Part shown: positions 1-64,000 of the stretch, piece by piece
How the letters are laid out: each line of letters begins with the position of its first letter
Position numbering within the stretch: position 1 is the first letter of the stretch
NCBI RefSeq assembly: GCF_002303885.1
Contig: NZ_MRCM01000005.1
Location: 62,001-126,000, forward strand
Length of the DNA: 64,000 bases
Source of the DNA: Flavobacterium sp. ACN2
GTDB taxonomy: Bacteria > Bacteroidota > Bacteroidia > Flavobacteriales > Flavobacteriaceae
Reading direction: 5' to 3'
The notes under the pieces: model-generated
Database searches by the model: none
What the model was told of the DNA's origin: nothing
The model's input: only the letters and a program-made list of their open reading frames with translations
Made by a program: the position numbers and the translations under genes

Positions 1-516
1 TTCCGTTTGCTTTTAGCAGTTTTTCTGGAGTCGCCCCCATCCAAAGTCCAATTTTCGGATGAAAAAAACAATAGCAGAAAGTGGCTGGATATAGCTGAAC
101 CAAGTGCTGAAAAGTTTCGATAAAATCAAATTTAGACAAAGGAACTTCTTCACTTCGTGATAAAACCACTTTTTTGAATTCTTCATTTTTAATGGCTTGA
201 ATTCCCTGCGCTACTAGATATTCATATTGAAATTTAGCTTCAGCATCAAAACTCAAATCGTCAATTTCAATGGGTTCAAATGAAGTCTTTTCTTTTTGAA
301 CCGTAATAATTTCCGACTCATTTTCAGGAATTAAAATTAATTGTTTTTCATCAAAAGAAGCAAAAACAAATCCTTTTTCGCTGTAATCCGAAACGGTATT
401 TAAAATATTATTTTGCTGTAAAATCGCAACATAAATTTCTGTATTGGGTTTTGAATAAAGTACAAAAGGTAAATTTTGTTCTTTATGATTTTTAATTTTT
501 AAGAAAAATGAATTCA
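1..516 (-). CDS. menF: Isochorismate synthase, 3' part cut by window edge
   Basis: Converts chorismate to isochorismate at the head of menaquinone synthesis. The start codon is at 516 and 172 codons are visible; the rest lies outside the window. The visible N-terminal half carries KVVLSR and WMGATPEKL, both characteristic of the chorismate-binding fold (MenF/EntC/TrpE). The stop of the PaaI-type thioesterase lies three bases upstream, so the two are almost certainly co-transcribed. Flavobacteria respire with menaquinone, and the thioesterase may hydrolyse DHNA-CoA in the same pathway, which favours MenF over a siderophore EntC. Only half the protein is seen, so the chorismate-binding C-terminus cannot be checked. 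Confidence 0.88.
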
Positions 517-519
517 TAT

Positions 520-951
520 TTATTCGCTTTTCTTTCTATCCAAAACCATATTCGTCAGTTTACAAAGTGAAACCAAATTTCCTGCTTCATCGGTAATTTT
601 GATTTCCCAAAGATGAAGACTTCTTCCTTTGTGAATAATTCGAGCTGTTCCGAAAACATAACCCTCGCGAATACTTTTTAGATGATTTGCCGAAATTTCA
701 ATACCTCTCACTTCCTGTTCTTTCGGATTGATAAAAAAGAAAGAAGCTGCACTCCCAACACTTTCTGCCAAAGCTACAGAAGCACCTCCGTGCAATAATC
801 CCATTGGCTGATGAACACTTGGATTTACAGGCATTTTTGCAGTTAAAAAATCTTCTCCGGCATCGATATATTCTATTTTTAACGTTTCCATCAATGTGTT
901 TTTAGAAAACTCATTACAGCGCGCTAAAATCTGCTCTTTTGTATAATTCAT
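520..951 (-). CDS. PaaI-family hotdog-fold thioesterase
   Basis: A 143-residue single hotdog-domain acyl-CoA thioesterase. The HGGASVALAESVGSAAS stretch is the family signature: the helix after HGG carries the catalytic acid. The length is normal for the family. It sits three bases upstream of menF, which suggests hydrolysis of 1,4-dihydroxy-2-naphthoyl-CoA (MenI role); that is inference from position, since PaaI homologues also act on phenylacetyl-CoA and other aryl or acyl CoAs. No signal peptide is present, so it is cytosolic. No clear promoter motif was found in the short upstream gap. Confidence 0.85.
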   Translation of the reverse strand: MNYTKEQILARCNEFSKNTLMETLKIEYIDAGEDFLTAKMPVNPSVHQPMGLLHGGASVALAESVGSAASFFFINPKEQEVRGIEISANHLKSIREGYVFGTARIIHKGRSLHLWEIKITDEAGNLVSLCKLTNMVLDRKKSE

Positions 952-1096
952 TAAAATAAACTTTAAAATCGTAAAATTAAAGAAAGATAAGACATAAATC
1001 TAAAAATCGGATTCTAAAATTAAAAATCAATTATGAACTTGTCAGTTTTTTGCTATTTTTACAAAAACAATCAAAATCAATTTTTGGCTTTTTTTT

Positions 1097-1198
1097 GCCA
1101 CAGATTACACAGATTAAAAAGATTTTCATCTGTCATCGTACAATTTATTCGCCACGAATTCACGAATTAATTCAAATAAAAATTCGTGAATTCGTGGC
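1097..1198. repeat. Dispersed repeat with perfect 18-bp inverted repeat
   Basis: The segment starts with the GCCACAGATTA-type repeat (related copies near 48301, 50110 and 54290). It ends with a perfect inverted repeat: arms 1151-1168 and 1181-1198, with a 12-base loop. An open frame runs through it into the following lipoprotein, but the palindrome is the reason to place that gene's start downstream. Confidence 0.75.
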
Positions 1199-1214
1199 TA
1201 AAAAAAACATTCAA

Positions 1215-2726
1215 ATGCGTCAATACTTTGCACTTTCCATTATTGGTTTAATTTTAGTTTTTAGTTCTTGCCGAACTGATTTTGATACTGTTGCCAGTTC
1301 TGGAAATTTAAAGTTCTCGAAAGACACTGTTTATCTGGATACTGTTTTTAAAAACATTGGTTCAAGCACTTACCAATTAAAAATATACAATCAGAGTAAA
1401 AATGATATTTCGATTCCGGTTGTACAATTTAAAAAAGGCTTGGATTCTAAATATAGAATGACTGTTGACGGAATGACGGGCAACAACGGGAAAATTTTTA
1501 AAGATGTTACACTTTTAGCAAAAGACAGTTTGTACATTTTTATAGAAACCACGGCAGATATTACAGATGCGAATCCCGATGATTTTTTATATACCGACGA
1601 AATTCAGTTTGACAGTGGAGCAAATTTGCAAGAAGTAGCTTTGGTTACTTTAATTCAAGATGCGGTGTTTTTATATCCAAATCAAAATCCTGACGGAACC
1701 AAAGAAAAAATTAAAATTGATGGCAAAGATGTTGACGGATTTTATTTAAACGAAAATGATCCTGCAAACGGAAATGAACTTCTTTTTACAAATGAAAAAC
1801 CATACGTAATTTATGGCTACGCAGGAGTTCCAGAATTTAAAACCGTAACTTTTGAAGCTGGCGCAAGAGTTCATTTTCATGCCAATTCTGGATTGTATGT
1901 TGGCAATAACGCTTCTCTACAAATTAACGGAACAACCTCTACAACTGATAAACTTGAAAATGAAGTGATTTTTGAAGGGGATCGTTTAGAATCACTTTAT
2001 TCTGATATTCCTGGACAATGGAAATCGGTTATTTTTTCTAATGGAAGTGCCAATCACACCATCAATCATTTAACTTTGAAAAATGCGGTTATTGGTTTGG
2101 ATTTGCAAAGTCCTTATAATACATTCGAAATTAAAAACACTCAAATTTATAATTGTGCCGAATACGGAATTTTAGCTCGAGATACTCATGTTATTGCTAG
2201 CAATATTGTCATAAACTATGCAGGTTTAGCTTCTCTATCCTGCGTTTATGGTGGAAATTACAACTTTACGCATTGCACCTTTAACAACAATTGGTCAAGC
2301 AGTTCTCAAGTTGCAGTAAATTTAAGTAACTATTTAGCTGGAGCAACTCCAGAAACCAATCCTTTAACCAATGCTATTTTTAATAATTGCATTATTTATG
2401 GTTCGGCTACAAACGAATTCAATTTGGACAAAAATCCAAATGCGCCATTTGTCTATCAATTAAATAATTGCCTACTGAAATTCAGCAGTTCGACTAAAGA
2501 TCCTAATTATCAATTCAAGACCGACACCGAACATTATACGAATATAATTCTGAATGAAAATCCGAAATTTTATAATGTGTCTCAGAATAAATTTAATATT
2601 GATAAAACTTCTGCCGCTTTCGCGAAAGGAGATCCCGTCTTTATGATTCCAACCGACATTTTAGGAATTACAAGAACTTCGCCACCAGATTTGGGAGCTT
2701 ATCAGAGTCAAGATTTTCCTAAGTAA
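1215..2726 (+). CDS. Lipoprotein with right-handed beta-helix domain
   Basis: I chose the ATG at 1215 because it opens with a lipoprotein signal (MRQYFALSIIGLILVFSSC); the frame is open back to 1050, but only across a repeat. The mature protein would be lipid-anchored through the Cys of SSC. An N-terminal beta-sandwich-like part of roughly 150 residues follows, with DTVYLDTVF and a repeat-poor Ig-like look. The C-terminal half is rich in N-x-x-I and I-x-N turns typical of parallel beta-helix (pectate-lyase-like) folds. About 503 residues. The substrate is unknown; such proteins are common outer-membrane lipoproteins of flavobacteria. It is monocistronic, flanked by repeats on both sides. Confidence 0.75.
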   Translation: MRQYFALSIIGLILVFSSCRTDFDTVASSGNLKFSKDTVYLDTVFKNIGSSTYQLKIYNQSKNDISIPVVQFKKGLDSKYRMTVDGMTGNNGKIFKDVTLLAKDSLYIFIETTADITDANPDDFLYTDEIQFDSGANLQEVALVTLIQDAVFLYPNQNPDGTKEKIKIDGKDVDGFYLNENDPANGNELLFTNEKPYVIYGYAGVPEFKTVTFEAGARVHFHANSGLYVGNNASLQINGTTSTTDKLENEVIFEGDRLESLYSDIPGQWKSVIFSNGSANHTINHLTLKNAVIGLDLQSPYNTFEIKNTQIYNCAEYGILARDTHVIASNIVINYAGLASLSCVYGGNYNFTHCTFNNNWSSSSQVAVNLSNYLAGATPETNPLTNAIFNNCIIYGSATNEFNLDKNPNAPFVYQLNNCLLKFSSSTKDPNYQFKTDTEHYTNIILNENPKFYNVSQNKFNIDKTSAAFAKGDPVFMIPTDILGITRTSPPDLGAYQSQDFPK

Positions 2727-2734
2727 CTTTTTTT

Positions 2735-2997
2735 TTTGCCACGAAGGCGCTAAGACACATTTTTTTTGAATTTTGCTCGCAAAGACGCAAAGTCGCCAAG
2801 TTTTTTTTGGCAAAGTATCCACATAGATTGTCATTTCGACGGAGGAGAAATCTTCGCAAGAAACTCTACAAAGATTGGCGACTTTCTGTGCGGAGCTACT
2901 TGCGAAGATTTCTCCTCCGTCGAAATGACAAAAAAATGACGAAAATCTTTACCGTTCATATAAAAAGACTTTGCGACTTTGCGTCTTTGCGAGATTA
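2735..2997. repeat. REP-like cluster with 33-bp inverted repeat (R1)
   Basis: GCCACGAAGGCGCTAAG-type and CGCAAAGACGCAAAGTCGC-type repeats flank a hairpin element. The arms 2828-2860 and 2899-2931 are perfect 33-bp complements around a 38-base centre with CAAAGATTGGCGAC. It belongs to the same family as the elements at 7053, 48387, 50153 and 54167. The 63-codon frame over it is not a gene. Confidence 0.85.
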
Positions 2998-3231
2998 AAT
3001 TTTACCCATTCTGCAAATTTCTCGGATTTCCTTTAGAAAAATTTGTAATTAAATTTTAAGAATTCCCTTGTTCTTATGAAGTAGTTTTTTGATTGAAATT
3101 TGAAAAACAACAAACGTTTACAGGCAAAAATTAAAGATCTAAAAATGTTAAATTTTGGACGCTTTAACTAGCAAAAAAATTGCATTTTCAGGGCAAAAAA
3201 GGGCAAAAATAAATAATTAAAAAGGCGTTTA

Positions 3232-3269
3232 TTGTTGCTTTTTTTTTCGGTTTAGATTGACTAAATTTG
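3232..3269 (+). promoter_or_regulatory. Putative purL promoter
   Basis: TAAATTTG at 3262-3269 fits the Bacteroidota -7 consensus TAnnTTTG. TTGTTG at 3232-3237 could serve as the -33 element, with a spacer of 24 bases that is slightly long. The start codon follows 25 bases downstream, leaving a leader of roughly 20 bases. Confidence 0.55.
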
Positions 3270-3294
3270 CACCTCAATACAACAAACTACACAA

Positions 3295-6200
3295 ATGATC
3301 CATTTCTTTGAAAACCAAAGCAAAACTGTTTTTGCAGTACAAACGCAAAACGAAATTTCAGCTCAAGACATTTCAAAATTAAACTGGCTTTTTGCCGACG
3401 CGAATAAGATCGAAAAATCTGCATTGACAGGTTTCTTTGTTGGTCCTCGCGCTACCATGATTACACCTTGGAGTACAAATGCTGTAGAAATTACTCAAAA
3501 CATGGGGATTTCTGGCATTATCAGAATCGAAGAATTTCATCCTGCAACGGAAGATTTTACTGATTTTGATCCAATGCTTTCTCAAAAATTCAACGAATTA
3601 GATCAAGAAATCTTCACTATCAACATTCAGCCAGAACCAATTTTGGAGATTGATGATATTGCAACTTACAACAAAGTAGAAGGTTTAGCTTTAAGCGAAG
3701 AAGAAGTAGAATATTTAAACAATCTTTCGACTAAACTAGGAAGAAAGTTAACTGATTCTGAAATTTTTGCTTTCTCACAAGCCAATTCAGAACACTGCCG
3801 TCACAAAATTTTCAACGGAACTTTTGTTATTGATGGTGAAGAAAAAGAAACTTCTCTTTTCAAATTAATCAAAAAAACATCTCAGGAAAATCCTAACGAT
3901 ATTGTGTCTGCTTACAAAGACAACGTTGCTTTTGTAAAAGGACCAAAAGTGCAGCAGTTTGCACCAAAATCGGCAGACAAACCTGATTTTTACGAAATAA
4001 AAGAATTTGATTCTGTTATCTCATTAAAAGCCGAAACACACAATTTCCCAACAACAGTTGAGCCTTTCAACGGAGCTGCAACAGGTTCTGGAGGAGAAAT
4101 TCGTGACCGTTTAGCCGGAGGACAAGGTTCATTGCCATTAGCTGGAACTGCCGTTTACATGACTTCATACTCTCGTTTAAAAGAAGATAGAAAATGGGAA
4201 AATGCTGTTGAAGAAAGAAAATGGTTGTACCAAACGCCAATGGATATCTTGATCAAAGCTTCAAACGGAGCTTCAGATTTCGGAAATAAATTTGGTCAGC
4301 CGTTAATTACAGGTTCAGTTTTAACTTTCGAACATTCAGAAAACGACCGTAAAATTGGTTACGATAAAGTAATCATGCAAGCGGGTGGAATTGGATACGG
4401 AAAACTAGATCAATCTATCAAAAAGAAACCACAAGAAGGTGATAAAATTGTAATTCTTGGAGGAGAAAATTATAGAATCGGAATGGGTGGTGCTGCGGTT
4501 TCTTCTGCAGATACTGGAGCTTTTGGTTCAGGAATCGAGTTAAATGCGATTCAGCGTTCAAATCCTGAAATGCAAAAACGTGCAGCAAACGCGATTCGTG
4601 GTTTAGTAGAAAGCGACAATAACCCAATTGTTTCTATTCACGATCACGGAGCTGGAGGACACTTAAACTGCCTTTCTGAATTGGTGGAAGAAACTGGAGG
4701 ATTAATCGATTTAGACAAATTACCAGTTGGAGATCCAACACTTTCTGCAAAAGAAATTATTGGTAACGAATCTCAGGAAAGAATGGGATTGGTTATTGGT
4801 CAAAAAGATATTGATACGTTACAAAGGATTGCCGACAGAGAGCGTTCTCCTATGTACGAGGTTGGAGATGTAACGGGAGATCACCGTTTTACATTTGAAT
4901 CAAAATCAAATGGTTCAAAACCGATGGATTATGCTTTAGAAGATTTCTTCGGAAGTTCTCCAAAAACGGTTATGACAGATAAAACTATCGATAGAAAATA
5001 TGCTGACGTTGCTTACAACGCAGGAGATTTTGAATCATATTTAAAAGACGTTTTACGTTTAGAAGCAGTTGCTTCAAAAGACTGGTTAACAAACAAAGTT
5101 GACCGTTGTGTTGGAGGAAAAGTTGCTAAACAGCAAAATGCAGGACCTTTACAATTGCCTTTAAATAATGTTGGAGTTATGGCTCTGGATTATTTAGGAA
5201 AAGAAGGAATTGCAACTTCTATCGGGCACGCTCCTATCGCGGCTTTGATCGATCCTGTTGCAGGAAGTAGAAATGCTATTGCTGAATCGTTATCAAACAT
5301 TATCTGGGCTCCAATTAAAGATCAGTTAAAAGGAATTTCATTATCTGCAAACTGGATGTGGGCTTGTAAAAACGAAGGTGAAGACGCTCGTTTGTACGCT
5401 GCAGTTGAAGGTTGTTCAGAATTTGCAATCGAATTAGGAATCAACATTCCGACAGGAAAAGATTCACTTTCGATGAAACAAAAATATCCAAACGACGAAG
5501 TAATCGCGCCGGGAACGGTTATTATTTCAGCTGGAGGTAACTGTACAGATATTAGAAAAGTAGTAGAACCGGTTTTACAGAAAAATGGAGATTCTATTTA
5601 TTATATCAATTTGTCTCAGGATGATTTCAAATTAGGAGGTTCATCTTTTGCACAAATTAGAAACACAATCGGGAACGAAACTTCTACTATAAAAGATACT
5701 TCTTTCTTCAAAAATGCTTTTAATACAGTTCAGGAATTAATTGGTGAAAACCAAATTTTAGCTGGACATGATATCGGAAGCGGTGGTTTAATCACTACTT
5801 TATTAGAATTGTGTTTTGCTGATGTAAATCTTGGAGCTAAAATTGATTTCAGCGCTTTCGCGGAAAAAGACTTATTGAAAATCCTTTTCGCTGAAAACAT
5901 CGGAATCGTATTTCAGGCTAAATCTGATGCAGCTGTTGAAGCTAAATTGAAAGCTAATAATATCGAATTCTTCAAATTAGGTACAGTTCAAAATACTGCA
6001 ACTTTAGAAATTGGAGATTACAAATTAGATATTCCAACTTATAGAGACGTTTGGTTCGAGACTTCTTATTTATTAGATCAAAAACAATCTAAAAACGGAA
6101 GAGCTCAAGCACGTTTTGAAAACTATAAAAATCAGGTTTTAAATTATACTTTCCCTGCACATTTTACTGGAAAAGCACCTGTAATCGATTCTTCTAAACC

Positions 6201-6948
6201 AAGACCAAAAGCGGCTATTATTCGTGAAAAAGGAAGTAATTCTGAACGTGAAATGGCAAACGCGATGTACTTAGCAGGTTTTGATGTAAAAGACGTTCAC
6301 ATGACGGATTTAATTTCTGGTCGTGAAACGCTTGAAGATATTCAGTTTATTGGCGCGGTTGGAGGATTCTCTAACTCTGATGTTTTAGGCTCTGCAAAAG
6401 GTTGGGCTGGGGCTTTCTTATACAACGAAAAAGCAAAAACAGCTCTAGACAATTTCTTCAAAAGAGAAGATACTTTATCTGTTGGAATCTGTAACGGTTG
6501 CCAATTGTTTATGGAATTGGAAGTGATTAATCCAGAACACGAAGTTCACGGAAAAATGCACCATAACGAAAGTAACAAACACGAAAGTATCTTTACTTCT
6601 GTAAAAGTTCAGGAAAACAATTCGGTTATGTTATCGACTTTAGCTGGAAGCACTTTAGGAGTTTGGGTTTCTCACGGAGAAGGTAAATTTAAATTACCTT
6701 ATGCAGAAGACCAATACAACATTGTTTCTAAATATGCTTACGAAGGTTATCCTGCAAACCCGAATGGTTCTGACTACAACACGGCTATGATGTGTGATAA
6801 AACAGGAAGACATTTGGTTATGATGCCTCACATTGAGCGTTCGACTTTCCAATGGAACTGGGCTCATTATCCAAAAGACAGAAACGACGAAGTTTCGCCT
6901 TGGCATGAAGCTTTTGTTAACGCGAGAAAATGGATTGAGAAAATCTAA
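3295..6948 (+). CDS. purL: Phosphoribosylformylglycinamidine synthase
   Basis: Fourth step of purine synthesis: FGAR + glutamine + ATP gives FGAM. At 1217 residues this is the large single-chain form. The N-terminal and linker parts are followed by an AIRS-like domain with [20 protein letters not shown] and GGEIRD. A second AIRS-like half and a C-terminal class I glutaminase follow, with the nucleophile Cys in GICNGCQ and the acid/base residues in [11 protein letters not shown]. All catalytic motifs are present. It is monocistronic, with a putative TAnnTTTG promoter 25 bases upstream and a strong terminator 20 bases after the stop. Confidence 0.98.
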
Positions 6949-6967
6949 AAATATATTTTTACTAAAG

Positions 6968-6996
6968 ACGCCCGAATTATATCGGGCGTTTTTTTT
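6968..6996 (+). terminator. Rho-independent terminator of purL
   Basis: Perfect 8-bp stem ACGCCCGA (6968-6975) with TCGGGCGT (6982-6989), a 6-base loop and a run of eight T on the plus strand. Confidence 0.9.
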
Positions 6997-7052
6997 AGCC
7001 ACGAATTACGCTAATCTTTACTAATTAGCTTATTTCCAACTCTTACGCAATC

Positions 7053-7157
7053 TTGTCATTCCGAGGAACGAGGAATCTCCGCAAGAGACTCCACAAAGAT
7101 TGTCAACTTTTCTGGACGGAGCTACTTGTGGAGATTCCTCGTTCCTCGGAATGACAA
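7053..7157. repeat. Hairpin repeat R2, 33-bp arms
   Basis: Arms 7053-7085 and 7125-7157 pair over 33 bases with one G-U. The centre has CACAAAGATTGTCAAC, close to R1, but the arms differ from R1 through most of their length, so both arms changed together. Confidence 0.85.
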
Positions 7158-7265
7158 ACTTTATCTTAATTATTATTGGGAGGATAAAAAACTATTTAAA
7201 ACTATTCTAAGATTAATTTAATGGTATCTTAAGACAGCTTAAGCAAGCGTAAACATTCTGGTAAA

Positions 7266-7273
7266 TATCTTTG
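7266..7273 (+). promoter_or_regulatory. Possible -7 element TATCTTTG abutting a start codon
   Basis: This matches TAnnTTTG exactly and ends four bases before the ATG at 7278. If used, the receptor mRNA would be almost leaderless. No good -33 element is seen, so it may be fortuitous. Confidence 0.3.
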
Positions 7274-7277
7274 CTAC

Positions 7278-9686
7278 ATGAAAAATATTATACGCAAAAT
7301 ATACCTCGCAATCCTCTTATTTACTTTAAGCCAATTTTCTTTTGCTCAAAAAACAGCTATAAAAGGAACCATCACAGACGGAAAAAATCCTATAGAATTT
7401 GTTGATGTAATTTTAAAAAACACAGCCGATTCAACCAAAACTGCTAATTACGCCGTTACAGATATTTCTGGAAATTTCTCATTAGAAAATGTAACTTCTG
7501 GAGAATATCTGCTTCAGTTTAAATTAATTGGTTTTAAAACCAATACTAAAAAAATAAAATATACCGGTACAGCTATTTCACTTGGAACGATCACTTTGCA
7601 AGAAGATGCCAACCAGCTTAATACTGTAGTGGTAAACTCACAGAAAAAACAGATTCAGAAAACAAACGAAGGCTTTATTTTTAATGCTGTTTCGAATATT
7701 TCGCAAACGGGCGGAACTGCTACAGATATGCTAAAAAGCATTCCGACTGTTGCCGTCGATGCCGAAGGCGGTATTACGTTAAGAGGAAAATCGCCAATGA
7801 TTTTGATCAACGGAAAAAATTCGGCTATTACCAATATGGATCAGATTGCTGCGAGCAGTATTGAAAGTATTGAAGTAATTAGTAATCCTACGGCTAAATA
7901 TGATGCAAATGCCGAAAGCGGTATCATTAATATAAAACTCAAAAAGAACAACCTCAGCGGTACAAATGGTGCTGTAGCATTGGGCGCAGGTTTTGGTGCA
8001 AAAGGAAGAGTAAATAGTTCTGTTCTTTTCAATCATAAAACAGAAAAATGGAATTTTGGTTTAGGCTATGACAATCGCTTTGCTGGAAGAACAAAGAAAA
8101 TAAATGCCGACCGAACCAATTATTTTATTGATGAAGAACATTATATTCATCAAAATCGAAACGATGAACGAACTGAAGGCCTTCAGAATCTGAAATTAAA
8201 TATTGATTTTTCTCCAAATGACAAAAATAGCTTTTCATTTGAAGCACTTGGAAATCTAGAAACTCAAGACAATGACGAGACTTTATACACGCAGGTAAAC
8301 ACAAGTGCCAATGCCTTTTTCTCCAATAATAGAAGACATTCATTAGAACTGGAACGTTCAAAAGTTGGCGAACTTGCTTTTACCTATGATCGTAAATTTG
8401 ATGACGAGCGAAAAGATCTAAACACCTCTATTACATCTTCTTTTGGAAAACATAAAGAAAACACTGATATTGACACTTATAATTACGATGAATATCAGCA
8501 GCAGATTGGTGAGGCTTTACTGCAGAGAACACACAATTATGAAAATCAGAATATTTCGAATGCCATTGTAAATTACGCTTTTCCAATTTCAGAAAAATCG
8601 ATTATAGAAACAGGTTACAAAGGAACTTTCCGATTTTTTAAGTCTGATTTTGAAAGTGCTGATCTAATTAATGGTGAATATATCGTGAATCCGTTAGCTA
8701 GTAATAGTTTCAAATTTAACGAACAGATAAATGCCGTTTATGGTCTGATGAATTCTTCTATTGGCGATAGCGAAAACCCAAAATGGAAATACAATTTAGG
8801 TTTGCGTGCAGAAAATGTTTCCAATACTGGGGCAACACAAAACAATAGCGACCGATTTAGCAACAATTACTTAAAACTCTTTCCGTCAGCTTCCTTACAA
8901 TTGAATTTAAAACCAGATGAATTTATAAAGTTAGGATATAGCAAACGAATTAACCGCCCTGATCTGGATGATTTAAATCCGTTTATTGACATTACCGATG
9001 CGTTAAATCCGCATGGAGGAAATCCGTATTTAAAACCCGAAATCATTCATATTGCCGAAATGAGTTATAATAAAAACTGGAAAAACTACTCTTTTTCGAC
9101 CAATGCTTTTTACAGAAATGCAACTGACGCAATTAGACAATATGCACAACTTTTGGACAATGGAGTGGTTTTACTTCAGCCCCAAAACATTGGAAGCACG
9201 GTTACTTATGGTTTAGAAACCATTTTCACTCTTAAACCAGTTGGTTTTTATGATGCTAATATTAGTTTAACCGCTTTTCAGCAAAACATCAATGCTGACA
9301 ATTTACCGCAGGCCGATGATATTGTAAGCAGTGCCTTCAGCTGGTACGGAAAAGTGATTAACAACTTTGTTCCTTGGAAAGGCGGAAAACTTCAGATTAT
9401 CGGAAACTATAATTCGGCCGTTGCCACTCCGCAAGGAAAAAGAATTCCGATTTATAATGTTGATATGGGATTTCAACAGAAATTAGGAAAAGGAAATGCC
9501 CGTTTAGGTTTGGTTGTAACCGATATATTTGACACTTTAGAAAGCGGTTATAAAAACAATACCTTATTATTTAAAAACAGCAGAACTTCAAAATCTGACA
9601 CAAGAGCTTTGATGGTTACATTTGCATATACGTTTAGATCTGATTTTAAAGAAAAACTACTAGAAAATCAGTTTTCAACAGAATAA
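7278..9686 (+). CDS. TonB-dependent outer-membrane receptor
   Basis: An 802-residue outer-membrane protein with a signal peptide ending near FAQ (residue 24). Residues 25-110 form a carboxypeptidase-like regulatory domain (KGTITDGKNPIEFVDV...GNFSLENV). A plug domain follows with TATDMLKSIPTVAVDAEGGITLRG and SIEVISNPTAKYDANAESGIINI, then a beta-barrel rich in aromatic and Asn residues. It resembles the outer-membrane beta-barrel family found alone in Bacteroidota, not a SusC with adjacent SusD. The substrate is not predictable. It stands alone; the next gene encodes a small secreted protein 143 bases later. Confidence 0.9.
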   Translation: MKNIIRKIYLAILLFTLSQFSFAQKTAIKGTITDGKNPIEFVDVILKNTADSTKTANYAVTDISGNFSLENVTSGEYLLQFKLIGFKTNTKKIKYTGTAISLGTITLQEDANQLNTVVVNSQKKQIQKTNEGFIFNAVSNISQTGGTATDMLKSIPTVAVDAEGGITLRGKSPMILINGKNSAITNMDQIAASSIESIEVISNPTAKYDANAESGIINIKLKKNNLSGTNGAVALGAGFGAKGRVNSSVLFNHKTEKWNFGLGYDNRFAGRTKKINADRTNYFIDEEHYIHQNRNDERTEGLQNLKLNIDFSPNDKNSFSFEALGNLETQDNDETLYTQVNTSANAFFSNNRRHSLELERSKVGELAFTYDRKFDDERKDLNTSITSSFGKHKENTDIDTYNYDEYQQQIGEALLQRTHNYENQNISNAIVNYAFPISEKSIIETGYKGTFRFFKSDFESADLINGEYIVNPLASNSFKFNEQINAVYGLMNSSIGDSENPKWKYNLGLRAENVSNTGATQNNSDRFSNNYLKLFPSASLQLNLKPDEFIKLGYSKRINRPDLDDLNPFIDITDALNPHGGNPYLKPEIIHIAEMSYNKNWKNYSFSTNAFYRNATDAIRQYAQLLDNGVVLLQPQNIGSTVTYGLETIFTLKPVGFYDANISLTAFQQNINADNLPQADDIVSSAFSWYGKVINNFVPWKGGKLQIIGNYNSAVATPQGKRIPIYNVDMGFQQKLGKGNARLGLVVTDIFDTLESGYKNNTLLFKNSRTSKSDTRALMVTFAYTFRSDFKEKLLENQFSTE

Positions 9687-9829
9687 AAACGGACCTAAAA
9701 TGATAAAAATGTAAAAATTTCATTCTTGTATTTTCAAGCAATAATTCTATTAAAAAATTGGATTATATTCGCCAAAAGAAATTAGCTCGACAGATTTCTT
9801 AAGCCCAAAAACACTTAATCCTACATAGA

Positions 9830-10261
9830 ATGAAATTATTACATTTATTAGTGGTAACACTATTTTTTACTGCCTTTCAATCGCATTCGCAAGTTCAAGT
9901 TGATCAGATTACCCATAATTCAAAAGAGCGTTATATTACTACTACAATTGGCTATCCAGTGCCTGGAACTTATGCTCCTTTAAACCAAAAAGAGCCTATT
10001 ACGGTTTTAAATCCAGACGGAACCGGTTTTATTCAAGCTGAAGATTTAAGCAAACAAAAAATAAATTGGGGAATTGAATGTACTGAAGAAGGTGTTCCTG
10101 TTTTTAAAGAAGGATTCAATAGTGCTTCTTACACATTCTGGTACAGACCAAATGACAGTAATGAATGGTATTATTCTCAATTCTCTATTCATTTTGCTAA
10201 GAAAAAAATGTTTTTAATGGGCGAAAGAGTAAAAGTATACGAAGATTATAACGTACAATAG
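9830..10261 (+). CDS. Small secreted protein, family not recognised
   Basis: 143 residues with a clear signal peptide (MKLLHLLVVTLFFTAFQSHSQ). The mature part is polar, with several Trp and Tyr (WGIECTEEG, FWYRPNDSNEWYYSQF) and no Cys pair; it may be a small periplasmic or exported beta protein. No family is recognised. It lies between the TonB receptor and an acyl-CoA synthetase on the same strand, but gaps of 143 and 177 bases argue against a tight operon. Confidence 0.65.
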   Translation: MKLLHLLVVTLFFTAFQSHSQVQVDQITHNSKERYITTTIGYPVPGTYAPLNQKEPITVLNPDGTGFIQAEDLSKQKINWGIECTEEGVPVFKEGFNSASYTFWYRPNDSNEWYYSQFSIHFAKKKMFLMGERVKVYEDYNVQ

Positions 10262-10438
10262 CCTTTAAAAAACGTCTTCAAATTAAATTTTTCTTGATTT
10301 TTTAGAAATTTAACGGCGAAAAAGAAAACGTTTTCGTTGATTTTTAATAGTCTTTATAAATTTTCCCATTAAATTTTATAAAACTGAAAATCATACCCAA
10401 ATTTTATTTAATTTGCAATAAAATTCAATATATTAAAC

Positions 10439-12217
10439 ATGGTTTCAATCACACGCCTTTTTGATTTTCCCTATTATCAACAAGAAACTTACAACCTTCC
10501 AGTTGCTCTCGCAACCAAAAAAAATGGAGTCTGGGAAAAAACATCCAGTGAAGAATATATTGCAAAAGCAAATGCTATTTCGAGAGCATTATTGCGTATG
10601 GGCGTTCAGAAAGATGATAAAATTGCTTTAATTAGTTCAAATAACCGTACCGAGTGGAATATAATGGACATTGGTATTTTGCAGACTGGTGCGCAAAATG
10701 TTCCAATTTATCCAACTATTGCAGAAGAAGATTACGAATATATTTTAAACCACAGCGGCAGTATTTACTGTTTTGTTTCTGATGATGAAGTGTTACAGAA
10801 AGTAAATGCAATTAAAGCCAATGTACCTACATTGAAAGAAGTATATTCTTTTAATGAAATTAATGGCTGTAAACATTGGTCAGACTTATTGGTTTTAGGC
10901 GAAGATGATAGCAATCAAAGCGAAGTTGAAGCTAAAAAAGACAGCATTCAAACAGATGATTTAGCTACTATTATTTACACTTCTGGAACAACAGGAAGAC
11001 CTAAAGGAGTTATGCTTTCGCACAAAAATATTGTGTCAAATGTTTTAGACAGCTCACCAAGAATCCCATTTGATCCAGGAAAAAGCACCGCATTAAGCTT
11101 CTTGCCTATCTGTCATATTTTTGAAAGAATGATTTTGTATATCTATCAATATTATGGTGTATCGGTTTATTTTGGAGAATCTATTGATAAAATCAGCGAT
11201 AACTTAAAAGAGGTCCGTCCAACTGTAATTACAGCTGTACCAAGACTTTTAGAAAAAGTTTACGATAAAATTTATGCGAAAGGAGCTGAATTAACTGGTA
11301 TCAAGAAAAAACTGTTTTTCTGGGCTATCGATTTAGGTTTAAGATATGAACCATACGGAGCAAATGGTGCTTGGTATGAATTCCAATTAAAGATTGCACG
11401 TAAACTAATTTTCAGTAAATGGAAAGAAGGTTTGGGAGGAAACTTAGATTTAATGGTTTCTGGAAGTGCTGCCTTACAGCCGCGTTTGACAAGAGTTTTT
11501 GCTGCAGCAGAAATTCCGGTAATGGAAGGTTACGGTTTAACGGAAACTTCTCCGGTAATTGCTGTAAACGACCAAAGAAACAAAGGATTTAAAATTGGAA
11601 CTGTTGGAAAGCCGATTCGTAACGTAGAAGTTAAAATCGCTGAGGACGGAGAGATTTTATTAAAAGGGCCAAACGTAATGTTAGGCTATTATAAAGATCC
11701 TGAGAAAACGGCTGAAGCTGTAATTGACGGTTATTTTCATACGGGAGATATAGGAGAAATTGACAGCGAAGGTTTCTTAAAAATTACCGATCGTAAAAAA
11801 GAAATGTTCAAGACTTCTGGGGGTAAATATATTGCTCCGCAAATGATCGAAAATGCCATGAAACAATCTCGTTTTATTGAACAGATAATGGTTATTGGTG
11901 AAGGCGAAAAAATGCCAGGTGCTTTTATTCAGCCAAACTTTGAATTTGTAAAAGAATGGGCAAAAATCCATAAAATTACTTTAGGAAGTTCTGATGCAGA
12001 AATCAGCGCTAATGCAGATGTTATCAAACGAATCGATGAAGAAGTAGAAGGAATCAACAAAAAATTCGGACATTGGGAACAAGTAAAACGTTTTGAACTT
12101 ACACCAGATGTATGGTCAATTGACGGCGGACAGCTTACTCCTACTCTAAAATTGAAACGTAAAATCATCAAAGAAATTTACAAAGATCTTTATGCAAAAA
12201 TCTACGGAAACAATTAA
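10439..12217 (+). CDS. Long-chain acyl-CoA synthetase (AMP-forming)
   Basis: Activates fatty acids to acyl-CoA with ATP. It has 592 residues, normal for the FAA1-type branch. The P-loop-like motif YTSGTTGRPKGVML, the adenylate motif EGYGLTETSP, and the hinge region with GYFHTGDIGEIDSEGFLKI followed by DRKKEMFKTSGGKY are all present. No signal peptide or membrane segment; the enzyme is expected to be peripheral or cytosolic. It is monocistronic, with a terminator immediately after. It supplies substrate to the beta-oxidation enzymes encoded at 56-62 kb. Confidence 0.93.
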   Translation: MVSITRLFDFPYYQQETYNLPVALATKKNGVWEKTSSEEYIAKANAISRALLRMGVQKDDKIALISSNNRTEWNIMDIGILQTGAQNVPIYPTIAEEDYEYILNHSGSIYCFVSDDEVLQKVNAIKANVPTLKEVYSFNEINGCKHWSDLLVLGEDDSNQSEVEAKKDSIQTDDLATIIYTSGTTGRPKGVMLSHKNIVSNVLDSSPRIPFDPGKSTALSFLPICHIFERMILYIYQYYGVSVYFGESIDKISDNLKEVRPTVITAVPRLLEKVYDKIYAKGAELTGIKKKLFFWAIDLGLRYEPYGANGAWYEFQLKIARKLIFSKWKEGLGGNLDLMVSGSAALQPRLTRVFAAAEIPVMEGYGLTETSPVIAVNDQRNKGFKIGTVGKPIRNVEVKIAEDGEILLKGPNVMLGYYKDPEKTAEAVIDGYFHTGDIGEIDSEGFLKITDRKKEMFKTSGGKYIAPQMIENAMKQSRFIEQIMVIGEGEKMPGAFIQPNFEFVKEWAKIHKITLGSSDAEISANADVIKRIDEEVEGINKKFGHWEQVKRFELTPDVWSIDGGQLTPTLKLKRKIIKEIYKDLYAKIYGNN

Positions 12218-12245
12218 TAAATCAAGATAATATAACCAAAGTGAA

Positions 12246-12274
12246 AAGGCTGTCTCATTGAGATAGCCTTTTTT
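12246..12274 (+). terminator. Terminator after the acyl-CoA synthetase
   Basis: 11-bp stem AAGGCTGTCTC (12246-12256) with GAGATAGCCTT (12260-12270), including one G-U pair. The loop is ATT and a T run follows. Confidence 0.88.
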
Positions 12275-12360
12275 ACTATTACAAAAAGGGTATTTTTACT
12301 TTAAATACCAAACTATAAATCGCGTATTTTTAGGTTTTCTTTTATCTAAAACAAAATAAT

Positions 12361-13275
12361 ATGCCTTGGACAGTTCTCGAACAATTATGGAAACGTACTT
12401 TAGATTCCAAAAATGCGAATTCAGACCATACCAATTGGGATAACCAGATTAAAACACTATATCAATTAGGCATTGGCATGGAAGATACTTTGTATTTTCT
12501 ATATTCTGAAAAACCAGATTTTGAAACTTTCAAAACATGGATTAATAATAGAAAAAGAAATACTGATCAAGAAATTGAGGATTTAACTGTAAATGTCTTG
12601 TCTAAGCAGGATCTTGAATTTTGGAATCGGAACGGTTATGTTGTGGTTAAAAATGCTATTTCAAAAGAAGATTGCAAAGCCACACAAAAAGCCATTTGGG
12701 AATATTTAAAAATGAATCCGAATGAAAAAGAAAGCTGGTACAAGCGTCACGAAGAACAAAAAGGACTTATGCTTAATTTTTCGGATCATGAAACTTTAAA
12801 TCGTAATCGCTTTTCGCCAAGAGTAAAAAAGGCTTACGAACAGCTTTATGGAACTACGAATATCTACAAAACTATAGACAAAGTAAGTTTTAATCCGCCC
12901 GAAACAGATCATTTCACCTTTCTTGGAAGTCCGCTTCATTGGGATATGAGCTTAAAAAAACCGCTTACTTATGGTCTTCAAGGGTTATTTTATTTAACTG
13001 AATGCAGAGAAAATGATGGAGCTTTCCATTGCGTTCCAGGTTTTCACAATCAAATCGATGAATGGCTCGACGAACTTGAACCACATGAAAATCCAAGAGA
13101 AAAAGCTTTAAAAACATTACAACCAAAACCAATTACAGGAGATGCAGGCGATTTTATAATCTGGCACAATACATTGCCACACTGCGCAACACCTAATAGA
13201 GGAGAAAGCCCAAGAATGGTTCAATATCTTACTTATCTTCCAGATGATTACAATGCTGCTGGAGAATGGATTTGA
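12361..13275 (+). CDS. Phytanoyl-CoA dioxygenase (PhyH) family protein
   Basis: Fe(II)/2-oxoglutarate-dependent oxygenase fold, 304 residues. The iron ligands are visible as His193-x-Asp195 in LHWDMS and His274 in LPHCATPNRGESPR; Arg280 or Arg285 would bind 2-oxoglutarate. The first 80 residues are an additional helical part. The substrate is unknown; the family hydroxylates lipids, antibiotics and small metabolites. It stands alone, with a shared bidirectional terminator towards the convergent gene. Confidence 0.85.
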   Translation: MPWTVLEQLWKRTLDSKNANSDHTNWDNQIKTLYQLGIGMEDTLYFLYSEKPDFETFKTWINNRKRNTDQEIEDLTVNVLSKQDLEFWNRNGYVVVKNAISKEDCKATQKAIWEYLKMNPNEKESWYKRHEEQKGLMLNFSDHETLNRNRFSPRVKKAYEQLYGTTNIYKTIDKVSFNPPETDHFTFLGSPLHWDMSLKKPLTYGLQGLFYLTECRENDGAFHCVPGFHNQIDEWLDELEPHENPREKALKTLQPKPITGDAGDFIIWHNTLPHCATPNRGESPRMVQYLTYLPDDYNAAGEWI

Positions 13276-13290
13276 ATAATTCAAAATAAA

Positions 13291-13323
13291 AATGGGCATA
13301 ATCAATTGAATGATATACCCATT
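13291..13323. terminator. Bidirectional terminator
   Basis: AATGGG...CCCATT imperfect hairpin between convergent genes, with A-rich and T-rich flanks on both sides. Confidence 0.7.
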
Positions 13324-13333
13324 TTACTTAGAT

Positions 13334-15139
13334 TTACTTTCTTCCTTTTAATTTATATTTCATAACATCTTTAAGCATTGATTTGTTTTTTTCATTAAAA
13401 GCAACCAACTCTGATGCTATATCAGGTTTAATCATAATTTTATCGGCTACAATCTCGTAAGCAATATTTTTAGTAATTTCTTCTAAATCCTCATGCTTTT
13501 TAAATTCGTGTTTCATGGCCTGCAAAAACAACTCTGAATTCTCCGCCGAAACATCCGATTCATAAATTGAGGTTATGACTCCAGATAATTTTTCTGTCGA
13601 TTCAATATTTGCAAAATAATTATTCAGACAATTGAATGCATCTTTATTATTTCTCCATCCCGTTATCAATACCTCTTGTGCTCCATTTATATTCTTAATT
13701 TTATTTTTATAAATAAAAGATGCTTTTACGTATTGATTATTTACTTTATAGTCATCTATCACTTTACCATAAAACTTATCGGCTTCCGGTTTGTCTTTTA
13801 GAATCGTATACAAATCTCCCACTTTTTCGTTTTGATTGAGTTCTCTGTATAATTCAATTGCTTGTCTGTATACATGTCCTTTTTCATAACACTCCGCCGC
13901 TTTGTTTTTATTATTACAATATTTAAGATGGACTGCTGCTGCTTCACTGTACAACTCCCCTTCTTCCAAAACATCTGCAGCTTTGTAATGATTTTTAAGC
14001 AGTTTCATATACACATGGGCTGCCTTTGCATAATCTTTCTTTTCTTTAAATTCTTCAGCCATTTTTTCATATCTGCTTTGTATTGTAGAAAAACGCTCCG
14101 AATCTATCAGAGCCGAGCCTCCTCCTCCAGATTGTGATGGCTGACGTGGTGGTGAATAACTATAAGAAGAACTCGAAGAACTGCTATTCAAAAGTGCCAG
14201 TGCTATTATTAGACCAATTGCAAACACAATCACAATCAAAGCTAGAGACGAATTAGTTCCCAGATTTGTATTGCTGAAATTGCAACTCTTCAGATTAAAT
14301 AGAATGATCAGTACAAAAATTATCTTAAAAACAATTAAAAAAGGCTTACCATCAAATTCAGATTCATCCATTTTATTTCTGCTTCCTCCTGAAAAAGAAC
14401 GACCTCCAGAGAAACCTGAGCCATTTCCTTCAAAAGAAAATTTTCCATCAAATCCTCCTCTAGCAGTTCCTAAAGTATCTAGAGGAATAGCCAATTGTAA
14501 AGCCATTTCAGGATTTTTATCAAGAAAGGCCAAAAACTTATCCATTTCCTTTTGATTTCCCTTCATTAATTCCTCCATATCAAATGGTAATTCATCTGGT
14601 AAATCTTCTTGTGAAAATGGCTTTTCAAGCGCTTCTAGAATATCTTCTGTATTTGCTTCGTAACGTAATGATGATATATACTGCGGAATATGAACTGTTT
14701 TGGAAGGTTCCAGTATATCGATTTCTTTTAAAACTGGCACTTCAATTAAATCGATCCACGAAACTTCTTCCTTTAACTCTACTAATCCAATATCTGGATG
14801 CATGAAATGATAGTGCTCTGAAAACAAATTGTGCCACTCAGCCTTTGTTAGCTGAGGGGTCACAATTGTATTTTCGGGAATAAATAATTTATTTTCTATC
14901 AATTGGCAGAAATAATTCTTTCCGATACGATCCGTTTTAATCAGACTCTGATCAAAAACCAACATACATCCAAACAACTCATTTGCCCTTACGGCAGGAA
15001 CTGGGAAAGTTTTGACCAAATGGAATGCTAATCCCATATTCTGAATTTCCTGAAGCCATACTTTCGGCAATCTGCTTTTTATGAAAACACCTCCTTTAGG
15101 AAATGTATTTTTAGAATTTATGCTAAGTTTAAGTTCCAT
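13334..15139 (-). CDS. MoxR-vWA-propeller system: TM protein with TPR-like repeats
   Basis: 601 residues, the last gene of a five-gene operon; it overlaps the vWA gene by 11 bases. The N-terminal ~180 residues form a globular part shared in style with other bpX-type components of these systems (FPKGGVFIKSRLPKVWL...). A Gly/Ser-rich linker follows, then two hydrophobic segments (KPFLIVFKIIFVLIILF and SSLALIVIVFAIGLIIALAL). A Ser-rich stretch leads to a C-terminal TPR-like helical region with repeated AAxVYxKL/AAxCYEKG units. It is probably the membrane-bound component of the complex. Assignment as a component of the ternary system rests on context and layout; the exact bpX class was not determined. 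Confidence 0.75.
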   Translation of the reverse strand: MELKLSINSKNTFPKGGVFIKSRLPKVWLQEIQNMGLAFHLVKTFPVPAVRANELFGCMLVFDQSLIKTDRIGKNYFCQLIENKLFIPENTIVTPQLTKAEWHNLFSEHYHFMHPDIGLVELKEEVSWIDLIEVPVLKEIDILEPSKTVHIPQYISSLRYEANTEDILEALEKPFSQEDLPDELPFDMEELMKGNQKEMDKFLAFLDKNPEMALQLAIPLDTLGTARGGFDGKFSFEGNGSGFSGGRSFSGGSRNKMDESEFDGKPFLIVFKIIFVLIILFNLKSCNFSNTNLGTNSSLALIVIVFAIGLIIALALLNSSSSSSSYSYSPPRQPSQSGGGGSALIDSERFSTIQSRYEKMAEEFKEKKDYAKAAHVYMKLLKNHYKAADVLEEGELYSEAAAVHLKYCNNKNKAAECYEKGHVYRQAIELYRELNQNEKVGDLYTILKDKPEADKFYGKVIDDYKVNNQYVKASFIYKNKIKNINGAQEVLITGWRNNKDAFNCLNNYFANIESTEKLSGVITSIYESDVSAENSELFLQAMKHEFKKHEDLEEITKNIAYEIVADKIMIKPDIASELVAFNEKNKSMLKDVMKYKLKGRK

Positions 15140-17669
15140 TTTGTCTTACATTTTTTATAAACGGATCCAGATATTTTTCCAAAAAATCTTTCTCCTTTAC
15201 ACTCGTCAGAAAAGAATCTGTTATAAAATAATCGTTACCAGAATATTCACTTTCGGAGGCCATAATTGTTCTGCCGTTTACAATAAAAGGAATATAAAAT
15301 TTGGAGATGTCCTCCTTACTGCTTTCAAATATTAGAATTCCATCCTTATTAGTTACTCTACTTCCGTCCTTAGACTCAAAACACAAGGTTTCTATATAAC
15401 AAACAGCACCGTTACTTTCTATAGTATTCTTCAATACTTCAGCCTCCTGTCTTGTTACATCATTTAAAACAACTCCAAAATCCTCATCTACAACAGCTTT
15501 ACTTTCAAGTAAAGATTTACCTGTATTTTGTTTTATTATTTTAACAAGATTAATAGCTGATGCTCCCCTATTTTTCAAAATAAGATTTACTTTTTCGTAA
15601 AATTGTATTGCTGGGTGTTTCCAGTCAGTAGAATAATAACCTCTCTTAGAAAACTCTAAGTGCGTAAAGTTAAATCCGTTAATTTCAATACTATCATTTA
15701 CAATTGACAATCCTTTTAGTTTTTTTATGACGCTGTATTTGAACTTACTATTCATAAAATCCCTAACAAAAGAATTTTGTTTCATGCTATAGTTCACAAA
15801 AGCATCATTAATCAAATTACTAAATTCAGACTTCATTTTTATTAAACCATCATCGACACGCCAATAGCTTGTACCATCAGTCAAATAAAACTCATTCTTA
15901 TATCCAAAAACATTAACTTTTAAATCATTAAATTCTTCATTAGAAACCAAATTACTTTTTAACTCCTGTTTATCAATATTATAAATACTAATTTTTGGTA
16001 TCGAATCGCTTACATAACACAACAGAAATCTCTCGCCTTTGCCATTGGTTTTTATAGCAAATTCTCCTTTGTCAAAAGGAAGATTTGAATCTATTCTTTT
16101 AAATCCTTTGTTGAACTCATTACTGACAAACCAGAATAAATTTCCGTTTAGATAGGTATAAAAGTCGGTACCATAATAAAAGATATTCTGATAGCTTCTT
16201 TCTAATGGAAATAAAAGCGGTATATTATCTAAGTCTGTTTCTGAATACTTACGGCGTGGAGAATCTCGCTTTTCTTTTTCCCACAGTTCATCCAGTGGCA
16301 TTATAATATGCTGAAGCATTTTTCTGCCTTTATTCTGATTTTTATAGACTTTGATGCCTTCTATCTCCATTTCAAAAACATACTTAATCTCAGTATAATA
16401 AGTACTTATCACATTTTTCATTGCCGTCAGTTTCAAACTGTCTTCTGAGGAAAAAAGAAATACTTCCTGATTTTTACTGCTAATTTTATTTTGCTGAAAA
16501 AATGATTCAAGTCCTTGCGAACAATCCAGTTTACCGCTAAGCTCGCTCAACGCCTCAATTACATCATGAACATTACCTAATGGAACTTCTTTAAAATCCT
16601 GACCTGCTATAAAAACTCTGCACTTAATATCGGTTTTCGGATGTCTAGCAATCGCAATTGCCGAAGCAAAAGACAGAATCTTAGGATTTCCCCAATTTTT
16701 TAATGAGCTGTCGATAATCAAAATACGTTCGAACTTATCTGCTTCTGGCGGAACTTCTCTTTGAATATAAAGCGCTTCGTTATTGGCTATTCTGGACATA
16801 AAAACGTCATCGTCATACGCAAATTCAGAGATTACCAATTTATCAAAGTCGCCTTTGTTTGTCAAATCCGAAATTCCTCCCAAAGGCTGTTCGCTTGGGT
16901 GATTGTGGTGCAACGGAATATGAAGCCCTGACCAAAGTCGTTTGATAAGACTTCCTACATGAAACGTACGATCATCATTTATAAGTTGTTCCACAAAAGT
17001 TGCTGCATCGATAAGATTTTCCTCTTCTAAAATTTCCTCTTGCAGCTTCTCCTTTAAATCCTCATGCGGATTATTTTCCATGGCATGCAAAATGGACTCC
17101 ACAGTTGGAAAATTCTTTTTTAGTAAAGCCAGCGTTCTAAAATCTTTTATAAAATTGGCATCATTAAAGGGTTCTTTTACACCAGCTCGTACCAAATGAT
17201 GTCTTTTATCTTTATATTCCTCGAGAATCTTTTTGGCCTTTTCAGTAGAAATTCTGTTATGACATCCATCAAAAATAGTCTGAAACATTTTCATCCTTTT
17301 TTCACCAGTTTTATATTCATCTGGCAAAGCGGAAAGCTGTCTCATAAAACCAATACTGGCGCCTAATCTAAACGAATGTTCTATAGGAAATGATTTGGTT
17401 ATTTCTATGCCTTTTGCCCACTCCTGAATTCTGTCAATAGCTTCTTTACTATCATTATTGGTAGCAGTAATGGCTAATAAAAGAGTTCCGAATGGTGGAA
17501 AATTACTATCAGAAAGCGCTTCTAAAATTTCAAAGACAAATTTCTCATAACCGATAGTTTGTCCATTCGGAATTGAGATCGTCTCAAATACGCTATCTGG
17601 AGAAAATACCTGATTTTCCCATTCCCAAAAATAGTCTGTAAACGATTGAAAATATCTTTGAAATTCCAT
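15129..17669 (-). CDS. MoxR-vWA-propeller system: vWA/propeller protein with L7/L12-like domain
   Basis: 846 residues. An N-terminal helical part of ~300 residues precedes a vWA-like domain (about 312-430) with IIDSS, a reduced metal-ion-adhesion motif in place of full DxSxS. Residues ~480-650 contain repeated W/Y-rich strands, as in a beta-propeller (YLNGNLFWFVSNE, YLTDGTSYWRVDDG). Residues ~695-760 resemble the C-terminal domain of ribosomal protein L7/L12 (a helix with NLVKIIKQNTGKSLLESKAVV, then EAEVLKNTIESNGAVCYIE). The partner is the MoxR ATPase encoded two genes upstream. In these systems the ATPase remodels vWA partners in an NTP-dependent conflict response; that role is established only at family level. 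Confidence 0.78.
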   Translation of the reverse strand: MEFQRYFQSFTDYFWEWENQVFSPDSVFETISIPNGQTIGYEKFVFEILEALSDSNFPPFGTLLLAITATNNDSKEAIDRIQEWAKGIEITKSFPIEHSFRLGASIGFMRQLSALPDEYKTGEKRMKMFQTIFDGCHNRISTEKAKKILEEYKDKRHHLVRAGVKEPFNDANFIKDFRTLALLKKNFPTVESILHAMENNPHEDLKEKLQEEILEEENLIDAATFVEQLINDDRTFHVGSLIKRLWSGLHIPLHHNHPSEQPLGGISDLTNKGDFDKLVISEFAYDDDVFMSRIANNEALYIQREVPPEADKFERILIIDSSLKNWGNPKILSFASAIAIARHPKTDIKCRVFIAGQDFKEVPLGNVHDVIEALSELSGKLDCSQGLESFFQQNKISSKNQEVFLFSSEDSLKLTAMKNVISTYYTEIKYVFEMEIEGIKVYKNQNKGRKMLQHIIMPLDELWEKEKRDSPRRKYSETDLDNIPLLFPLERSYQNIFYYGTDFYTYLNGNLFWFVSNEFNKGFKRIDSNLPFDKGEFAIKTNGKGERFLLCYVSDSIPKISIYNIDKQELKSNLVSNEEFNDLKVNVFGYKNEFYLTDGTSYWRVDDGLIKMKSEFSNLINDAFVNYSMKQNSFVRDFMNSKFKYSVIKKLKGLSIVNDSIEINGFNFTHLEFSKRGYYSTDWKHPAIQFYEKVNLILKNRGASAINLVKIIKQNTGKSLLESKAVVDEDFGVVLNDVTRQEAEVLKNTIESNGAVCYIETLCFESKDGSRVTNKDGILIFESSKEDISKFYIPFIVNGRTIMASESEYSGNDYFITDSFLTSVKEKDFLEKYLDPFIKNVRQNGT

Positions 17670-17676
17670 TTTTAAT

Positions 17677-18375
17677 TTATGAAAAAGTTAAGCGAAATGA
17701 ACTAATTGATAGTGGTTTTACATTTTGTTTGGGAATAGAAGAATAACTATTATCCTTATTCCATAGTATTATATTTTTATCGAAAGGATTTAATTTATCC
17801 TTAAGTGTTTGGGTCAAAACAGGCCATTCAAAATCATACCCTGTAGGGATTAAAAAATCATTCTTAGACCAAAATGTATTTCCTTTTAAAGGCAATAAAG
17901 GCTTCCCGATAATCAATGCTTTATTATTGATTACAACCCATTGCAAAGGTTCAAGTCTAAATTTTGGTGCAAATTCGATATAGGATTTCAGTTCCTGATA
18001 TTCTACCAATAAAGCGTATGCTTCTTTTACATCTTCCGATCGTTTTAATGCAATCTGCAGTGTATCACTTATACCAAAAAAATTATGATTGAAATTTGGC
18101 AGTGAAATAGGCAAACCTCTCAAAACCGGCGACCATAATAAACCCGAAGGCAGTTTTTTGGTAGGTAATTGTTTTCCTTTTTCGAACAACAAATTTTCTT
18201 TTAACTCATATATTTTGATATACGGAATCTGTAGAAGTTCAGTAGAGTCTATTTGATCGTCCGTGAACTCTTTTATCCAGATGGTATTGGTCTCAAAAGC
18301 TATTTTGAGATTTTCCCAATGTCGTATTGCTCCAAGAAAATCTTTATGCTCTTTGTTAATTTCTAAAAAGTACAT
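17677..18375 (-). CDS. MoxR-vWA-propeller system: small accessory component
   Basis: 232 residues, no signal or membrane segment. I see no catalytic motif; the protein is rich in Leu, Pro and Trp (LPSGLLWSPVLRGLPISLP, PLQWVVINNKALIIG). It begins one base after the MoxR stop codon and is followed seven bases later by the vWA gene, so it is translationally coupled. Probably one of the bpX accessory proteins that accompany MoxR and vWA in these operons. Function is inferred only from position. Confidence 0.65.
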   Translation of the reverse strand: MYFLEINKEHKDFLGAIRHWENLKIAFETNTIWIKEFTDDQIDSTELLQIPYIKIYELKENLLFEKGKQLPTKKLPSGLLWSPVLRGLPISLPNFNHNFFGISDTLQIALKRSEDVKEAYALLVEYQELKSYIEFAPKFRLEPLQWVVINNKALIIGKPLLPLKGNTFWSKNDFLIPTGYDFEWPVLTQTLKDKLNPFDKNIILWNKDNSYSSIPKQNVKPLSISSFRLTFS

Positions 18376-18376
18376 G

Positions 18377-19507
18377 TTAAATAGTTTGAAGAATTTTTTG
18401 CCACAAAGATTCTATATGTTCCTGAATGTATTTTTTCTTTTCTGCATCTTTGATCCAATCGCAGCGGGTTTGAATATATCTCAATTTATCTTTGATCACG
18501 TTTTGCTCTTCAAAAGAAAGGCTATCATCCTGCCATTTCTCGATCAGATAATTTACTTCTTTCATTACACTTTCAGCATCCGGCGTCTTATTGTACATCG
18601 CTTGCGGGTGGGCTTCTGTAGAAGTATCTTTTTCGATAATTTTATTAATGATTCCTTCCAGAATTTCAATTTGCTCTTCGTTATCCCAGATATATTTCAA
18701 CACCCAAAAATCTGACACAATTGATTCTTTTCTTCCGCACATTAGCGCACTTGCTGCAACAAGGTTCTGAAGTTTTACGGCACGTCGGTCTGAAACTTTG
18801 ATGCCAGTATTTCGAAGACTATGAATAATATCTACATATTCGTTTCGTGTAGCACTCAAATCTACCTGACGACAAAGTTTTTGCAATTCGCGAACCTCAT
18901 CTGCCGAAATAGTTGGCACTTCTTCAGTCACCGAGCTTTCCAGTTTCCATCCAGCAAGCAATACCTGATGCAATAAATCTGGTTCTACATAATCACATTT
19001 GATACGAATCAAAAAACGGTCAAGCAAAGCGTTTAACGATTCATCTTCCGGCATAAGGTTACTTGCACCTACAAACATCAATGCTGGCAATTTTTTAGTT
19101 TCTTTACCACGGCGAAAGATTTTTTCGTTAAGCGCCATCAACAAACTGTTCAGGATAGCCGAATTGGCGTTAAAAATCTCATCTAGGAAAACCATAGAAG
19201 CTTCAGGCATCATACCGTCAGTATTGGTAATCAATTCTCCTTCTTTTAGTTTTCGAATATCAAAAGGTCCAAAAATCTCATTAGGTTCTGTAAAACGGGT
19301 CAACAGATATTCAAAATTTTTGTCGCCCTCGATTCCTTTAGAAAGCGATCTGACAATGGCGCTTTTTGCAGTTCCCGGAGGTCCAAGCAAAAAAGCATTT
19401 TCTCGTGCCAGTAATCCAATTCCTAATAGATCGATAATTTCATTTTTACCAACAAAAGTTTCTTTGATATGTTTTAAAACGGCATTTAATTTAGCTGTAG
19501 CATTCAT
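18377..19507 (-). CDS. MoxR-family AAA+ ATPase
   Basis: 376 residues. Walker A GPPGTAKS at residues 42-49 and Walker B MVFLDEIFNANS are complete, with the sensor-like GASNLMPEDESLNALLDRFLIRI typical of MoxR/RavA ATPases. MoxR proteins form hexamers that remodel vWA-domain partners; the vWA protein is encoded two genes downstream. It is the second gene of the operon, 35 bases after the first. The C-terminal region is helical and charged. Strong identification as MoxR; the physiological target is unknown. Confidence 0.9.
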   Translation of the reverse strand: MNATAKLNAVLKHIKETFVGKNEIIDLLGIGLLARENAFLLGPPGTAKSAIVRSLSKGIEGDKNFEYLLTRFTEPNEIFGPFDIRKLKEGELITNTDGMMPEASMVFLDEIFNANSAILNSLLMALNEKIFRRGKETKKLPALMFVGASNLMPEDESLNALLDRFLIRIKCDYVEPDLLHQVLLAGWKLESSVTEEVPTISADEVRELQKLCRQVDLSATRNEYVDIIHSLRNTGIKVSDRRAVKLQNLVAASALMCGRKESIVSDFWVLKYIWDNEEQIEILEGIINKIIEKDTSTEAHPQAMYNKTPDAESVMKEVNYLIEKWQDDSLSFEEQNVIKDKLRYIQTRCDWIKDAEKKKYIQEHIESLWQKILQTI

Positions 19508-19542
19508 TATTTTACTTCTATTTTTTAATAATTCGTTTGTTT

Positions 19543-20169
19543 TTAAAGTTGAGCCCAGAATAGCTTTTGGTAGTCTCCAAACCCTATTTCCAATTGTTTT
19601 TTTATAAAATCAGACTGTGCCCATTTTATAGATTTTCTTTGCACCACTCGGTCAATATAAAGTTGCAGTAAACAATCATTTTCTGCGATTATCTCAAAAT
19701 TTACATTTTCCGAATCCAGATCAGACCCAATAGCAGAATAATGAAATTGAATTAAATGTTTTTCTAAAATATCAATAATCAAATCTTCTGGATCAATCTT
19801 CCTAATTTCTGTTATAATCTGAGGTAAAAAACGCAGACAAAGATCTGATGAAATAATTGCCGAAGCATCTATTGTGCCTTTATAAAAAGGTAAAAGTTCT
19901 TTTACATCACTCATTTTATGCTCTCTGTGCAATAAAAGTTGCGTGGCCAAATATAACGTTCTGGCAGACCATAAAGCAGCTTCTCCATTAAAGTCGGGGG
20001 CAGTTCCTGGATATTCTAAAATTTCCTTTTCATATTCTGTTTCCAGAAACAAAACGGCTTCTTTTTCCTCTGTTTGGGCTATTGTAATTAGTTTATCATA
20101 CAAAATAACCTGTTCAATGGTTCTGAGATGATAAATAGTATCCAAAAAAGGCGTTTTTATTTTTTCCAT
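19543..20169 (-). CDS. MoxR-vWA-propeller system: first gene, helical component
   Basis: 208 residues, mainly helical and acidic, with no known catalytic motif. It is the promoter-proximal gene of the five-gene operon and lies directly upstream of the MoxR ATPase. Similar-sized helical proteins open many MoxR-vWA-propeller operons, so I assign it to the system by context. It starts about 75 bases after the predicted transcription start. The name of the domain class is not certain. Confidence 0.65.
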   Translation of the reverse strand: MEKIKTPFLDTIYHLRTIEQVILYDKLITIAQTEEKEAVLFLETEYEKEILEYPGTAPDFNGEAALWSARTLYLATQLLLHREHKMSDVKELLPFYKGTIDASAIISSDLCLRFLPQIITEIRKIDPEDLIIDILEKHLIQFHYSAIGSDLDSENVNFEIIAENDCLLQLYIDRVVQRKSIKWAQSDFIKKQLEIGFGDYQKLFWAQL

Positions 20170-20252
20170 AGTATTATAATTATACCTTTCTGAATCGGAT
20201 TTTATTTCTTAATAGAACAATCTTCCGTCTCATACGAAAAATTGTACATTAA

Positions 20253-20286
20253 CAAATATATTATTAAATCCGAACCTTTGCGCAAA
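20253..20286 (-). promoter_or_regulatory. Canonical promoter of the MoxR-vWA operon
   Basis: On the minus strand, TTTG (20283-20286), a 22-base spacer and TATATTTG (20253-20260) match the Bacteroidota housekeeping promoter exactly. Confidence 0.75.
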
Positions 20287-20326
20287 TATTCGTTTTAGCT
20301 TTTGCAATTGTTTTTAACAAGAAAGT

Positions 20327-20390
20327 GAAACTACAGCTGCAACAACTGCAGTTTCCTTCTACAGCTATCAACCATGCATTTTGATAGCTA
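20327..20390 (-). terminator. Tandem hairpins ending the exonuclease operon
   Basis: Two consecutive hairpins: 20362-20390 (10-bp stem) and 20327-20355 (13-bp stem with two G-U). A weak T-rich tail follows. They separate the RNA-repair operon from the MoxR promoter. Confidence 0.6.
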
Positions 20391-20408
20391 TTATTAACAA
20401 ATTAAATT

Positions 20409-20954
20409 CTAATTTTTAAGGCACCAATTCAAAATCTTTGCGATGTTTTTGGCATCGTCAATTCCGCGGTGATGTGTTCCTTCTAACGGAATATTCAGCA
20501 ATGCAAGCGCACCATTCATTCCTGTTGGTTTAACCAAGCCAAACTTTTCGGCAAAATGCTCTTTTACATTGATATGCTCCTCTCCCATTGGATAGGAAAC
20601 ACCAAACGATTTACATTGTTTTTTCAGCATATTCAAATCGTACTGACCGTAACTTGCCCAAGTGTAGAAATCGGGATTATATTCGTCGATAAGCTCATTA
20701 ATAGCATCTTCGAAACTAACTCCGCTCTTATCAAGTAAATCCTGAGTAATGGTGGTCAATTCTGTACAAAACAAACTAACGGTTGAGCGTTGCGGCTTTA
20801 CCAATATCCCTTTATTCTTAGAAATTGCTCCCGTTTCTGTGTCCAACACAGCCAAACCAATTTCTATAATTTCATTTTGCTGCCCGCTCGGGACCGCGCC
20901 TTGCCAGCATGTGGCTTCTAAATCGATAATAATAATTTTATCTGTAGTTTTCAT
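20409..20954 (-). CDS. DEDDh 3'-5' exonuclease (ERI1/KapD-like)
   Basis: 181 residues. The first acidic pair is in IIIIDLEATCW, an ExoII-like Asp lies in the NPDFYTWASYGQYDLNML region, and the ExoIII His/Asp are in HHRGIDDAKNIAKIL. The EATCW variant marks the ERI-1/KapD branch, which trims RNA 3' ends. It starts 22 bases after the phosphoesterase gene stop and closes the operon. In an RNA-repair setting it would clean 3' ends before ligation; that is inference. A paralogue of the same type is encoded at 25098-25646. Confidence 0.88.
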   Translation of the reverse strand: MKTTDKIIIIDLEATCWQGAVPSGQQNEIIEIGLAVLDTETGAISKNKGILVKPQRSTVSLFCTELTTITQDLLDKSGVSFEDAINELIDEYNPDFYTWASYGQYDLNMLKKQCKSFGVSYPMGEEHINVKEHFAEKFGLVKPTGMNGALALLNIPLEGTHHRGIDDAKNIAKILNWCLKN

Positions 20955-20976
20955 TTTTTTAATTTTTTTTTAAAAT

Positions 20977-21543
20977 TTACAATTCCCTATCTCCAAAAGG
21001 AGCTTTCCAAGCTTTCGCTAAAATGCGGGCCTTTACCTCATCATAAGAAAGAGGTTCATAATTGTGGCAATCAACACCAACATCAAACGAGCGAGAAGTT
21101 TCATCATCAAATAAATGACCGTGAGAGTGACCGTATAAGTGCCATGTTCCTCTAAATGAACTTCTCCAAACTTTCATTGCATAGTGAAACAAGATTATTT
21201 TCTGCCTTCCGTTTGGTGCATCTCCATCTTCAACACTTAATTCATAATAATCTTTAATCCACTCAAATCGTTTAGCGTAACTCAACGCCGATTTATCGTG
21301 ATTGCCTTTTACGAGAAAAATAGAACCATTTAATTGATCTAAAATTTCTTTTGTTCGTTCTGGTCTCGCCAAAGAAATATCACCTAAGTGATAGACAATA
21401 TCTCTCGGACTCACCTTTTCATTCCAACGTTTAATGAGTTCCTGATCCATCTCCTCTACCGAGGCAAAAGGTCGTTCACTAAACCTAATTATATTCGTAT
21501 GACCAAAATGATGATCAGACGTAAAAAATATTTTTTGATTCAT
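20977..21543 (-). CDS. Calcineurin-like metallophosphoesterase
   Basis: 188 residues. Metal ligands are visible in FFTSDHHFGH (D/H), YHLGDISL (GD), VKGNHDKS (GNHD) and LFHYAMKVW plus GHSHGH. This is a complete compact phosphoesterase fold. In the RNA-repair island it is a candidate for removing 2',3'-cyclic or 3'-phosphates to prepare ends for ligation, as phosphatases do in other repair operons; the substrate is not shown by sequence. A catalytically dead N-terminal paralogue lies upstream at 22221-22379. It is co-directional with the neighbours, 65 bases after the 173-residue gene. Confidence 0.85.
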   Translation of the reverse strand: MNQKIFFTSDHHFGHTNIIRFSERPFASVEEMDQELIKRWNEKVSPRDIVYHLGDISLARPERTKEILDQLNGSIFLVKGNHDKSALSYAKRFEWIKDYYELSVEDGDAPNGRQKIILFHYAMKVWRSSFRGTWHLYGHSHGHLFDDETSRSFDVGVDCHNYEPLSYDEVKARILAKAWKAPFGDREL

Positions 21544-21608
21544 TAATTTTTTAATTTGAAACCACCAATTTTATACTGATGGTTTCTGTTGTGTTTTCTC
21601 TGTTTTTA

Positions 21609-22130
21609 TCAGAAAAACATGCTTTTAAAATCTAGAAAGAAACTTCTTTTCTTAGACTTTTTTTCAGACTTTTCTTTTTTTACAGCATTCTTCTTTTCAA
21701 AAACAGCTTTAGCTTTCTCAAGCTTTTTAACTGGTTTTATCTCTTCTTTTTTAGAAGTTTCATAAAACTTTTTGAAAGGACGTGGCTCAAAATCAACCAA
21801 AATAGCTGCCATATTTATAGCATCAATATTGGATGGATCTGTTTCTCCTTTTAAGAAAGTTTCGATAGGTCTGAACTTGTCTTTCTTTTCCTTAAACTTG
21901 TTCTTTTTCGCATGATCGAAATCTAGCCCTAATAGGTTTTTAAAAACATTTAAATCATCTTGAGTTGGGTTATTTTCGAAAATAAGCCAGCACAAATCAC
22001 GAAGTTTTCCACGAGAAGGCTTGTACAAATAATCAAAGTATTTGCCGCCTTTTTCTATCTCGTATTTATTTCTAATTGCTTTTTTATATTTTTCTAGTGT
22101 ATTGTTTTGCATGATATTTTTCTTTTGCAA
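21609..22130 (-). CDS. Unknown basic protein in the RNA-repair operon
   Basis: 173 residues, strongly basic, especially the Lys-rich C-terminus (KKEEIKPVKKLEKAKAVFEK...KKSKKRS), as expected for a nucleic-acid-binding tail. The N-terminal 110 residues are helical (LEKYKKAIRNKYEIEKGGKY, KLRDLCWLIFENNPTQDD). No family recognised. An internal Met at 22112 is an alternative start. It lies between the inactive phosphoesterase stub and the active phosphoesterase, so it may be an RNA-binding scaffold of the system. Confidence 0.65.
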   Translation of the reverse strand: MQKKNIMQNNTLEKYKKAIRNKYEIEKGGKYFDYLYKPSRGKLRDLCWLIFENNPTQDDLNVFKNLLGLDFDHAKKNKFKEKKDKFRPIETFLKGETDPSNIDAINMAAILVDFEPRPFKKFYETSKKEEIKPVKKLEKAKAVFEKKNAVKKEKSEKKSKKRSFFLDFKSMFF

Positions 22131-22220
22131 TTCTTGGAAATCTCAGGAAATCAAAGGCTTTTCTGGGAAATCCAATATCACAAAGTTTAAAAGCACGCTT
22201 GCTTTACTAGAGAAATATCT

Positions 22221-22379
22221 CTAAATGATATATAGGGTTTCCCGAAAATTTACCTTTTCATTCCATAGGCTAATGCATTCTAAATCTGCTCCTTTAATTG
22301 AGGCAAACGAAGATTCACTTAACTCCACTGTATCCGTTTGACCTTTATGGCCCGACGCAAATCCTATTTCTTGATTCAT
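22221..22379 (-). pseudogene. Truncated, catalytically dead paralogue of the phosphoesterase
   Basis: A 52-codon intact frame (ATG at 22379, TAG at 22221-22223) that aligns with the first 53 residues of the phosphoesterase at 20977-21543. MNQ-I-F-S-H, SE, FAS and WNEKV are shared in register. The metal-binding SDHHFGH has become SGHKGQT, so no activity is possible, yet no stop or frameshift interrupts the frame. It ends where the parent would continue into the GD motif. It is either a remnant of a duplication or a retained short decoy or regulatory peptide. Confidence 0.65.
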
Positions 22380-22434
22380 CCTTAAATTTTTATTATTAAA
22401 CTTAAACGATCAACATTTACTGCTAATGGTTCTT

Positions 22435-23532
22435 TTACTTTACGAAGATTTCTTTTAATTGACCAATTACGTTTCCACCTCCAGAAATGGTGATTTCGCC
22501 AATTTTATCAGCGATTTTTTCAACGTATTCCATCTCTTTCAACTTCCACAACATTTCGTTTTCTTCCATCAGCTTTGCTGTGTTTAGCAAACTTCTTGTT
22601 GCTGCAGTTTCTTCTCTTCTCATAATGCTATTGGCCTGCGCTTTTTTCTCAGCAACCAAAACCTGATTCATGATTTCTTTCATATCTCCTGGAAGAATTA
22701 CATCTCTTATTCCAGCATCAGAAATTGCTAAACCTAAATCTTTGATCTTAGTTTTTGCTTCTTCTAAAATAGCATCGGCAATCGCATCCTTCTTTGACAA
22801 TAATTCATCTAAAGTTAATCCGCCAACAAAAGCTCTTAAAGCCAGTTGCATTGCGACATACAATTGTTTTTCAAAATCTTTATTTTCAGTCAAAGCTTTC
22901 ATAATATCAACCACTTGATATCTCACAAAAAAATTGATTCTTAATCCTGCTTTATCTTTAGTCAACAACTCCTGACCAGAAATTTCCAATTGTTGCTGTC
23001 TAGTATCAACCGTTTTCACTTCGATTGTAATGGCGTTATTCCAGAAATAATGTGTCCCTGATTTCAATTCTTTCACAAAAGTTCCATTCACAAATAATAA
23101 AGCTTTGTCATTACTTGCTACAATAAATTTTCTTGTGAAGTATCTCATCTTAACATTTTCCAATAAGTTTACTGGAATATTTTCTGTAATTTCAATTTTA
23201 GACAAATCTGCTTTAATGAATTCATTTTTTACAACTCCTTTCCAAAAAGCATACTTTCCTGGCACCAAAACTTCTTTGAAATTTCCTTTTACAAATTGCA
23301 ACACAATTTCGTTATCGGCAACTTCAACAACTTCCAAAAGAGATGCTAACACTTCATTTTGCAATAAAATATCCAACTCAAAAGGAGCCTGAAAAGATCC
23401 GTTTAGATCGTAAATCATAATGTTTTTGTTTCCAAAAATCCAGTGTAATCCTTCTTCTAATACTTTTATTAATTTTCTATTTTCGAACACCAAGCCTACT
23501 TGGTAAGTCTCGATTTTAATTCTTTTTATCAT
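22435..23532 (-). CDS. SPFH/Band-7 (slipin-like) protein of an RNA-repair system
   Basis: I prefer the start at 23532 (MIKRIKIETYQVGLVFENRKL), giving 365 residues; an upstream in-frame ATG adds 13 weakly plausible residues. The SPFH core shows FVNGTFVKELKSGTHYFWN, TVDTRQQQLEISGQELLTKD and RINFFVRYQV. A helical coiled-coil tail follows with LDELLSKKDAIADAILEEAK and GDMKEIMNQVLVAEKKAQAN. No N-terminal hydrophobic hairpin is obvious, unlike typical membrane slipins. Published surveys of RNA-repair systems describe SPFH/Band-7 scaffolds linked to a tRNA-like RNA; here tRNA-like sequence lies directly upstream between operator P1 and this gene. Confidence 0.85.
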   Translation of the reverse strand: MIKRIKIETYQVGLVFENRKLIKVLEEGLHWIFGNKNIMIYDLNGSFQAPFELDILLQNEVLASLLEVVEVADNEIVLQFVKGNFKEVLVPGKYAFWKGVVKNEFIKADLSKIEITENIPVNLLENVKMRYFTRKFIVASNDKALLFVNGTFVKELKSGTHYFWNNAITIEVKTVDTRQQQLEISGQELLTKDKAGLRINFFVRYQVVDIMKALTENKDFEKQLYVAMQLALRAFVGGLTLDELLSKKDAIADAILEEAKTKIKDLGLAISDAGIRDVILPGDMKEIMNQVLVAEKKAQANSIMRREETAATRSLLNTAKLMEENEMLWKLKEMEYVEKIADKIGEITISGGGNVIGQLKEIFVK

Positions 23533-23905
23533 AATATTTTTTTGTTTAAGGTTTAAAGTTTCATGTTCCAAAATCTTAAACCTCTATACTCTTTATTCTT
23601 TTCTCTATTCTCTTTTCTCTATTCTCTTCTTAATAAAAAAACCTCATTGTCTTTCTCCTCCAAGAAAAACGGACGAATAGTTTGTTCTTTGTCTGTCTGA
23701 GTTGTTTTTGATTCTATTTTATTGAAAGAATCCCCAAATTCTCTTAACAATCAAATCAAAAAGAAAACAGACTTTTCAAAACACATTTCGATTCGCACTG
23801 GCTTTATCAGAGTGTGAAACATCAGATTCTAAAATCTTAATTTCACTGACAAAGACAAATTAGTTTTTTCTAATGGTCATCTTTTTAAGAGTGATGGTCT
23901 CTACT

Positions 23906-24060
23906 GTTACAGGTTTTTGAGACCCGTCGACTAACCAATTCGTCCAACCGAAACGTGTTCGGTGCAGGATTCGAACCTGCATAACACATCCAATGCTCTA
24001 TCCAAATTGAGCTACCACATTACTGTGAATGGGATTCGAACCCACAACCCTTAGATCCCT
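23906..24060 (-). ncRNA. tRNA-like RNA fragments upstream of the SPFH gene
   Basis: Read on the minus strand, three tRNA-derived pieces follow each other. 24025-24060 has a T arm (GTGGG-TTCGAAT-CCCAT). 23962-24020 has a perfect D arm (GCTC...GAGC, 23995-24012) and T arm (GCAGG-TTCGAAT-CCTGC, 23964-23980), separated by only 14 bases, so there is no room for an anticodon arm. 23906-23960 has an anticodon-arm-like stem with loop CTCAAAA. None forms a complete cloverleaf. They lie between operator-promoter P1 and the SPFH start, matching the tRNA-like cofactor described for SPFH RNA-repair systems. Exact ends are unknown. The rest of 23572-24250 holds only purine/pyrimidine-rich repeat sequence. 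Confidence 0.6.
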
Positions 24061-24251
24061 TGTGCGATAATTTTTTGGAAAACCATCAAAACCTCCAAAC
24101 CAAGCTGCATAGAAAAACATAATACGCTTTCGCGAAAAGTCTGCTACAATGGTGCTATACAGAAACACCCAACAAGGCTTGTTTGATATTTTTAATCAAA
24201 GTCTCCTTTGATATTCATTTTTTTTTTTAAGAACGTTTTTTGTTTCTAAAA

Positions 24252-24290
24252 CAAAGATTCAAATGATCCTGCGCAATTATTCTGCGCAGG
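24252..24290 (-). promoter_or_regulatory. Operator-promoter P1 (tRNA-like/SPFH operon)
   Basis: Palindrome CCTGCGCA-N7-TGCGCAGG at 24268-24290, then 8 bases, then a -7 element AATCTTTG (24252-24259) on the minus strand. It has the same arrangement as the copies upstream of rtcB and of the RING gene leader. Reads towards the tRNA-like fragments and the SPFH gene. Confidence 0.7.
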
Positions 24291-24299
24291 ATATTTTTT

Positions 24300-25085
24300 T
24301 TAATTAATCCATTCTATAACCGTCGATAAATAAGCTTCTCTTACTTCATCAAATCGAGTTATGTTCGGAATATGATTTACTTCTAACAAATATTTAGAAC
24401 CATCTTTTCCAACGATATAATCATTTCCAATCATATCCATCTTCAAAGTTTCTTTGATATAAATTGTATCTGCTAGTAAATCTTCATCAACAGGCATAAA
24501 ACCTGCGTTATCAGGATGAATAGATTTTAACCAATCGTCTCCTTCTAATTTAATCTGCCAATAAACATCTCCAATCATCATGATACGAACGGCTTCTCCT
24601 TCATAATAAGGTTCAATTGTAGCCGTAAATTGGCTTTCCCATTCTCCTGTAAAACGATGTTTATTCTCGCCGCAATGCCAATTACCCCATTTGGCAACCG
24701 TATCATTTGCAATAGTTACAGAAGCTCCAGCACTTATAAACCCACGAGGTGCACTAAATTTCGAAAGAGATAATGCTTTTACCAGGCACGGAATCTTAAA
24801 TCGGCAATCCAACATTGCTGCCGCATTCGGATAACAGTCTCCTCGCCAAATTGCTAAACCAGTAATAAAATCGAAATCATTATCGTAAATTCCATAATAA
24901 ACCACTTTATCAACTGGAAGCATTCCAACTCCATTGGCTTTTTCCATATAGAGCACTTCATCTTTTACTACGATTTTAGGAATAGACTGATGCCAAATAA
25001 TATGTCCTGAATAATTGGCTTTTATTACATCATACTCTTCTTGTTCAATTCCAACAAGGGCTATTCGGTTGTATAATTCTTTCAT
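24300..25085 (-). CDS. ATP-grasp-like protein
   Basis: 261 residues. The C-terminal half shows an ATP-grasp pattern: YYEGEAVRIMMIGDVYWQIK with the Arg before MIG, and LLEVNHIPNITRF, where E-x-N would bind Mg2+. The N-terminal ~120 residues contain YYGIYDNDFDFITGLAIWRG. It resembles RimK-type amide ligases more than nucleic-acid ligases, but the substrate is unknown. It starts 12 bases after the exonuclease gene and is the last gene before operator P1, so it belongs to the ligase-exonuclease operon. It could add an amino acid or other group to RNA or protein ends. Confidence 0.65.
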   Translation of the reverse strand: MKELYNRIALVGIEQEEYDVIKANYSGHIIWHQSIPKIVVKDEVLYMEKANGVGMLPVDKVVYYGIYDNDFDFITGLAIWRGDCYPNAAAMLDCRFKIPCLVKALSLSKFSAPRGFISAGASVTIANDTVAKWGNWHCGENKHRFTGEWESQFTATIEPYYEGEAVRIMMIGDVYWQIKLEGDDWLKSIHPDNAGFMPVDEDLLADTIYIKETLKMDMIGNDYIVGKDGSKYLLEVNHIPNITRFDEVREAYLSTVIEWIN

Positions 25086-25097
25086 TTTTTTAATTTT

Positions 25098-25646
25098 TTA
25101 TTTCTTTAAAACTTTATACAGCAATTTGGCTGCATTGTAAGCATCATCCGCTCCATTATGATTCTCTCCTTCAAAAGATTCTCCTATTAACTCTAGCTCT
25201 TTCAATAATCCTTTAGGTTTCTCCTGAAGGTAAACTAAATTAAAAAGTGTCTTTATATTCAAATAGTCATTTCTAAATGGGTTTTCAATTGCTTTTGATT
25301 TACATTCTTGTTCTAATATTTCTTTATCAAAATCGCCATAACCGGCAAATGTTCTATACTTTGCCGAATATTTGGAATTAATTTTCTTCAATGCTTTCTC
25401 AAGAGAAGTTCCTTCTATCTGTAGTTTTTCATTTGTAATTCCAGTTAATTGGCTACAAAAAGAAGAAACTTGAGAAACTTCTGGTTTGATATAAAAACTT
25501 TGTTTATCTTCAATTTCTCCAGACGATAATATTAACTTGCATACTCCTATCTCGATAATTTCTCTCTGATTTAAGAGTGTTTCCTCCTTAGATTCCCAGC
25601 AAGTTGCTTCAATATCAATCACTATAATTTTATCATATAACACCAT
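25098..25646 (-). CDS. DEDDh 3'-5' exonuclease (ERI1/KapD-like), second copy
   Basis: 182 residues when started at the ATG at 25646 (MVLYDKIIVIDIEATCWE); a longer frame back to 25724 adds a low-complexity Ile-rich stretch and is unlikely. IDIEATCWE, YGDFDKEILEQ and HNGADDAYNAAKLL supply the DEDDh residues. It is a clear paralogue of the exonuclease at 20409-20954; the two bracket the RNA-repair genes. It is tightly coupled to the ATP-grasp gene and lies 134 bases after the RNA ligase gene. Confidence 0.88.
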   Translation of the reverse strand: MVLYDKIIVIDIEATCWESKEETLLNQREIIEIGVCKLILSSGEIEDKQSFYIKPEVSQVSSFCSQLTGITNEKLQIEGTSLEKALKKINSKYSAKYRTFAGYGDFDKEILEQECKSKAIENPFRNDYLNIKTLFNLVYLQEKPKGLLKELELIGESFEGENHNGADDAYNAAKLLYKVLKK

Positions 25647-25780
25647 GATTTCTAAATTCTTAATTATTATTATTAAATATATAATTTCCCGGTATTTTCT
25701 TTTTTTTGAAATTGCTGTTCGCATCTCATAAAAATACCCGAACTGACGGACTGCTAATCTCTAATAACTCTTTACTATTA

Positions 25781-26353
25781 CTATCCATTAAGCATCACTT
25801 CCATTCGTTTAATACCAAAATCTGATTTTCTTAATTTACACATTCGCTCATCTGAAATGTGATGGAAAACAATACCTTCAATGTCATTCTCTGATAAGAA
25901 TATTTCTAAATCCTCAAAATCAAGACTTACAAAATCAAGTATTTCACTTCCGTGTTTTACCAATGTATGTTTCTCAAAATTTTCCGGGTTTCCTTGTACT
26001 TTAGGTCCGCATAATTCGTAAGTTCCATCAACTTTATTTTCTAATCCATCAAAACCTTCAAAGAAATGTTTATCCTCTGATTTTGAACGATCACATTTTA
26101 ACCAGTGTGGGTGATGTCCCGAAATTAGATCTGCTTCCTGGCAAGGAATTGCTCCCAACGGAATTGTTCTTCCATTTTTAGCATCAAACCTTTTAAATAT
26201 TTCACCCTCTATAATTGCGACAGATGTACCGTCAAATTTTCTGGTTGCAATAGCTTCTCCTTCAAAAACCCATTTGTTTTCAATATTAATTTTATCTATA
26301 ACCCTTCCTAAATCATTAGGATCTTTGGCGAATAATGTGCTTATCTTTTTCAT
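25781..26353 (-). CDS. ATP-dependent RNA ligase (RLIG1/DUF5565-like)
   Basis: 190 residues. Nucleotidyltransferase motif I is ATRKFDGTSVAI, with Lys39 as the adenylation site. Motif III-like LCGPKVQGNPE, motif IV-like IEGIVFHH and motif V-like CKLRKSDFGIKR follow in order. The compact size fits the RNA ligase 1/DUF5565 type rather than a full T4 Rnl1. The protein has no separate OB domain. It starts 28 bases after the tRNA-Leu-like gene, so the tRNAs and ligase probably share a transcript. Likely role: sealing cleaved tRNAs after end healing by the phosphoesterase and exonuclease encoded downstream. Confidence 0.85.
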   Translation of the reverse strand: MKKISTLFAKDPNDLGRVIDKINIENKWVFEGEAIATRKFDGTSVAIIEGEIFKRFDAKNGRTIPLGAIPCQEADLISGHHPHWLKCDRSKSEDKHFFEGFDGLENKVDGTYELCGPKVQGNPENFEKHTLVKHGSEILDFVSLDFEDLEIFLSENDIEGIVFHHISDERMCKLRKSDFGIKRMEVMLNG

Positions 26354-26381
26354 TGTATATTTTTTTAAATCTTCATTTTGT

Positions 26382-26466
26382 ACAGGAAGAGTCCCGATAG
26401 CTATCGGGGCGAACTCTCAGGAAACTGATTCTAAATCAGCCGTGTTTACCATTTCACCATTCCTGC
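26382..26466 (-). tRNA. tRNA-Leu(UAG)-like, T arm interrupted by a palindrome
   Basis: Acceptor GCAGGAA with TTCCTGT (one G-U) and a 5-bp anticodon stem GCTGA/TCAGT around loop TTTAGAA. Anticodon UAG, with A37 where bacterial tRNA-Leu(UAG) normally has G37. The T arm starts GAGAGTTCG, but the loop is then filled by the palindrome CCCGATAGCTATCGGG (26393-26408), which also occurs at 50065 and 54338. It may not fold as a normal T arm. No encoded CCA. Confidence 0.65.
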
Positions 26467-26589
26467 ATTTTTAATTAAGTTTCTAAGGTTCTGAGATGCT
26501 AAGGGACTACGTTTTTTAAACTTTTAAATCCGAATCTCAGCAACTCAGTAGCTTAGAATCTTAGCAACTTTAAAAACCATTTCATTTGT

Positions 26590-26660
26590 CTGGGAAGCAG
26601 GATTCGAACCTGCGACCTCCCGCATCCAAAGCGGGTAAACAACCTCCGTTATCTTCCCAG
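26590..26660 (-). tRNA. tRNA-Pro(UGG) with unusual D arm
   Basis: 7-bp acceptor CTGGGAA/TTCCCAG, including the C1-G72 pair that marks tRNA-Pro, and A73. Anticodon stem CCCGC/GCGGG with loop TTTGGAT: anticodon UGG, but A37 replaces the usual G37. T arm GCAGG-TTCGAAT-CCTGC is perfect. The D arm is weak (TAAC/GTTG) with a 4-base loop. 71 nt, no encoded CCA. Confidence 0.8.
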
Positions 26661-26718
26661 GTCTATTTATGTAACTTAGAATCTTAGCATCTCAGAAACT
26701 TAGAAACTTTAAAAAAGC

Positions 26719-26790
26719 GGCTCATACGGGAGTCGAACCCGTTTCTCCCGAGAGACAGTCGGGAAGGTTAGCCAGTAACCCCAATGAGCC
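26719..26790 (-). tRNA. tRNA-Asp(GUC)-like with U37
   Basis: 7-bp acceptor GGCTCAT/ATGAGCC, discriminator G73 as in tRNA-Asp. Anticodon stem CCCGA/TCGGG, loop CTGTCTC: anticodon GUC followed by U37, where functional tRNAs have a purine. T arm ACGGG-TTCGACT-CCCGT. The D arm is an atypical GGTTA/TAACC stem with a 5-base loop. 72 nt. Confidence 0.78.
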
Positions 26791-26811
26791 AGTTCCTTCT
26801 AGAGAACAAGT

Positions 26812-26884
26812 GATTTTGGAAGGATTCGAACCTTCGACCATCTGCTCCGTAGGCAGACGCTCTATCCAACTGAGCTACAAAATC
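26812..26884 (-). tRNA. tRNA-Arg(ACG)
   Basis: Fully canonical 73-nt cloverleaf: acceptor GATTTTG/CAAAATC, D arm GCTC...GAGC, anticodon stem TCTGC/GCAGA with loop CTACGGA (anticodon ACG, G37 instead of the usual A37), T arm GAAGG-TTCGAAT-CCTTC, A73. Its 5' end lies 14 bases after the attenuator-like terminator, leaving no room for its own promoter. Confidence 0.88.
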
Positions 26885-26897
26885 ATTTTTTTGGGCA

Positions 26898-26926
26898 TAA
26901 AAAAAGCACCCGATCAAAGGTGCTTT
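26898..26926 (-). terminator. Attenuator-like terminator before the tRNA/ligase genes
   Basis: Minus-strand stem AAGCACC/GGTGCTT (7 bp plus one G-U), loop at 26911-26918, T run. The 5' arm GCACCT (26923 to 26918) can pair instead with AGGTGC (26975 to 26970) inside the upstream mini-ORF, which would break the terminator. Confidence 0.75.
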
Positions 26927-26952
26927 ACAAAATTCAACGTGATATAACTATC

Positions 26953-27048
26953 CTATTGCCTATATTGATGCACCTGCATTGTCAAACGTCCAAGATCGAA
27001 TCTTGCGTTTAGTGGTAATCCGTATGATATTTTATTTTGTAAAGCCAT
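26953..27048 (-). CDS. 31-residue leader peptide upstream of tRNA/ligase operon
   Basis: ATG at 27048, TAG at 26953-26955. The peptide reads MALQNKISYGLPLNARFDLG and continues RLTMQVHQYRQ. It has a canonical promoter (27116-27148) about 60 bases upstream of its ATG and an intrinsic terminator 27 bases after its stop. It contains CCA, CTA/CTT, GAT and CGT codons, which are those read by the Pro(UGG), Leu(UAG), Asp(GUC) and Arg(ACG) tRNAs encoded just downstream. This is the layout of a translational attenuator; a role as a free small protein is the alternative. No homologue is known to me. Confidence 0.6.
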   Translation of the reverse strand: MALQNKISYGLPLNARFDLGRLTMQVHQYRQ

Positions 27049-27115
27049 TTTGTATGCTGTATTATATTTTAAATTCTTGTTATTATTTGAAACGATGTGT
27101 TTCAATTTTGTTCGG

Positions 27116-27148
27116 CAAAGATAATGTCGAAAAAATCATATTTCCAAA
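27116..27148 (-). promoter_or_regulatory. Promoter of the leader-peptide/tRNA/ligase operon
   Basis: TTTG (27145-27148), 21-base spacer, TATCTTTG (27116-27123) on the minus strand: an exact Bacteroidota housekeeping promoter. It is the only such motif between the tRNA-like array and the RNA ligase, apart from the weaker one at 27613. The stretch 27150-27425 upstream of it shows no gene. Confidence 0.75.
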
Positions 27149-27425
27149 TATTTTTTAAGTTTATTTTTCTGATTATCAATTAGTTATACTAAAATTAAAC
27201 CAAAGAAATCCCTGTCCGCAAACTGGTGCAGATTTCTCTTTTTATCAAATGACTGTTACTCATCAGATTACTTTTCAAGATTATATTTCGCTATTTGGTT
27301 TAATCATTAAACATTTTGTCAATTATTTTTTTAGTTTTTTTAGTTATGGTTTAATATTCTATCATTTTATTGTCTTTCTATTCCATTTTATTGTCACAAT
27401 GAACGAAGTCGAAGTGGTTAAAAAC

Positions 27426-27454
27426 AAAAAAAGCGCCCTACTTTGAGGACGCTT
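27426..27454 (-). terminator. Terminator of mini-gene 27486-27584
   Basis: Minus-strand stem AAGCGTCCT/AGGGCGCTT, 9 bp with one G-U, loop CAAAGT, followed by a T run. Confidence 0.85.
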
Positions 27455-27485
27455 TTCTGTTTTATGATGAGTTTGACTCTAAATT

Positions 27486-27584
27486 TTACATTTTAATTTC
27501 ATAAAAATACATATTGCATCCTGATACTTTAGCCGGAAGTTCTCCTGCTAAGTGGTCAAAATATTTTGCGATTGAAAGTGTCAT
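27486..27584 (-). CDS. 32-residue mini-gene, unknown
   Basis: ATG at 27584, TAA at 27486-27488; the peptide begins MTLSIAKYFDHLAGELPAK and ends YFYEIKM. A TACATTTG -7-like element lies 29 bases upstream of the start, and a strong intrinsic terminator follows 32 bases after the stop, so this is an independent short transcription unit. It has the same promoter-ORF-terminator design as the leader peptide at 26953-27048, but nothing obvious to regulate directly downstream. Could be a small protein or a leader. No family recognised. Confidence 0.5.
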   Translation of the reverse strand: MTLSIAKYFDHLAGELPAKVSGCNMYFYEIKM

Positions 27585-27612
27585 ATGTATTTTAAATATT
27601 TAATTATGGCCA

Positions 27613-27620
27613 CAAATGTA
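27613..27620 (-). promoter_or_regulatory. -7 element TACATTTG of the mini-gene
   Basis: An exact TAnnTTTG on the minus strand. The nearest TTG upstream leaves a 27-base spacer, longer than usual. Confidence 0.4.
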
Positions 27621-27776
27621 GTATATTTTGTCATAATTTAAATTGCCCAATGAAATTAATTTTAACATATTTTTTTAAAACTAATCTAATTACACTGATA
27701 TTCAATAATATATAATTCGATAAATGGAAATGCATATTTTAGGAATTTATTAGCGCGAAAATGCATAATAAAAAAT

Positions 27777-27847
27777 AGGTGTGCAAGGACTCGAACCTGC
27801 ATCCTTCTGTTTAGCAAACAGTTGCTCTTCCAATTGAGCTAACACCT
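27777..27847 (-). ncRNA. tRNA-like T4 (Ser-type GCU anticodon on a short-variable-loop body)
   Basis: 71 nt. Acceptor AGGTGTT/CACACCT (six pairs, last one mismatched), D arm GCTC...GAGC. Anticodon loop TTGCTAA with anticodon GCU on a 4-bp stem, T loop TTCGAGT with a bulged T stem. GCU would make it tRNA-Ser, but the long variable arm of tRNA-Ser is absent. The first 24 bases match T2 and T3 except at position 1. Confidence 0.65.
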
Positions 27848-27854
27848 TTGTATT

Positions 27855-28155
27855 TTTATTTACCACGAAGGCACTAAGACACGAAGTTTTCTTTTAAGTT
27901 TTGAAGCAAAAAAACCTTTGTCACTTTGAAACTATGCGTCTTTGTAACTTAAAAAAGAAAGGTGTGCCTGGACTCGAACCTGCAACCTCTTACCTGCTGG
28001 GTAAACGCTCTTCCAATTGAGCTAACACCTTTATATTTTATTTGCCATGAAGGCGCTAAGACAAAAAGTTTTTTTTTAAAAGTTTTGAAGCAAAAATTAA
28101 GAAACAAAAACCTTTGTCACTCTGTCTCTTTGAACCTTTGCAACTTTAAAAAAAA
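27855..28155. repeat. Duplicated spacers between tRNA-like genes
   Basis: The spacers at 27861-27957 and 28039-28152 both start with a CACGAAGGCACTAAG-type repeat and continue with GTTTTGAAGCAAAAA and CCTTTGTCACT. Spacer plus tRNA-like gene was therefore duplicated as a unit of about 190 bases. Confidence 0.7.
27960..28030 (-). ncRNA. tRNA-like T3, anticodon loop without U33
   Basis: 71 nt. Acceptor AGGTGTT/CACACCT, D arm as in T2 and T4, anticodon stem TTTAC/GTAAG with loop CCAGCAG (C33, nominal anticodon AGC). T loop TTCGAGT with a mismatched T stem (GCAGG/CCAGG). The missing U33 makes normal decoding unlikely. Confidence 0.65.
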
Positions 28156-28225
28156 GGGTGCACCTGGACTCGAACCTGTACCTTTCCCAGTGGTGGGGAA
28201 CGCTCTTCCAATTGAGCTAACACCC
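28156..28225 (-). ncRNA. tRNA-like T2, anticodon loop without U33
   Basis: 70 nt. Acceptor GGGTGTT/TGCACCC, D arm identical to T3 and T4, perfect anticodon stem TTCCC/GGGAA with loop CACCACT (A33, nominal anticodon CCA), T loop TTCGAGT with mismatched stem. It starts four bases after T1. Confidence 0.65.
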
Positions 28226-28229
28226 TAGT

Positions 28230-28297
28230 GGATAGTTGGGACTCGAACCCAAAACTTTTCCTGTGGGGGGAATATTTTTCCAATTAAACTACTATCC
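28230..28297 (-). ncRNA. tRNA-like T1, directly after the SDR stop codon
   Basis: 68 nt. Perfect acceptor GGATAGT/ACTATCC and T arm TTGGG-TTCGAGT-CCCAA. Weak A/T-rich D arm. Anticodon stem TTCC/GGAA with loop CCCCACA (C33, nominal anticodon CCA). Its 5' end is six bases after the SDR stop codon, so it must be processed from that mRNA. Confidence 0.68.
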
Positions 28298-28303
28298 TAA
28301 CTT

Positions 28304-29683
28304 TTACCAATTGGAAACTTTGTAGTTTTTCAACAAGACCCCAAATATACTTTTTCCTTTAATACCCTGCACGATTGGATCAAAAATTCTGCTGGCTCCA
28401 TCTACAGAATCTAGCGGCGGAATATATCCTTCTTCAAACTGCTTTTTTCGCAGACTTTCTTTTGCTCCGGTCGAAATCCAGCCAACATCTACACTGGTCA
28501 TAAAGATGGCATCTTCTGCAAATTCTTTGGCAGAAGTAAGTGTCATCATATTCAGTGCTGCTTTTGTCATATTAGTATGAGGGTGAAAAATCGTTTTGTT
28601 AGTATAACTAAATATTCCCTCAGAAGATGTCACATTCACAATAAAACGTTCATCGAATGCTGAGTTTAAAAATAATGGTTTAAGTTCTTTTATCAGGAAA
28701 TAAGGCGCAATTTGATTGATCAGATTAACCTCAACAAGCTCATACATGCTAATTTCTTCCAAAGTAGAATTCCAACTGGTTTTATCCCGATTATCAACAG
28801 GTTGTCCAAAACGCGAAATTGCGATTTCAGTTTGTTCTTCAAAACCATACTCTAAAGCTTTTACTTCTGATGTTACTTGAGTTTTATTGGCAATCAGATG
28901 GACATTTACCGAAAATTCTCCAAGCAGGTTTTCTTCTTTTCTAATTAATGGAACATAATATTCATCTGGATATTTTATAGTTTGAGCCGCATTATTTATT
29001 AAAATGTCCAAACTGTCAAATTTGGATTTATAAAATGATACAAATTCATTAATAGCATTTAGATTTCGTAAATCCAGACCATAGATAATCAGATTTTCTC
29101 CCCATTGATCAAAATCTTCTTCAAGTTTGAACTGTTCTAACGCAAGCGCAGGAAAACGGGTTGTAAGTACAACATTGGCATTACTTCGCAATAATTTTAA
29201 AGCTGTTGCAAAACCTACCTTTACTCGTCCGCCAGTTAAAATTACGTTTCTTCCTTTTAAATCTATATTCTGAAAACGTTTTTCATAGTTTTCTTCTGCA
29301 CATTCTGGACAAAGTCTTGTGTAGAAACTATGGGCCAACTTATAAGATCGATTACAGGCATAACAATTTTTAGGCAGATTTAATTCGGTAAATTGTTGTT
29401 CTTCTGGATTTTCTTTTTCTGAAAATAATGTTTCTCCTTTTAAAGCTTTTGATACTATAGTCGCGTTTATACTAACCTGAAAATCCTGTTGCTTTTTTGA
29501 AGTATAACTGACGCTTCGGATATTTTTTTTTGCATTTTTATGAATTTTGGTAATCAAACCCGCAAATAAATCGTTGTCAGGATTCTCCAACGGATTGTCT
29601 TTTAAAGCCTGTAAAACCTTTATACAGCTTTTCCATTCTTCATCATTAAAAATATAGGTATTGTTGTTATTGTTTTCTTTCAT
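28304..29683 (-). CDS. SDR-fold protein with zinc ribbon, catalytic Tyr missing
   Basis: 459 residues. The N-terminal ~100 residues are unassigned. Then comes a CxxC...CxxC zinc ribbon (CYACNRS and LCPECAEE, about residues 107-132), then a Rossmann short-chain dehydrogenase domain with TGGRVKVG and ILINNAAQT. The usual YxxxK appears as TNMTK, so the catalytic Tyr is replaced by Thr; it may bind NAD(P) without classic dehydrogenase activity. It is transcribed with the DUF434 gene 54 bases upstream, and the tRNA-like array begins six bases after its stop. A role in nucleotide or RNA metabolism is possible but unproven. Confidence 0.78.
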   Translation of the reverse strand: MKENNNNNTYIFNDEEWKSCIKVLQALKDNPLENPDNDLFAGLITKIHKNAKKNIRSVSYTSKKQQDFQVSINATIVSKALKGETLFSEKENPEEQQFTELNLPKNCYACNRSYKLAHSFYTRLCPECAEENYEKRFQNIDLKGRNVILTGGRVKVGFATALKLLRSNANVVLTTRFPALALEQFKLEEDFDQWGENLIIYGLDLRNLNAINEFVSFYKSKFDSLDILINNAAQTIKYPDEYYVPLIRKEENLLGEFSVNVHLIANKTQVTSEVKALEYGFEEQTEIAISRFGQPVDNRDKTSWNSTLEEISMYELVEVNLINQIAPYFLIKELKPLFLNSAFDERFIVNVTSSEGIFSYTNKTIFHPHTNMTKAALNMMTLTSAKEFAEDAIFMTSVDVGWISTGAKESLRKKQFEEGYIPPLDSVDGASRIFDPIVQGIKGKSIFGVLLKNYKVSNW

Positions 29684-29737
29684 TATTTTTAAAGAATTAC
29701 AGCTTTGACCTCATTAAAAAGAACATTATTTTTTTAT

Positions 29738-30454
29738 TTATTCACTGCAAATTATAGTTTCAGTTATATTGAGATGAGTCAAAACATATTTCATCAAATT
29801 AAAATTTGCCAAAGCATGATCTAAAATCCACGCGTCAGATGTTATTGCAATTTGATTACTTTCTGCCATAACTTTATCAGGATTATTGACTAGTTCGACT
29901 TTCCAATCTAAACAATTTTTCAAAGCGATTTCTTCAATTATCTGTTTTAATTTTCCGCTATTAGAAACGGGTTTATCAAACAACCAATGCGCCGTTTTTA
30001 CTTTTTCGTTTCTAAAAAAATCCACTATTATATCAATAGCCTGCGAAGTTTGATTTACCTTTCTATAAGTTCCATAAACACTTGACAAATCTCTTATATA
30101 ACCATCTAATCCTGTAAAAACATAGGCTTTTGACAAGATGCTTTCCAGCAAAATTAACACATTAAAACCATCAATAACAATTTCTTTCCCCTCTAGATCC
30201 TTATTTTGAATTTCCTTTGATTTTCGGTCTACAATCTGACTTTGAGAAGCACTCATTCCACGAACAGCTTGTTGCTGACGCGCATTTAAACGGTAGCGAT
30301 TTCCAACCAAAACCAATGTTGCTTTTTCGCCATAACCTCTGCTAAGAAAGTAGTGCATATCTGCAACAGCTTCTTTTAGTTTCTGTTGCATTTTTAAAGT
30401 TCCGAAGAGCGCATCATCGCTGGCTTCTTTTCCCCGGTTTTTTAGATTTGTCAT
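29738..30454 (-). CDS. DUF434 / PIN-like domain protein
   Basis: 238 residues. The N-terminal part matches the DUF434 pattern (VLVGNRYRLNARQQQAVRGMSAS). The C-terminal part looks like a PIN-type nuclease fold: EIVIDGFNVLILLES with the first Asp and Asn, and AITSDAWILDHA with later acidic residues. PIN-like nucleases cut RNA, often tRNA. The gene is co-directional with the SDR gene and the tRNA-like array, suggesting a nuclease and its RNA targets or products in one transcript. DUF434 assignment is by recognition of the motif; nuclease activity is inference. Confidence 0.72.
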   Translation of the reverse strand: MTNLKNRGKEASDDALFGTLKMQQKLKEAVADMHYFLSRGYGEKATLVLVGNRYRLNARQQQAVRGMSASQSQIVDRKSKEIQNKDLEGKEIVIDGFNVLILLESILSKAYVFTGLDGYIRDLSSVYGTYRKVNQTSQAIDIIVDFFRNEKVKTAHWLFDKPVSNSGKLKQIIEEIALKNCLDWKVELVNNPDKVMAESNQIAITSDAWILDHALANFNLMKYVLTHLNITETIICSE

Positions 30455-30554
30455 TTTTTATTGAAGTTAAAGCTTTGATAAAGTAACGTTCTTTTTTTGT
30501 TACCAACTACAACTACTTCGCCTTTTTATCTTTTATCTTAAAAAAAATTAGAAT

Positions 30555-30587
30555 TTAAAAAAGGCTGTTCTACTATTGAACAGCCTT
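30555..30587 (-). terminator. Terminator after the DUF4132-type gene
   Basis: Perfect 10-bp stem AAGGCTGTTC/GAACAGCCTT (30561-30587), 7-base loop, T run on the minus strand. Confidence 0.9.
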
Positions 30588-30600
30588 TTCTATTTTTAAT

Positions 30601-33600
30601 TTAAGCATACGTCTTATCAATCTGACTTAAAATAGTTGGATCCTGAATTTCATTGTCTTTCGCAAACAATAAAACTTTAGACATAACCTCAGCCGATTTC
30701 GGATCGTCGTCTGCAAATGGAAGGAACAAACGTCCTCTGTGTTGCGAATGAATTGGCAATATCGATAAATATTTACCCGGAACCTGATGTACAATCGCGC
30801 TTCCTAAATGTACGCTGTATTCTGCCAATTGTCCTTTTATGATGGCATGGTTTCCGGTAATTTCAACATTTTTAATTTTAAATAAACGAAGTGTTTCTCT
30901 TAACAATACTGCTCTCATTTCTATAGAAGAATGACTCGCTTCAGGATCAACTCCGCCAACATGGGCAACGCTTACCACTAAATCAATGTCGCGCATTACT
31001 TCTGAGAAAATTCTCGGATTGATATCTTCAAAAGCAATGTTTTTATAATCTTTTAAAGAATGAAATTCGATAGTTTCTAAAGTCGGACTTTCTACATCTG
31101 CTGGCGAAAACCAATCTGCCATTGCATACATTTTTACCTGATAGCCTTCTTTATGGAAAACTTTCTGCAATCCTTCCTCATAATCTACTTTCCAGCCTCT
31201 TGTTTTCAATAAAGCCAAAGTTTGATTCGGCTGTACTTGATGCCCTGCATAACGTCTTGAAACCGATTTCTCTTTTAATTCATCTGGCGTTGGAACATAC
31301 AATTCTCTAAAAACTTGCTTAAATGGCTGTTGCAATTTATTGTCAAAACAATATTTCTGATAATCTACCCAAACATTATTTTTATGCAAATCGAAACAGT
31401 GTGCAATTCTGAAAGTCTGACTTTGATTCAACGAAATTATTTCTCCTAAACCGGTCACTAAACTTCCATCAACATAAAAACCAATCTGATTGTCATTAGA
31501 AATAAAAACCAATTTCTCTAGATGTTTTGAAATAATGGGATGCTCAAAAAGGTTTTGCATTTCTGCGAATAAAAACTCGTCTCCGCGAATCATACTTTCT
31601 TCCAAACCTTTTCTCGAACGTGTCCATTGCTCGCGCATCGTTTTTCTGTAATTCGTCAGTTCTAGAATTCCTTTGTCTTTTTTGTATTTCGGCGGAATCG
31701 ATTTTAATTCTTTTCCTGCTTTATAGGTAACCAAATCGGCTTTTCCTTCATTATTAATGACCAAACTTATGGTTACATCATCTAAAACCACTTCGGTTTC
31801 TTTTGATAATATATTTTGAACTTGCTTGGTTTCCATTGCCCAAGTCAAACGAACTGGATCTGGATAACCTGCATTTCTGGCTAAGTTTTCCAATGCCACA
31901 CGAATCGCCAAAGCTTCGCTCGCCTGTTTCATCGATCCAAATTCTTTACTTTCTTTTTTAAACTGCTGTAAATACTCGTAACGCGCCAAAATATCTTTTT
32001 CTGGACTTGCTTTACTTAAAGGCACCAATCCGTAAACGCGCAAATAATCTTGATCACGTTTGTCTTTTACTTTGGCCGTAACTTCCCTGATTTTCAAATC
32101 GCCTGTAATCGTGTCTGCATATAAACGCGCACGACGGTGGCCGTTTCCGTCTGTTACATATTTAGCCGATTCGTACAGCATTTCCCATTTTGCTTTTCCA
32201 AGTTTTTTGTAAGCCGATGTAAACCAATCTTTATCTACGGCACCATCTTTAAAATCTTGCAAATCTAAAGTCGAAAATCTCGCCGCTTCACTTTCTAATT
32301 CCGAATTTGTAGCACTGTAAGATGCTGTTTTGGTATGCGCATGAAACCACCAGATTCCTTCGTCCAGACCATTCCAATCTAAATAACTGCTAATAAACTT
32401 TTGCCATTGAGGCGCATAAATAGCAGTCTGAATCAGTCTTTCTTCAGAGATTTTAGCTTTTTTAATTAAAGCATTAAAGCTTTCTTGTGTATCTGTCTCT
32501 AGCGGATAACATCTTTTCAGTAAGAAGCTAAATAATTTCTGTTTCGTTAAATCGGTATAACTCCAAGAATAAATATACCCTTTGTATAAACTTGCTTTAC
32601 CAAGCGCTGTAATCAATTCGACCAAACGGTTGGCACCAAAAATCTTCTGGAAACTCTGTACCAAATGCGTTACCGAAGTATTAGAATCTCCTCTCTTAAC
32701 CTCAACATCCAAAAATGTTTCGCGAATTTTATCTATCATCGAAACTAGGAACGGAAATCTAACCAATAAGTCTTCGCTTCCTTGATTTCTATAATTTCTG
32801 GTTCCGCCCGTTAAAAATGAAATTCTTTCTGGTTCCAAAATACCTTCGTACAATTCACCTTCGGTAATTAACTTTTGTTCAAATGCAGCACTATATAACT
32901 GAACAAAAGGTTTGCAGTGCGAAATATTTTTTTCCAGTCCGTTTAACTGTCTCCATCTGTACAGATTCCATATCTTAATTTCTTGTTCTGTAGTTACATT
33001 TCTTAAGTCGATTCTGTTTAGATAAACATCAAAAAAGTTCTGGCTTTGCCAACCGTTTCCGTTGTTGTTATTGTAATAATATTCATTTTTACCTGGCACG
33101 TATTCAAACTCTTTTACAGACTCTGGAAGATCTGCATACAAAGCGCTACTAGCGTCAATTAAGAAATCTACTTTTTCTTCAAAAGCATATTTTACTTGCA
33201 ACGCATTCAGAATATTCAGAATCGCATTATCCCAATCGTAACCTCTTTTGTTTGGGTGTGGCAGTAATTCTTTATAATAAAAAACATGCTTTTCTAGAAA
33301 ATCTCTCCAGATTTTTCGATCGCAATTGCTTACAAACGTTAGCAAAAACAAATCACGTTCTACTAAACCTGAATTTTTAAACCATTCTTCCCAAACTTCA
33401 TACAACGGATAATTGGTTGCAGCCAATTCTGAATTCTTATCGTCTTTTAGATTTTTTAATGGTCTAAAAGAATTCCCCAATAAAACAGTCGATTTGCTGT
33501 TATCGTAGTTTTCAATTTCGTATTCGTAATTTCTGTTTTCTTCAAACAATTTATAAAGCTTCGCAATTTCGTCTTTAATATGCGACATCGATTTGGAAAA

Positions 33601-35667
33601 ACCGTACTGATGTTCTTTTACCGCTTTTGCATACACAGAATCTGCTTTTGGTTTTGGCAATTCGTAAACTGAAATTTCGTTTGGCGTAAAAAATCCGTAA
33701 CCGTTTTCTGCGCTTAAAAGATCTTTCTTTTTTGAAGGTTCTAACTGCTCAATAAATTTGGTTTCTTTCTCTGTAATTTTTGGCCTTTGCAGATAATCTT
33801 TTACCCAATCGTTAACCTTATCCGTCAGTTTATTGTTTTTCTGAAGCTGCAGCATTACGTCCAACATAGACATACGCTGTTCCAAATCGCCTTTTTCTAC
33901 GGTCTGATCAACAAATTTGACTACTTTCTGATCTTCTTGTTTAATCAGAATCGCTGTTAGATTCTTTTTTAAATTAGAATTTTTACGTTTAAATAATTCC
34001 TGAAAAACAGCCAATTCCTCTTCGGTTAAACTCAAATCTTTTAAAACATTAACCGCAGAAGCCACAAGAGATTCTCCTCTGTCTTTTAAAATTCGCAAAG
34101 CAAAATTTCTTTGAAATTCAGTCGGTTCTGTTTTGGTTGAATTGTTTTGATTGCTGTAATACGAATAGCTGTAAAAACTTCCCAATAAATTTCTGGTCAG
34201 TTTCTCTCTTAAATTGATCGAGAAGCCTTCAAAATGTTGCAAAACCGCTTCTAATCTTTCGGTATTATCGCCCACCAAATTAATCGCTGCGGCATAAAGC
34301 GTATCTCTTTCGAATTTTACATTTAACCACGAAAATACTTTTCCTTCAAAAGTTTTTTCTTTTTCGGCAATGCTTTGTGCAAGATTGTAAACTTTATCAA
34401 AGAAGTTCGGATAATCTGCATTTTCGATATAAAACTTCGACTTTGTATTGGCTTCCAACAAAGCATTCATTCTCGGAACGGCAAACGCTAAAACCTGCAG
34501 ATTCTCATCTTCTAACGCTTTAAAATAAAGAGGCATTTCGATATAAGGATCGTTGGTTTCTCCCGCAAATTTCAATGCCAGCGATTTCTTTTCGACCGAA
34601 CTTTTTTCTAATAATTCGTGCAGATACGGAACTGTTTTCTCGACATCCAAAACACCTTGAACCCAAAGCGCCATATAGACTTCGTTATTATTTTTGCTTT
34701 TTACGCCAGTCGCAATCGTTTCTGGTTTTGAAAAATAACCCGAAGCCAACTCGATAATATTTCGAACTGTAGTTTCTTTTTCAGAATCCCAACCCAAACC
34801 TGTCCACGTATCAATCGCTCTTACAACCGATGAAAAACGAGTCAGTTTATTATCAATAAGCACTTTAATCATGTATTGCAAAGCGCCAATGCTTGTTTCG
34901 TCTAAAGCTTCCAGAATCGTCTGGCGCAAACCTTCCTGACGTTGAGCCGCCAAAAGCAGTTTTTCTACCAACTCCCAGTTTCCCTGCTTTTCGCTGTTTA
35001 AAAGGGCTTTGATGATATTTCTAGACACTTTTCCGTACGGATCTTTATTGAAAATAATGTCTTCAAATAATTGGAAAAGTCCTTCCTTACCAGAATCCAA
35101 TGCAGCAGACCAAACCATGAATTTAGTAATGGTATTTGAAATCTCGGTATCGTAACGAATTTCATCTTCAATACTAAAATCATAATAAAAAGTGGTGCTG
35201 TCCTGATAATTGTATTTGTAAGGTCCGTTTAGCAAAGAACGCAGAAAATTAATCTGATTGACCAGCAAATAACTTTTATGATTTGGTGCCCTAAATGCTC
35301 TTCGCGTATAACCTGTCTGATACATTTTTTGAGGCAATCTGCTCCAAGCTTCTTTTACGTAGGCGGCGTTTTCTTCGCCAAAAAAGTAAAGCAAAAGATC
35401 GTAGTAATTTTGATCTTCCCACATATTCTCTTTTACCAAAGTCGCAAACTTTTCGGCTTCTGTAGAACCCAGCGAAATATAATTGCTGTAATAATTGTCC
35501 TGAAGTTTTACGAGTTCTAGACCAAACTCCGCCACTTCTTTTTTTAGTTTTGTTTTAGAAAATAATTTAGTAACCAGATTACTGTTTACAATTTCTTCCA
35601 ATTCTTTTTTAAATCTCTTAATTGGATTTTCGATTACTTTACTTTTTAATAAATCTTCAATTGTCAT
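30601..35667 (-). CDS. Giant DUF5724/DUF4132-type protein
   Basis: 1688 residues. The N-terminal ~900 residues are helical and repeat-like (HEAT-like look). The C-terminal ~400 residues match the DUF4132 module: HCFDLHKNNVWVDYQKYC, YAGHQVQPNQTLALLKTRGW and DIDLVVSVAHVGGVDPEASH are distinctive. E. coli YehI/MolR proteins of this kind are encoded near MoxR and vWA genes, so a functional link with the MoxR-vWA system at 13-20 kb is plausible. No signal peptide or membrane segments. Single gene with a strong terminator; the small unknown gene 113 bases upstream may share its promoter. Confidence 0.75.
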   Translation of the reverse strand: MTIEDLLKSKVIENPIKRFKKELEEIVNSNLVTKLFSKTKLKKEVAEFGLELVKLQDNYYSNYISLGSTEAEKFATLVKENMWEDQNYYDLLLYFFGEENAAYVKEAWSRLPQKMYQTGYTRRAFRAPNHKSYLLVNQINFLRSLLNGPYKYNYQDSTTFYYDFSIEDEIRYDTEISNTITKFMVWSAALDSGKEGLFQLFEDIIFNKDPYGKVSRNIIKALLNSEKQGNWELVEKLLLAAQRQEGLRQTILEALDETSIGALQYMIKVLIDNKLTRFSSVVRAIDTWTGLGWDSEKETTVRNIIELASGYFSKPETIATGVKSKNNNEVYMALWVQGVLDVEKTVPYLHELLEKSSVEKKSLALKFAGETNDPYIEMPLYFKALEDENLQVLAFAVPRMNALLEANTKSKFYIENADYPNFFDKVYNLAQSIAEKEKTFEGKVFSWLNVKFERDTLYAAAINLVGDNTERLEAVLQHFEGFSINLREKLTRNLLGSFYSYSYYSNQNNSTKTEPTEFQRNFALRILKDRGESLVASAVNVLKDLSLTEEELAVFQELFKRKNSNLKKNLTAILIKQEDQKVVKFVDQTVEKGDLEQRMSMLDVMLQLQKNNKLTDKVNDWVKDYLQRPKITEKETKFIEQLEPSKKKDLLSAENGYGFFTPNEISVYELPKPKADSVYAKAVKEHQYGFSKSMSHIKDEIAKLYKLFEENRNYEYEIENYDNSKSTVLLGNSFRPLKNLKDDKNSELAATNYPLYEVWEEWFKNSGLVERDLFLLTFVSNCDRKIWRDFLEKHVFYYKELLPHPNKRGYDWDNAILNILNALQVKYAFEEKVDFLIDASSALYADLPESVKEFEYVPGKNEYYYNNNNGNGWQSQNFFDVYLNRIDLRNVTTEQEIKIWNLYRWRQLNGLEKNISHCKPFVQLYSAAFEQKLITEGELYEGILEPERISFLTGGTRNYRNQGSEDLLVRFPFLVSMIDKIRETFLDVEVKRGDSNTSVTHLVQSFQKIFGANRLVELITALGKASLYKGYIYSWSYTDLTKQKLFSFLLKRCYPLETDTQESFNALIKKAKISEERLIQTAIYAPQWQKFISSYLDWNGLDEGIWWFHAHTKTASYSATNSELESEAARFSTLDLQDFKDGAVDKDWFTSAYKKLGKAKWEMLYESAKYVTDGNGHRRARLYADTITGDLKIREVTAKVKDKRDQDYLRVYGLVPLSKASPEKDILARYEYLQQFKKESKEFGSMKQASEALAIRVALENLARNAGYPDPVRLTWAMETKQVQNILSKETEVVLDDVTISLVINNEGKADLVTYKAGKELKSIPPKYKKDKGILELTNYRKTMREQWTRSRKGLEESMIRGDEFLFAEMQNLFEHPIISKHLEKLVFISNDNQIGFYVDGSLVTGLGEIISLNQSQTFRIAHCFDLHKNNVWVDYQKYCFDNKLQQPFKQVFRELYVPTPDELKEKSVSRRYAGHQVQPNQTLALLKTRGWKVDYEEGLQKVFHKEGYQVKMYAMADWFSPADVESPTLETIEFHSLKDYKNIAFEDINPRIFSEVMRDIDLVVSVAHVGGVDPEASHSSIEMRAVLLRETLRLFKIKNVEITGNHAIIKGQLAEYSVHLGSAIVHQVPGKYLSILPIHSQHRGRLFLPFADDDPKSAEVMSKVLLFAKDNEIQDPTILSQIDKTYA

Positions 35668-35780
35668 ATTGTTTATTTTAGATTTCTGATTTTAGATTAC
35701 TTCACTTTGTCGTTCTGAGCGAAGTAGAAGGATTTCCCCAAACAATTTTGGAATTTGGGATTTATTTTTTGGAATTTTAA

Positions 35781-36215
35781 TTACCAGTAGCTTCCCGCCA
35801 AGAAAGTCAGCCTGATAAAAGTGATGGATTTGTTTTGAGATAAATCGATTTGTTCGGTTAACATTTCCAGCTGATCGTCTCCGTAGAAAATAGCATACAA
35901 ACCGTCTTCGAAAGCTACAATGGCATTTTCCTGCGCTTTGGCCAAATCTACTTGATTGTGATTGTACAGCGCGCCAAAACCTACTTTTCCGGTATCGGTA
36001 AGAATGGGTAAATAATTTTCTTTGGGAAGATGGATTTTGTCTTCGTCTTCAAACTCAAAGGATGAAGAACGTAACAATTGTACCTGATGGTCAACAATCG
36101 ATTCTATGAGTTTTTGTGTAGTAATGATAGGATTTTCTACTGCTAGATCTATATTCTTTTCCTGAAGTAGCGGATGTTTTTTTCCTAATTGTTTAACTGA
36201 GATGTTTATATTCAT
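35781..36215 (-). CDS. Unknown 144-residue protein
   Basis: No family recognised. Mixed alpha/beta, acidic in the centre (SSFEFEDEDKIHLPKENYLP), with conserved-looking GKVGFGALYN and FIRLTFLAGSYW. It precedes the DUF4132-type gene on the same strand (113 bases apart, with a partial dispersed repeat between them), so the two may be co-transcribed. Confidence 0.6.
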   Translation of the reverse strand: MNINISVKQLGKKHPLLQEKNIDLAVENPIITTQKLIESIVDHQVQLLRSSSFEFEDEDKIHLPKENYLPILTDTGKVGFGALYNHNQVDLAKAQENAIVAFEDGLYAIFYGDDQLEMLTEQIDLSQNKSITFIRLTFLAGSYW

Positions 36216-36330
36216 CTTTATCGGCTTTTATTTTAAAAGGGTAATGTAAGAATTTTAGAGTGATTTGGCCTTAAAATAATGTCTTTTAAATGTTAAAAAA
36301 TCTAGGAATTAAAAGTACTATTTGATTGTA

Positions 36331-36362
36331 AAAAAATACCCTGCCAATTGGTATTGGCAGGG
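36331..36362 (-). terminator. Orphan terminator facing the minus strand
   Basis: Perfect 9-bp stem CCCTGCCAA/TTGGCAGGG with a T run on the minus strand, downstream of a decayed minus-strand frame (36464-36550). No intact gene now uses it. Confidence 0.7.
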
Positions 36363-36463
36363 TTTGGGTTTTTATTTGTAGCGTTTTGACCTTAAATCAC
36401 ATAACAAAAACCTTATTCTGCTATTCTTTTGTCTTTTAGAGGCATTCTTTATTTATCCCTTCA

Positions 36464-36550
36464 CTATATATTTACCAAATACCACACTAAAAGTACTGCG
36501 AATATACCAGCAGTAAACCCAATTACATCTAGAAATCCCCCTATCCTTCT
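36464..36550 (-). pseudogene. Remnant of a small membrane protein
   Basis: A start-less 28-codon minus-strand frame coding RRIGGFLDVIGFTAG then IFAVLLVWYLVNI, a typical single membrane helix, ending at TAG (36464-36466) about 100 bases before the orphan terminator. The rest of 36216-36782 holds only a repeated AACAGCATGAGC (about 36606 and 36651) and shows no gene. Confidence 0.35.
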
Positions 36551-36782
36551 CTATATAAGAATAAAGGATCACAAAACTACTGCATCTCATTAACCTTAAA
36601 ATTAACAGCATGAGCTTTCTAGCAAACTATAAATCAACGAAGAAGAATGTAACAGCATGAGCAAATTCTAATGCTCTTATCCATAGAACTGACCGCCAAA
36701 GAATCGGTTTTCGGCAATGCCAAGTTCTTTAAAAAATAGATTTCAATTTAACCAATCACTACACTATTTAAATTTCTAAAAA

Positions 36783-38585
36783 ATGTCAAAATTCTCCGAA
36801 CAGGTAAATATCACCATAGAAGGCTTTACCCAAAATGTGATTTATTACAATCTTGAGCTTTCCCAAAAAATGGCAGACCACCATCATTTTTCTTTCTTTT
36901 GGCAATACACCGGAAAACCTATCATTGCTCCGCAGGATCAGGAAAAAGCTATTAGCAGTTACATTGGCAGCGAGGTAATTTTTACCTTTAAGGTAAAAGG
37001 CATCCGCTTAATGTCTAAAGGGAGAATTACAAAATTGGGCTCTATCGATAAGAACGGAAGCCCTGCCGGACTGCACGTTACAGGAATAAGCCATACCATT
37101 GCTCTTGATGATATGCCAAAATCCAGAATCTTTCGCGAGAAAAGCCTCCAGCAGATCGGACTGGAGATTTTTGCCGAAGAAAGTTCAGGAGAATTTTACC
37201 AGAGGGAAGCCATTACTCCAACTTATACAAAGGAATTCAGTTTTAAAACCCAGTACAACGAAACAAGCTTTGATTTTCTTAAACGCCTTTCTTCACGCTA
37301 CGCCCAATGGTTTTATTTTGACGGAATGCGCATGCAGTTTGGCCAGATTAAAAACACAGATATTAAGCTTATAAACGAATCATCGCTCCATAACTTTAGC
37401 ATCGAGGCCAGCTTGATTTCGCATAAAACCTCGTTCAGCAGCTATGACTACAATAGCGCTTCACGCATAAAAAATGGTGCAGAAAAAACCTCCGAAGGAA
37501 GCCAAGACCGATTTGCATCGCTTGCCGTCTTTAAGCAGCCTTACATTGTAAGACCCGGACTTGAAAACGGCGCGTATACCAGCAACGCCCAAAATAAAGA
37601 GGAAATTGACGAAATGGTGAAAATGCAGACCGCTGCACGCGATGCCAACAGCATATTTTACAGCGGCACCTCTTATCTGCCTATAGGTTTGGGACAGACT
37701 TTTTCTATTGAAAACAAAAACGTAGAGCACCATTTATTGGCTGTTGAAATTGTACACCGCTCTGAAGTAAACGGAAATTATACCTGCAAATTTAAAGCAA
37801 TTCCCTCCGATGTGGCAGCGCCGCACTACACAGACGTAAATGTATTTGCTACCGCCGAAAGCCAGCCCGCAATAGTAATTGACAATAACGACCCTGAAAA
37901 AATGGGACGCATAAAAGTGGATTTTTTCTGGAATGGCTGGACAAGCAAAAGCGATTGGATGCGGGTGGTTCAGCCTTACTCCGGTTCTGGAAAAGGGCTT
38001 TACTTCAGGCCCGAAATTGGCGAAGAAGTTCAGGTGAGCTTTGAAGCCGGCAATGCAGAACGCCCGTATGTTTCTGGCACCTATTACAACGGAAAAGAAA
38101 TGCCCGATTTCTTTGATGCCGAAAACCGAATAAAAGGATGGAAACTCCCTTTTGGACAGCTTTTCAAGTTTATTGAAAAAGTGGGCATCTGGCTTTCTGA
38201 CCCAAGCGGGAATGAATTGCATATGAATGAAGAAACAAAAAGCATTAATGTGACCTCTCCTGAAACAGTTACAATACGCGCTAAAAATATTGTTTTTGAG
38301 GCTAGCGAAAGCATTACGGTAAAAGCAGGAACTGATATTGATATGAGTGCAGGCAACAATATGACGCAAGAAGCAGGAAATGATATTTTTATAAATGCGG
38401 AAGGCACTATTCTGGAGCGCTCAGATAATAGAACTGAACTTGTTGAAAAGGATTTTAGTCGCACTTCAGACATCTCAAATGAAATAGCTTCAGAAGTAAG
38501 CCTCTATAGTAATGAAGAAAATATGACTATACAAAGTGGAAAACAAGTCCATATTAATAGTGCTGAAAAATCTAATCTTTTTTAA
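36783..38585 (+). CDS. vgrG: Type VI secretion VgrG spike protein
   Basis: 600 residues. The gp27-like N-terminal part (residues 1-340, with ITIEGFTQNVIYYNLELSQK and TQYNETSFDFLKRLSSRYAQWFYFDG) is followed by a gp5 OB-fold (IDNNDPEKMGRIKVDFFWNG, WMRVVQPYSGSGKGLYFRPE, GEEVQVSFEAG). A C-terminal beta-helix needle with short repeats follows (VTIRAKNIVFEASESITVKA). It is shorter than proteobacterial VgrGs and typical of Bacteroidota T6SSiii. No structural T6SS genes occur in the window, so this is an orphan vgrG with effector cargo downstream. Its base composition looks richer in G and C than its neighbours. Confidence 0.92.
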   Translation: MSKFSEQVNITIEGFTQNVIYYNLELSQKMADHHHFSFFWQYTGKPIIAPQDQEKAISSYIGSEVIFTFKVKGIRLMSKGRITKLGSIDKNGSPAGLHVTGISHTIALDDMPKSRIFREKSLQQIGLEIFAEESSGEFYQREAITPTYTKEFSFKTQYNETSFDFLKRLSSRYAQWFYFDGMRMQFGQIKNTDIKLINESSLHNFSIEASLISHKTSFSSYDYNSASRIKNGAEKTSEGSQDRFASLAVFKQPYIVRPGLENGAYTSNAQNKEEIDEMVKMQTAARDANSIFYSGTSYLPIGLGQTFSIENKNVEHHLLAVEIVHRSEVNGNYTCKFKAIPSDVAAPHYTDVNVFATAESQPAIVIDNNDPEKMGRIKVDFFWNGWTSKSDWMRVVQPYSGSGKGLYFRPEIGEEVQVSFEAGNAERPYVSGTYYNGKEMPDFFDAENRIKGWKLPFGQLFKFIEKVGIWLSDPSGNELHMNEETKSINVTSPETVTIRAKNIVFEASESITVKAGTDIDMSAGNNMTQEAGNDIFINAEGTILERSDNRTELVEKDFSRTSDISNEIASEVSLYSNEENMTIQSGKQVHINSAEKSNLF

Positions 38586-38596
38586 TTTTTTAAATT

Positions 38597-38746
38597 ATGG
38601 GAATAACTAAACGAGCAAAAAATATTAAAATAAAAGTTATAGAGGACTATCAATTAGTTGTTAAAGGAAAACTTGAAAAAGATTCCAACAAATTAAATTT
38701 TGAAGCTACAAAAGGAGATTTAAATTTAATAAGTGGAAAAAAATAA
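38597..38746 (+). CDS. 49-residue protein following VgrG
   Basis: ATG at 38597, TAA at 38744-38746, 11 bases after vgrG. The sequence (RAKNIKIKVIEDYQ, LNFEATKGDLNLISGKK) repeats the rhythm of the VgrG needle tail (RAKNIVFEAS...). It may be a detached needle-tip segment or a small PAAR-like adaptor. A still shorter frame of 17 codons (38753-38806, MAKKNNLKITTIRGEKK) follows and overlaps the next gene; its reality is doubtful. Confidence 0.5.
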   Translation: MGITKRAKNIKIKVIEDYQLVVKGKLEKDSNKLNFEATKGDLNLISGKK

Positions 38747-38792
38747 TAGCTCATGGCGAAGAAAAACAATCTTAAAATAACAACCATTAGAG

Positions 38793-39920
38793 GTGAGAAA
38801 AAATAGTGTCAGAAAATATAACATTTTATTAGGTTTCATAATCATAGTAGTAATAACTGTAGTAATAATAACAATGAGTTCATATATAGAAAAAAAATAT
38901 GAGTGGTCTGCACATATTTCAGCCCCAAAAGAATATCCGGTTGAAGTCTATACGGGAGCAGCAGGAGGTTATTTTTTTAGTCAAATGGGAGGTTTTAGTA
39001 ATGCTGGATGGGGACGTAGTATAAGTGACACGGACATCAAAGCTCCCGTGCCTCATAGACTAGATATGACATGGCTGTCTTATGTAGACGATAAATGTTA
39101 TAAAGGAGAATGGAAGCTTCCTGTTGAAAAAATACAGCAACTTTTTGATGAAGGCTATTATTCTAAAAAAGGTCCGGAAGCTGAAACAAAACCTTATAAT
39201 TGCATAAACATTGGATTAGGTCCAAAAGGAATGGTGGTGGTTTGGGTTGCAGGAACAGACAAGCAGGTAGAAGTAGCGAGGTTTCAAGCTCATGAAACTA
39301 TTTTAGATCCCAAACTGATTACCGAAGAGGAAAAGTATATGTTTGAAAAAAACTATGCCAAGGATATGCTAACATATGATGGCACAATTTCCAAAGAATT
39401 AAGAGAATATATAAGCCAAAATGGATATCCGCCAGCAGAGGTTTACGAAGCCTATAGGGAAAAATACCTATGGAGACCAAAAGTAATATTACCAGAAGGT
39501 TCGAAAATTAGTAGATTGTACATTAAAATGTCCAATGGAGAATTCGAAGACCCTTTCGACAGACCAACTGACCAAAGGCATAGGGCAATTCCTTGTGCTT
39601 TTCAAATTTTTTGGTCTGTTACAAACGGCAAAAAAGAACAAGAGTTTGTATCCCGCATTGCTTTCACCCAAGATAAGTATTATTGGGCAAAATACCTTGA
39701 AATAAGCGGATATGATGAATTCCCAATGGATTTTGATAAAAACGAAATTAGGAAATTGTTTAAGGAGCATATTGATAAAAACAAACCCGCAGAAATGGTT
39801 ATAAAAATTAACCCTGATCTTGAAAATAAGTCAGAACGAGTTACTGATTTGTATATTGAACAAGGAGGCAAACAATATCCTATAAGAGAAAGAGTAACGC
39901 GAACAGGTAAATTGAATTGA
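38793..39920 (+). CDS. DUF2931 family protein, putative T6SS immunity
   Basis: 375 residues starting at GTG (38793); the start is supported by the following membrane anchor (ILLGFIIIVVITVVIITM). The pattern HRLDMTWLSYVDDKCYKGEW then LPVEKIQQLFDEGYY is the DUF2931 signature. Such anchored periplasmic proteins are commonly paired with DUF2235/Tle1 phospholipase effectors, which attack membranes from the periplasm. The next gene is exactly such an effector, two bases downstream. The immunity role is inferred from pairing. Confidence 0.8.
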   Translation: MRKNSVRKYNILLGFIIIVVITVVIITMSSYIEKKYEWSAHISAPKEYPVEVYTGAAGGYFFSQMGGFSNAGWGRSISDTDIKAPVPHRLDMTWLSYVDDKCYKGEWKLPVEKIQQLFDEGYYSKKGPEAETKPYNCINIGLGPKGMVVVWVAGTDKQVEVARFQAHETILDPKLITEEEKYMFEKNYAKDMLTYDGTISKELREYISQNGYPPAEVYEAYREKYLWRPKVILPEGSKISRLYIKMSNGEFEDPFDRPTDQRHRAIPCAFQIFWSVTNGKKEQEFVSRIAFTQDKYYWAKYLEISGYDEFPMDFDKNEIRKLFKEHIDKNKPAEMVIKINPDLENKSERVTDLYIEQGGKQYPIRERVTRTGKLN

Positions 39921-39922
39921 TT

Positions 39923-41296
39923 ATGAGTATAATATTTGGAGATTACACGCCGCCTGAAAAAGAGGATGAAACACAAGATTTAACTATAGGAGTTTTTTTT
40001 GATGGAACCAATAACAATAAAAACAATACCAAAGCCAAGGAATATTATGATAAAAGAGCAAGAGGCGAAAAATTAACGCCCGAAGAAGAAATTTCGGCAG
40101 AAGCTTATAGAAGATATGGCAGAGATCATGAAAGCAGCAGTTATTATAATGCTTGGTCTAATGTAGCACGACTTCATGACGTATATCCAGATAATTTGGC
40201 GGTATATGTTGACGGAATCGGTACCGTAAAAGAAAAAAGTGATGAACTATTAGGTGCTGGTTTTGGTACTGGAGATACAGGCATATTAGCTAAAGTACAA
40301 GAAGGCTGTAAAAAGTTGGCTGCAACAATCGACAAAGAAAGTAAAAACAAAGAAGTGCCTGTACTTTATCTGGATGTTTTTGGTTTCAGTCGTGGTGCAG
40401 CCGCTGCCAGAGTCTTTCTAAATGAAATCAGCAAAAAAGCTATGCCTTTATCTGTCAATCAAAAAAACAAAGCAGGGTATTTGGGATATTATCTGGCACA
40501 AAACGGTATCAAAGTAAGTCTGATAAAAGTACGTTTTTTGGGGCTTTTTGATACGGTTTCGTCTTATTCAGCACTGGCAAGTGCAAAACCTAATTTCGAG
40601 AATGACAAAACGGAGATACCTTTAAATAATCTGTCTAAAGCGAATACTGTAATGCATTTTATTGCAACTGATGAACACCGTAATAATTTTTCGCTTACCA
40701 AAACTACTATAGGAAAAGAGAAAGAATTTCCTGGCGTGCACTCAGACATCGGCGGCAGTTATAATAATGGCGTTGAAACAGTTGCAATCATTGAGAAAAA
40801 TTTTAAAGAAGTGCTTAATAAACTTTCAGAAAAGCTGATTGCCGAATCTTGGTATCTTGATGATCAGCTGCAAATTTCTTTCTTTGGCCCTAAACACGAA
40901 TTAAAAGGCGTAAGGAACTTAAAAAACACTTACAGCTATATTACATTGCATTTTATGGCAGAATCGGCCATAGCACAAAAAGTACCATTTAACATGGAAA
41001 AATTAGAAATAAAAAAATACAGTATTTCTAAGGATGCTTTGCTTATGCGAGTAAAAAAGCGTTTGCGAAAATATGTTTTTGGTGATGCAAACCCTTATGA
41101 TTTTAAATGGTATGATGAAATTCATGCAAAATATAAAGGTATTAAAGATGGAAATATACTCTTTGAAACATATAAGCAGGAAATACAAGAACAAAAAGAT
41201 TTAAGGGAGCTTCGTAATAAGTGCCTGCATTGGTCAGCTGATAATGGTTCTTTAGGAATGGAGCCAACAAAAAATCGAAAACGTAAAACATTTTAG
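39923..41296 (+). CDS. T6SS phospholipase effector, Tle1/DUF2235 family
   Basis: Start chosen at ATG 39923 (MSIIFGDYTPPEKEDE), two bases after the immunity gene; 457 residues. The DUF2235 signature GVFFDGTNNN, the nucleophile elbow GFSRG (Ser157), the acid in GLFDTV and the His in FPGVHSDIGGSY complete an alpha/beta-hydrolase triad, as in Tle1 phospholipases. No signal peptide, consistent with delivery by VgrG. Immunity-effector order is conserved in many T6SS cargo modules. Confidence 0.85.
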   Translation: MSIIFGDYTPPEKEDETQDLTIGVFFDGTNNNKNNTKAKEYYDKRARGEKLTPEEEISAEAYRRYGRDHESSSYYNAWSNVARLHDVYPDNLAVYVDGIGTVKEKSDELLGAGFGTGDTGILAKVQEGCKKLAATIDKESKNKEVPVLYLDVFGFSRGAAAARVFLNEISKKAMPLSVNQKNKAGYLGYYLAQNGIKVSLIKVRFLGLFDTVSSYSALASAKPNFENDKTEIPLNNLSKANTVMHFIATDEHRNNFSLTKTTIGKEKEFPGVHSDIGGSYNNGVETVAIIEKNFKEVLNKLSEKLIAESWYLDDQLQISFFGPKHELKGVRNLKNTYSYITLHFMAESAIAQKVPFNMEKLEIKKYSISKDALLMRVKKRLRKYVFGDANPYDFKWYDEIHAKYKGIKDGNILFETYKQEIQEQKDLRELRNKCLHWSADNGSLGMEPTKNRKRKTF

Positions 41297-41330
41297 GTCT
41301 TTCTCTTCACTTTTAAACTCCTGTGTCTTC

Positions 41331-41371
41331 CCCCTGCTAGCGAGAGCGTCCCGCTCGTGAACACTAAGTTT
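41331..41371. repeat. 41-bp cargo-bordering repeat, copy 1
   Basis: Matches 42362-42402 at 37 of 41 positions; it starts CCCCTGCTA and ends AACACTAAGTTT, with an internal GAGCG-TCC-CGCTC hairpin. Confidence 0.85.
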
Positions 41372-41404
41372 ATGTACTCGCTCCAACAAAGGAATTATGG
41401 AGGA

Positions 41405-41509
41405 ATGAAAAATAAAAACAAAATTAGATTACAGTCGACAGCTCAATATGGCCTTACTATATTTTGGAAAGAAGTTAATATCTCAAAACCTAAAGAAGAT
41501 ATCAAATGA
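41405..41509 (+). CDS. 34-residue ORF coupled to lipoprotein
   Basis: ATG at 41405; its TGA overlaps the ATG of the next gene (ATGA at 41506). The sequence contains LQSTAQYGLTIFWKEV. It could be the tail of a lost effector or a coupling peptide. No family recognised. Confidence 0.4.
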   Translation: MKNKNKIRLQSTAQYGLTIFWKEVNISKPKEDIK

Positions 41510-41892
41510 TAAAAAATATATTATTTTTAATAATACTTCAAATTAGTAGTTGTTCAGCACAGAATAAAAATTGCTTTTGTAACGAAAATAAATTAATGAA
41601 TGAAAGCAATATAAACTGTGATACGATAAAACTAAAGAAAAATTATAATCTTTATTGGCAATTTAATTGCGATAGAATATGGTTAACCCTAGAGAAACCT
41701 AATAAATTTAAAATTACAATTAATGAAGTAGATGTAAATCTCTACCCCTATACATATCGATTGGGCTATCAATTAATTAAAGATTACTCAAATAAGTTAC
41801 TGTTTCGAAGTGGTTGTCCAGCAAACGGTCCATGTAAATTTATAATAATTAATAAAAAGAATGGAAAAAAGATAACAGAGTATTTTCAATAA
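41506..41892 (+). CDS. Small lipoprotein, possible orphan immunity protein
   Basis: 128 residues with a lipoprotein signal (MIKNILFLIILQISSCSAQ, Cys16). The mature part is Cys-rich near the start (CFCNENK) and has YWQFNCDRIWLTLE and GCPANGPCKFIIINKK. It lies in a cassette between two 41-bp repeats downstream of the Tle1 effector. Orphan immunity lipoproteins are common in such cargo tails, so that role is a reasonable guess. No catalytic motif seen. Confidence 0.6.
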   Translation: MIKNILFLIILQISSCSAQNKNCFCNENKLMNESNINCDTIKLKKNYNLYWQFNCDRIWLTLEKPNKFKITINEVDVNLYPYTYRLGYQLIKDYSNKLLFRSGCPANGPCKFIIINKKNGKKITEYFQ

Positions 41893-41938
41893 TAAACAAA
41901 ACAATACAGGAAAAAGTAAATTCTTTAAAACTTATAAA

Positions 41939-42079
41939 ATGCCTTTAAGTGTAATATCCTTGTTTGTAATGAAGAAATAATCTCTTAATCCTGAAGAAAG
42001 TACAACTAATAAAATATATAGAAAAAGTGAAGAATTAATAGAAAAAACAAAGGACATTTTTGAAAAACTAAAATATTAA
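41939..42079 (+). pseudogene. Gene fragment with in-frame stop
   Basis: The frame reads MPLSVISLFVMKK, a TAA at 41978-41980, then SLNPEESTTNKIYRKSEELI...KLKY to a TAA at 42077-42079. The lipoprotein-side reading frame is also open upstream without a start. It looks like the decayed C-terminus of a larger cargo gene. Confidence 0.4.
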
Positions 42080-42084
42080 AACAT

Positions 42085-42356
42085 ATGAAGTTATTTTGGA
42101 GAATAAATTTATTCATAAGTATATTAACACTCATGTTATTTATGATTCCAATATTATCAGATTTAATTAACATACATATTAATTATCTAAATGTTTTATC
42201 TAATCTGGTATATTTATTAGAATCTTATTTTGAAATGGTTCAAGTTCCTATCTCTTTTTTATAGCTATCTATAATAATAAAAAAATATTTTGGCTTTTCT
42301 TCTTAATATTTTTTATTCTTTTTATTATAAAAATGGGACTATTTATTTATTATTAA
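42085..42356 (+). pseudogene. Small membrane protein frameshifted at a poly-T tract
   Basis: ATG at 42085 opens MKLFWRINLFISILTLMLFM and stops at 42262-42264. After T6 at 42255-42260, the other frame continues with IAIYNNKKIFWLFFLIFF and ends at 42354-42356. One extra T would give a single protein of about 91 residues with several hydrophobic helices. It could be a true inactivation, phase variation, or a sequencing error. Confidence 0.55.
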
Positions 42357-42361
42357 TTTAT

Positions 42362-42402
42362 CCCCTGCTAACGCGAGTGTCCCGCTCGAGAACACTAAGT
42401 TT
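42362..42402. repeat. 41-bp cargo-bordering repeat, copy 2
   Basis: Direct copy of 41331-41371 with four differences. The two copies enclose about 1 kb of cargo. Confidence 0.85.
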
Positions 42403-42458
42403 CGCGCCGGAATTAAATTAAGCTTAAAGCGCCAACGTTGGAAATCTAAAAATTTAAA

Positions 42459-42482
42459 CCCTGCAAATAAATATCTGCAGGG
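42459..42482. terminator. Hairpin between cargo and convergent gene
   Basis: CCCTGCA/TGCAGGG stem, 7 bp, with T-rich sequence on the plus side and a short A/T tail on the other. Probably a bidirectional terminator. Confidence 0.55.
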
Positions 42483-42492
42483 CTTTCTATTT

Positions 42493-42771
42493 TTATTGAT
42501 TTACTTTTAAACTGGCGCAAGCCTTATAAATCTGCTTTTCTGAAAATGGCGATAAAGTTTCTGCCAGATTTCGGCTGGTTCTTAAACAGCTCAGGATTTT
42601 TTGCCTTAAATTGATATCGTCGCCAAACTCTGTATGCATTAAAAGCTCGAAGATTTCCTGCAAATACAGGGGCTGTTCTTTGTAATCTCCCTCAAACAAT
42701 TCGTCTGAAAGGAAATTAAGTACGGATGGCACTACATCACGATGTGTTGGTTTTTGATTTTCTTTTTGCAT
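42493..42771 (-). CDS. Unknown 92-residue helical protein
   Basis: Helical and acidic (VLNFLSDELFEGDYKEQPLY, LRQKILSCLRTSRNLAETLS); no family recognised. No signal or membrane segment. Its long leader contains two interleaved inverted repeats (42792-42926), suggesting control at RNA or DNA level. It stands between the T6SS cargo and the Gabija operon. Confidence 0.6.
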   Translation of the reverse strand: MQKENQKPTHRDVVPSVLNFLSDELFEGDYKEQPLYLQEIFELLMHTEFGDDINLRQKILSCLRTSRNLAETLSPFSEKQIYKACASLKVNQ

Positions 42772-42791
42772 AATAGAAAATTTTAGATGCG

Positions 42792-42926
42792 CGAATACCT
42801 CGCTTTAGGTGTGCAAAACATTCAAAGGAATGATTTAGGACAGTTTCCTGTTCCTTCACCGTGACGAGGTATTCGTTTATGTTAACTTTTAAAAAGTTTA
42901 AGGATTACTCCTTTGATTGTTTTGCA
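42792..42926. repeat. Two interleaved inverted repeats upstream of the 92-residue gene
   Basis: Arm A 42792-42802 (CGAATACCTCG) is complementary to 42865-42875, and arm B 42812-42829 is complementary to 42909-42926 (17 of 18). The order is A-B-A'-B', so both cannot form as simple hairpins at once; a pseudoknot or a switch is possible. The rest of 42772-43074 shows no gene. Confidence 0.7.
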
Positions 42927-43074
42927 TTACAAAGATATTCTTTTATTTCAAAAAGAAAGAAATGACTTACTTTTTATTTTTTTTTTAAATTTTAATGCCA
43001 AATGTAAAGATTGAAAGCAAAGATAAAATTATTGTTGATGGATGTAATTTTTAATTTGAGTAATACCTGTTTTC

Positions 43075-43296
43075 TTAAATTTTATTTTTAATACTTTCAA
43101 TAATCTTTTCGACCTCATTAATTGAATTAATATTCCCCCAACTTTTTTTATAATTTCTACAAATAACACCAACAGTTCCCTCTAATGATAAAGTTATCAT
43201 TGTTTTTATTTCATCATTTACAAACTCTAGTTGTCCACTGATAAGTCTTTGTTTATATACAAATCTTAACTCTTCAATTTGCTTTCTTGTTATCAT
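43075..43296 (-). CDS. 73-residue ORF ending the Gabija operon
   Basis: Starts four bases after the gajB stop codon and encodes a small charged protein (ITRKQIEELRFVYKQRLISG, INEVEKIIESIKNKI). The tight spacing suggests co-translation with gajB. It is not a standard Gabija component; it may be an accessory or regulatory subunit, or an unrelated gene. No family recognised. Confidence 0.55.
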   Translation of the reverse strand: MITRKQIEELRFVYKQRLISGQLEFVNDEIKTMITLSLEGTVGVICRNYKKSWGNINSINEVEKIIESIKNKI

Positions 43297-43300
43297 AGTT

Positions 43301-45382
43301 TTATTTTTTTACTAAATCAGAATTAATAATCCAATCAGAATTTCTATACTTATCTAAATCGTCTTTTACATTTTCCTCTAATACTGCAAAACATAACAAA
43401 TGAGTTGGGCGAGAAAAACCTACATACATCATTTTTAAAGCTTCTATACCAGTCGGGGTTTCACAACTTTGTTTTTGCTTGTACAATGGAATTGTTTTTA
43501 ACTTTTGTTTTTTTATTGATGTATTTAAACTAGCCTCTTTTAACTTTAAAGTTTCATAAATAGGCTTTTTATATGCCGTCTCGACATACATTGTAGCGCA
43601 ATGTGTTTGGCCTTTTACAGCATGAACTGTTGTCACTTCAATTCCTAAATTATCTTCAACTATTTTTTTATTCTTAATTCTCATTTCATCATTAAATTCA
43701 AAAATAAAAAACTGCGTTTTACGATTTAATTCTAAATCAAACCATTCCTTAAATTCATTTTCAATGAATTTTTTAACCGAATTAAAAACAAGCCTATAGT
43801 TTTTTGTAGAAACTAAATCAAAACACCAATCAAATAATTTAGCTTTAAAATCTTCATAAATCCCATTATTAGAGCATGCTTTAATGTATTCAATTAGATC
43901 ACTTTTTGTATAAAAACGCTCAACGGTTCTACCTCTAATTATCTTTACTAATTTTTTATCTTCAAATCTCAATATAGTAATTAGAGCATTTAGTATTGAT
44001 TTTCTAACTCCTTCTAACGTTTCTTTCTCTTGATCAAAAAGTTGAAGATATTTACTCAGTGAATCAAAATCTTCTTTTTTTGATTTACTCAATTTATTGT
44101 AGCCAAAAACTGTATGAAGACATAAATTACCATCACTCTCGTTTGTTCTTTCTCCTGTCCAACCAATAATTTTAAACCCTTTTTTCTTTTCTTCAATGTT
44201 ATGGAGATTATGGCTTTTTATTATTTCTTCAAACTTAATTTTTAAACGTTCTTTGGTTTCTTTAGTAAATAAAACTAAGTGAGGATTAATCTCTTTTTCA
44301 TTTTGTAAAAGCTTTCTTTCTCCCACAACATTGAATTTTTCTTCTTCATTTCTAAAAGTAAAATAATTTACTAATTCAGCATTTTTAGAACTTAAGCGGT
44401 TTGAACCATTTAAATAGCTAGCGTTTCTTGGCTTCCAATCACACTCATCTTTAACTCTATTGTAAATTGACTGATTTGGATCACCAATTCTTTGAATTAT
44501 AGTTTTAGATTTTTCAGTAAAAAAAATATTATCAATTATATCTATTTGATATTCTTCTAAATCCTGCATTTCATCAATGAAAACATATTTAAAACGATGC
44601 TGAAGTTGTTCTCTAACATTAGGAAAATTATGTAAATACCAATTTGCCAATGAAAAGGAATCTCTATATGACAGAATTCCATTTCTAAACAAACTTTCTT
44701 TCCAATTTTCAATTTCTAAATAATGATCTTTTGCAGTTCCGTCAAATTTATATAGGGTTTTGCTTTTTTCACCATACAATATTTTTCTACTAATTAAATC
44801 GAATTTTAAATAAAAAATAAAATCAATAGTATTTTCATTCTTCTCATTTGGAGAAAGATTTGTCCTATTGTGATTTGCTTTACCATACAAGAGATTCTTT
44901 AGTTTTGGAAAAGTATCTCCATTCTGCTTCCATTTAAGTTTATAATTAAAAAAATCCGCAACTTCTTTTTTATATATATCATCATCGTTTTTAGCTATAT
45001 AGGAATCATATTTTAAAAAATTTGCAGGGTTAGCCAAAAATTTATTTACAAAACTTTGAACAGTTCCTATAAAATTTGGATACTGAAATAAATTAGGACA
45101 ATGCTTTTTTAATTCTTTTTCAATTTCATTAACGGTTGAATTAGTGTGAGCCAAAACTAAAATACCTGAACCATCATTAAATGGAAGTTGTTTAGAAAGA
45201 CAATAAAGTTTTGCCATTAAAGCAGTTGTTTTCCCACTGCCTGGAACAGCTAAAAGATCACTAGTTTGTAGATTTTTAATAAATGGAATCCTTTCTTTTT
45301 TATCAAATTCATTTCCATCAATAAAGATATGTTCCGCTTCTCTAATATGTATATCATTTATTTCAACTTTCATTACAAACAT
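43301..45382 (-). CDS. gajB: Gabija helicase GajB (UvrD/Rep family)
   Basis: 693 residues. Walker A AVPGSGKTTALMAKL, motif II FIDEMQDLEEYQIDII, motif V-like TTVHAVKGQTHC and motif VI-like MMYVGFSRPTHLLC define a superfamily 1 UvrD-like helicase. It overlaps gajA by 20 bases, the classic order and coupling of Gabija, in which GajB senses DNA ends and activates the GajA nuclease against phage. It is longer than the founding GajB, as is common in this family. Base composition is AT-rich like the rest of the island. Confidence 0.9.
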   Translation of the reverse strand: MFVMKVEINDIHIREAEHIFIDGNEFDKKERIPFIKNLQTSDLLAVPGSGKTTALMAKLYCLSKQLPFNDGSGILVLAHTNSTVNEIEKELKKHCPNLFQYPNFIGTVQSFVNKFLANPANFLKYDSYIAKNDDDIYKKEVADFFNYKLKWKQNGDTFPKLKNLLYGKANHNRTNLSPNEKNENTIDFIFYLKFDLISRKILYGEKSKTLYKFDGTAKDHYLEIENWKESLFRNGILSYRDSFSLANWYLHNFPNVREQLQHRFKYVFIDEMQDLEEYQIDIIDNIFFTEKSKTIIQRIGDPNQSIYNRVKDECDWKPRNASYLNGSNRLSSKNAELVNYFTFRNEEEKFNVVGERKLLQNEKEINPHLVLFTKETKERLKIKFEEIIKSHNLHNIEEKKKGFKIIGWTGERTNESDGNLCLHTVFGYNKLSKSKKEDFDSLSKYLQLFDQEKETLEGVRKSILNALITILRFEDKKLVKIIRGRTVERFYTKSDLIEYIKACSNNGIYEDFKAKLFDWCFDLVSTKNYRLVFNSVKKFIENEFKEWFDLELNRKTQFFIFEFNDEMRIKNKKIVEDNLGIEVTTVHAVKGQTHCATMYVETAYKKPIYETLKLKEASLNTSIKKQKLKTIPLYKQKQSCETPTGIEALKMMYVGFSRPTHLLCFAVLEENVKDDLDKYRNSDWIINSDLVKK

Positions 45383-47150
45383 GTTTTATTGCATTAATAA
45401 TATACTCCATTTTTTTATCTTTAGATAAATTCTCTTTTGTTAGCGACAAATCTTTTTCGATTTTTTCTGCTAACAAAGAAGCAACTTCAACCTTATCTAT
45501 CGGACTATGTCCTTTATCCTTTCTTAATTTAGATATAAACTTAGTCTCTTCGAATTTTCCATCTTTAAACTCATCTGTACCAGAATGAATCTCAGAAACA
45601 GATTCTTTAAAAAATTTAGAAAGTGTTTCTGATTTATATAAACACCATTCTAAAGTCCAATCACTTGTAGAGGATAATAACACATTTGTATTTTTGAAAC
45701 TATCCGCTAATTCAGCTATTTTCTTTTCTTTTTCTTCTTTTTTAATTGCGCAAAATGAATTGTCTTTACTATCTGGCCTATTATCCAAATCCGTTATTAT
45801 TGCGACAGGAATATTTAATTTTTCGATTGGATTTTGCCTTAAAAATATTCTTGCGAATTTTAAGTAAGCTGTAGAACCAACATTAACAATCGAGATTTCC
45901 TTCTCTGTCAAGTCATATCCCAATCTTCTAGCAATAACAGGTAAAATTATTTCTTCTGACCAACCTTCAACTAAGATGACTCCTTTGGCAAAAAACAAAT
46001 TAGCTTTCGTCACATCTAGAAATCGTTCTAAAAATTTATAATCATTTTTCTCCAATTTGGTATACTTATCTTTTTTAGTTCTTTCGTTTTCTTCATTAGG
46101 TACTTCTCCTAAAGGTAAAGCTTGATTGTTATTACAAAATATTAAATTATGCAACTTAACTTTTGAAGCTAAATTTGGACTATGAGTAGATAATATGAAT
46201 TGAACTTCCGTTTCTTGTTGGAGTGCTTCAATAATTTTCATTTGTGCTTGTGGATGTAAATGTGCTTCTAATTCTTCAATCATACACAATCTTAAACCGT
46301 TCCAATTATCTTTTTTTAAGTGTAGCAATTCAGCCGACATATATAATCGATTCATTGTTCCTAGACCAAGATTTTGTTGGTTTAATATTCCTAGAGAAAC
46401 TTTTTCTAAAATACTTTTAATATCACTGTCTCCAAGTGATATACGCGATGTTTTATCTTTATGAGTGAATGAAACTAAAAAATCGTCAATAATTTTTTTA
46501 AGTTTCTCATTTCCATCAGTTTTAAACCATTTTTCAATTTTTAAATTCAATTCCTTAAATTCAGATTCAAAAGGATGTACATCACTTTTAGATTTCTTTT
46601 TAAAAGATTCGTGTTCTCTAAGAATTTGAGATAATCTTGAGTTTTTTTTAGCTGTTAAATCATTATCCGCATCTCGTAACGCTTTTAAATAAGTAGTTTT
46701 CAAATATTCTCTTGCTTCTGCATTTAACGGATAACCTGTTTCATCCATACCAGCTTTAACATCTGTTACTTGAATTCTATCGTCTTTAATTTCAACTTGA
46801 TAAATCAATCTTAAAATAGGTTCCGCCTCTTTACCAATACCTTCCCATCCAAGCCATTCAATAAAATTTTTAGCTTCGTTTGGCTTTAAGCCTTTAAATT
46901 CTAGTTCAATTCTTAATTTGTCAGAATTTTTATAAAAATCAGATTCTTCAACTTTAATCCATTCGTAGGCATGAGTTTTTAAAACTAATTTAATTGCATC
47001 TATAATGGCCGTTTTACCTGAATCATTCTCCCCAATTAAAACATTTAGACCTTTATTAAATGAAACAATTAAATTTGGTTTATTCAAATCAAATGGGTTT
47101 TCAGAACCATATTTTCTAAAATTCCAAAGCCTTAATTCAGATAAATACAT
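45363..47150 (-). CDS. gajA: Gabija nuclease GajA (OLD-family ATPase-TOPRIM)
   Basis: 595 residues. An ABC-type ATPase domain with Walker A GENDSGKT (residues 40-47) and signature/Walker B region MIEELEAHLHPQAQMKII, then LSTHSPNLASK (H-loop), is followed by a TOPRIM nuclease domain with ILVEGWSEEIILP and AIITDLDNR. This is the OLD architecture of GajA. In Gabija, GajA forms a tetramer that nicks DNA and is released from inhibition when NTP levels drop. It is the first gene of the operon, with a promoter about 110 bases upstream. Confidence 0.92.
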   Translation of the reverse strand: MYLSELRLWNFRKYGSENPFDLNKPNLIVSFNKGLNVLIGENDSGKTAIIDAIKLVLKTHAYEWIKVEESDFYKNSDKLRIELEFKGLKPNEAKNFIEWLGWEGIGKEAEPILRLIYQVEIKDDRIQVTDVKAGMDETGYPLNAEAREYLKTTYLKALRDADNDLTAKKNSRLSQILREHESFKKKSKSDVHPFESEFKELNLKIEKWFKTDGNEKLKKIIDDFLVSFTHKDKTSRISLGDSDIKSILEKVSLGILNQQNLGLGTMNRLYMSAELLHLKKDNWNGLRLCMIEELEAHLHPQAQMKIIEALQQETEVQFILSTHSPNLASKVKLHNLIFCNNNQALPLGEVPNEENERTKKDKYTKLEKNDYKFLERFLDVTKANLFFAKGVILVEGWSEEIILPVIARRLGYDLTEKEISIVNVGSTAYLKFARIFLRQNPIEKLNIPVAIITDLDNRPDSKDNSFCAIKKEEKEKKIAELADSFKNTNVLLSSTSDWTLEWCLYKSETLSKFFKESVSEIHSGTDEFKDGKFEETKFISKLRKDKGHSPIDKVEVASLLAEKIEKDLSLTKENLSKDKKMEYIINAIKHVCNES

Positions 47151-47265
47151 AATTTTACTTTATTAAATTTTTAAATATACCTTAATTCAAAGGTGCATCA
47201 TATCTTACAAATATTTTTACGGATTTCCATAAATCAATATAAAATCTTTAATACACCCTTATGTT

Positions 47266-47294
47266 CAAATATATACAAACAAAAAGCCTTCAAA
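47266..47294 (-). promoter_or_regulatory. Putative Gabija promoter
   Basis: TTTG (47291-47294), 17-base spacer and TATATTTG (47266-47273) on the minus strand, 116 bases before the gajA start. Confidence 0.55.
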
Positions 47295-47347
47295 CCAAGT
47301 ACAAACACCTAATTTAAAAGCCAACAAATAATCTTCTAATTAATATT

Positions 47348-48145
47348 TTAAATCCCAAAAAAGCTTTTAGCATTCCTCGTCGTTTCCTCCGCAACCTTAT
47401 CCAAAGTAATTCCTTTAAACTGTGCAATTGTTCCGGCAACATACGGCAGAAAAGCAGGTTCGCAACGGCGTTCGTGGTATTTCTTTAAAAGGCTGTTCGG
47501 GACATTTTTAGGAAGCATAAACGGCGCATCGGTTTCAATCATCATTCGGTCGAGCGGTACGTACTGAATGACTTCTTTTAAATGACTGAAACGCTTGGCA
47601 TCTGAAATCGCTCCCGTAAAACCCAGATAAAAACCGTTATCGAGATAGGTTTTAGCTTCCTGCAACGTTCCTGTAAAACAATGTACAACGGCTTTTGGCA
47701 ATTGCGGTAAATAGTCTTTGGTAATATTCATAAACGAAATAAAAGCGCTTCTTTCGTGCAAAAACAAAGTTTTCTGAACTTCAATCGCCAATTCTAATTG
47801 GGCTTTATAACATTCTTCCTGTTTGTTTCTGGGCGAAAAGTCACGATCAAAATCGAGTCCGCATTCGCCAACCGAAACTACATGTTTCAGTTCTAATAAT
47901 TTCTTCAGTTTCGAAATACTCTGCGCATCGAAACTCTTCGCATCATGCGGATGTATTCCCGCCGTTGCATACAACACGCCCGGATATTGCCTCGCAATCT
48001 TCGCCGATTCTTCACTATTTCGTACGCTGGTGCCTGTGAGTATCATTTGCGATACATCGGCATCGAGCGCGTCTTGTACGACATCGTCTATGTCGTTTTG
48101 GAATTGTTTGTTTGTTAGGTTAATTCCTATGTCTATATAATTCAT
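47348..48145 (-). CDS. tatD: TatD-family metal-dependent nuclease
   Basis: 265 residues, normal for the family. Metal ligands appear as DIGINLTNKQF near the start, VGECGLDFD, LFLHERSAF, VVHCFTGT and METDAPFMLP. TatD enzymes are 3'-5' DNases/RNases used in DNA repair and RNA turnover. It lies on the same strand as rtcB, 420 bases downstream of the rtcB stop and separated from it by repeats, so a functional link to RNA repair is only suggestive. Confidence 0.93.
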   Translation of the reverse strand: MNYIDIGINLTNKQFQNDIDDVVQDALDADVSQMILTGTSVRNSEESAKIARQYPGVLYATAGIHPHDAKSFDAQSISKLKKLLELKHVVSVGECGLDFDRDFSPRNKQEECYKAQLELAIEVQKTLFLHERSAFISFMNITKDYLPQLPKAVVHCFTGTLQEAKTYLDNGFYLGFTGAISDAKRFSHLKEVIQYVPLDRMMIETDAPFMLPKNVPNSLLKKYHERRCEPAFLPYVAGTIAQFKGITLDKVAEETTRNAKSFFGI

Positions 48146-48231
48146 TTTTTTTAAAGTTGCTAAGGTTCTGAGAGGCTAAGGTGCTAAGGTTTTTTCCTCT
48201 CTGTTGCCTTAAATTATTTATTTTTTTGCCA

Positions 48232-48488
48232 CGAAGGCGCTAGGGCGCAAAGTTTTTTGTTTTTAATCTCGCAAAGTCGCAGAGTCGCTAAGTTTTTTTT
48301 AGCCACAGATTATTAAGATTAAAAGGATTAAAAAAAAATCTGCACAATCTGCGAAATCTGCGCGAAAAAATCTTTAATCACACAGTTTGTCATCCTGAGG
48401 AACGAAGGATCACATCCAATATTCCTCAAAGAGAATCGCCAATCTTTGTAGAGTCTCTTGTATGATCCTTCGTTCCTCAGGATGACAA
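48232..48488. repeat. Repeat cluster with hairpin R3
   Basis: GCCACGAAGGCGCTAG-type, CGCAAAGTCGCAGAG-type and GCCACAGATTA-type units, then a hairpin with 26-bp arms (48387-48412 and 48463-48488). The 48146-48565 stretch holds nothing else recognisable. Confidence 0.8.
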
Positions 48489-48565
48489 ACTGGGCGTTAG
48501 ACGCACTGCAGTTCGCCTCTACACTGAAAACTGCGACCGCGACTGAACACTAAAAACTAAAAAAC

Positions 48566-49987
48566 TTAATCCTCCTTACTTCCATCATCTGCCATTCTCA
48601 CTAATTTCGGAGTAAATTTCGCAACAACATCAACCAAATCCTGTTGCGCTTCCATCACCTGATTGATATCTTTATACGCCATTGGGGCTTCGTCTAGACC
48701 CGCTCCGATAAGCGTAACGCCATGATCTCTCAGGATCGATTTCATTTCGGATTGTGTGATGTTTTTGATGGCTTGGGTTCTGCTCATTTGTCTTCCTGCT
48801 CCATGCGAAGCCGAATTAATGGCGTTCTCCTCGCCTTTTCCTCTCACCAAAAATCCCGGTGCGGTCATACTTCCCGGAATGATTCCCATAACGCCTTTTC
48901 CGGCTGGAGTTGCTCCTTTTCTATGTACGATCACTTCTTCGCCGTTCCAGATTTCTTTCCAAGCGAAATTATGATGGTTTTCGACTTTGGCTAAAATCGT
49001 CGCCCCTAGAGCGCGTTCCATTTTGTTATGGATAATTTCGTGACAAGCCGAAGCGTAATCTCCCGCCAAATTCATCGCTAACCAGTATTCCTGTCCTAAT
49101 TGTGAATTCATATCTAAATACGCTAAGTTTTTGGCAACTTCTGGAAGTCTGCATTCATCTTTGGCGATTTTAGTATAATGTCCTGCAATGGTTGCACCCA
49201 TTCCACGTGAACCAGAATGCGTTAACAAAGCGACGTATTTTCCTTTTGGAATATTCAAAACCGCATCGTCTTGTGCAAATTCCATGATCCCGAATTCCAC
49301 AAAGTGATTTCCACCACCCGAAGATCCTAATTGCGACCAGGCTTTATCTTTCAGATTCTTCACAAACGGATTCATATTAAAAGTCTCGTTCTCCAAAACC
49401 GCATGATCTGATTTGTACTGACCATGAAATCCGTGACCTGCTCCAAAAATCGAATTTGCAATTAATTCTTTTTTGAATTTGGCTTCGTTTTCAAAGTAAA
49501 AATCTTCTGGAATATCGTAAACCGACAACGCCATTCTACACCCAATATCAACTCCAACACCATACGGAATAATGGCATTTTTTGTGGCTAAAACCCCGCC
49601 AATCGGTAATCCGTAACCTTGGTGTGCGTCTGGCATTAAAGCTCCCGCAACCGTAACAGGCAATTTCATGGCAACTTCCATTTGTTTTCTGGCTCCGTCT
49701 TCGATATGATCCAATCCGTAAGCCGAATATGCATTTGGATTTTCGTTTAACGCAATGAAATCTTCTGGTTTTTCATTCGATTTTTCGATTAAAGCCACAG
49801 CCAGTTTGCTGAAGATTTTATCGTCTATATAATTCTCCGGAGTTTCTAAGACGTTTTTGAAATTTGTGATCATTTCGTCTCTTGTGAATCCGTTTCTTTT
49901 GCTGTTTATTTTTAAGGCAATCCCAATTATTTTTCCTTCAGGAAATCCTAATTCTAATATATCTGTACCGTTTATTTGTGTTTTCAT
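48566..49987 (-). CDS. rtcB: RtcB RNA ligase
   Basis: 473 residues. GTP- and Mn2+-dependent ligation of RNA 2',3'-cyclic phosphate or 3'-phosphate to 5'-OH ends. Signature motifs are all present: GVGVDIGCRMAL, GSSGGGNHFVEFG, LLTHSGSRGMG, HRKGATPAGKG and SASHGAGRQMSR, the last with the guanylylated His. Start at 49987. The promoter carries the 23-bp palindrome shared with the tRNA-like/RING and tRNA-like/SPFH transcripts. No RtcA cyclase is seen in the window. Confidence 0.95.
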   Translation of the reverse strand: MKTQINGTDILELGFPEGKIIGIALKINSKRNGFTRDEMITNFKNVLETPENYIDDKIFSKLAVALIEKSNEKPEDFIALNENPNAYSAYGLDHIEDGARKQMEVAMKLPVTVAGALMPDAHQGYGLPIGGVLATKNAIIPYGVGVDIGCRMALSVYDIPEDFYFENEAKFKKELIANSIFGAGHGFHGQYKSDHAVLENETFNMNPFVKNLKDKAWSQLGSSGGGNHFVEFGIMEFAQDDAVLNIPKGKYVALLTHSGSRGMGATIAGHYTKIAKDECRLPEVAKNLAYLDMNSQLGQEYWLAMNLAGDYASACHEIIHNKMERALGATILAKVENHHNFAWKEIWNGEEVIVHRKGATPAGKGVMGIIPGSMTAPGFLVRGKGEENAINSASHGAGRQMSRTQAIKNITQSEMKSILRDHGVTLIGAGLDEAPMAYKDINQVMEAQQDLVDVVAKFTPKLVRMADDGSKED

Positions 49988-50009
49988 TTGTCTTTCTATT
50001 TTGATAGTA

Positions 50010-50047
50010 CAAAGGTTAATTGCTACTGCGCAGTTATTTTGCGTAGT
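50010..50047 (-). promoter_or_regulatory. Operator-promoter P2 of rtcB
   Basis: Palindrome ACTACGCA-N7-TGCGCAGT (50025-50047), 7 bases, then AACCTTTG (50010-50017) as the -7 element on the minus strand. The start codon is about 23 bases further. No -33 TTTG is present, which fits an activator-dependent promoter. Confidence 0.75.
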
Positions 50048-50064
50048 TTTTTATTTCTCGCAAT

Positions 50065-50398
50065 CCCGATAGCTATCGGGAGCAGAGTCGAAAAGGTTTT
50101 TCTTTTTTAAGCCACAGATTATGAGGATTAAAATGATTTTTTTTTTCATTTTTTGTCATCCTGAGGAACGAAGGATCACATCCAATATTCCTCAAAAAGA
50201 ATCGCCAATCTTTGTCGAGTTTCTTGTGTGATCCTTCGTTCCTCAGGATGACAAACAGTACGTTTAATAAAAAACTTAAAAAAACTCTGCGTCTCTGCGC
50301 CTTTGCGAGATTAAATTTACCAATCTTTGCGGAGACGCACAGCAGTGCGCCTCTACAAACCTTTATTACTTTGTCACTTTGTCACTTTGTCACTTTGC
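50065..50398. repeat. Palindrome CCCGATAG-CTATCGGG, hairpin R4 and simple repeat
   Basis: 16-bp palindrome at 50065-50080 (also in the tRNA-Leu-like T arm and at 54338). Hairpin R4 has arms 50153-50178 and 50229-50254. CGCAAAG-type units follow. An ACTTTGTC 8-bp tandem repeat lies near 50368-50395. No gene between 49988 and 50401. Confidence 0.75.
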
Positions 50399-50401
50399 AA
50401 C

Positions 50402-52642
50402 TTAATCCACCAATAATTGCGTCACAACCGCTGGATTCATCGCCCATTGTGCTGTATACACCTCATCGGCAACTTCATTTTCAGTAATCGTTAAACCTTG
50501 AGCTTCCGCTTTAAGCTGTAACAAACTACCAATATTCAATTTGCTGTTTAGTTTTGCCAACAACGCCTGAACGCCTTTGAAATCCAATCCACCTACAACC
50601 TGACCTCCGAAAGTCATCTCTAACCAAACGATTTCTCTTTTGGCTACATCCAACACTCCAAAAACCAAACCTTTGGCAACATTTTGCGTCACACGAACCT
50701 GATGATCTACACACGACGGATCGTATGCTACACCAGTTTTCTCTGAAATTTTCATCGGGTGTTTGCTGTTCATCCAACCTACAACTAGATTTGGCGTAAT
50801 ACTTCCGTTGCTGTAGGCATTGCAAGTAAAAGTTACAAATTTCGCTTTGGCTTTCGCCAATTCGTCGATGTTGATGTTGATATATTCGGCAGTTCCAATT
50901 TTATTCGGAATGCTTCGGATATCTCCACTATGCTGACAACCTGTAGTTGTCAATCGGCTGAAAGAACAAATATCGGCTTTATCTTCATAAGCGATATGAC
51001 AGCTTAAATCCATATCTAAATGTTGCGCTGGCAAATCTTTACCCCATTGCATAAACAATCGCACTTCGTTACCTTCAACTGGGAAACGTGTTCCCATTAA
51101 AGCAACCGGCAAATCCTGAACGGTTTCGCTTCGATCTCCTATAGAAACCGGAATGTTAAACAATTGCGGATCGATATACATTGTTTTATTGGTGTTCGCA
51201 ATTTTTGTAAATCGTTTTTTCATGGCCAAAAGACACAATTCTTCGATTTGGTTTTTCATCGCTTCCAACTGCACATCATCATACAATTTCAATAAACCGT
51301 TTGGTTCAATTCTTTTGTTTGTTCCGCCCAAAGGTTTCACACTTCGCTGCATGTTTTTATCAAAGTAATTTTGAGCATACATATTTAAAGTAAACACCAA
51401 TCGAGCCGGAACTTTATCGATGATTTCTTCAAAATGGGCAATCGTTTCTTCCGCACCAAACCAAAGCATATTCGAAAATAACGAACGTGCAAACAATCCT
51501 GGGCGTTGTTTTAATAACGCAAATGTTTTATCGGCATCAAATTTCAATCTTGACGAATCTACTTTGCTTTGCCAAACATCATACACTTGGTTGTAAAATA
51601 CATCCATTAAAAAATTCAATTTCTCGAATCCTTTTCTTTTGCTGTATTCTGCCAAACGAAGCGCTCGGATAAAACGAACCCACATTCCGCGTTTTGGATG
51701 CATGGTTTCGCACATTGCCTCCACTTCCATATTCATATTATTCAACCAATTTGCTACCATTAAACATTCTTTTCGGGAATATTTTAGTTTCAAATCTTTT
51801 TGAGAAGCAATTCTCGCCTGAACGCTTGTATCTAAAACATTATGGAAATGTTGTGCATTTTTTGATGTTCTTTTGATAATCGCTTTTGGCTCGATAATTT
51901 GAAGCATTCCTGTGTTTTTATACCATAAGTATCGCAAGATATCTGTTGGCGTTTTTAAAAACTGAGACGCTTCGTCTTCTTTACCGTTTTCGATCAAAAG
52001 GTCAATCACCAGCATTAAAGTTTCCTTCATTGCTACTTCTGTTTTTGGTAAAGGCAAATATTGCATCGCCATTTTTAAACTATCTACCTGAGTAGCGTCT
52101 AAAGCGGTTTTAGATTGCAATAACGAGATATAGAAATCATTTAAATCTTTTTCTGTCCATAATTCCAGCATTTTCAATTTGCTTCCTTGACCGATATTTT
52201 CCAGTTTTCCAAATTCAAACGGAGTTCCGCAGAACGGACAACCGTTGTATCTTTCTAATGGAAAAGTATTATCTGGGATAATATGACCGCATTGTAAAGT
52301 TGTTCCGTTTTTAGTTTTAAAAACATTTCCGAAATACGTGATAATATGATCTACAACAGATTCGCCTGTTGGAACGTTCCATTCTTTTACCAATGGCGTC
52401 CAGTTTTTATCTGTTCCTAAAATTGCTTTCAGAACTTCTAAAACCTCAACTTTATAATTTGGGTTGACATTATTTAAAGCATGTAATAATGACTCAGAAA
52501 ATGTAAATCCAAGTTTAGAAACATTCGCTAACAAAACGGATGTTGTTCCTGATAAATTTTTAACGTCATTCTTAATCATTTCTGATGGAATGAAAATAGC
52601 ATTTTGGCGTAAACTGATTTTTAATAATTCTCTTGTTTTCAT
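50402..52642 (-). CDS. RING-like/TerD-like protein of the RtcB locus (MXAN_6230/SCO0854 type)
   Basis: 746 residues. An RING-like zinc site lies at residues 118-138 (CGH at 118-120, CPFC at 135-138). A long helical region of ~350 residues follows, with WVRFIRALRLAEYSKRKGFE and similar helices, reminiscent of Ro/TROVE-type HEAT repeats. A C-terminal ~200-residue part has a TerD-like beta pattern (HLDMDLSCHIAY, HSGDIRSIPN, AEYININIDEL). This matches the domain layout named MXAN_6230/SCO0854 RING protein, often found near RtcB. A scaffold role for the tRNA-like RNA in its leader is a reasonable inference. Confidence 0.7.
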   Translation of the reverse strand: MKTRELLKISLRQNAIFIPSEMIKNDVKNLSGTTSVLLANVSKLGFTFSESLLHALNNVNPNYKVEVLEVLKAILGTDKNWTPLVKEWNVPTGESVVDHIITYFGNVFKTKNGTTLQCGHIIPDNTFPLERYNGCPFCGTPFEFGKLENIGQGSKLKMLELWTEKDLNDFYISLLQSKTALDATQVDSLKMAMQYLPLPKTEVAMKETLMLVIDLLIENGKEDEASQFLKTPTDILRYLWYKNTGMLQIIEPKAIIKRTSKNAQHFHNVLDTSVQARIASQKDLKLKYSRKECLMVANWLNNMNMEVEAMCETMHPKRGMWVRFIRALRLAEYSKRKGFEKLNFLMDVFYNQVYDVWQSKVDSSRLKFDADKTFALLKQRPGLFARSLFSNMLWFGAEETIAHFEEIIDKVPARLVFTLNMYAQNYFDKNMQRSVKPLGGTNKRIEPNGLLKLYDDVQLEAMKNQIEELCLLAMKKRFTKIANTNKTMYIDPQLFNIPVSIGDRSETVQDLPVALMGTRFPVEGNEVRLFMQWGKDLPAQHLDMDLSCHIAYEDKADICSFSRLTTTGCQHSGDIRSIPNKIGTAEYININIDELAKAKAKFVTFTCNAYSNGSITPNLVVGWMNSKHPMKISEKTGVAYDPSCVDHQVRVTQNVAKGLVFGVLDVAKREIVWLEMTFGGQVVGGLDFKGVQALLAKLNSKLNIGSLLQLKAEAQGLTITENEVADEVYTAQWAMNPAVVTQLLVD

Positions 52643-52701
52643 TTTTTCAATTTTTTAAAATTTAGATAATGGTGTTTCTGAGTTCTACCTAAAAGATTTT
52701 T

Positions 52702-53077
52702 GAAGTAAGAAACACTTGACCTGAAATTTGACGATAATTGATTAACTGAGTTTATCTGGTGGGTTTCCCCGAGAAGTAAGTTAATCTTGACCCTCGTTTT
52801 TTTATTAATGATGATTTTAAAACTTGCCGAATTCGAACCGTAGTACCAATTTTCTGAAGTAAGTTTCAATTGACCATTAATTGTGGAGCAGATGGGATTC
52901 GAACCCACGACACGGACATTAAAAGTGTAAGAAGTAAATTTTGATTGACCTTTAATTGATAATTTCAAAACTACCTGCTCTACCACTGAGCTACTGCCCC
53001 AATTATGATTATAAAATAAAAAGGTAATGGTGTAAGTGTGTACGTGGAAAGTGTTTCGAAGTAACTCAAACTTGACC
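52702..53077. repeat. Five copies of GAAGTAA-N7-TTGACC in the RING leader
   Basis: Copies at 52702-52721, 52773-52792, 52856-52875, 52931-52950 and 53058-53077, always with exactly 7 variable bases between the two parts. Spacing between copies is 71, 83, 75 and 127 bases. One copy lies inside the tRNA-like gene. Not found elsewhere in the window. Confidence 0.85.
52885..53000 (-). ncRNA. 116-nt tRNA-like RNA with expanded middle
   Basis: 7-bp acceptor GGGGCAG/CTGCTCC (one G-U), A73, D arm GCTCAGTGGTAGAGC, T arm GTGGG-TTCGAAT-CCCAT. Between the D and T arms lie 68 bases instead of about 23. They contain a weak anticodon-like stem (GGTAGT...ATTATC), an ATTAAA/TTTAAT stem and one GAAGTAA-N7-TTGACC copy. 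It is transcribed from P3/P4 towards the RING gene. Another T-arm-like remnant (GGTTCGAATTC) lies further downstream, near 52830. Confidence 0.72.
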
Positions 53078-53126
53078 TGTTTTATTCTTTTTTTTATTTC
53101 TATGAACGTTTGTTTTTATTTCTGAA

Positions 53127-53165
53127 CAAAGATTTCTAAACTAGTGCGCAGTAATTTTGCGTAGT
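53127..53165 (-). promoter_or_regulatory. Operator-promoter P3 (tRNA-like/RING leader, proximal)
   Basis: Palindrome ACTACGCA-N7-TGCGCACT (53143-53165), 8 bases, AATCTTTG (53127-53134) on the minus strand. Confidence 0.75.
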
Positions 53166-53214
53166 AAAAATTTTGTTTCATTTTTTAGAAATACTATTTG
53201 TTTTATTTCCTGAG

Positions 53215-53253
53215 CAAAGATTTCAAAACTACTACGCAATTATTTTGCGCAGT
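53215..53253 (-). promoter_or_regulatory. Operator-promoter P4 (tRNA-like/RING leader, distal)
   Basis: Palindrome ACTGCGCA-N7-TGCGTAGT (53231-53253), 8 bases, AATCTTTG (53215-53222). P3 and P4 are a tandem duplication of about 88 bases that includes the bases downstream of the -7 element. Confidence 0.75.
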
Positions 53254-53299
53254 AAAAAAAGAATTTTAAATTTGAGTAAATATTAATTTGAAAAAAGCG

Positions 53300-53470
53300 C
53301 GTAAGTCCCAGCGGGACGAAATATTTATAGCTCTTTGATGATGCCTAAAAAAAGCCCCAGCGGGGCGACATATTTTTTAATAAAACCCAACTTAACTGTC
53401 GCTCCGCTGGAGCTTTATGATTGGGTCTTATCAATTAGCCATAAATATTTAGCTCCTCTGGAGCTTAATA
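53300..53470. repeat. Bacteroidota CCCAGCGGGACG-type repeats
   Basis: Units CCCAGCGGGACGAAATATTT, CCCCAGCGGGGCGACATATT and the opposite-facing CGCTCCGCTGGAGCTTTATG. This is a dispersed repeat family of flavobacterial intergenic regions. Confidence 0.7.
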
Positions 53471-53485
53471 AATCCACTTACGATT

Positions 53486-54100
53486 ATGAACTTAAAAGAA
53501 ATTTATTCTGATTTACTATCAAATATTGGCTTTTCAGCAAATGAAATTCAGTTAAAATGGCTGGATTTAGAAAAGGCATATTCCAAAAAATCAAGGCATT
53601 ATCATAATCTCACCCATTTAAAAGAAATGATAGAGGGTTTTGAAACGTATTGCGATAAACTTCAAAATCCAAACGAAATATTATTTTCTATTTTTTATCA
53701 TGATTTTGTGTATTCGGCATCCAAAAAAGATAACGAACTTAAAAGTGCTGAATATGCTTGGGCAGTTTTACCTGAAAATATCAATATAAATAAACAATTG
53801 GTCTTTGATGCGATTTGTGCTACACAACAGCATCGGCAAAATGAAATTGAAGACATTAACTGGTTAATTGATTTTGATTTGAAAATCCTCGCTAAAGATT
53901 GGGATGATTATAAAATCTATTTCGAACAAATTAGAAAAGAATATCGCATTTATCCTGATTTTCTATACAAACCCGGACGCGCAAAAGCGTTAAAGCATTT
54001 TCTGGAGAATGAATTTATTTTTCAGACTGATGAGTTTAGGAATTTATATGAGGGAAAAGCGAGAATTAATATTGAAAAGGAAATAGAGTTATTAAACTAA
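53486..54100 (+). CDS. HD-superfamily phosphohydrolase
   Basis: 204 residues. Metal ligands in SRHYHNLTHLKEM, FYHDFVYSASKKDNEL and DFDLKILAKDW match the predicted metal-dependent HD hydrolases that hydrolyse nucleotides or phosphoesters. No signal peptide. It lies next to the divergent RNA-repair leader and upstream of the WYL gene, but repeats separate it from both, so a role in the RNA-repair regulon is uncertain. Confidence 0.82.
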   Translation: MNLKEIYSDLLSNIGFSANEIQLKWLDLEKAYSKKSRHYHNLTHLKEMIEGFETYCDKLQNPNEILFSIFYHDFVYSASKKDNELKSAEYAWAVLPENININKQLVFDAICATQQHRQNEIEDINWLIDFDLKILAKDWDDYKIYFEQIRKEYRIYPDFLYKPGRAKALKHFLENEFIFQTDEFRNLYEGKARINIEKEIELLN

Positions 54101-54102
54101 AA

Positions 54103-54353
54103 ATTGAATCTCGCAAAGACGCAGAGTCGCAAAGTTTTTATTTAAAGTATTAATTAAACGCACAGTTTGTCATCCTGAGGAACGAAGGATCACATCCAAT
54201 ATTCCTCAAAGAGAATCGCCAATCTTTGTAGAGTTTCTTGTGTGATCCTTCGTTCCTCAGGATGACATAAAATGGGGAAAATCATTTTAATCCTCATAAT
54301 CTGTGGCTTAAAAAAATAAAAACTTTGCGCCTTCGCTCCCGATAGTTATCGGG
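54103..54353. repeat. Repeat cluster with hairpin R5
   Basis: CGCAAAGACGCAGAG-type unit, a hairpin with about 25-bp arms (54167-54192 and 54243-54267), an inverted GCCACAGATTA-type unit and CCCGATAGTTATCGGG at 54338-54353. R5 is nearly identical to R3 and R4. Confidence 0.8.
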
Positions 54354-54377
54354 ATTGCGAGCAAAACACACACAGCA

Positions 54378-55415
54378 ATGTCACAAAACAAAAACGCTTT
54401 AATTAGATACAAAACGATCGATAAATGTCTGCAGAACAAATACAGGCAATGGACACTCGAAGATTTAATCGAATGCTGTTCTGAAGCATTATTTGAATAT
54501 GAAGGACGCCAAAATCCAATCAGTAAGCGAACCATTCAAATGGATATTCAGCTGATGCGAAGTGAGAAATTGGGTTATAATGCTCCGATCGTGGTTTACG
54601 ATAAAAAGTATTATAAATATGAAGATGAAGATTTTTCGATAACCGATATTCCGCTGACGGAAACCGACATGAATGTTTTGACCGAAACGGTTTCTATGCT
54701 AAAACAGTTTAAAGATTTCTCTTTATTTAATGATGTATCGGATATTCTACAGCGGTTAGAGGATAAAATCTACGCCGAGAAATCGCATACCAAACCTGTT
54801 ATTTATCTGGATAAAAATGAGAAACTAAAAGGGCTTCATTATCTGGACGAAATATATCAGGCGATTATCAAGAAAATGGTTCTCATTATTACTTATAAAT
54901 CTTTTAAATCCAGAGAAGAAACAAAATTCCATTTTCATCCTTTTATATTAAAAGAGTTTAATAATCGCTGGTTTTTAATCGGAAAGAAAAAAGCCTCGCA
55001 GCCCATTACCAATTTGGCTTTGGATAGAATCATTTCTATTGATTACGATTTTAATCTTCCTTATTTAGAAGAAGATTTTGACGCTGACATTTATTACAAA
55101 GATGTCATTGGTGTTACAGTAAATTCGGGATTGAATGCAAGACGAATTGAATTATGGGTAGATGCTTCGAATGCGCCTTATGTACTCACTAAACCTTTGC
55201 ATACGTCTCAGCGATTAATTAAGGAAAATGAAGACGGGAGTGTTATTATACATATATATGTAATACCAAATTATGAAATGGAAAGACTCCTTCTAGGTTT
55301 TGGAAGCTGTCTGGAAATTTTAAGACCTGAAAGTCTGAGAAATCGTATGAAAAAAACCCTTCAGGAGGCAATTTCGCGTTACGATTCTCAAAAACCAACT
55401 GAAATAAATGCATGA
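54378..55415 (+). CDS. WYL-domain transcriptional regulator
   Basis: 345 residues. An N-terminal helix-turn-helix-like region (RYKTIDKCLQNKYRQWTLED, ISKRTIQMDIQLMRSEKLGY) is followed by a WYL domain (IITYKSFKSREETKFHFHPF then ILKEFNNRWFLIGKKK) and a C-terminal WCX-like part ending GFGSCLEILRPESLRNRMKK. WYL regulators sense nucleic acids or nucleotides and control DNA-damage, CRISPR and phage-defence genes. It is the best candidate in the window to bind the four ACTRCGCA palindromes; that is inference. No such palindrome precedes its own gene. Confidence 0.85.
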   Translation: MSQNKNALIRYKTIDKCLQNKYRQWTLEDLIECCSEALFEYEGRQNPISKRTIQMDIQLMRSEKLGYNAPIVVYDKKYYKYEDEDFSITDIPLTETDMNVLTETVSMLKQFKDFSLFNDVSDILQRLEDKIYAEKSHTKPVIYLDKNEKLKGLHYLDEIYQAIIKKMVLIITYKSFKSREETKFHFHPFILKEFNNRWFLIGKKKASQPITNLALDRIISIDYDFNLPYLEEDFDADIYYKDVIGVTVNSGLNARRIELWVDASNAPYVLTKPLHTSQRLIKENEDGSVIIHIYVIPNYEMERLLLGFGSCLEILRPESLRNRMKKTLQEAISRYDSQKPTEINA

Positions 55416-55586
55416 TTTTTTACAGAATACAGAAATAAATGCTTTTTAAAAATTAAAAAAAGATTTTTACCGCATTAAAAATGTTAAAATCTAAAAAAAG
55501 AATAGTATATTTCACTTAAAATAAACTACCAAAACCCTCTAAATCAGGGATATTTTATAACTAACCAAAAAATTATTAAAAAATTA

Positions 55587-55618
55587 TATGCATGCATAGT
55601 ATTTTTTAATTATATTTG
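55587..55618 (+). promoter_or_regulatory. MarR gene promoter with palindrome
   Basis: TATATTTG (55611-55618) is an exact -7 element, 19 bases before the start codon. The perfect 12-bp palindrome TATGCATGCATA (55587-55598) lies where the -33 region and spacer would be, a plausible autoregulatory MarR site. Confidence 0.5.
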
Positions 55619-55636
55619 AAATCGATATAGTTACCT

Positions 55637-56095
55637 ATGAAAGACAAAACGATAGATTATATTTTAAGAGCGACATGGCAAGCTGTTTCAAGAATGTATA
55701 ATGAAGAGGCTGCAAAGTATGATGCAACAATGGCGACAGGATTTGCTCTTTTAAGTATGGACAAGGAAGAAGGAACTCCATCAACGGCTCTAGGCCCTAG
55801 AATGGGTATGGAAGCCACCAGCTTAACAAGAACTTTAAAATCTATGGAAGAAAAAGGTTTGATTGTTCGCAAAAAGAACCCAAGCGACGGCAGAGGTGTT
55901 TTAATCTATCTGACTGATTTTGGGAAAGAAAAAAGAGATTTATCTAAAAATACGGTTCTGAAGTTTAATGAAATGGTAAGAAAACATGTTTCGGAAGAAA
56001 AGCTGAATCATTTTATCGAAGTTTCTGAAATCATCAATGAGCTGATTCACGATAAAAACATATTTAATCAAACAGAAAACACAGAAAAAGAATAA
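55637..56095 (+). CDS. MarR-family transcriptional regulator
   Basis: 152 residues with the winged-helix MarR pattern: TALGPRMGMEATSLTRTLKS as the recognition region and KKNPSDGRGVLIYLTDFGKE as the wing with the DxRxxx-type motif. It precedes the beta-oxidation genes by 120 bases and most likely represses them in the absence of acyl-CoA or another ligand, as fatty-acid regulators of this type do. The ligand is unknown. Confidence 0.88.
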   Translation: MKDKTIDYILRATWQAVSRMYNEEAAKYDATMATGFALLSMDKEEGTPSTALGPRMGMEATSLTRTLKSMEEKGLIVRKKNPSDGRGVLIYLTDFGKEKRDLSKNTVLKFNEMVRKHVSEEKLNHFIEVSEIINELIHDKNIFNQTENTEKE

Positions 56096-56214
56096 TATTC
56101 TTTTCCTCCTACAAACAAATAGTAACAAATTATGAAATCGCCCACAATAAAGTTTTTTCCAATTAATAAAAAGGCGATAACATATTTGACAAATAGAAAA
56201 CAAAATTAACAAAT

Positions 56215-58605
56215 ATGAAACGCACAATTAAAAAAGTTGCTGTAATTGGATCCGGAATTATGGGTTCAGGTATAGCTTGTCATTTTGCTAACATTGGTGT
56301 CGAAGTTTTACTTCTGGACATTGTACCGCGTGAACTGACCGAAGCTGAAGCTAAAAAAGGATTAACACTTGAAAGTAAAGCCGTTCGCAACCGTGTGGTA
56401 AACGAACATTTGGCGAATTCATTAAAATCAAAACCATCTCCTATTTACAGTCAGAAATTCGCAAACCGAATCACAACTGGAAATACGACAGATGATATGG
56501 CAAAAATTGCCAATGTTGACTGGATTATCGAGGTTGTTGTGGAGCGTTTAGACATTAAGAAATTAGTTTTTGAACAAATCGAGAAATTCCGTAAACCGGG
56601 AACTTTAGTTACTTCTAACACTTCTGGTATTCCAATTCATTTTATGAGTGAAGGAAGAAGCGAAGATTTCCAACAGCACTTTTGCGGAACTCACTTTTTT
56701 AACCCTGCGCGTTACTTAAAATTATTTGAAATTATTCCTGGTCCAAAAACTTCTACTGAAGTATTGGATTTCTTAAACGAATACGGATCTAAATTCTTAG
56801 GAAAAACTTCTGTTGTTGCTAAAGATACTCCGGCGTTTATTGGAAATAGAATTGGTATTTACGGAATCCAAAGTTTATTCCACTTAGTAAAAGAAATGGG
56901 ATTAACAATTGAAGAAGTTGATAAATTGACTGGTCCAGTTATCGGTCGTCCAAAATCAGCTACTTTCCGTACTGTTGACGTTGTTGGTTTGGATACTTTG
57001 GTACACGTTGCCAACGGTATTTACGAAAACTGCCCTAACGACGAGCAACACGAATTGTTCAAACTTCCTGATTTCATCAACAAAATGATGGAAAATAATT
57101 GGTTAGGAAGCAAAACTGGACAAGGTTTTTATAAAAAAGTAGATAAAGATATTCTTTCTTTAGACTTAGATACATTAGAATACCGCGCTGCGAAAAAAGC
57201 AAATTTTGCTACTCTTGAATTAACTAAAACTATTGATAAACCAATCAATCGTTTTAAAGTTTTAGTTAAAGGAACAGACAAAGCGGGAGAATTCTACCGT
57301 AAGAGTTTCGCTGGAATGTTTGCGTATGTATCAAACAGAGTTCCTGAAATCTCAGACGAATTATACAAAATTGACGATGCCATGAAAGCTGGTTTTGGAT
57401 GGGAAAATGGTCCATTCGAAATCTGGGATGCTATTGGTGTTGCGAAAGGAATTGAAATCATGAAAGCGGAAGGTTTAGAGCCTGCTGCATGGGTTACTGA
57501 AATGTTGGCTTCTGGAAGCGATAGTTTCTATACTGTAAAAGAGGGAGCGACTTATTTCTATAACATTCCAACAAAATCACAAGTAAAAGTTCCTGGACAA
57601 GATTCATTCATTATCCTAAACAACATTCGCGAAAGCAAAAAAGTTTGGAGCAATAGCGGTGCAATCATTCAGGATTTAGGAGACGGAATCTTAAACTTAG
57701 AATTCCAATCTAAAATGAATACAATTGGTGGTGACGTTCTACAAGCTATCAATAAAGCAATCGACTTATCTGAAAAAGAATATCAAGGTTTAGTTATTGG
57801 AAACCAAGCAGCAAATTTCTCTGTTGGGGCTAATATCGGAATGATTTTCATGATGGCGGTTGAGCAGGAATATGATGAATTGAATATGGCAATTAAATTG
57901 TTCCAAGATACCATGATGCGTGTTCGTTACTCTTCTATTCCAGTTGTAGTAGCGCCTCACGGAATGACTTTTGGCGGTGGATGCGAAATGAGCTTACATG
58001 CTGATAAAGTGGTAGCTGCTGCGGAAACGTATATGGGATTAGTTGAATTTGGTGTTGGAGTTATCCCTGGCGGTGGTGGTTCTAAAGAAATGACTTTAAG
58101 AGCTTCTGATTTATTCCGCAAAAATGATGTGGAATTGAACGTTCTTCAAGAGTATTTCTTAACAATCGCTATGGCTAAAGTTTCGACTTCTGGTTATGAA
58201 GCTTTTGATACCGGACTTCTTCAACATGGAAAAGATGTTATCGTAGTAAACAAAGATCGTCAGATTGCTGAAGCTAAAAAACATGCTTTGTTATTAGCTG
58301 AAGCAGGTTATACACAGCCAATCAGAAGAAACGATATTAAAGTTTTAGGAAAACAAGCTTTGGGTATGTTCTTAGTAGGAACAGATCAAATGCAAGCTGG
58401 AAAATACATTTCTGAGCACGATAAGAAAATCGCTAACAAACTAGCTTACGTAATGGCCGGTGGTGATTTATCTGAAGCAACTTTAGTATCTGAACAATAT
58501 TTATTAGATATCGAACGTGAAGCTTTCTTGAGTTTATGTACAGAACGTAAAACGTTAGAAAGAATCCAGTACATGTTGACTAAAGGAAAACCACTTCGTA
58601 ATTAG
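56215..58605 (+). CDS. fadN: 3-hydroxyacyl-CoA dehydrogenase/enoyl-CoA hydratase
   Basis: 796 residues, the order seen in FadN. An N-terminal NAD-binding dehydrogenase domain with AVIGSGIMGSGIACHFA and FCGTHFFNPARYLKLFEI is followed by a C-terminal crotonase domain with FSVGANIG and APHGMTFGGGCEMSLHADKV. This is the reverse of the FadB order. It catalyses two steps of fatty-acid beta-oxidation in the cytosol. The thiolase and acyl-CoA dehydrogenase genes follow, as in the fadNAE operon of Bacillus. Confidence 0.92.
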   Translation: MKRTIKKVAVIGSGIMGSGIACHFANIGVEVLLLDIVPRELTEAEAKKGLTLESKAVRNRVVNEHLANSLKSKPSPIYSQKFANRITTGNTTDDMAKIANVDWIIEVVVERLDIKKLVFEQIEKFRKPGTLVTSNTSGIPIHFMSEGRSEDFQQHFCGTHFFNPARYLKLFEIIPGPKTSTEVLDFLNEYGSKFLGKTSVVAKDTPAFIGNRIGIYGIQSLFHLVKEMGLTIEEVDKLTGPVIGRPKSATFRTVDVVGLDTLVHVANGIYENCPNDEQHELFKLPDFINKMMENNWLGSKTGQGFYKKVDKDILSLDLDTLEYRAAKKANFATLELTKTIDKPINRFKVLVKGTDKAGEFYRKSFAGMFAYVSNRVPEISDELYKIDDAMKAGFGWENGPFEIWDAIGVAKGIEIMKAEGLEPAAWVTEMLASGSDSFYTVKEGATYFYNIPTKSQVKVPGQDSFIILNNIRESKKVWSNSGAIIQDLGDGILNLEFQSKMNTIGGDVLQAINKAIDLSEKEYQGLVIGNQAANFSVGANIGMIFMMAVEQEYDELNMAIKLFQDTMMRVRYSSIPVVVAPHGMTFGGGCEMSLHADKVVAAAETYMGLVEFGVGVIPGGGGSKEMTLRASDLFRKNDVELNVLQEYFLTIAMAKVSTSGYEAFDTGLLQHGKDVIVVNKDRQIAEAKKHALLLAEAGYTQPIRRNDIKVLGKQALGMFLVGTDQMQAGKYISEHDKKIANKLAYVMAGGDLSEATLVSEQYLLDIEREAFLSLCTERKTLERIQYMLTKGKPLRN

Positions 58606-58680
58606 AAAATAGAACAAAGAGAATAGAATATAGATTTGAGATTTCGTAAAGTCTATTTTCTATACTCTATCTTCTATACT
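58606..58680. repeat. Purine-rich AGAATATAGA-type repeat
   Basis: AGAACAAAGAGAATAGAATATAG followed by its inverse, CTATTTTCTATACTCTATCTTC. Related stretches lie at 23580-23635, 59885-59935 and 60375-60415; here they fall in the gaps of the fad operon. Confidence 0.6.
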
Positions 58681-58697
58681 CTTAAAAAACAAAACAA

Positions 58698-59879
58698 ATG
58701 AAAACAGCATATATAGTAAAAGCATATAGAACAGCAGTTGGAAAAGCTCCAAAAGGTGTTTTTAGATTTAAAAGACCTGATGAATTAGCTGCAGAAACGA
58801 TCCAGTTTATAATGGACGAACTGCCTAATTTTGACAAAAAACGTATCGATGACGTTATGGTAGGAAATGCCATGCCGGAAGCAGAACAAGGTCTTAACGT
58901 TGGACGTTTGATCTCTTTGATGGGATTAAAAGTTGAAGATGTTCCTGGAGTTACAGTAAATCGTTACTGCGCATCTGGATTAGAAACTATCGGAATGGCG
59001 ACTGCTAAAATTCAATCAGGAATGGCAGATTGTATCATCGCTGGTGGTGCAGAAAGTATGAGTTATATCCCGATGGGAGGTTACAAACCAACTCCGGATT
59101 ATAAAGTTGCTGCAGCGGGTCACGAAGATTACTACTGGGGAATGGGTTTAACTGCTGAAGCAGTGGCTAATCAATACAAAATCTCTAGAGAAGATCAGGA
59201 TGAGTTTGCTTACAACTCTCACATGAAAGCATTGAAAGCGCAGGCAGAAGGAAAATTCGATAAACAAATCGTTCCAATTACTGTTGAGCAGACTTTCATC
59301 AATGAAAATGGTAAAAAAGAAACAAAATCATACGTTGTAAATAAAGACGAAGGACCAAGAGCTGGAACTTCTAAAGAAGCTTTGGCAGGTTTAAAACCAG
59401 TTTTTGCTGCTGACGGAAGTGTAACTGCAGGTAACTCTTCTCAAATGAGCGACGGTGCTGCTTTCGTTTTAATTATGAGCGAAGAAATGGTTAAAGAATT
59501 AAACCTTGAGCCAATTGCACGTTTGGTAAACTTTGCTTCTTCTGGTGTTGAGCCAAGAATTATGGGTATCGGACCTGTAAAAGCAATTCCGAAAGCTTTG
59601 AAACAAGCTGGTCTAACATTAAACGATATTGAGTTAATTGAATTAAACGAGGCTTTTGCTTCACAAGCTTTAGCAGTTACTAGAGAATTAAATATAAACC
59701 CAGATATCGTAAACGTAAACGGTGGAGCAATCGCTTTAGGTCACCCTCTGGGATGTACTGGTGCTAAACTTTCTGTTCAGTTATTCGATGAGATGAAACG
59801 CAGAGGAAATAAATACGGAATTGTTTCGATGTGTGTGGGAACTGGGCAAGGGTCTGCGGGGATTTACGAGGTTCTTTAA
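58698..59879 (+). CDS. fadA: Acetyl-CoA acyltransferase (thiolase)
   Basis: 393 residues. Catalytic Cys in VNRYCASGLE, His in LNEAFASQALAV region with GGAIALGHPLGCTGAK, and the second Cys in CVGTGQGSAG. All thiolase residues are present. It catalyses the last step of beta-oxidation, releasing acetyl-CoA. Second gene of the fad block, 92 bases after fadN, with the repeat in between. Confidence 0.95.
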   Translation: MKTAYIVKAYRTAVGKAPKGVFRFKRPDELAAETIQFIMDELPNFDKKRIDDVMVGNAMPEAEQGLNVGRLISLMGLKVEDVPGVTVNRYCASGLETIGMATAKIQSGMADCIIAGGAESMSYIPMGGYKPTPDYKVAAAGHEDYYWGMGLTAEAVANQYKISREDQDEFAYNSHMKALKAQAEGKFDKQIVPITVEQTFINENGKKETKSYVVNKDEGPRAGTSKEALAGLKPVFAADGSVTAGNSSQMSDGAAFVLIMSEEMVKELNLEPIARLVNFASSGVEPRIMGIGPVKAIPKALKQAGLTLNDIELIELNEAFASQALAVTRELNINPDIVNVNGGAIALGHPLGCTGAKLSVQLFDEMKRRGNKYGIVSMCVGTGQGSAGIYEVL

Positions 59880-60013
59880 GAGAGGATAGAATATAGAACA
59901 AAGAGAATAGATTTTAGAGAATAGATGTTTATTGAGAAGAGATAAGATCATTTAATTTCAATAAGTAGTAAAAATCCTACTTATTTTTAATTTCTTAACT
60001 TAGCTTAAAAAAC

Positions 60014-60364
60014 ATGAGACACAATTATAAGAACTTAAAGATTTGGAAGATTGGAATTTCAATTGCTAATGAAATTTCAGATGTATTAATAGAATTTCCA
60101 AAACACGAACGATACGATTTGAGTTCTCAAATAAGCAGATGTTCGGTTTCGATGCCTAGTAATATTGCTGAAGGATCTTCCAGAACTGATAAGTCTTTTA
60201 GTCACTTTTTAGACATTTCTCTTGGTTCTTCATTTGAACTAGTTACACAATTATTGATTGCTAAACATAGAAAATATATAAACGAGATACAATTTAACCA
60301 ATTAGAAATTAAAATAGAAGAATTCCAAAGGATGACAATGGGTTTTCAAAACGGCTTAAAGTAA
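60014..60364 (+). CDS. Four-helix-bundle (S23-type) protein
   Basis: 116 residues with the family signature LKIWKIGISIANEISDVLIE, ERYDLSSQISRCSVSMPSNI and IAEGSSR. S23/Avd-like bundles are often encoded by intervening sequences and retroelement loci and spread between genomes. Its function here is unknown. It sits between fadA and fadE and is bordered on both sides by the purine-rich repeat, as if inserted into the operon. Confidence 0.85.
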   Translation: MRHNYKNLKIWKIGISIANEISDVLIEFPKHERYDLSSQISRCSVSMPSNIAEGSSRTDKSFSHFLDISLGSSFELVTQLLIAKHRKYINEIQFNQLEIKIEEFQRMTMGFQNGLK

Positions 60365-60421
60365 ACCCAGTTTAAAATCTATTCTCTATATTCTATTTTC
60401 TTTTCTCTAAAAAAATAAAAA

Positions 60422-62227
60422 ATGGCAGATACAATCGAAAAAAACGTGACTCGTGGTGGTCAGTTTTTAGTTAAAGAAACAAAATGCGAGGACATCTTCA
60501 CACCAGAAGATTTCTCGGAAGAGCAGTTAATGATGCGTGACTCTGTAAAAGAGTTCGTTGACAAAGAATTATGGGCGCACAAAGATCGTTTTGAGAAAAA
60601 AGATTATGCGTATACTGAATCATCTATGCGTAAAGCTGGTGAACTTGGACTTCTTGGAGTTGCAGTTCCAGAAGAATACGGCGGATTAGGAATGGGATTT
60701 GTTTCTACAATGTTGGTTTGTGACTACATCTCTGGAGCAACAGGTTCGTTCTCTACTGCTTTTGGTGCTCACACTGGAATTGGAACTATGCCAATCACCC
60801 TTTACGGTACTGAAGAACAAAAGAAAAAATACGTTCCGAAATTGGCTACTGGAGAATGGTTTGGAGCTTATTGCTTAACTGAACCAGGCGCAGGATCTGA
60901 TGCTAACTCAGGAAAAACTAAAGCAGTTTTATCTGAAGACGGAACTCATTATTTAATTACAGGTCAAAAAATGTGGATTTCGAATGCAGGTTTCTGTAGC
61001 GTTTTCATCGTTTTTGCTCGTATTGGAGATGATAAAAATATTACAGGTTTCATCGTAGAAAACGATCCGTCTAACGGAATTTCTATGAATGAAGAAGAGC
61101 ATAAATTAGGAATCCGTGCTTCTTCTACTCGTCAGGTTTTCTTCAACGAAACAAAAGTTCCGGTTGAAAACATGTTATCTGAAAGAGGAAACGGTTTCAA
61201 AATTGCAATGAATGCTTTAAACGTTGGTCGTATTAAATTGGCTGCGGCTTGTTTAGATGCGCAAAGAAGAGTTACTTCTGGAGCTGTAAAATATGCTAAC
61301 GAAAGAATTCAGTTCAATACTTCTATTTCATCTTTTGGAGCTATCCGTTCTAAATTAGCTGAAATGGCAACTAATGCTTACGCTGGAGAAAGTGCTTCTT
61401 ACCGTGCTGCAAAAGACATCGAAGACAGAATCGCTGCTCGTGAAGCTGAAGGAACTTCTCACCAAGAAGCAGAATTGAAAGGTGTTGAAGAATATGCTAT
61501 CGAGTGTTCTATCTTGAAAGTAGCCGTTTCTGAAGACGTTCAATCTTGTTCTGATGAAGGTATCCAAATTTTTGGTGGAATGGGATTCTCTGAAGATACT
61601 CCAATGGAAAGTGCCTGGAGAGATGCTCGTATCGCTCGTATCTACGAAGGAACAAACGAAATCAACAGAATGCTTTCTGTAGGTATGTTGATCAAAAAAG
61701 CAATGAAAGGTCACGTTGATTTACTTGGACCAGCAATGAAAGTTCAAGAAGAATTAATGGGAATTCCATCTTTTGACACGCCAGATTTCTCTGAATTATT
61801 CGCAGAAGAAAAAGTAATCATAGCTAACTTGAAAAAAGTTTTCTTAATGGTTGCTGGTAGCGCTGTTCAAAAATATGGTCCTGAATTAGATGCTCACCAA
61901 CAATTATTAATGGCAGCTTCTGATATCTTAATCGAAATCTACATGGCTGAAAGTACAATTTTGAGAACTGAAAAATTAGCAAAAGCTCAAGGCGAAGATA
62001 AAGTTCAGGAGCAAATCGCTATGGCAAAATTATATTTATACAAAGCTGTAGATATCGTAAACTTAAGAGGAAAAGAAGGAATTGCTTCTTTCGCTGAAGG
62101 TGATGAGCAACGTATGATGTTAATAGGACTTAAACGTTTCACTAAATACACTAACCTGCCAAACGTTGTGGCATTGAGAGAAAAAATTGCAGCAAAATTA
62201 GTAGCAGAAGATACTTACTGCTTCTAA
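60422..62227 (+). CDS. fadE: Acyl-CoA dehydrogenase
   Basis: 601 residues, the longer FadE form of Gram-positive and Bacteroidota operons with a C-terminal extension of ~180 residues. FAD/acyl-CoA motifs include CLTEPGAGSDA, ITGQKMWISNAG and GGMGFSEDTPMESAWRDARI followed by IYEGTNEI. It catalyses the first oxidation step of beta-oxidation. Last gene of the fad block; a strong terminator follows. Confidence 0.93.
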   Translation: MADTIEKNVTRGGQFLVKETKCEDIFTPEDFSEEQLMMRDSVKEFVDKELWAHKDRFEKKDYAYTESSMRKAGELGLLGVAVPEEYGGLGMGFVSTMLVCDYISGATGSFSTAFGAHTGIGTMPITLYGTEEQKKKYVPKLATGEWFGAYCLTEPGAGSDANSGKTKAVLSEDGTHYLITGQKMWISNAGFCSVFIVFARIGDDKNITGFIVENDPSNGISMNEEEHKLGIRASSTRQVFFNETKVPVENMLSERGNGFKIAMNALNVGRIKLAAACLDAQRRVTSGAVKYANERIQFNTSISSFGAIRSKLAEMATNAYAGESASYRAAKDIEDRIAAREAEGTSHQEAELKGVEEYAIECSILKVAVSEDVQSCSDEGIQIFGGMGFSEDTPMESAWRDARIARIYEGTNEINRMLSVGMLIKKAMKGHVDLLGPAMKVQEELMGIPSFDTPDFSELFAEEKVIIANLKKVFLMVAGSAVQKYGPELDAHQQLLMAASDILIEIYMAESTILRTEKLAKAQGEDKVQEQIAMAKLYLYKAVDIVNLRGKEGIASFAEGDEQRMMLIGLKRFTKYTNLPNVVALREKIAAKLVAEDTYCF

Positions 62228-62258
62228 TATCAAGATAGTTTTTAGCTTTTAATTTGTT

Positions 62259-62299
62259 TAAGCCCGCGCAAGTCCGAAACTGCGCGGGCTTATTTTTTT
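62259..62299 (+). terminator. Terminator of the fad block
   Basis: 12-bp stem TAAGCCCGCGCA (62259-62270) with TGCGCGGGCTTA (62281-62292), 10-base loop, T run. Confidence 0.92.
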
Positions 62300-62456
62300 G
62301 TTATTTCCAGTGAAAGACATCACTTACAAGACGCAATATTTTTGCAGAAATTTGCAAAATATTCGTTAAAATTAACTTTCTAGAGCCTTTACGATGTTAA
62401 ATATTAAATGTATTACAGTATATTTAACATTCTAAAAACTATAAAAAAACAAAATA

Positions 62457-63548
62457 ATGAAACAAATTACTCTAATCGCATCCTTTTTGCTGTGTTTTGG
62501 TATTACAACCACTTTTGCACAGAAAAACAAAAAAATGGATATCATTGCCTACTATACTGGCGATTCTCAACTTATTGACCAATATGAGGTTGGAAAATTA
62601 AACCAGATTATTTTTAGTTTTTGCCATCTAAAAGATGGGAAATTAAGCGTTGATTCAGCTAAAGACTCTATTACTATCAAACATTTGGTTTCGCTTAAAG
62701 CAAAAAATCCGCAACTTAAAATTATCTTATCTCTTGGTGGCTGGGGAGGCTGTGAGCCATGCTCGGAAGCATTTTCAACTGCTGAAGGACGCTTAAAATT
62801 TGCAAAATCTGTAAAAGAAGTAAGCGATTATTTTAAAGTTGATGGTTTAGATTTAGATTGGGAATATCCATCAATTGAAGGGCTTCCTGGACATTTATAC
62901 CAAGCTGCTGATAAACCTAATTTTACAGAACTTCTTAAAATTTTACGCTCAACATTAGGAAAAAAATACGAATTGAGTTTTGCTGCGGGAGGTTTTCAAA
63001 AATGTCTAGATGAATCTATAGACTGGAAAGCTGTTGCTCCTTATGTAAACCGCATTAATATCATGAGCTACGATTTAGTTAACGGATATTCAAAAGTTAC
63101 AGGTCATCATACACCATTATACAGCACAAATCCGAAAGAAGAATCTACAGATAGAGCTGTTGAGTTTTTATTAAAAGCAGGTGTTCCTGCTGAAAAATTA
63201 GTAATTGGAGGTGCATTCTATACTAGACAATGGAAAAATGTAGAAAACATCAATAACGGATTGTATCAAGCTGGAGAGCATTTTCAAGGTGTTGATTTTA
63301 AAAACTATGTTACAACATACACAGAGGCTAACGGCTGGAAATATTTTTATGATGAAAAAGCTCAAGCGCCATATTGGTACAATGCTTCAACGAAAACTTT
63401 TGCAACATCAGATGATTTAAAATCTATCAAAGCAAAAGCAGAATATGTAAAAGCTAAAAAATTAGGCGGAATTATGTTTTGGGAACTTACTTTAGATAGT
63501 TTCCGTGACGGAATGGTAAATGAGATTTACAAAGTCAAAAAACAATAA
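62457..63548 (+). CDS. Secreted GH18 chitinase-like protein
   Basis: 363 residues with a signal peptide (cleavage near FAQ, residue 22). The GH18 barrel shows KIILSLGGWGG, the catalytic DGLDLDWEYP (Asp129, Asp132, Asp134, Glu136 as acid), NIMSYDLVNGY and GIMFWELTLD. Substrate-assisted chitin or chito-oligosaccharide hydrolysis is expected, with products used by chitin-degrading flavobacteria. Single catalytic domain, no C-terminal secretion tag seen. Monocistronic with a shared terminator. Confidence 0.9.
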   Translation: MKQITLIASFLLCFGITTTFAQKNKKMDIIAYYTGDSQLIDQYEVGKLNQIIFSFCHLKDGKLSVDSAKDSITIKHLVSLKAKNPQLKIILSLGGWGGCEPCSEAFSTAEGRLKFAKSVKEVSDYFKVDGLDLDWEYPSIEGLPGHLYQAADKPNFTELLKILRSTLGKKYELSFAAGGFQKCLDESIDWKAVAPYVNRINIMSYDLVNGYSKVTGHHTPLYSTNPKEESTDRAVEFLLKAGVPAEKLVIGGAFYTRQWKNVENINNGLYQAGEHFQGVDFKNYVTTYTEANGWKYFYDEKAQAPYWYNASTKTFATSDDLKSIKAKAEYVKAKKLGGIMFWELTLDSFRDGMVNEIYKVKKQ

Positions 63549-63556
63549 ATAATACA

Positions 63557-63586
63557 AAAGGGAATCATAATGATTCCCTTTTTTTA
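63557..63586. terminator. Bidirectional terminator
   Basis: 11-bp stem AAAGGGAATCA/TGATTCCCTTT (63557-63581), loop TAA, A and T runs on both sides, between convergent genes. Confidence 0.88.
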
Positions 63587-63602
63587 TATAAGTCGTATAA
63601 GA

Positions 63603-64000
63603 TTACTGCACCTTATTCTTATCTATTTCTCCAATAAACGGAATTGCTTCTAAAATTTCGCTTCTTATTATGGTTTGAAGATATACTTCAAGCTGAATAA
63701 ACTTTGCTGCATTAATAGATCCAATCGCTTTTTTTGCTTGATTATAAGTTTTAGAATACAATTTCTCATAATCAATATGGTTTTTCAAAGTTGCTTTAGC
63801 CAATTGATCTGCTTTTTCATCGGTTAAAGTTTCGTAATTGGCCGCATAATCGTTTATTAGTTGAAACTTAGTCTGCCCTAGAGCTTTTCGCGACGTTTCA
63901 TAATTATCGTAAACTTTAGTAAAAGCTGTTGCCTGCGCATCAGATAAATTCATGTACTGCTTTACCAGCTCAGCTTTAGATTTTCCATAAACACTTTGTA
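63603..64000 (-). CDS. Unknown helical protein, N-terminus beyond window
   Basis: The frame is open from the window edge (reading QSVYGKSKAELVKQY before the internal Met at 63953) to the stop at 63603, so the gene starts outside the window. The visible ~132 residues are helical with YMNLSDAQATAFTKVYDNYE, reminiscent of the LTxxQ-type periplasmic helical proteins (Spy/CpxP-like) common in flavobacteria. Signal peptide not visible. Assignment to that type is tentative. Confidence 0.6.
   Translation of the reverse strand, partial: QSVYGKSKAELVKQYMNLSDAQATAFTKVYDNYETSRKALGQTKFQLINDYAANYETLTDEKADQLAKATLKNHIDYEKLYSKTYNQAKKAIGSINAAKFIQLEVYLQTIIRSEILEAIPFIGEIDKNKVQ

Follow-up and report, generated by a model that had tools for sequence, protein, structure and literature searches.

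Ribosome-mediated attenuators of the trp, his, and thr leader type combine a leader ORF carrying control codons with mutually exclusive antiterminator and terminator structures. We analyzed a 64,000-nucleotide stretch of the Flavobacterium sp. ACN2 genome (hereafter, the window), which contains a locus of similar design, with a leader ORF, control codons, and an antiterminator that excludes a terminator. However, the output of this locus is a set of tRNA genes, the control codons belong to many tRNAs and do not form a single-codon run, two leaders are arranged in tandem, and one half of the antiterminator (element a) is located inside the ORF. The locus is probably a ribosome-mediated transcription attenuator with an array of spare tRNAs and an RNA ligase under its control, the leader serving as a list of the tRNAs in its array. 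Ribosome-mediated attenuation as such is known; what appears to be new is an array of tRNAs behind a leader composed of their own codons, and no report of such an arrangement was found among the papers listed in searches of open-licence literature.

Individual features of the locus have counterparts in other described systems. The tandem attenuators of Salmonella mgtCBR likewise place a pair of short ORFs within a single regulated leader; however, the products of mgtCBR include a virulence protein and a Mg transporter (PMC3641672), and in our locus both leaders are equipped with a promoter and a terminator of their own. The toiL uORF of E. coli is likewise a single short ORF that responds to several translation stresses, but it works via translation and Rho-dependent termination on a toxin-antitoxin transcript (PMC12121999), whereas here an intrinsic terminator precedes tRNAs. 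Phage tRNAs with loop changes have been proposed to evade anticodon nucleases (PMC10264068; van den Berg et al.). These phage arrays are likewise clusters of loop-altered tRNAs, proposed as replacements for cleaved host tRNAs, and the tRNA-Asp with U37 of our locus also occurs in viral contigs; in contrast to them, most arrays described here come from bacterial genomes and follow attenuators whose codons match them. The rsr-yrlBA-rtcBA operon likewise contains RNA repair genes and, according to the title of the report, is regulated by damaged tRNAs (PMC7790460); there the activator RtcR with a CARF-type domain is the regulator, whereas here that role seems to fall to the leader, which would sense a missing tRNA. 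In addition, amino-acid operons in F. psychrophilum were suggested to be under leader-peptide attenuation (PMC9723704), and mycobacterial tRNA arrays were termed putative antidefence systems with unknown role (PMC12803027).

The leader adjoining the tRNA array (leader 2) and the genes behind it comprise the following features:

27116–27148, minus strand, promoter of leader 2, with TTTG at 27148–27145 and TATCTTTG at 27123–27116
26953–27048, minus strand, leader-2 ORF of 31 codons, MALQNKISYGLPLNARFDLGRLTMQVHQYRQ
26991–27005, minus strand, hairpin P1 within the leader-2 ORF (CAAGAT/ATCTTG in the window)
26970–26975, minus strand, element a (AGGTGC) in ORF codons 25–27, the predicted antiterminator half
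26941–26952, minus strand, hairpin P2 (GATA/TATC), directly 3' of the leader-2 stop codon
26918–26923, minus strand, element b (GCACCT), the 5' arm of the terminator and predicted partner of either a or a' (26911–26906)
26899–26926, minus strand, intrinsic terminator of leader 2, with the stem at 26926–26903 and the T run to 26899
26810–26884, minus strand, array tRNA-Arg(ACG), loop CTACGGA, 72 bits
26717–26790, minus strand, array tRNA-Asp(GTC), loop CTGTCTC (U37), 48 bits
26588–26660, minus strand, array tRNA-Pro(TGG), loop TTTGGAT (A37), 35.8 bits
26385–26466, minus strand, array tRNA-Leu(TAG), 28.8 bits for 26466–26416, end placed by eye
25781–26353, minus strand, RNA ligase (Pfam RLIG1 PF17720), 27.8 bits against a cut-off of 25
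25098–25724, minus strand, RNase_T-type exonuclease (Pfam)

An earlier note on this DNA had described leader 2 as an attenuator, and its coordinates for the leader-2 elements are all correct on the sequence. The 31-codon ORF lies at 27048–26953, as it had said, and carries the CCA, CTA, GAT, and CGT codons that it listed at positions 12, 13, 18, and 21, respectively, with an additional CTT at codon 19; these five are codons of the four downstream tRNAs. Elements a (26975–26970) and b (26923–26918), for which pairing had been claimed, are exact complements. The tRNA-Arg gene begins at 26884, 18 bases from the terminator stem and, as described, 14 bases from the end of the T run at 26899, so this gap is too short for a further promoter of the Bacteroidota type; a promoter at 26885–26898, which had been named as possible counter-evidence, has no room there. 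The promoter of leader 2 had been called canonical. Promoter-type boxes are indeed present at 27116–27148, and most relatives scanned share the motif, which we take to be the Bacteroidota-type promoter consensus; the sites listed by a sigma-70 scan do not include it. Thus, a promoter, a short ORF, and an intrinsic terminator stand ahead of the genes, as expected of an attenuator, with translation of the ORF judged from the conservation of its frame. The earlier account had missed three things, namely a tandem leader 1, the oddity of the tRNAs, and the condition of tRNA-Leu.

The claim that four tRNAs follow the terminator is well founded for Arg, Asp, and Pro, whereas tRNA-Leu is perhaps a remnant. 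It was not called by ARAGORN, its covariance score of 28.8 bits falls just below the gathering score of 29, and a short palindrome of the CCCGATAGCTATCGGG type lies inside its T arm (by eye); for these three reasons the gene may be broken. Palindromes of this type inside array tRNA genes also occur at another locus (L014, minus strand, ~1470–1230), and a similar case is seen in G032. They seem to break the array tRNA genes that contain them, such as tRNA-Leu, and the low-scoring, in part broken array tRNAs could be decaying genes.

The RNase_T-type exonuclease probably belongs to the same transcription unit as the array and the ligase, and other neighbors in the window include an SPFH protein and, ~22 kb away, RtcB (both by Pfam). 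A TROVE/Ro60 identity for 50402–52642 was dropped as it had no Pfam support. In an Rfam scan of 24000–29000, only tRNA reached its gathering score, and no T-box was among the matches with E up to 1. Upstream of leader 1, the segment 27774–28298 contains four further tRNAs (Trp, Trp, Ala, and Ser; 25–46 bits), one of which overlaps a weak YrlA match; at the corresponding position, locus L049 has Ser, Ala, and one unnamed tRNA. A 52-aa ORF at 22221–22379 is similar to the N-terminus alone of the ORF at 20977–21543, which looks metallophosphoesterase-like (named by eye), and short stretches like this ORF recur behind leader 2 in many loci devoid of tRNAs.

Leader 2 is the second of two tandem leader-attenuators. 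Leader 1 is located ~500 bases upstream and is similarly built, and a conserved element lies between the two:

27427–27584, minus strand, leader 1, with the ORF at 27584–27486 (MTLSIAKYFDHLAGELPAKVSGCNMYFYEIKM), hairpin P1, and its own a, b, and terminator
27521–27516, minus strand, leader-1 element a (GGATGC), in the ORF; 27452–27447, minus strand, leader-1 element b (GCGTCC)
27458–27427, minus strand, leader-1 terminator, with GCGTCC as its 5' arm
~27620–27613, minus strand, leader-1 promoter (by eye), the upstream box being weak in the window
27160–27270, minus strand, conserved inter-leader element, an inverted repeat with a GACAG loop followed by GCGGACAGGGATT and TTGATnATCA

Leader 1 scores 30 against the Rfam family Phe_leader (RF01859), below its gathering score of 55. 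Searches for other copies of the leaders in the same genome gave best non-self E values of 0.28 for leader 2 and 0.007 for leader 1. The inter-leader element is kept across genera and may be a protein (activator) site, or could be a third RNA element; one of its inverted repeats shows some covariation (6 both-side cells versus 1.3), and RNAalifold, run on an alignment with one misaligned row, found zero consensus pairs, on which account a defined RNA structure was set aside.

Leader DNA matches 84 of the 299 Flavobacterium genomes at E ≤ 0.001, a count that includes the window's own genome and in which the weakest matches are short pieces. Among 76 loci fetched as DNA matches, leader 2 was found in 70 and leader 1 in 66; one leader-1 match (L083), misplaced and apart from any leader 2, was dropped before alignment, and the analyzable sets leave out 7 of the 76 loci for leader 2 and 13 for leader 1. 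The leader-2 frame is open through element a, from ATG to a stop ahead of the terminator, in 66 of 69 analyzable loci, the three exceptions being a lost stop, another frame, and a misassigned start of transcription. For leader 1 this holds in 59 of 63 loci, and the remaining four are open in another frame relative to the anchor motif. Leader-2 peptides diverge freely except for the part bearing a, although the peptide of F. tyrosinilyticum KCTC 42726 (L258) is identical to that of the window, letter for letter. No tRNA was found within 1.2 kb in 27 of 68 Flavobacterium loci; in these, the leader is kept ahead of other cluster genes.

Aligned relatives retain the reading frame, the hairpins, and the a:b complement across Flavobacterium species and beyond the genus, as expected if the earlier note was right about an attenuator. 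Its proposed check for compensatory pairing gave a divided answer. The leaders covary overall, with 41 both-side-changed cells against 17.5 in shuffles for leader 2 and 38 against 16.8 for leader 1 (0/500 shuffles in both cases), and so does the leader-1 terminator (12 versus 1.6; 0/500). Among 69 distinct relatives, all six pairs of hairpin P1 show some both-side change with 71.5% of cells paired, while P2 of leader 2 has 90.4% of cells paired and both-side changes in four of seven pairs. The leader-2 terminator varies little (97.1% of cells paired; 2 both-side cells versus 0.3; 15/500), and support for P2 of leader 1 is weak (56.8% of cells paired). In contrast, the a:b helix is near-invariant in Flavobacterium, with 92.5 and 96.2% of cells paired and one-sided changes only; since, moreover, the loci were chosen by a loose GGTG motif, the helix is unproved inside this genus.

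Other genera offer better evidence for the switch than the Flavobacterium a:b helix. The 13 loci fetched from them have arrays of 5–17 tRNAs, and all 13 carry leader ORFs with an a:b complement, arranged as a tandem pair in 12 loci and as a single leader in L135. The complements differ from those of Flavobacterium (e.g., GGGAGA:TCTCCC, CTTCGG:CCGAAG, and GGAAGGT:ACCTTCC), and the leaders stop 21–43 bases ahead of the terminator arm. In a second family, the anticodon arm with U37 was detected in seven genomes, and the tandem leader pair is present in all five fetched loci. For 31 leaders (25 from the 13 other-genus loci and six from three of the five second-family loci), the a:b complement has a mean z of 2.05 and is significant singly (p < 0.05) in 14 of 31, the loci not being independent. 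A functional micropeptide encoded by the leader would also preserve a frame, and in Flavobacterium most leaders retain both the frame and a terminal QVHxYRQ; such a role is highly improbable, given that the peptides look unrelated between genera and that the C-terminal frame of leader 1 shifts within the genus.

For the window alone, the agreement between leader codons and downstream tRNAs is only modestly better than expected: all four codon boxes occur by chance in 4.9% of sets of 23 random genomic codons, at least five cognate codons in 17.6%, and the exact CCA, CTA, GAT, and CGT set in 0.9% of sets of 30. The case therefore rests on the comparison between loci. Conservation of the four named codons, which had been suggested as a test, was dropped in favor of an array-permutation test, as just 5 of the 68 ORFs from Flavobacterium contain all four (CCA in 30, CTA in 34, GAT in 53, and CGT in 36). 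The statistic was the fraction of codons upstream of a in each leader that encode an amino acid for which the array of that locus has a tRNA, compared with arrays permuted among loci. It was applied to 146 of 215 stretches (some from the same genome) that contain a leader and at least two tRNAs, the other 69 being left out, and near-identical leaders were removed by shared 3-mers, so that 78, 60, or 41 loci were kept. For these three sets, respectively, the leader-2 match is 0.417, 0.437, and 0.432 versus 0.346, 0.360, and 0.362 after permutation (z of 10.0, 9.1, and 7.1), and permutation within array-size classes gives z of 8.5, 7.8, and 6.1; all p values are the smallest that 10,000 permutations can give. 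When these bases are read in the +1 and +2 frames instead, the match disappears (z of −0.45 and −0.77), which makes it hard to explain by relatedness or base composition. For leader 1, the match is weaker (z of 2.0–3.3). Smaller earlier versions of the test pointed in the same direction, the weakest with p of 0.031 for 14 loci.

The match is concentrated 6–15 codons before a (z of 8.06), with z of 3.10 for more distant codons, 1.87 for the five codons adjoining a, and −1.01 for codons after it. This peak fits the switch, because a ribosome stalled there leaves a free. In the window, a starts in codon 25, so that CGT at codon 21 is closer to it than the best zone. Among the 41 loci, the leader contains Cys in 14 of the 15 that have an array tRNA-Cys versus 9 of 26 without, and the corresponding counts are 19/19 versus 13/22 for His, 25/25 versus 12/16 for Arg, 15/15 versus 19/26 for Lys, and 3/6 versus 5/35 for Trp. 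There is little or no effect for Phe (18/19 versus 20/22), Tyr (16/18 versus 19/23), Asn (10/11 versus 26/30), and Met (1/3 versus 18/38), and Val in leader 2 likewise has little or no match to the array. At the level of codon boxes, given for 60 loci as counts without a permutation control, Leu CTN is present in 36/36 versus 16/24, Arg AGR in 14/16 versus 22/44, and Ser AGY in 14/14 versus 32/46; the CGN share of Arg codons, also without this control, is highest (0.78) in loci lacking an array tRNA-Arg. These comparisons support the view that a leader is an inventory of its array. The idea of cognate control codons thus holds in a general form, in which amino acids follow the array in frame and mainly in position, and not for the exact four-codon set; the absence of cognate codons, named earlier as possible counter-evidence, was accordingly not observed. 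As in other attenuators, control codons match the regulated product, which here comprises many tRNAs represented mostly by single codons.

The start of the leader-2 ORF (27045–27034, codons 2–5) has a 12-base exact complement at 26933–26922, in the spacer running into the terminator, possibly an extra control upon failed initiation. This pairing is strong only in L023–L025 (mean z of −0.01 over 68 loci), and its conservation was dropped as a candidate feature for that reason. In the window, predicted energies are −13.8 kcal/mol for the region from a to b and −11.7 kcal/mol for the terminator. Folding with and without a ribosome mask, as the earlier note had advised, agreed with it in one respect: when the region upstream is masked to mimic a stalled ribosome, both leaders fold into a:b first. 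If a is masked instead, leader 1 forms its terminator, but the window's leader 2 does not; neither a:b nor the terminator is present in its minimum-energy fold with a masked or with no ribosome, because the 12-bp pairing hides b. A trailing ribosome would be expected to prevent this pairing. An antiterminator that excludes the terminator is therefore seen as a:b across genera, and in the window's own fold it is complicated by a third pairing. The switch is presumably kinetic, since a:b can precede the transcription of a', yet the terminator wins once its full stem is made.

Comparison between loci thus shows the architecture of the switch, the conservation of the frame, and the codon–array match with its position, and on this basis we propose the following sequence of events. 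When tRNAs are plentiful, the ribosome would finish the leader ORF and cover a near the stop codon, so that the terminator b:a' forms and the array stays off. When a tRNA that the array can supply becomes scarce, the ribosome would stall at its codon, ~6–15 codons before a; the free a would then pair with newly made b, the terminator would be blocked, and the polymerase would enter the tRNAs and the ligase by read-through. Leader 1, located upstream, would act by the same design.

The anticodon loops of the array tRNAs suggest what the scarcity may be. Loops from the arrays of six other-genus loci and of Flavobacterium loci were compared with chromosomal loops, the latter taken from 29 loci of one genome. 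Array tRNA-Asp has U37 in 37 of 37 cases and tRNA-Glu in seven of eight (A at both in the chromosomal tRNAs of the window's genome), and array tRNA-Pro has A37 in 22 of 22 and tRNA-Phe G37 in 15 of 16 (chromosomal G and A, respectively, in the window's genome). The change is not general, since the Tyr, Lys, Asn, and Met loops are equal to the chromosomal ones in most cases, and in the second family (L187 and L190) Asp, Pro, and Glu have the same loop changes while Phe is unchanged. Because several array tRNAs have changed loops, the natural trigger is probably cleavage by anticodon nucleases, which would cut the ordinary tRNAs while the loop-altered spares, being putatively resistant, escape. 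The array would accordingly replace damaged tRNAs, and the trigger would be tRNA damage rather than another scarcity. Sensing of amino-acid starvation, with ribosomes stalled by uncharged and not by cleaved tRNAs, is quite unlikely: classical attenuators of the trp and his type act in this way, and a sequence cannot tell cleaved from uncharged tRNAs, but extra tRNA should not relieve starvation, several loops are altered, and the unit adjoins RNA-repair genes.

The same switch might alternatively control RNAs that act as nuclease decoys or competitive inhibitors rather than as working tRNAs. The odd loops would suit such a role, as would the scores of the window's tRNA-Asp, tRNA-Pro, and tRNA-Leu (48, 35.8, and 28.8 bits) next to 46–72 bits for the majority of the genome's other listed tRNAs, and an inhibitor role was raised for the tRNA-like YrlA (Hughes 2020, PMC7790460). 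Nevertheless, this is unlikely, as the array tRNA-Arg has the top tRNA score of the genome (72 bits), the codon match implies that decoding by the array tRNAs matters, and some identity elements look kept (by eye). We therefore favor working spares, and consider it likely that these loci constitute an undescribed class of tRNA-integrity sensors of Bacteroidota and perhaps phages, in which the leader lists nuclease-resistant spares codon by codon, the loss of any ordinary tRNA turns on all of them together with RNA repair, and the list is edited as the array changes. If so, the locus would be a self-referring loop whose sensor reads the codons of the very tRNAs it regulates, and every leader would be expected to answer to the tRNAs of its own array and to none besides. 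Bacteria, like phages, would then hold hidden altered tRNAs for when their own are destroyed. This would give a function to chromosomal tRNA arrays, and the leaders could serve as ready-made detectors of tRNA loss in the search for new anticodon nucleases.

RNA-repair genes often accompany the arrays outside Flavobacterium. In four of six loci from other genera (L131, L133, L134, and L135), RtcB and a PrfH-like protein are encoded ahead of the leaders, and SPFH follows the array in four of six; the PrfH-like protein of L133 has an RF-1 domain by Pfam. In L131, L133, L134, and L135 the order is RtcB, PrfH-like, TPR-like (named by eye), leaders, tRNAs, and RNase H-like/SPFH. Leaders, array, and neighbors together read as a translation-repair island. 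These neighbors would also suit a general sensor of translation stress, in which any slow or stalled ribosome, due to an antibiotic or to ribosome damage, gives read-through whatever the codons: RtcB2-PrfH repairs damaged ribosomes and shields E. coli from colicin E3 (PMC9223846), toiL is a precedent for a single uORF sensing many ribosome drugs (PMC12121999), and the number of distinct amino acids in other-genus leaders exceeds that in random draws (combined z of 6.2 and 4.0, with loci that are not independent). Such a sensor is very unlikely here, because the codons track the array in frame and position, as a sensor of particular tRNAs would require.

The array tRNAs are, from their sequences, a divergent family maintained between species. 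In 18 loci, the array tRNA-Asp has the same first 50 bases; the window's divergent tRNA-Asp has matches in 8 of 249 genomes of its family, an array tRNA-Phe in 10 of 397 genomes, and the tRNA-Asp arm with U37 in 22 of the 395 genomes from its order. A scan with this arm yielded 120 matches, namely 113 stretches from named genomes and seven viral contigs. The arm sits in tRNA-Asp in 103 of these, and 92 are in arrays of at least three tRNAs, 73 of them with at least one leader by the criteria used. Both leaders were found in Flavobacterium, Tenacibaculum, Winogradskyella, Bizionia, Lacinutrix, and one Saprospiraceae genome, among others. Of the 19 arrays without a leader, 13 are preceded by less than 600 bases within their stretch, and the other six belong to Planctomycetota (two), Ruminococcus (two), Lachnospiraceae (one), and Crocinitomix (one). 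Five of the stretches from other phyla, the clostridial L226, L263, and L301 and the planctomycetotal L203 and L296, have a tRNA-Asp with the U37 arm in arrays of 4–21 tRNAs that are leaderless by the criteria used; these are possibly phage or mobile arrays.

With regard to a possible phage origin, phage records match the array tRNAs partly, over at most 10% of the query among the matches listed, and in the two phage stretches inspected the sole tRNA-Asp has A37, as does tRNA-Glu. In five of the seven viral contigs the U37 arm is located in tRNA-Asp, and three viral stretches pass the filter for a leader plus an array. Leader-like units stand ahead of small tRNA arrays in the viral contigs L306, L308, and L309 (23, 159, and 476 kb). 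The leaders of L308 and L309 are rich in Asp, Pro, and Gln codons before a, and their arrays hold Asp and Pro tRNAs, which may be a small echo, in phages, of the match between leader and array.
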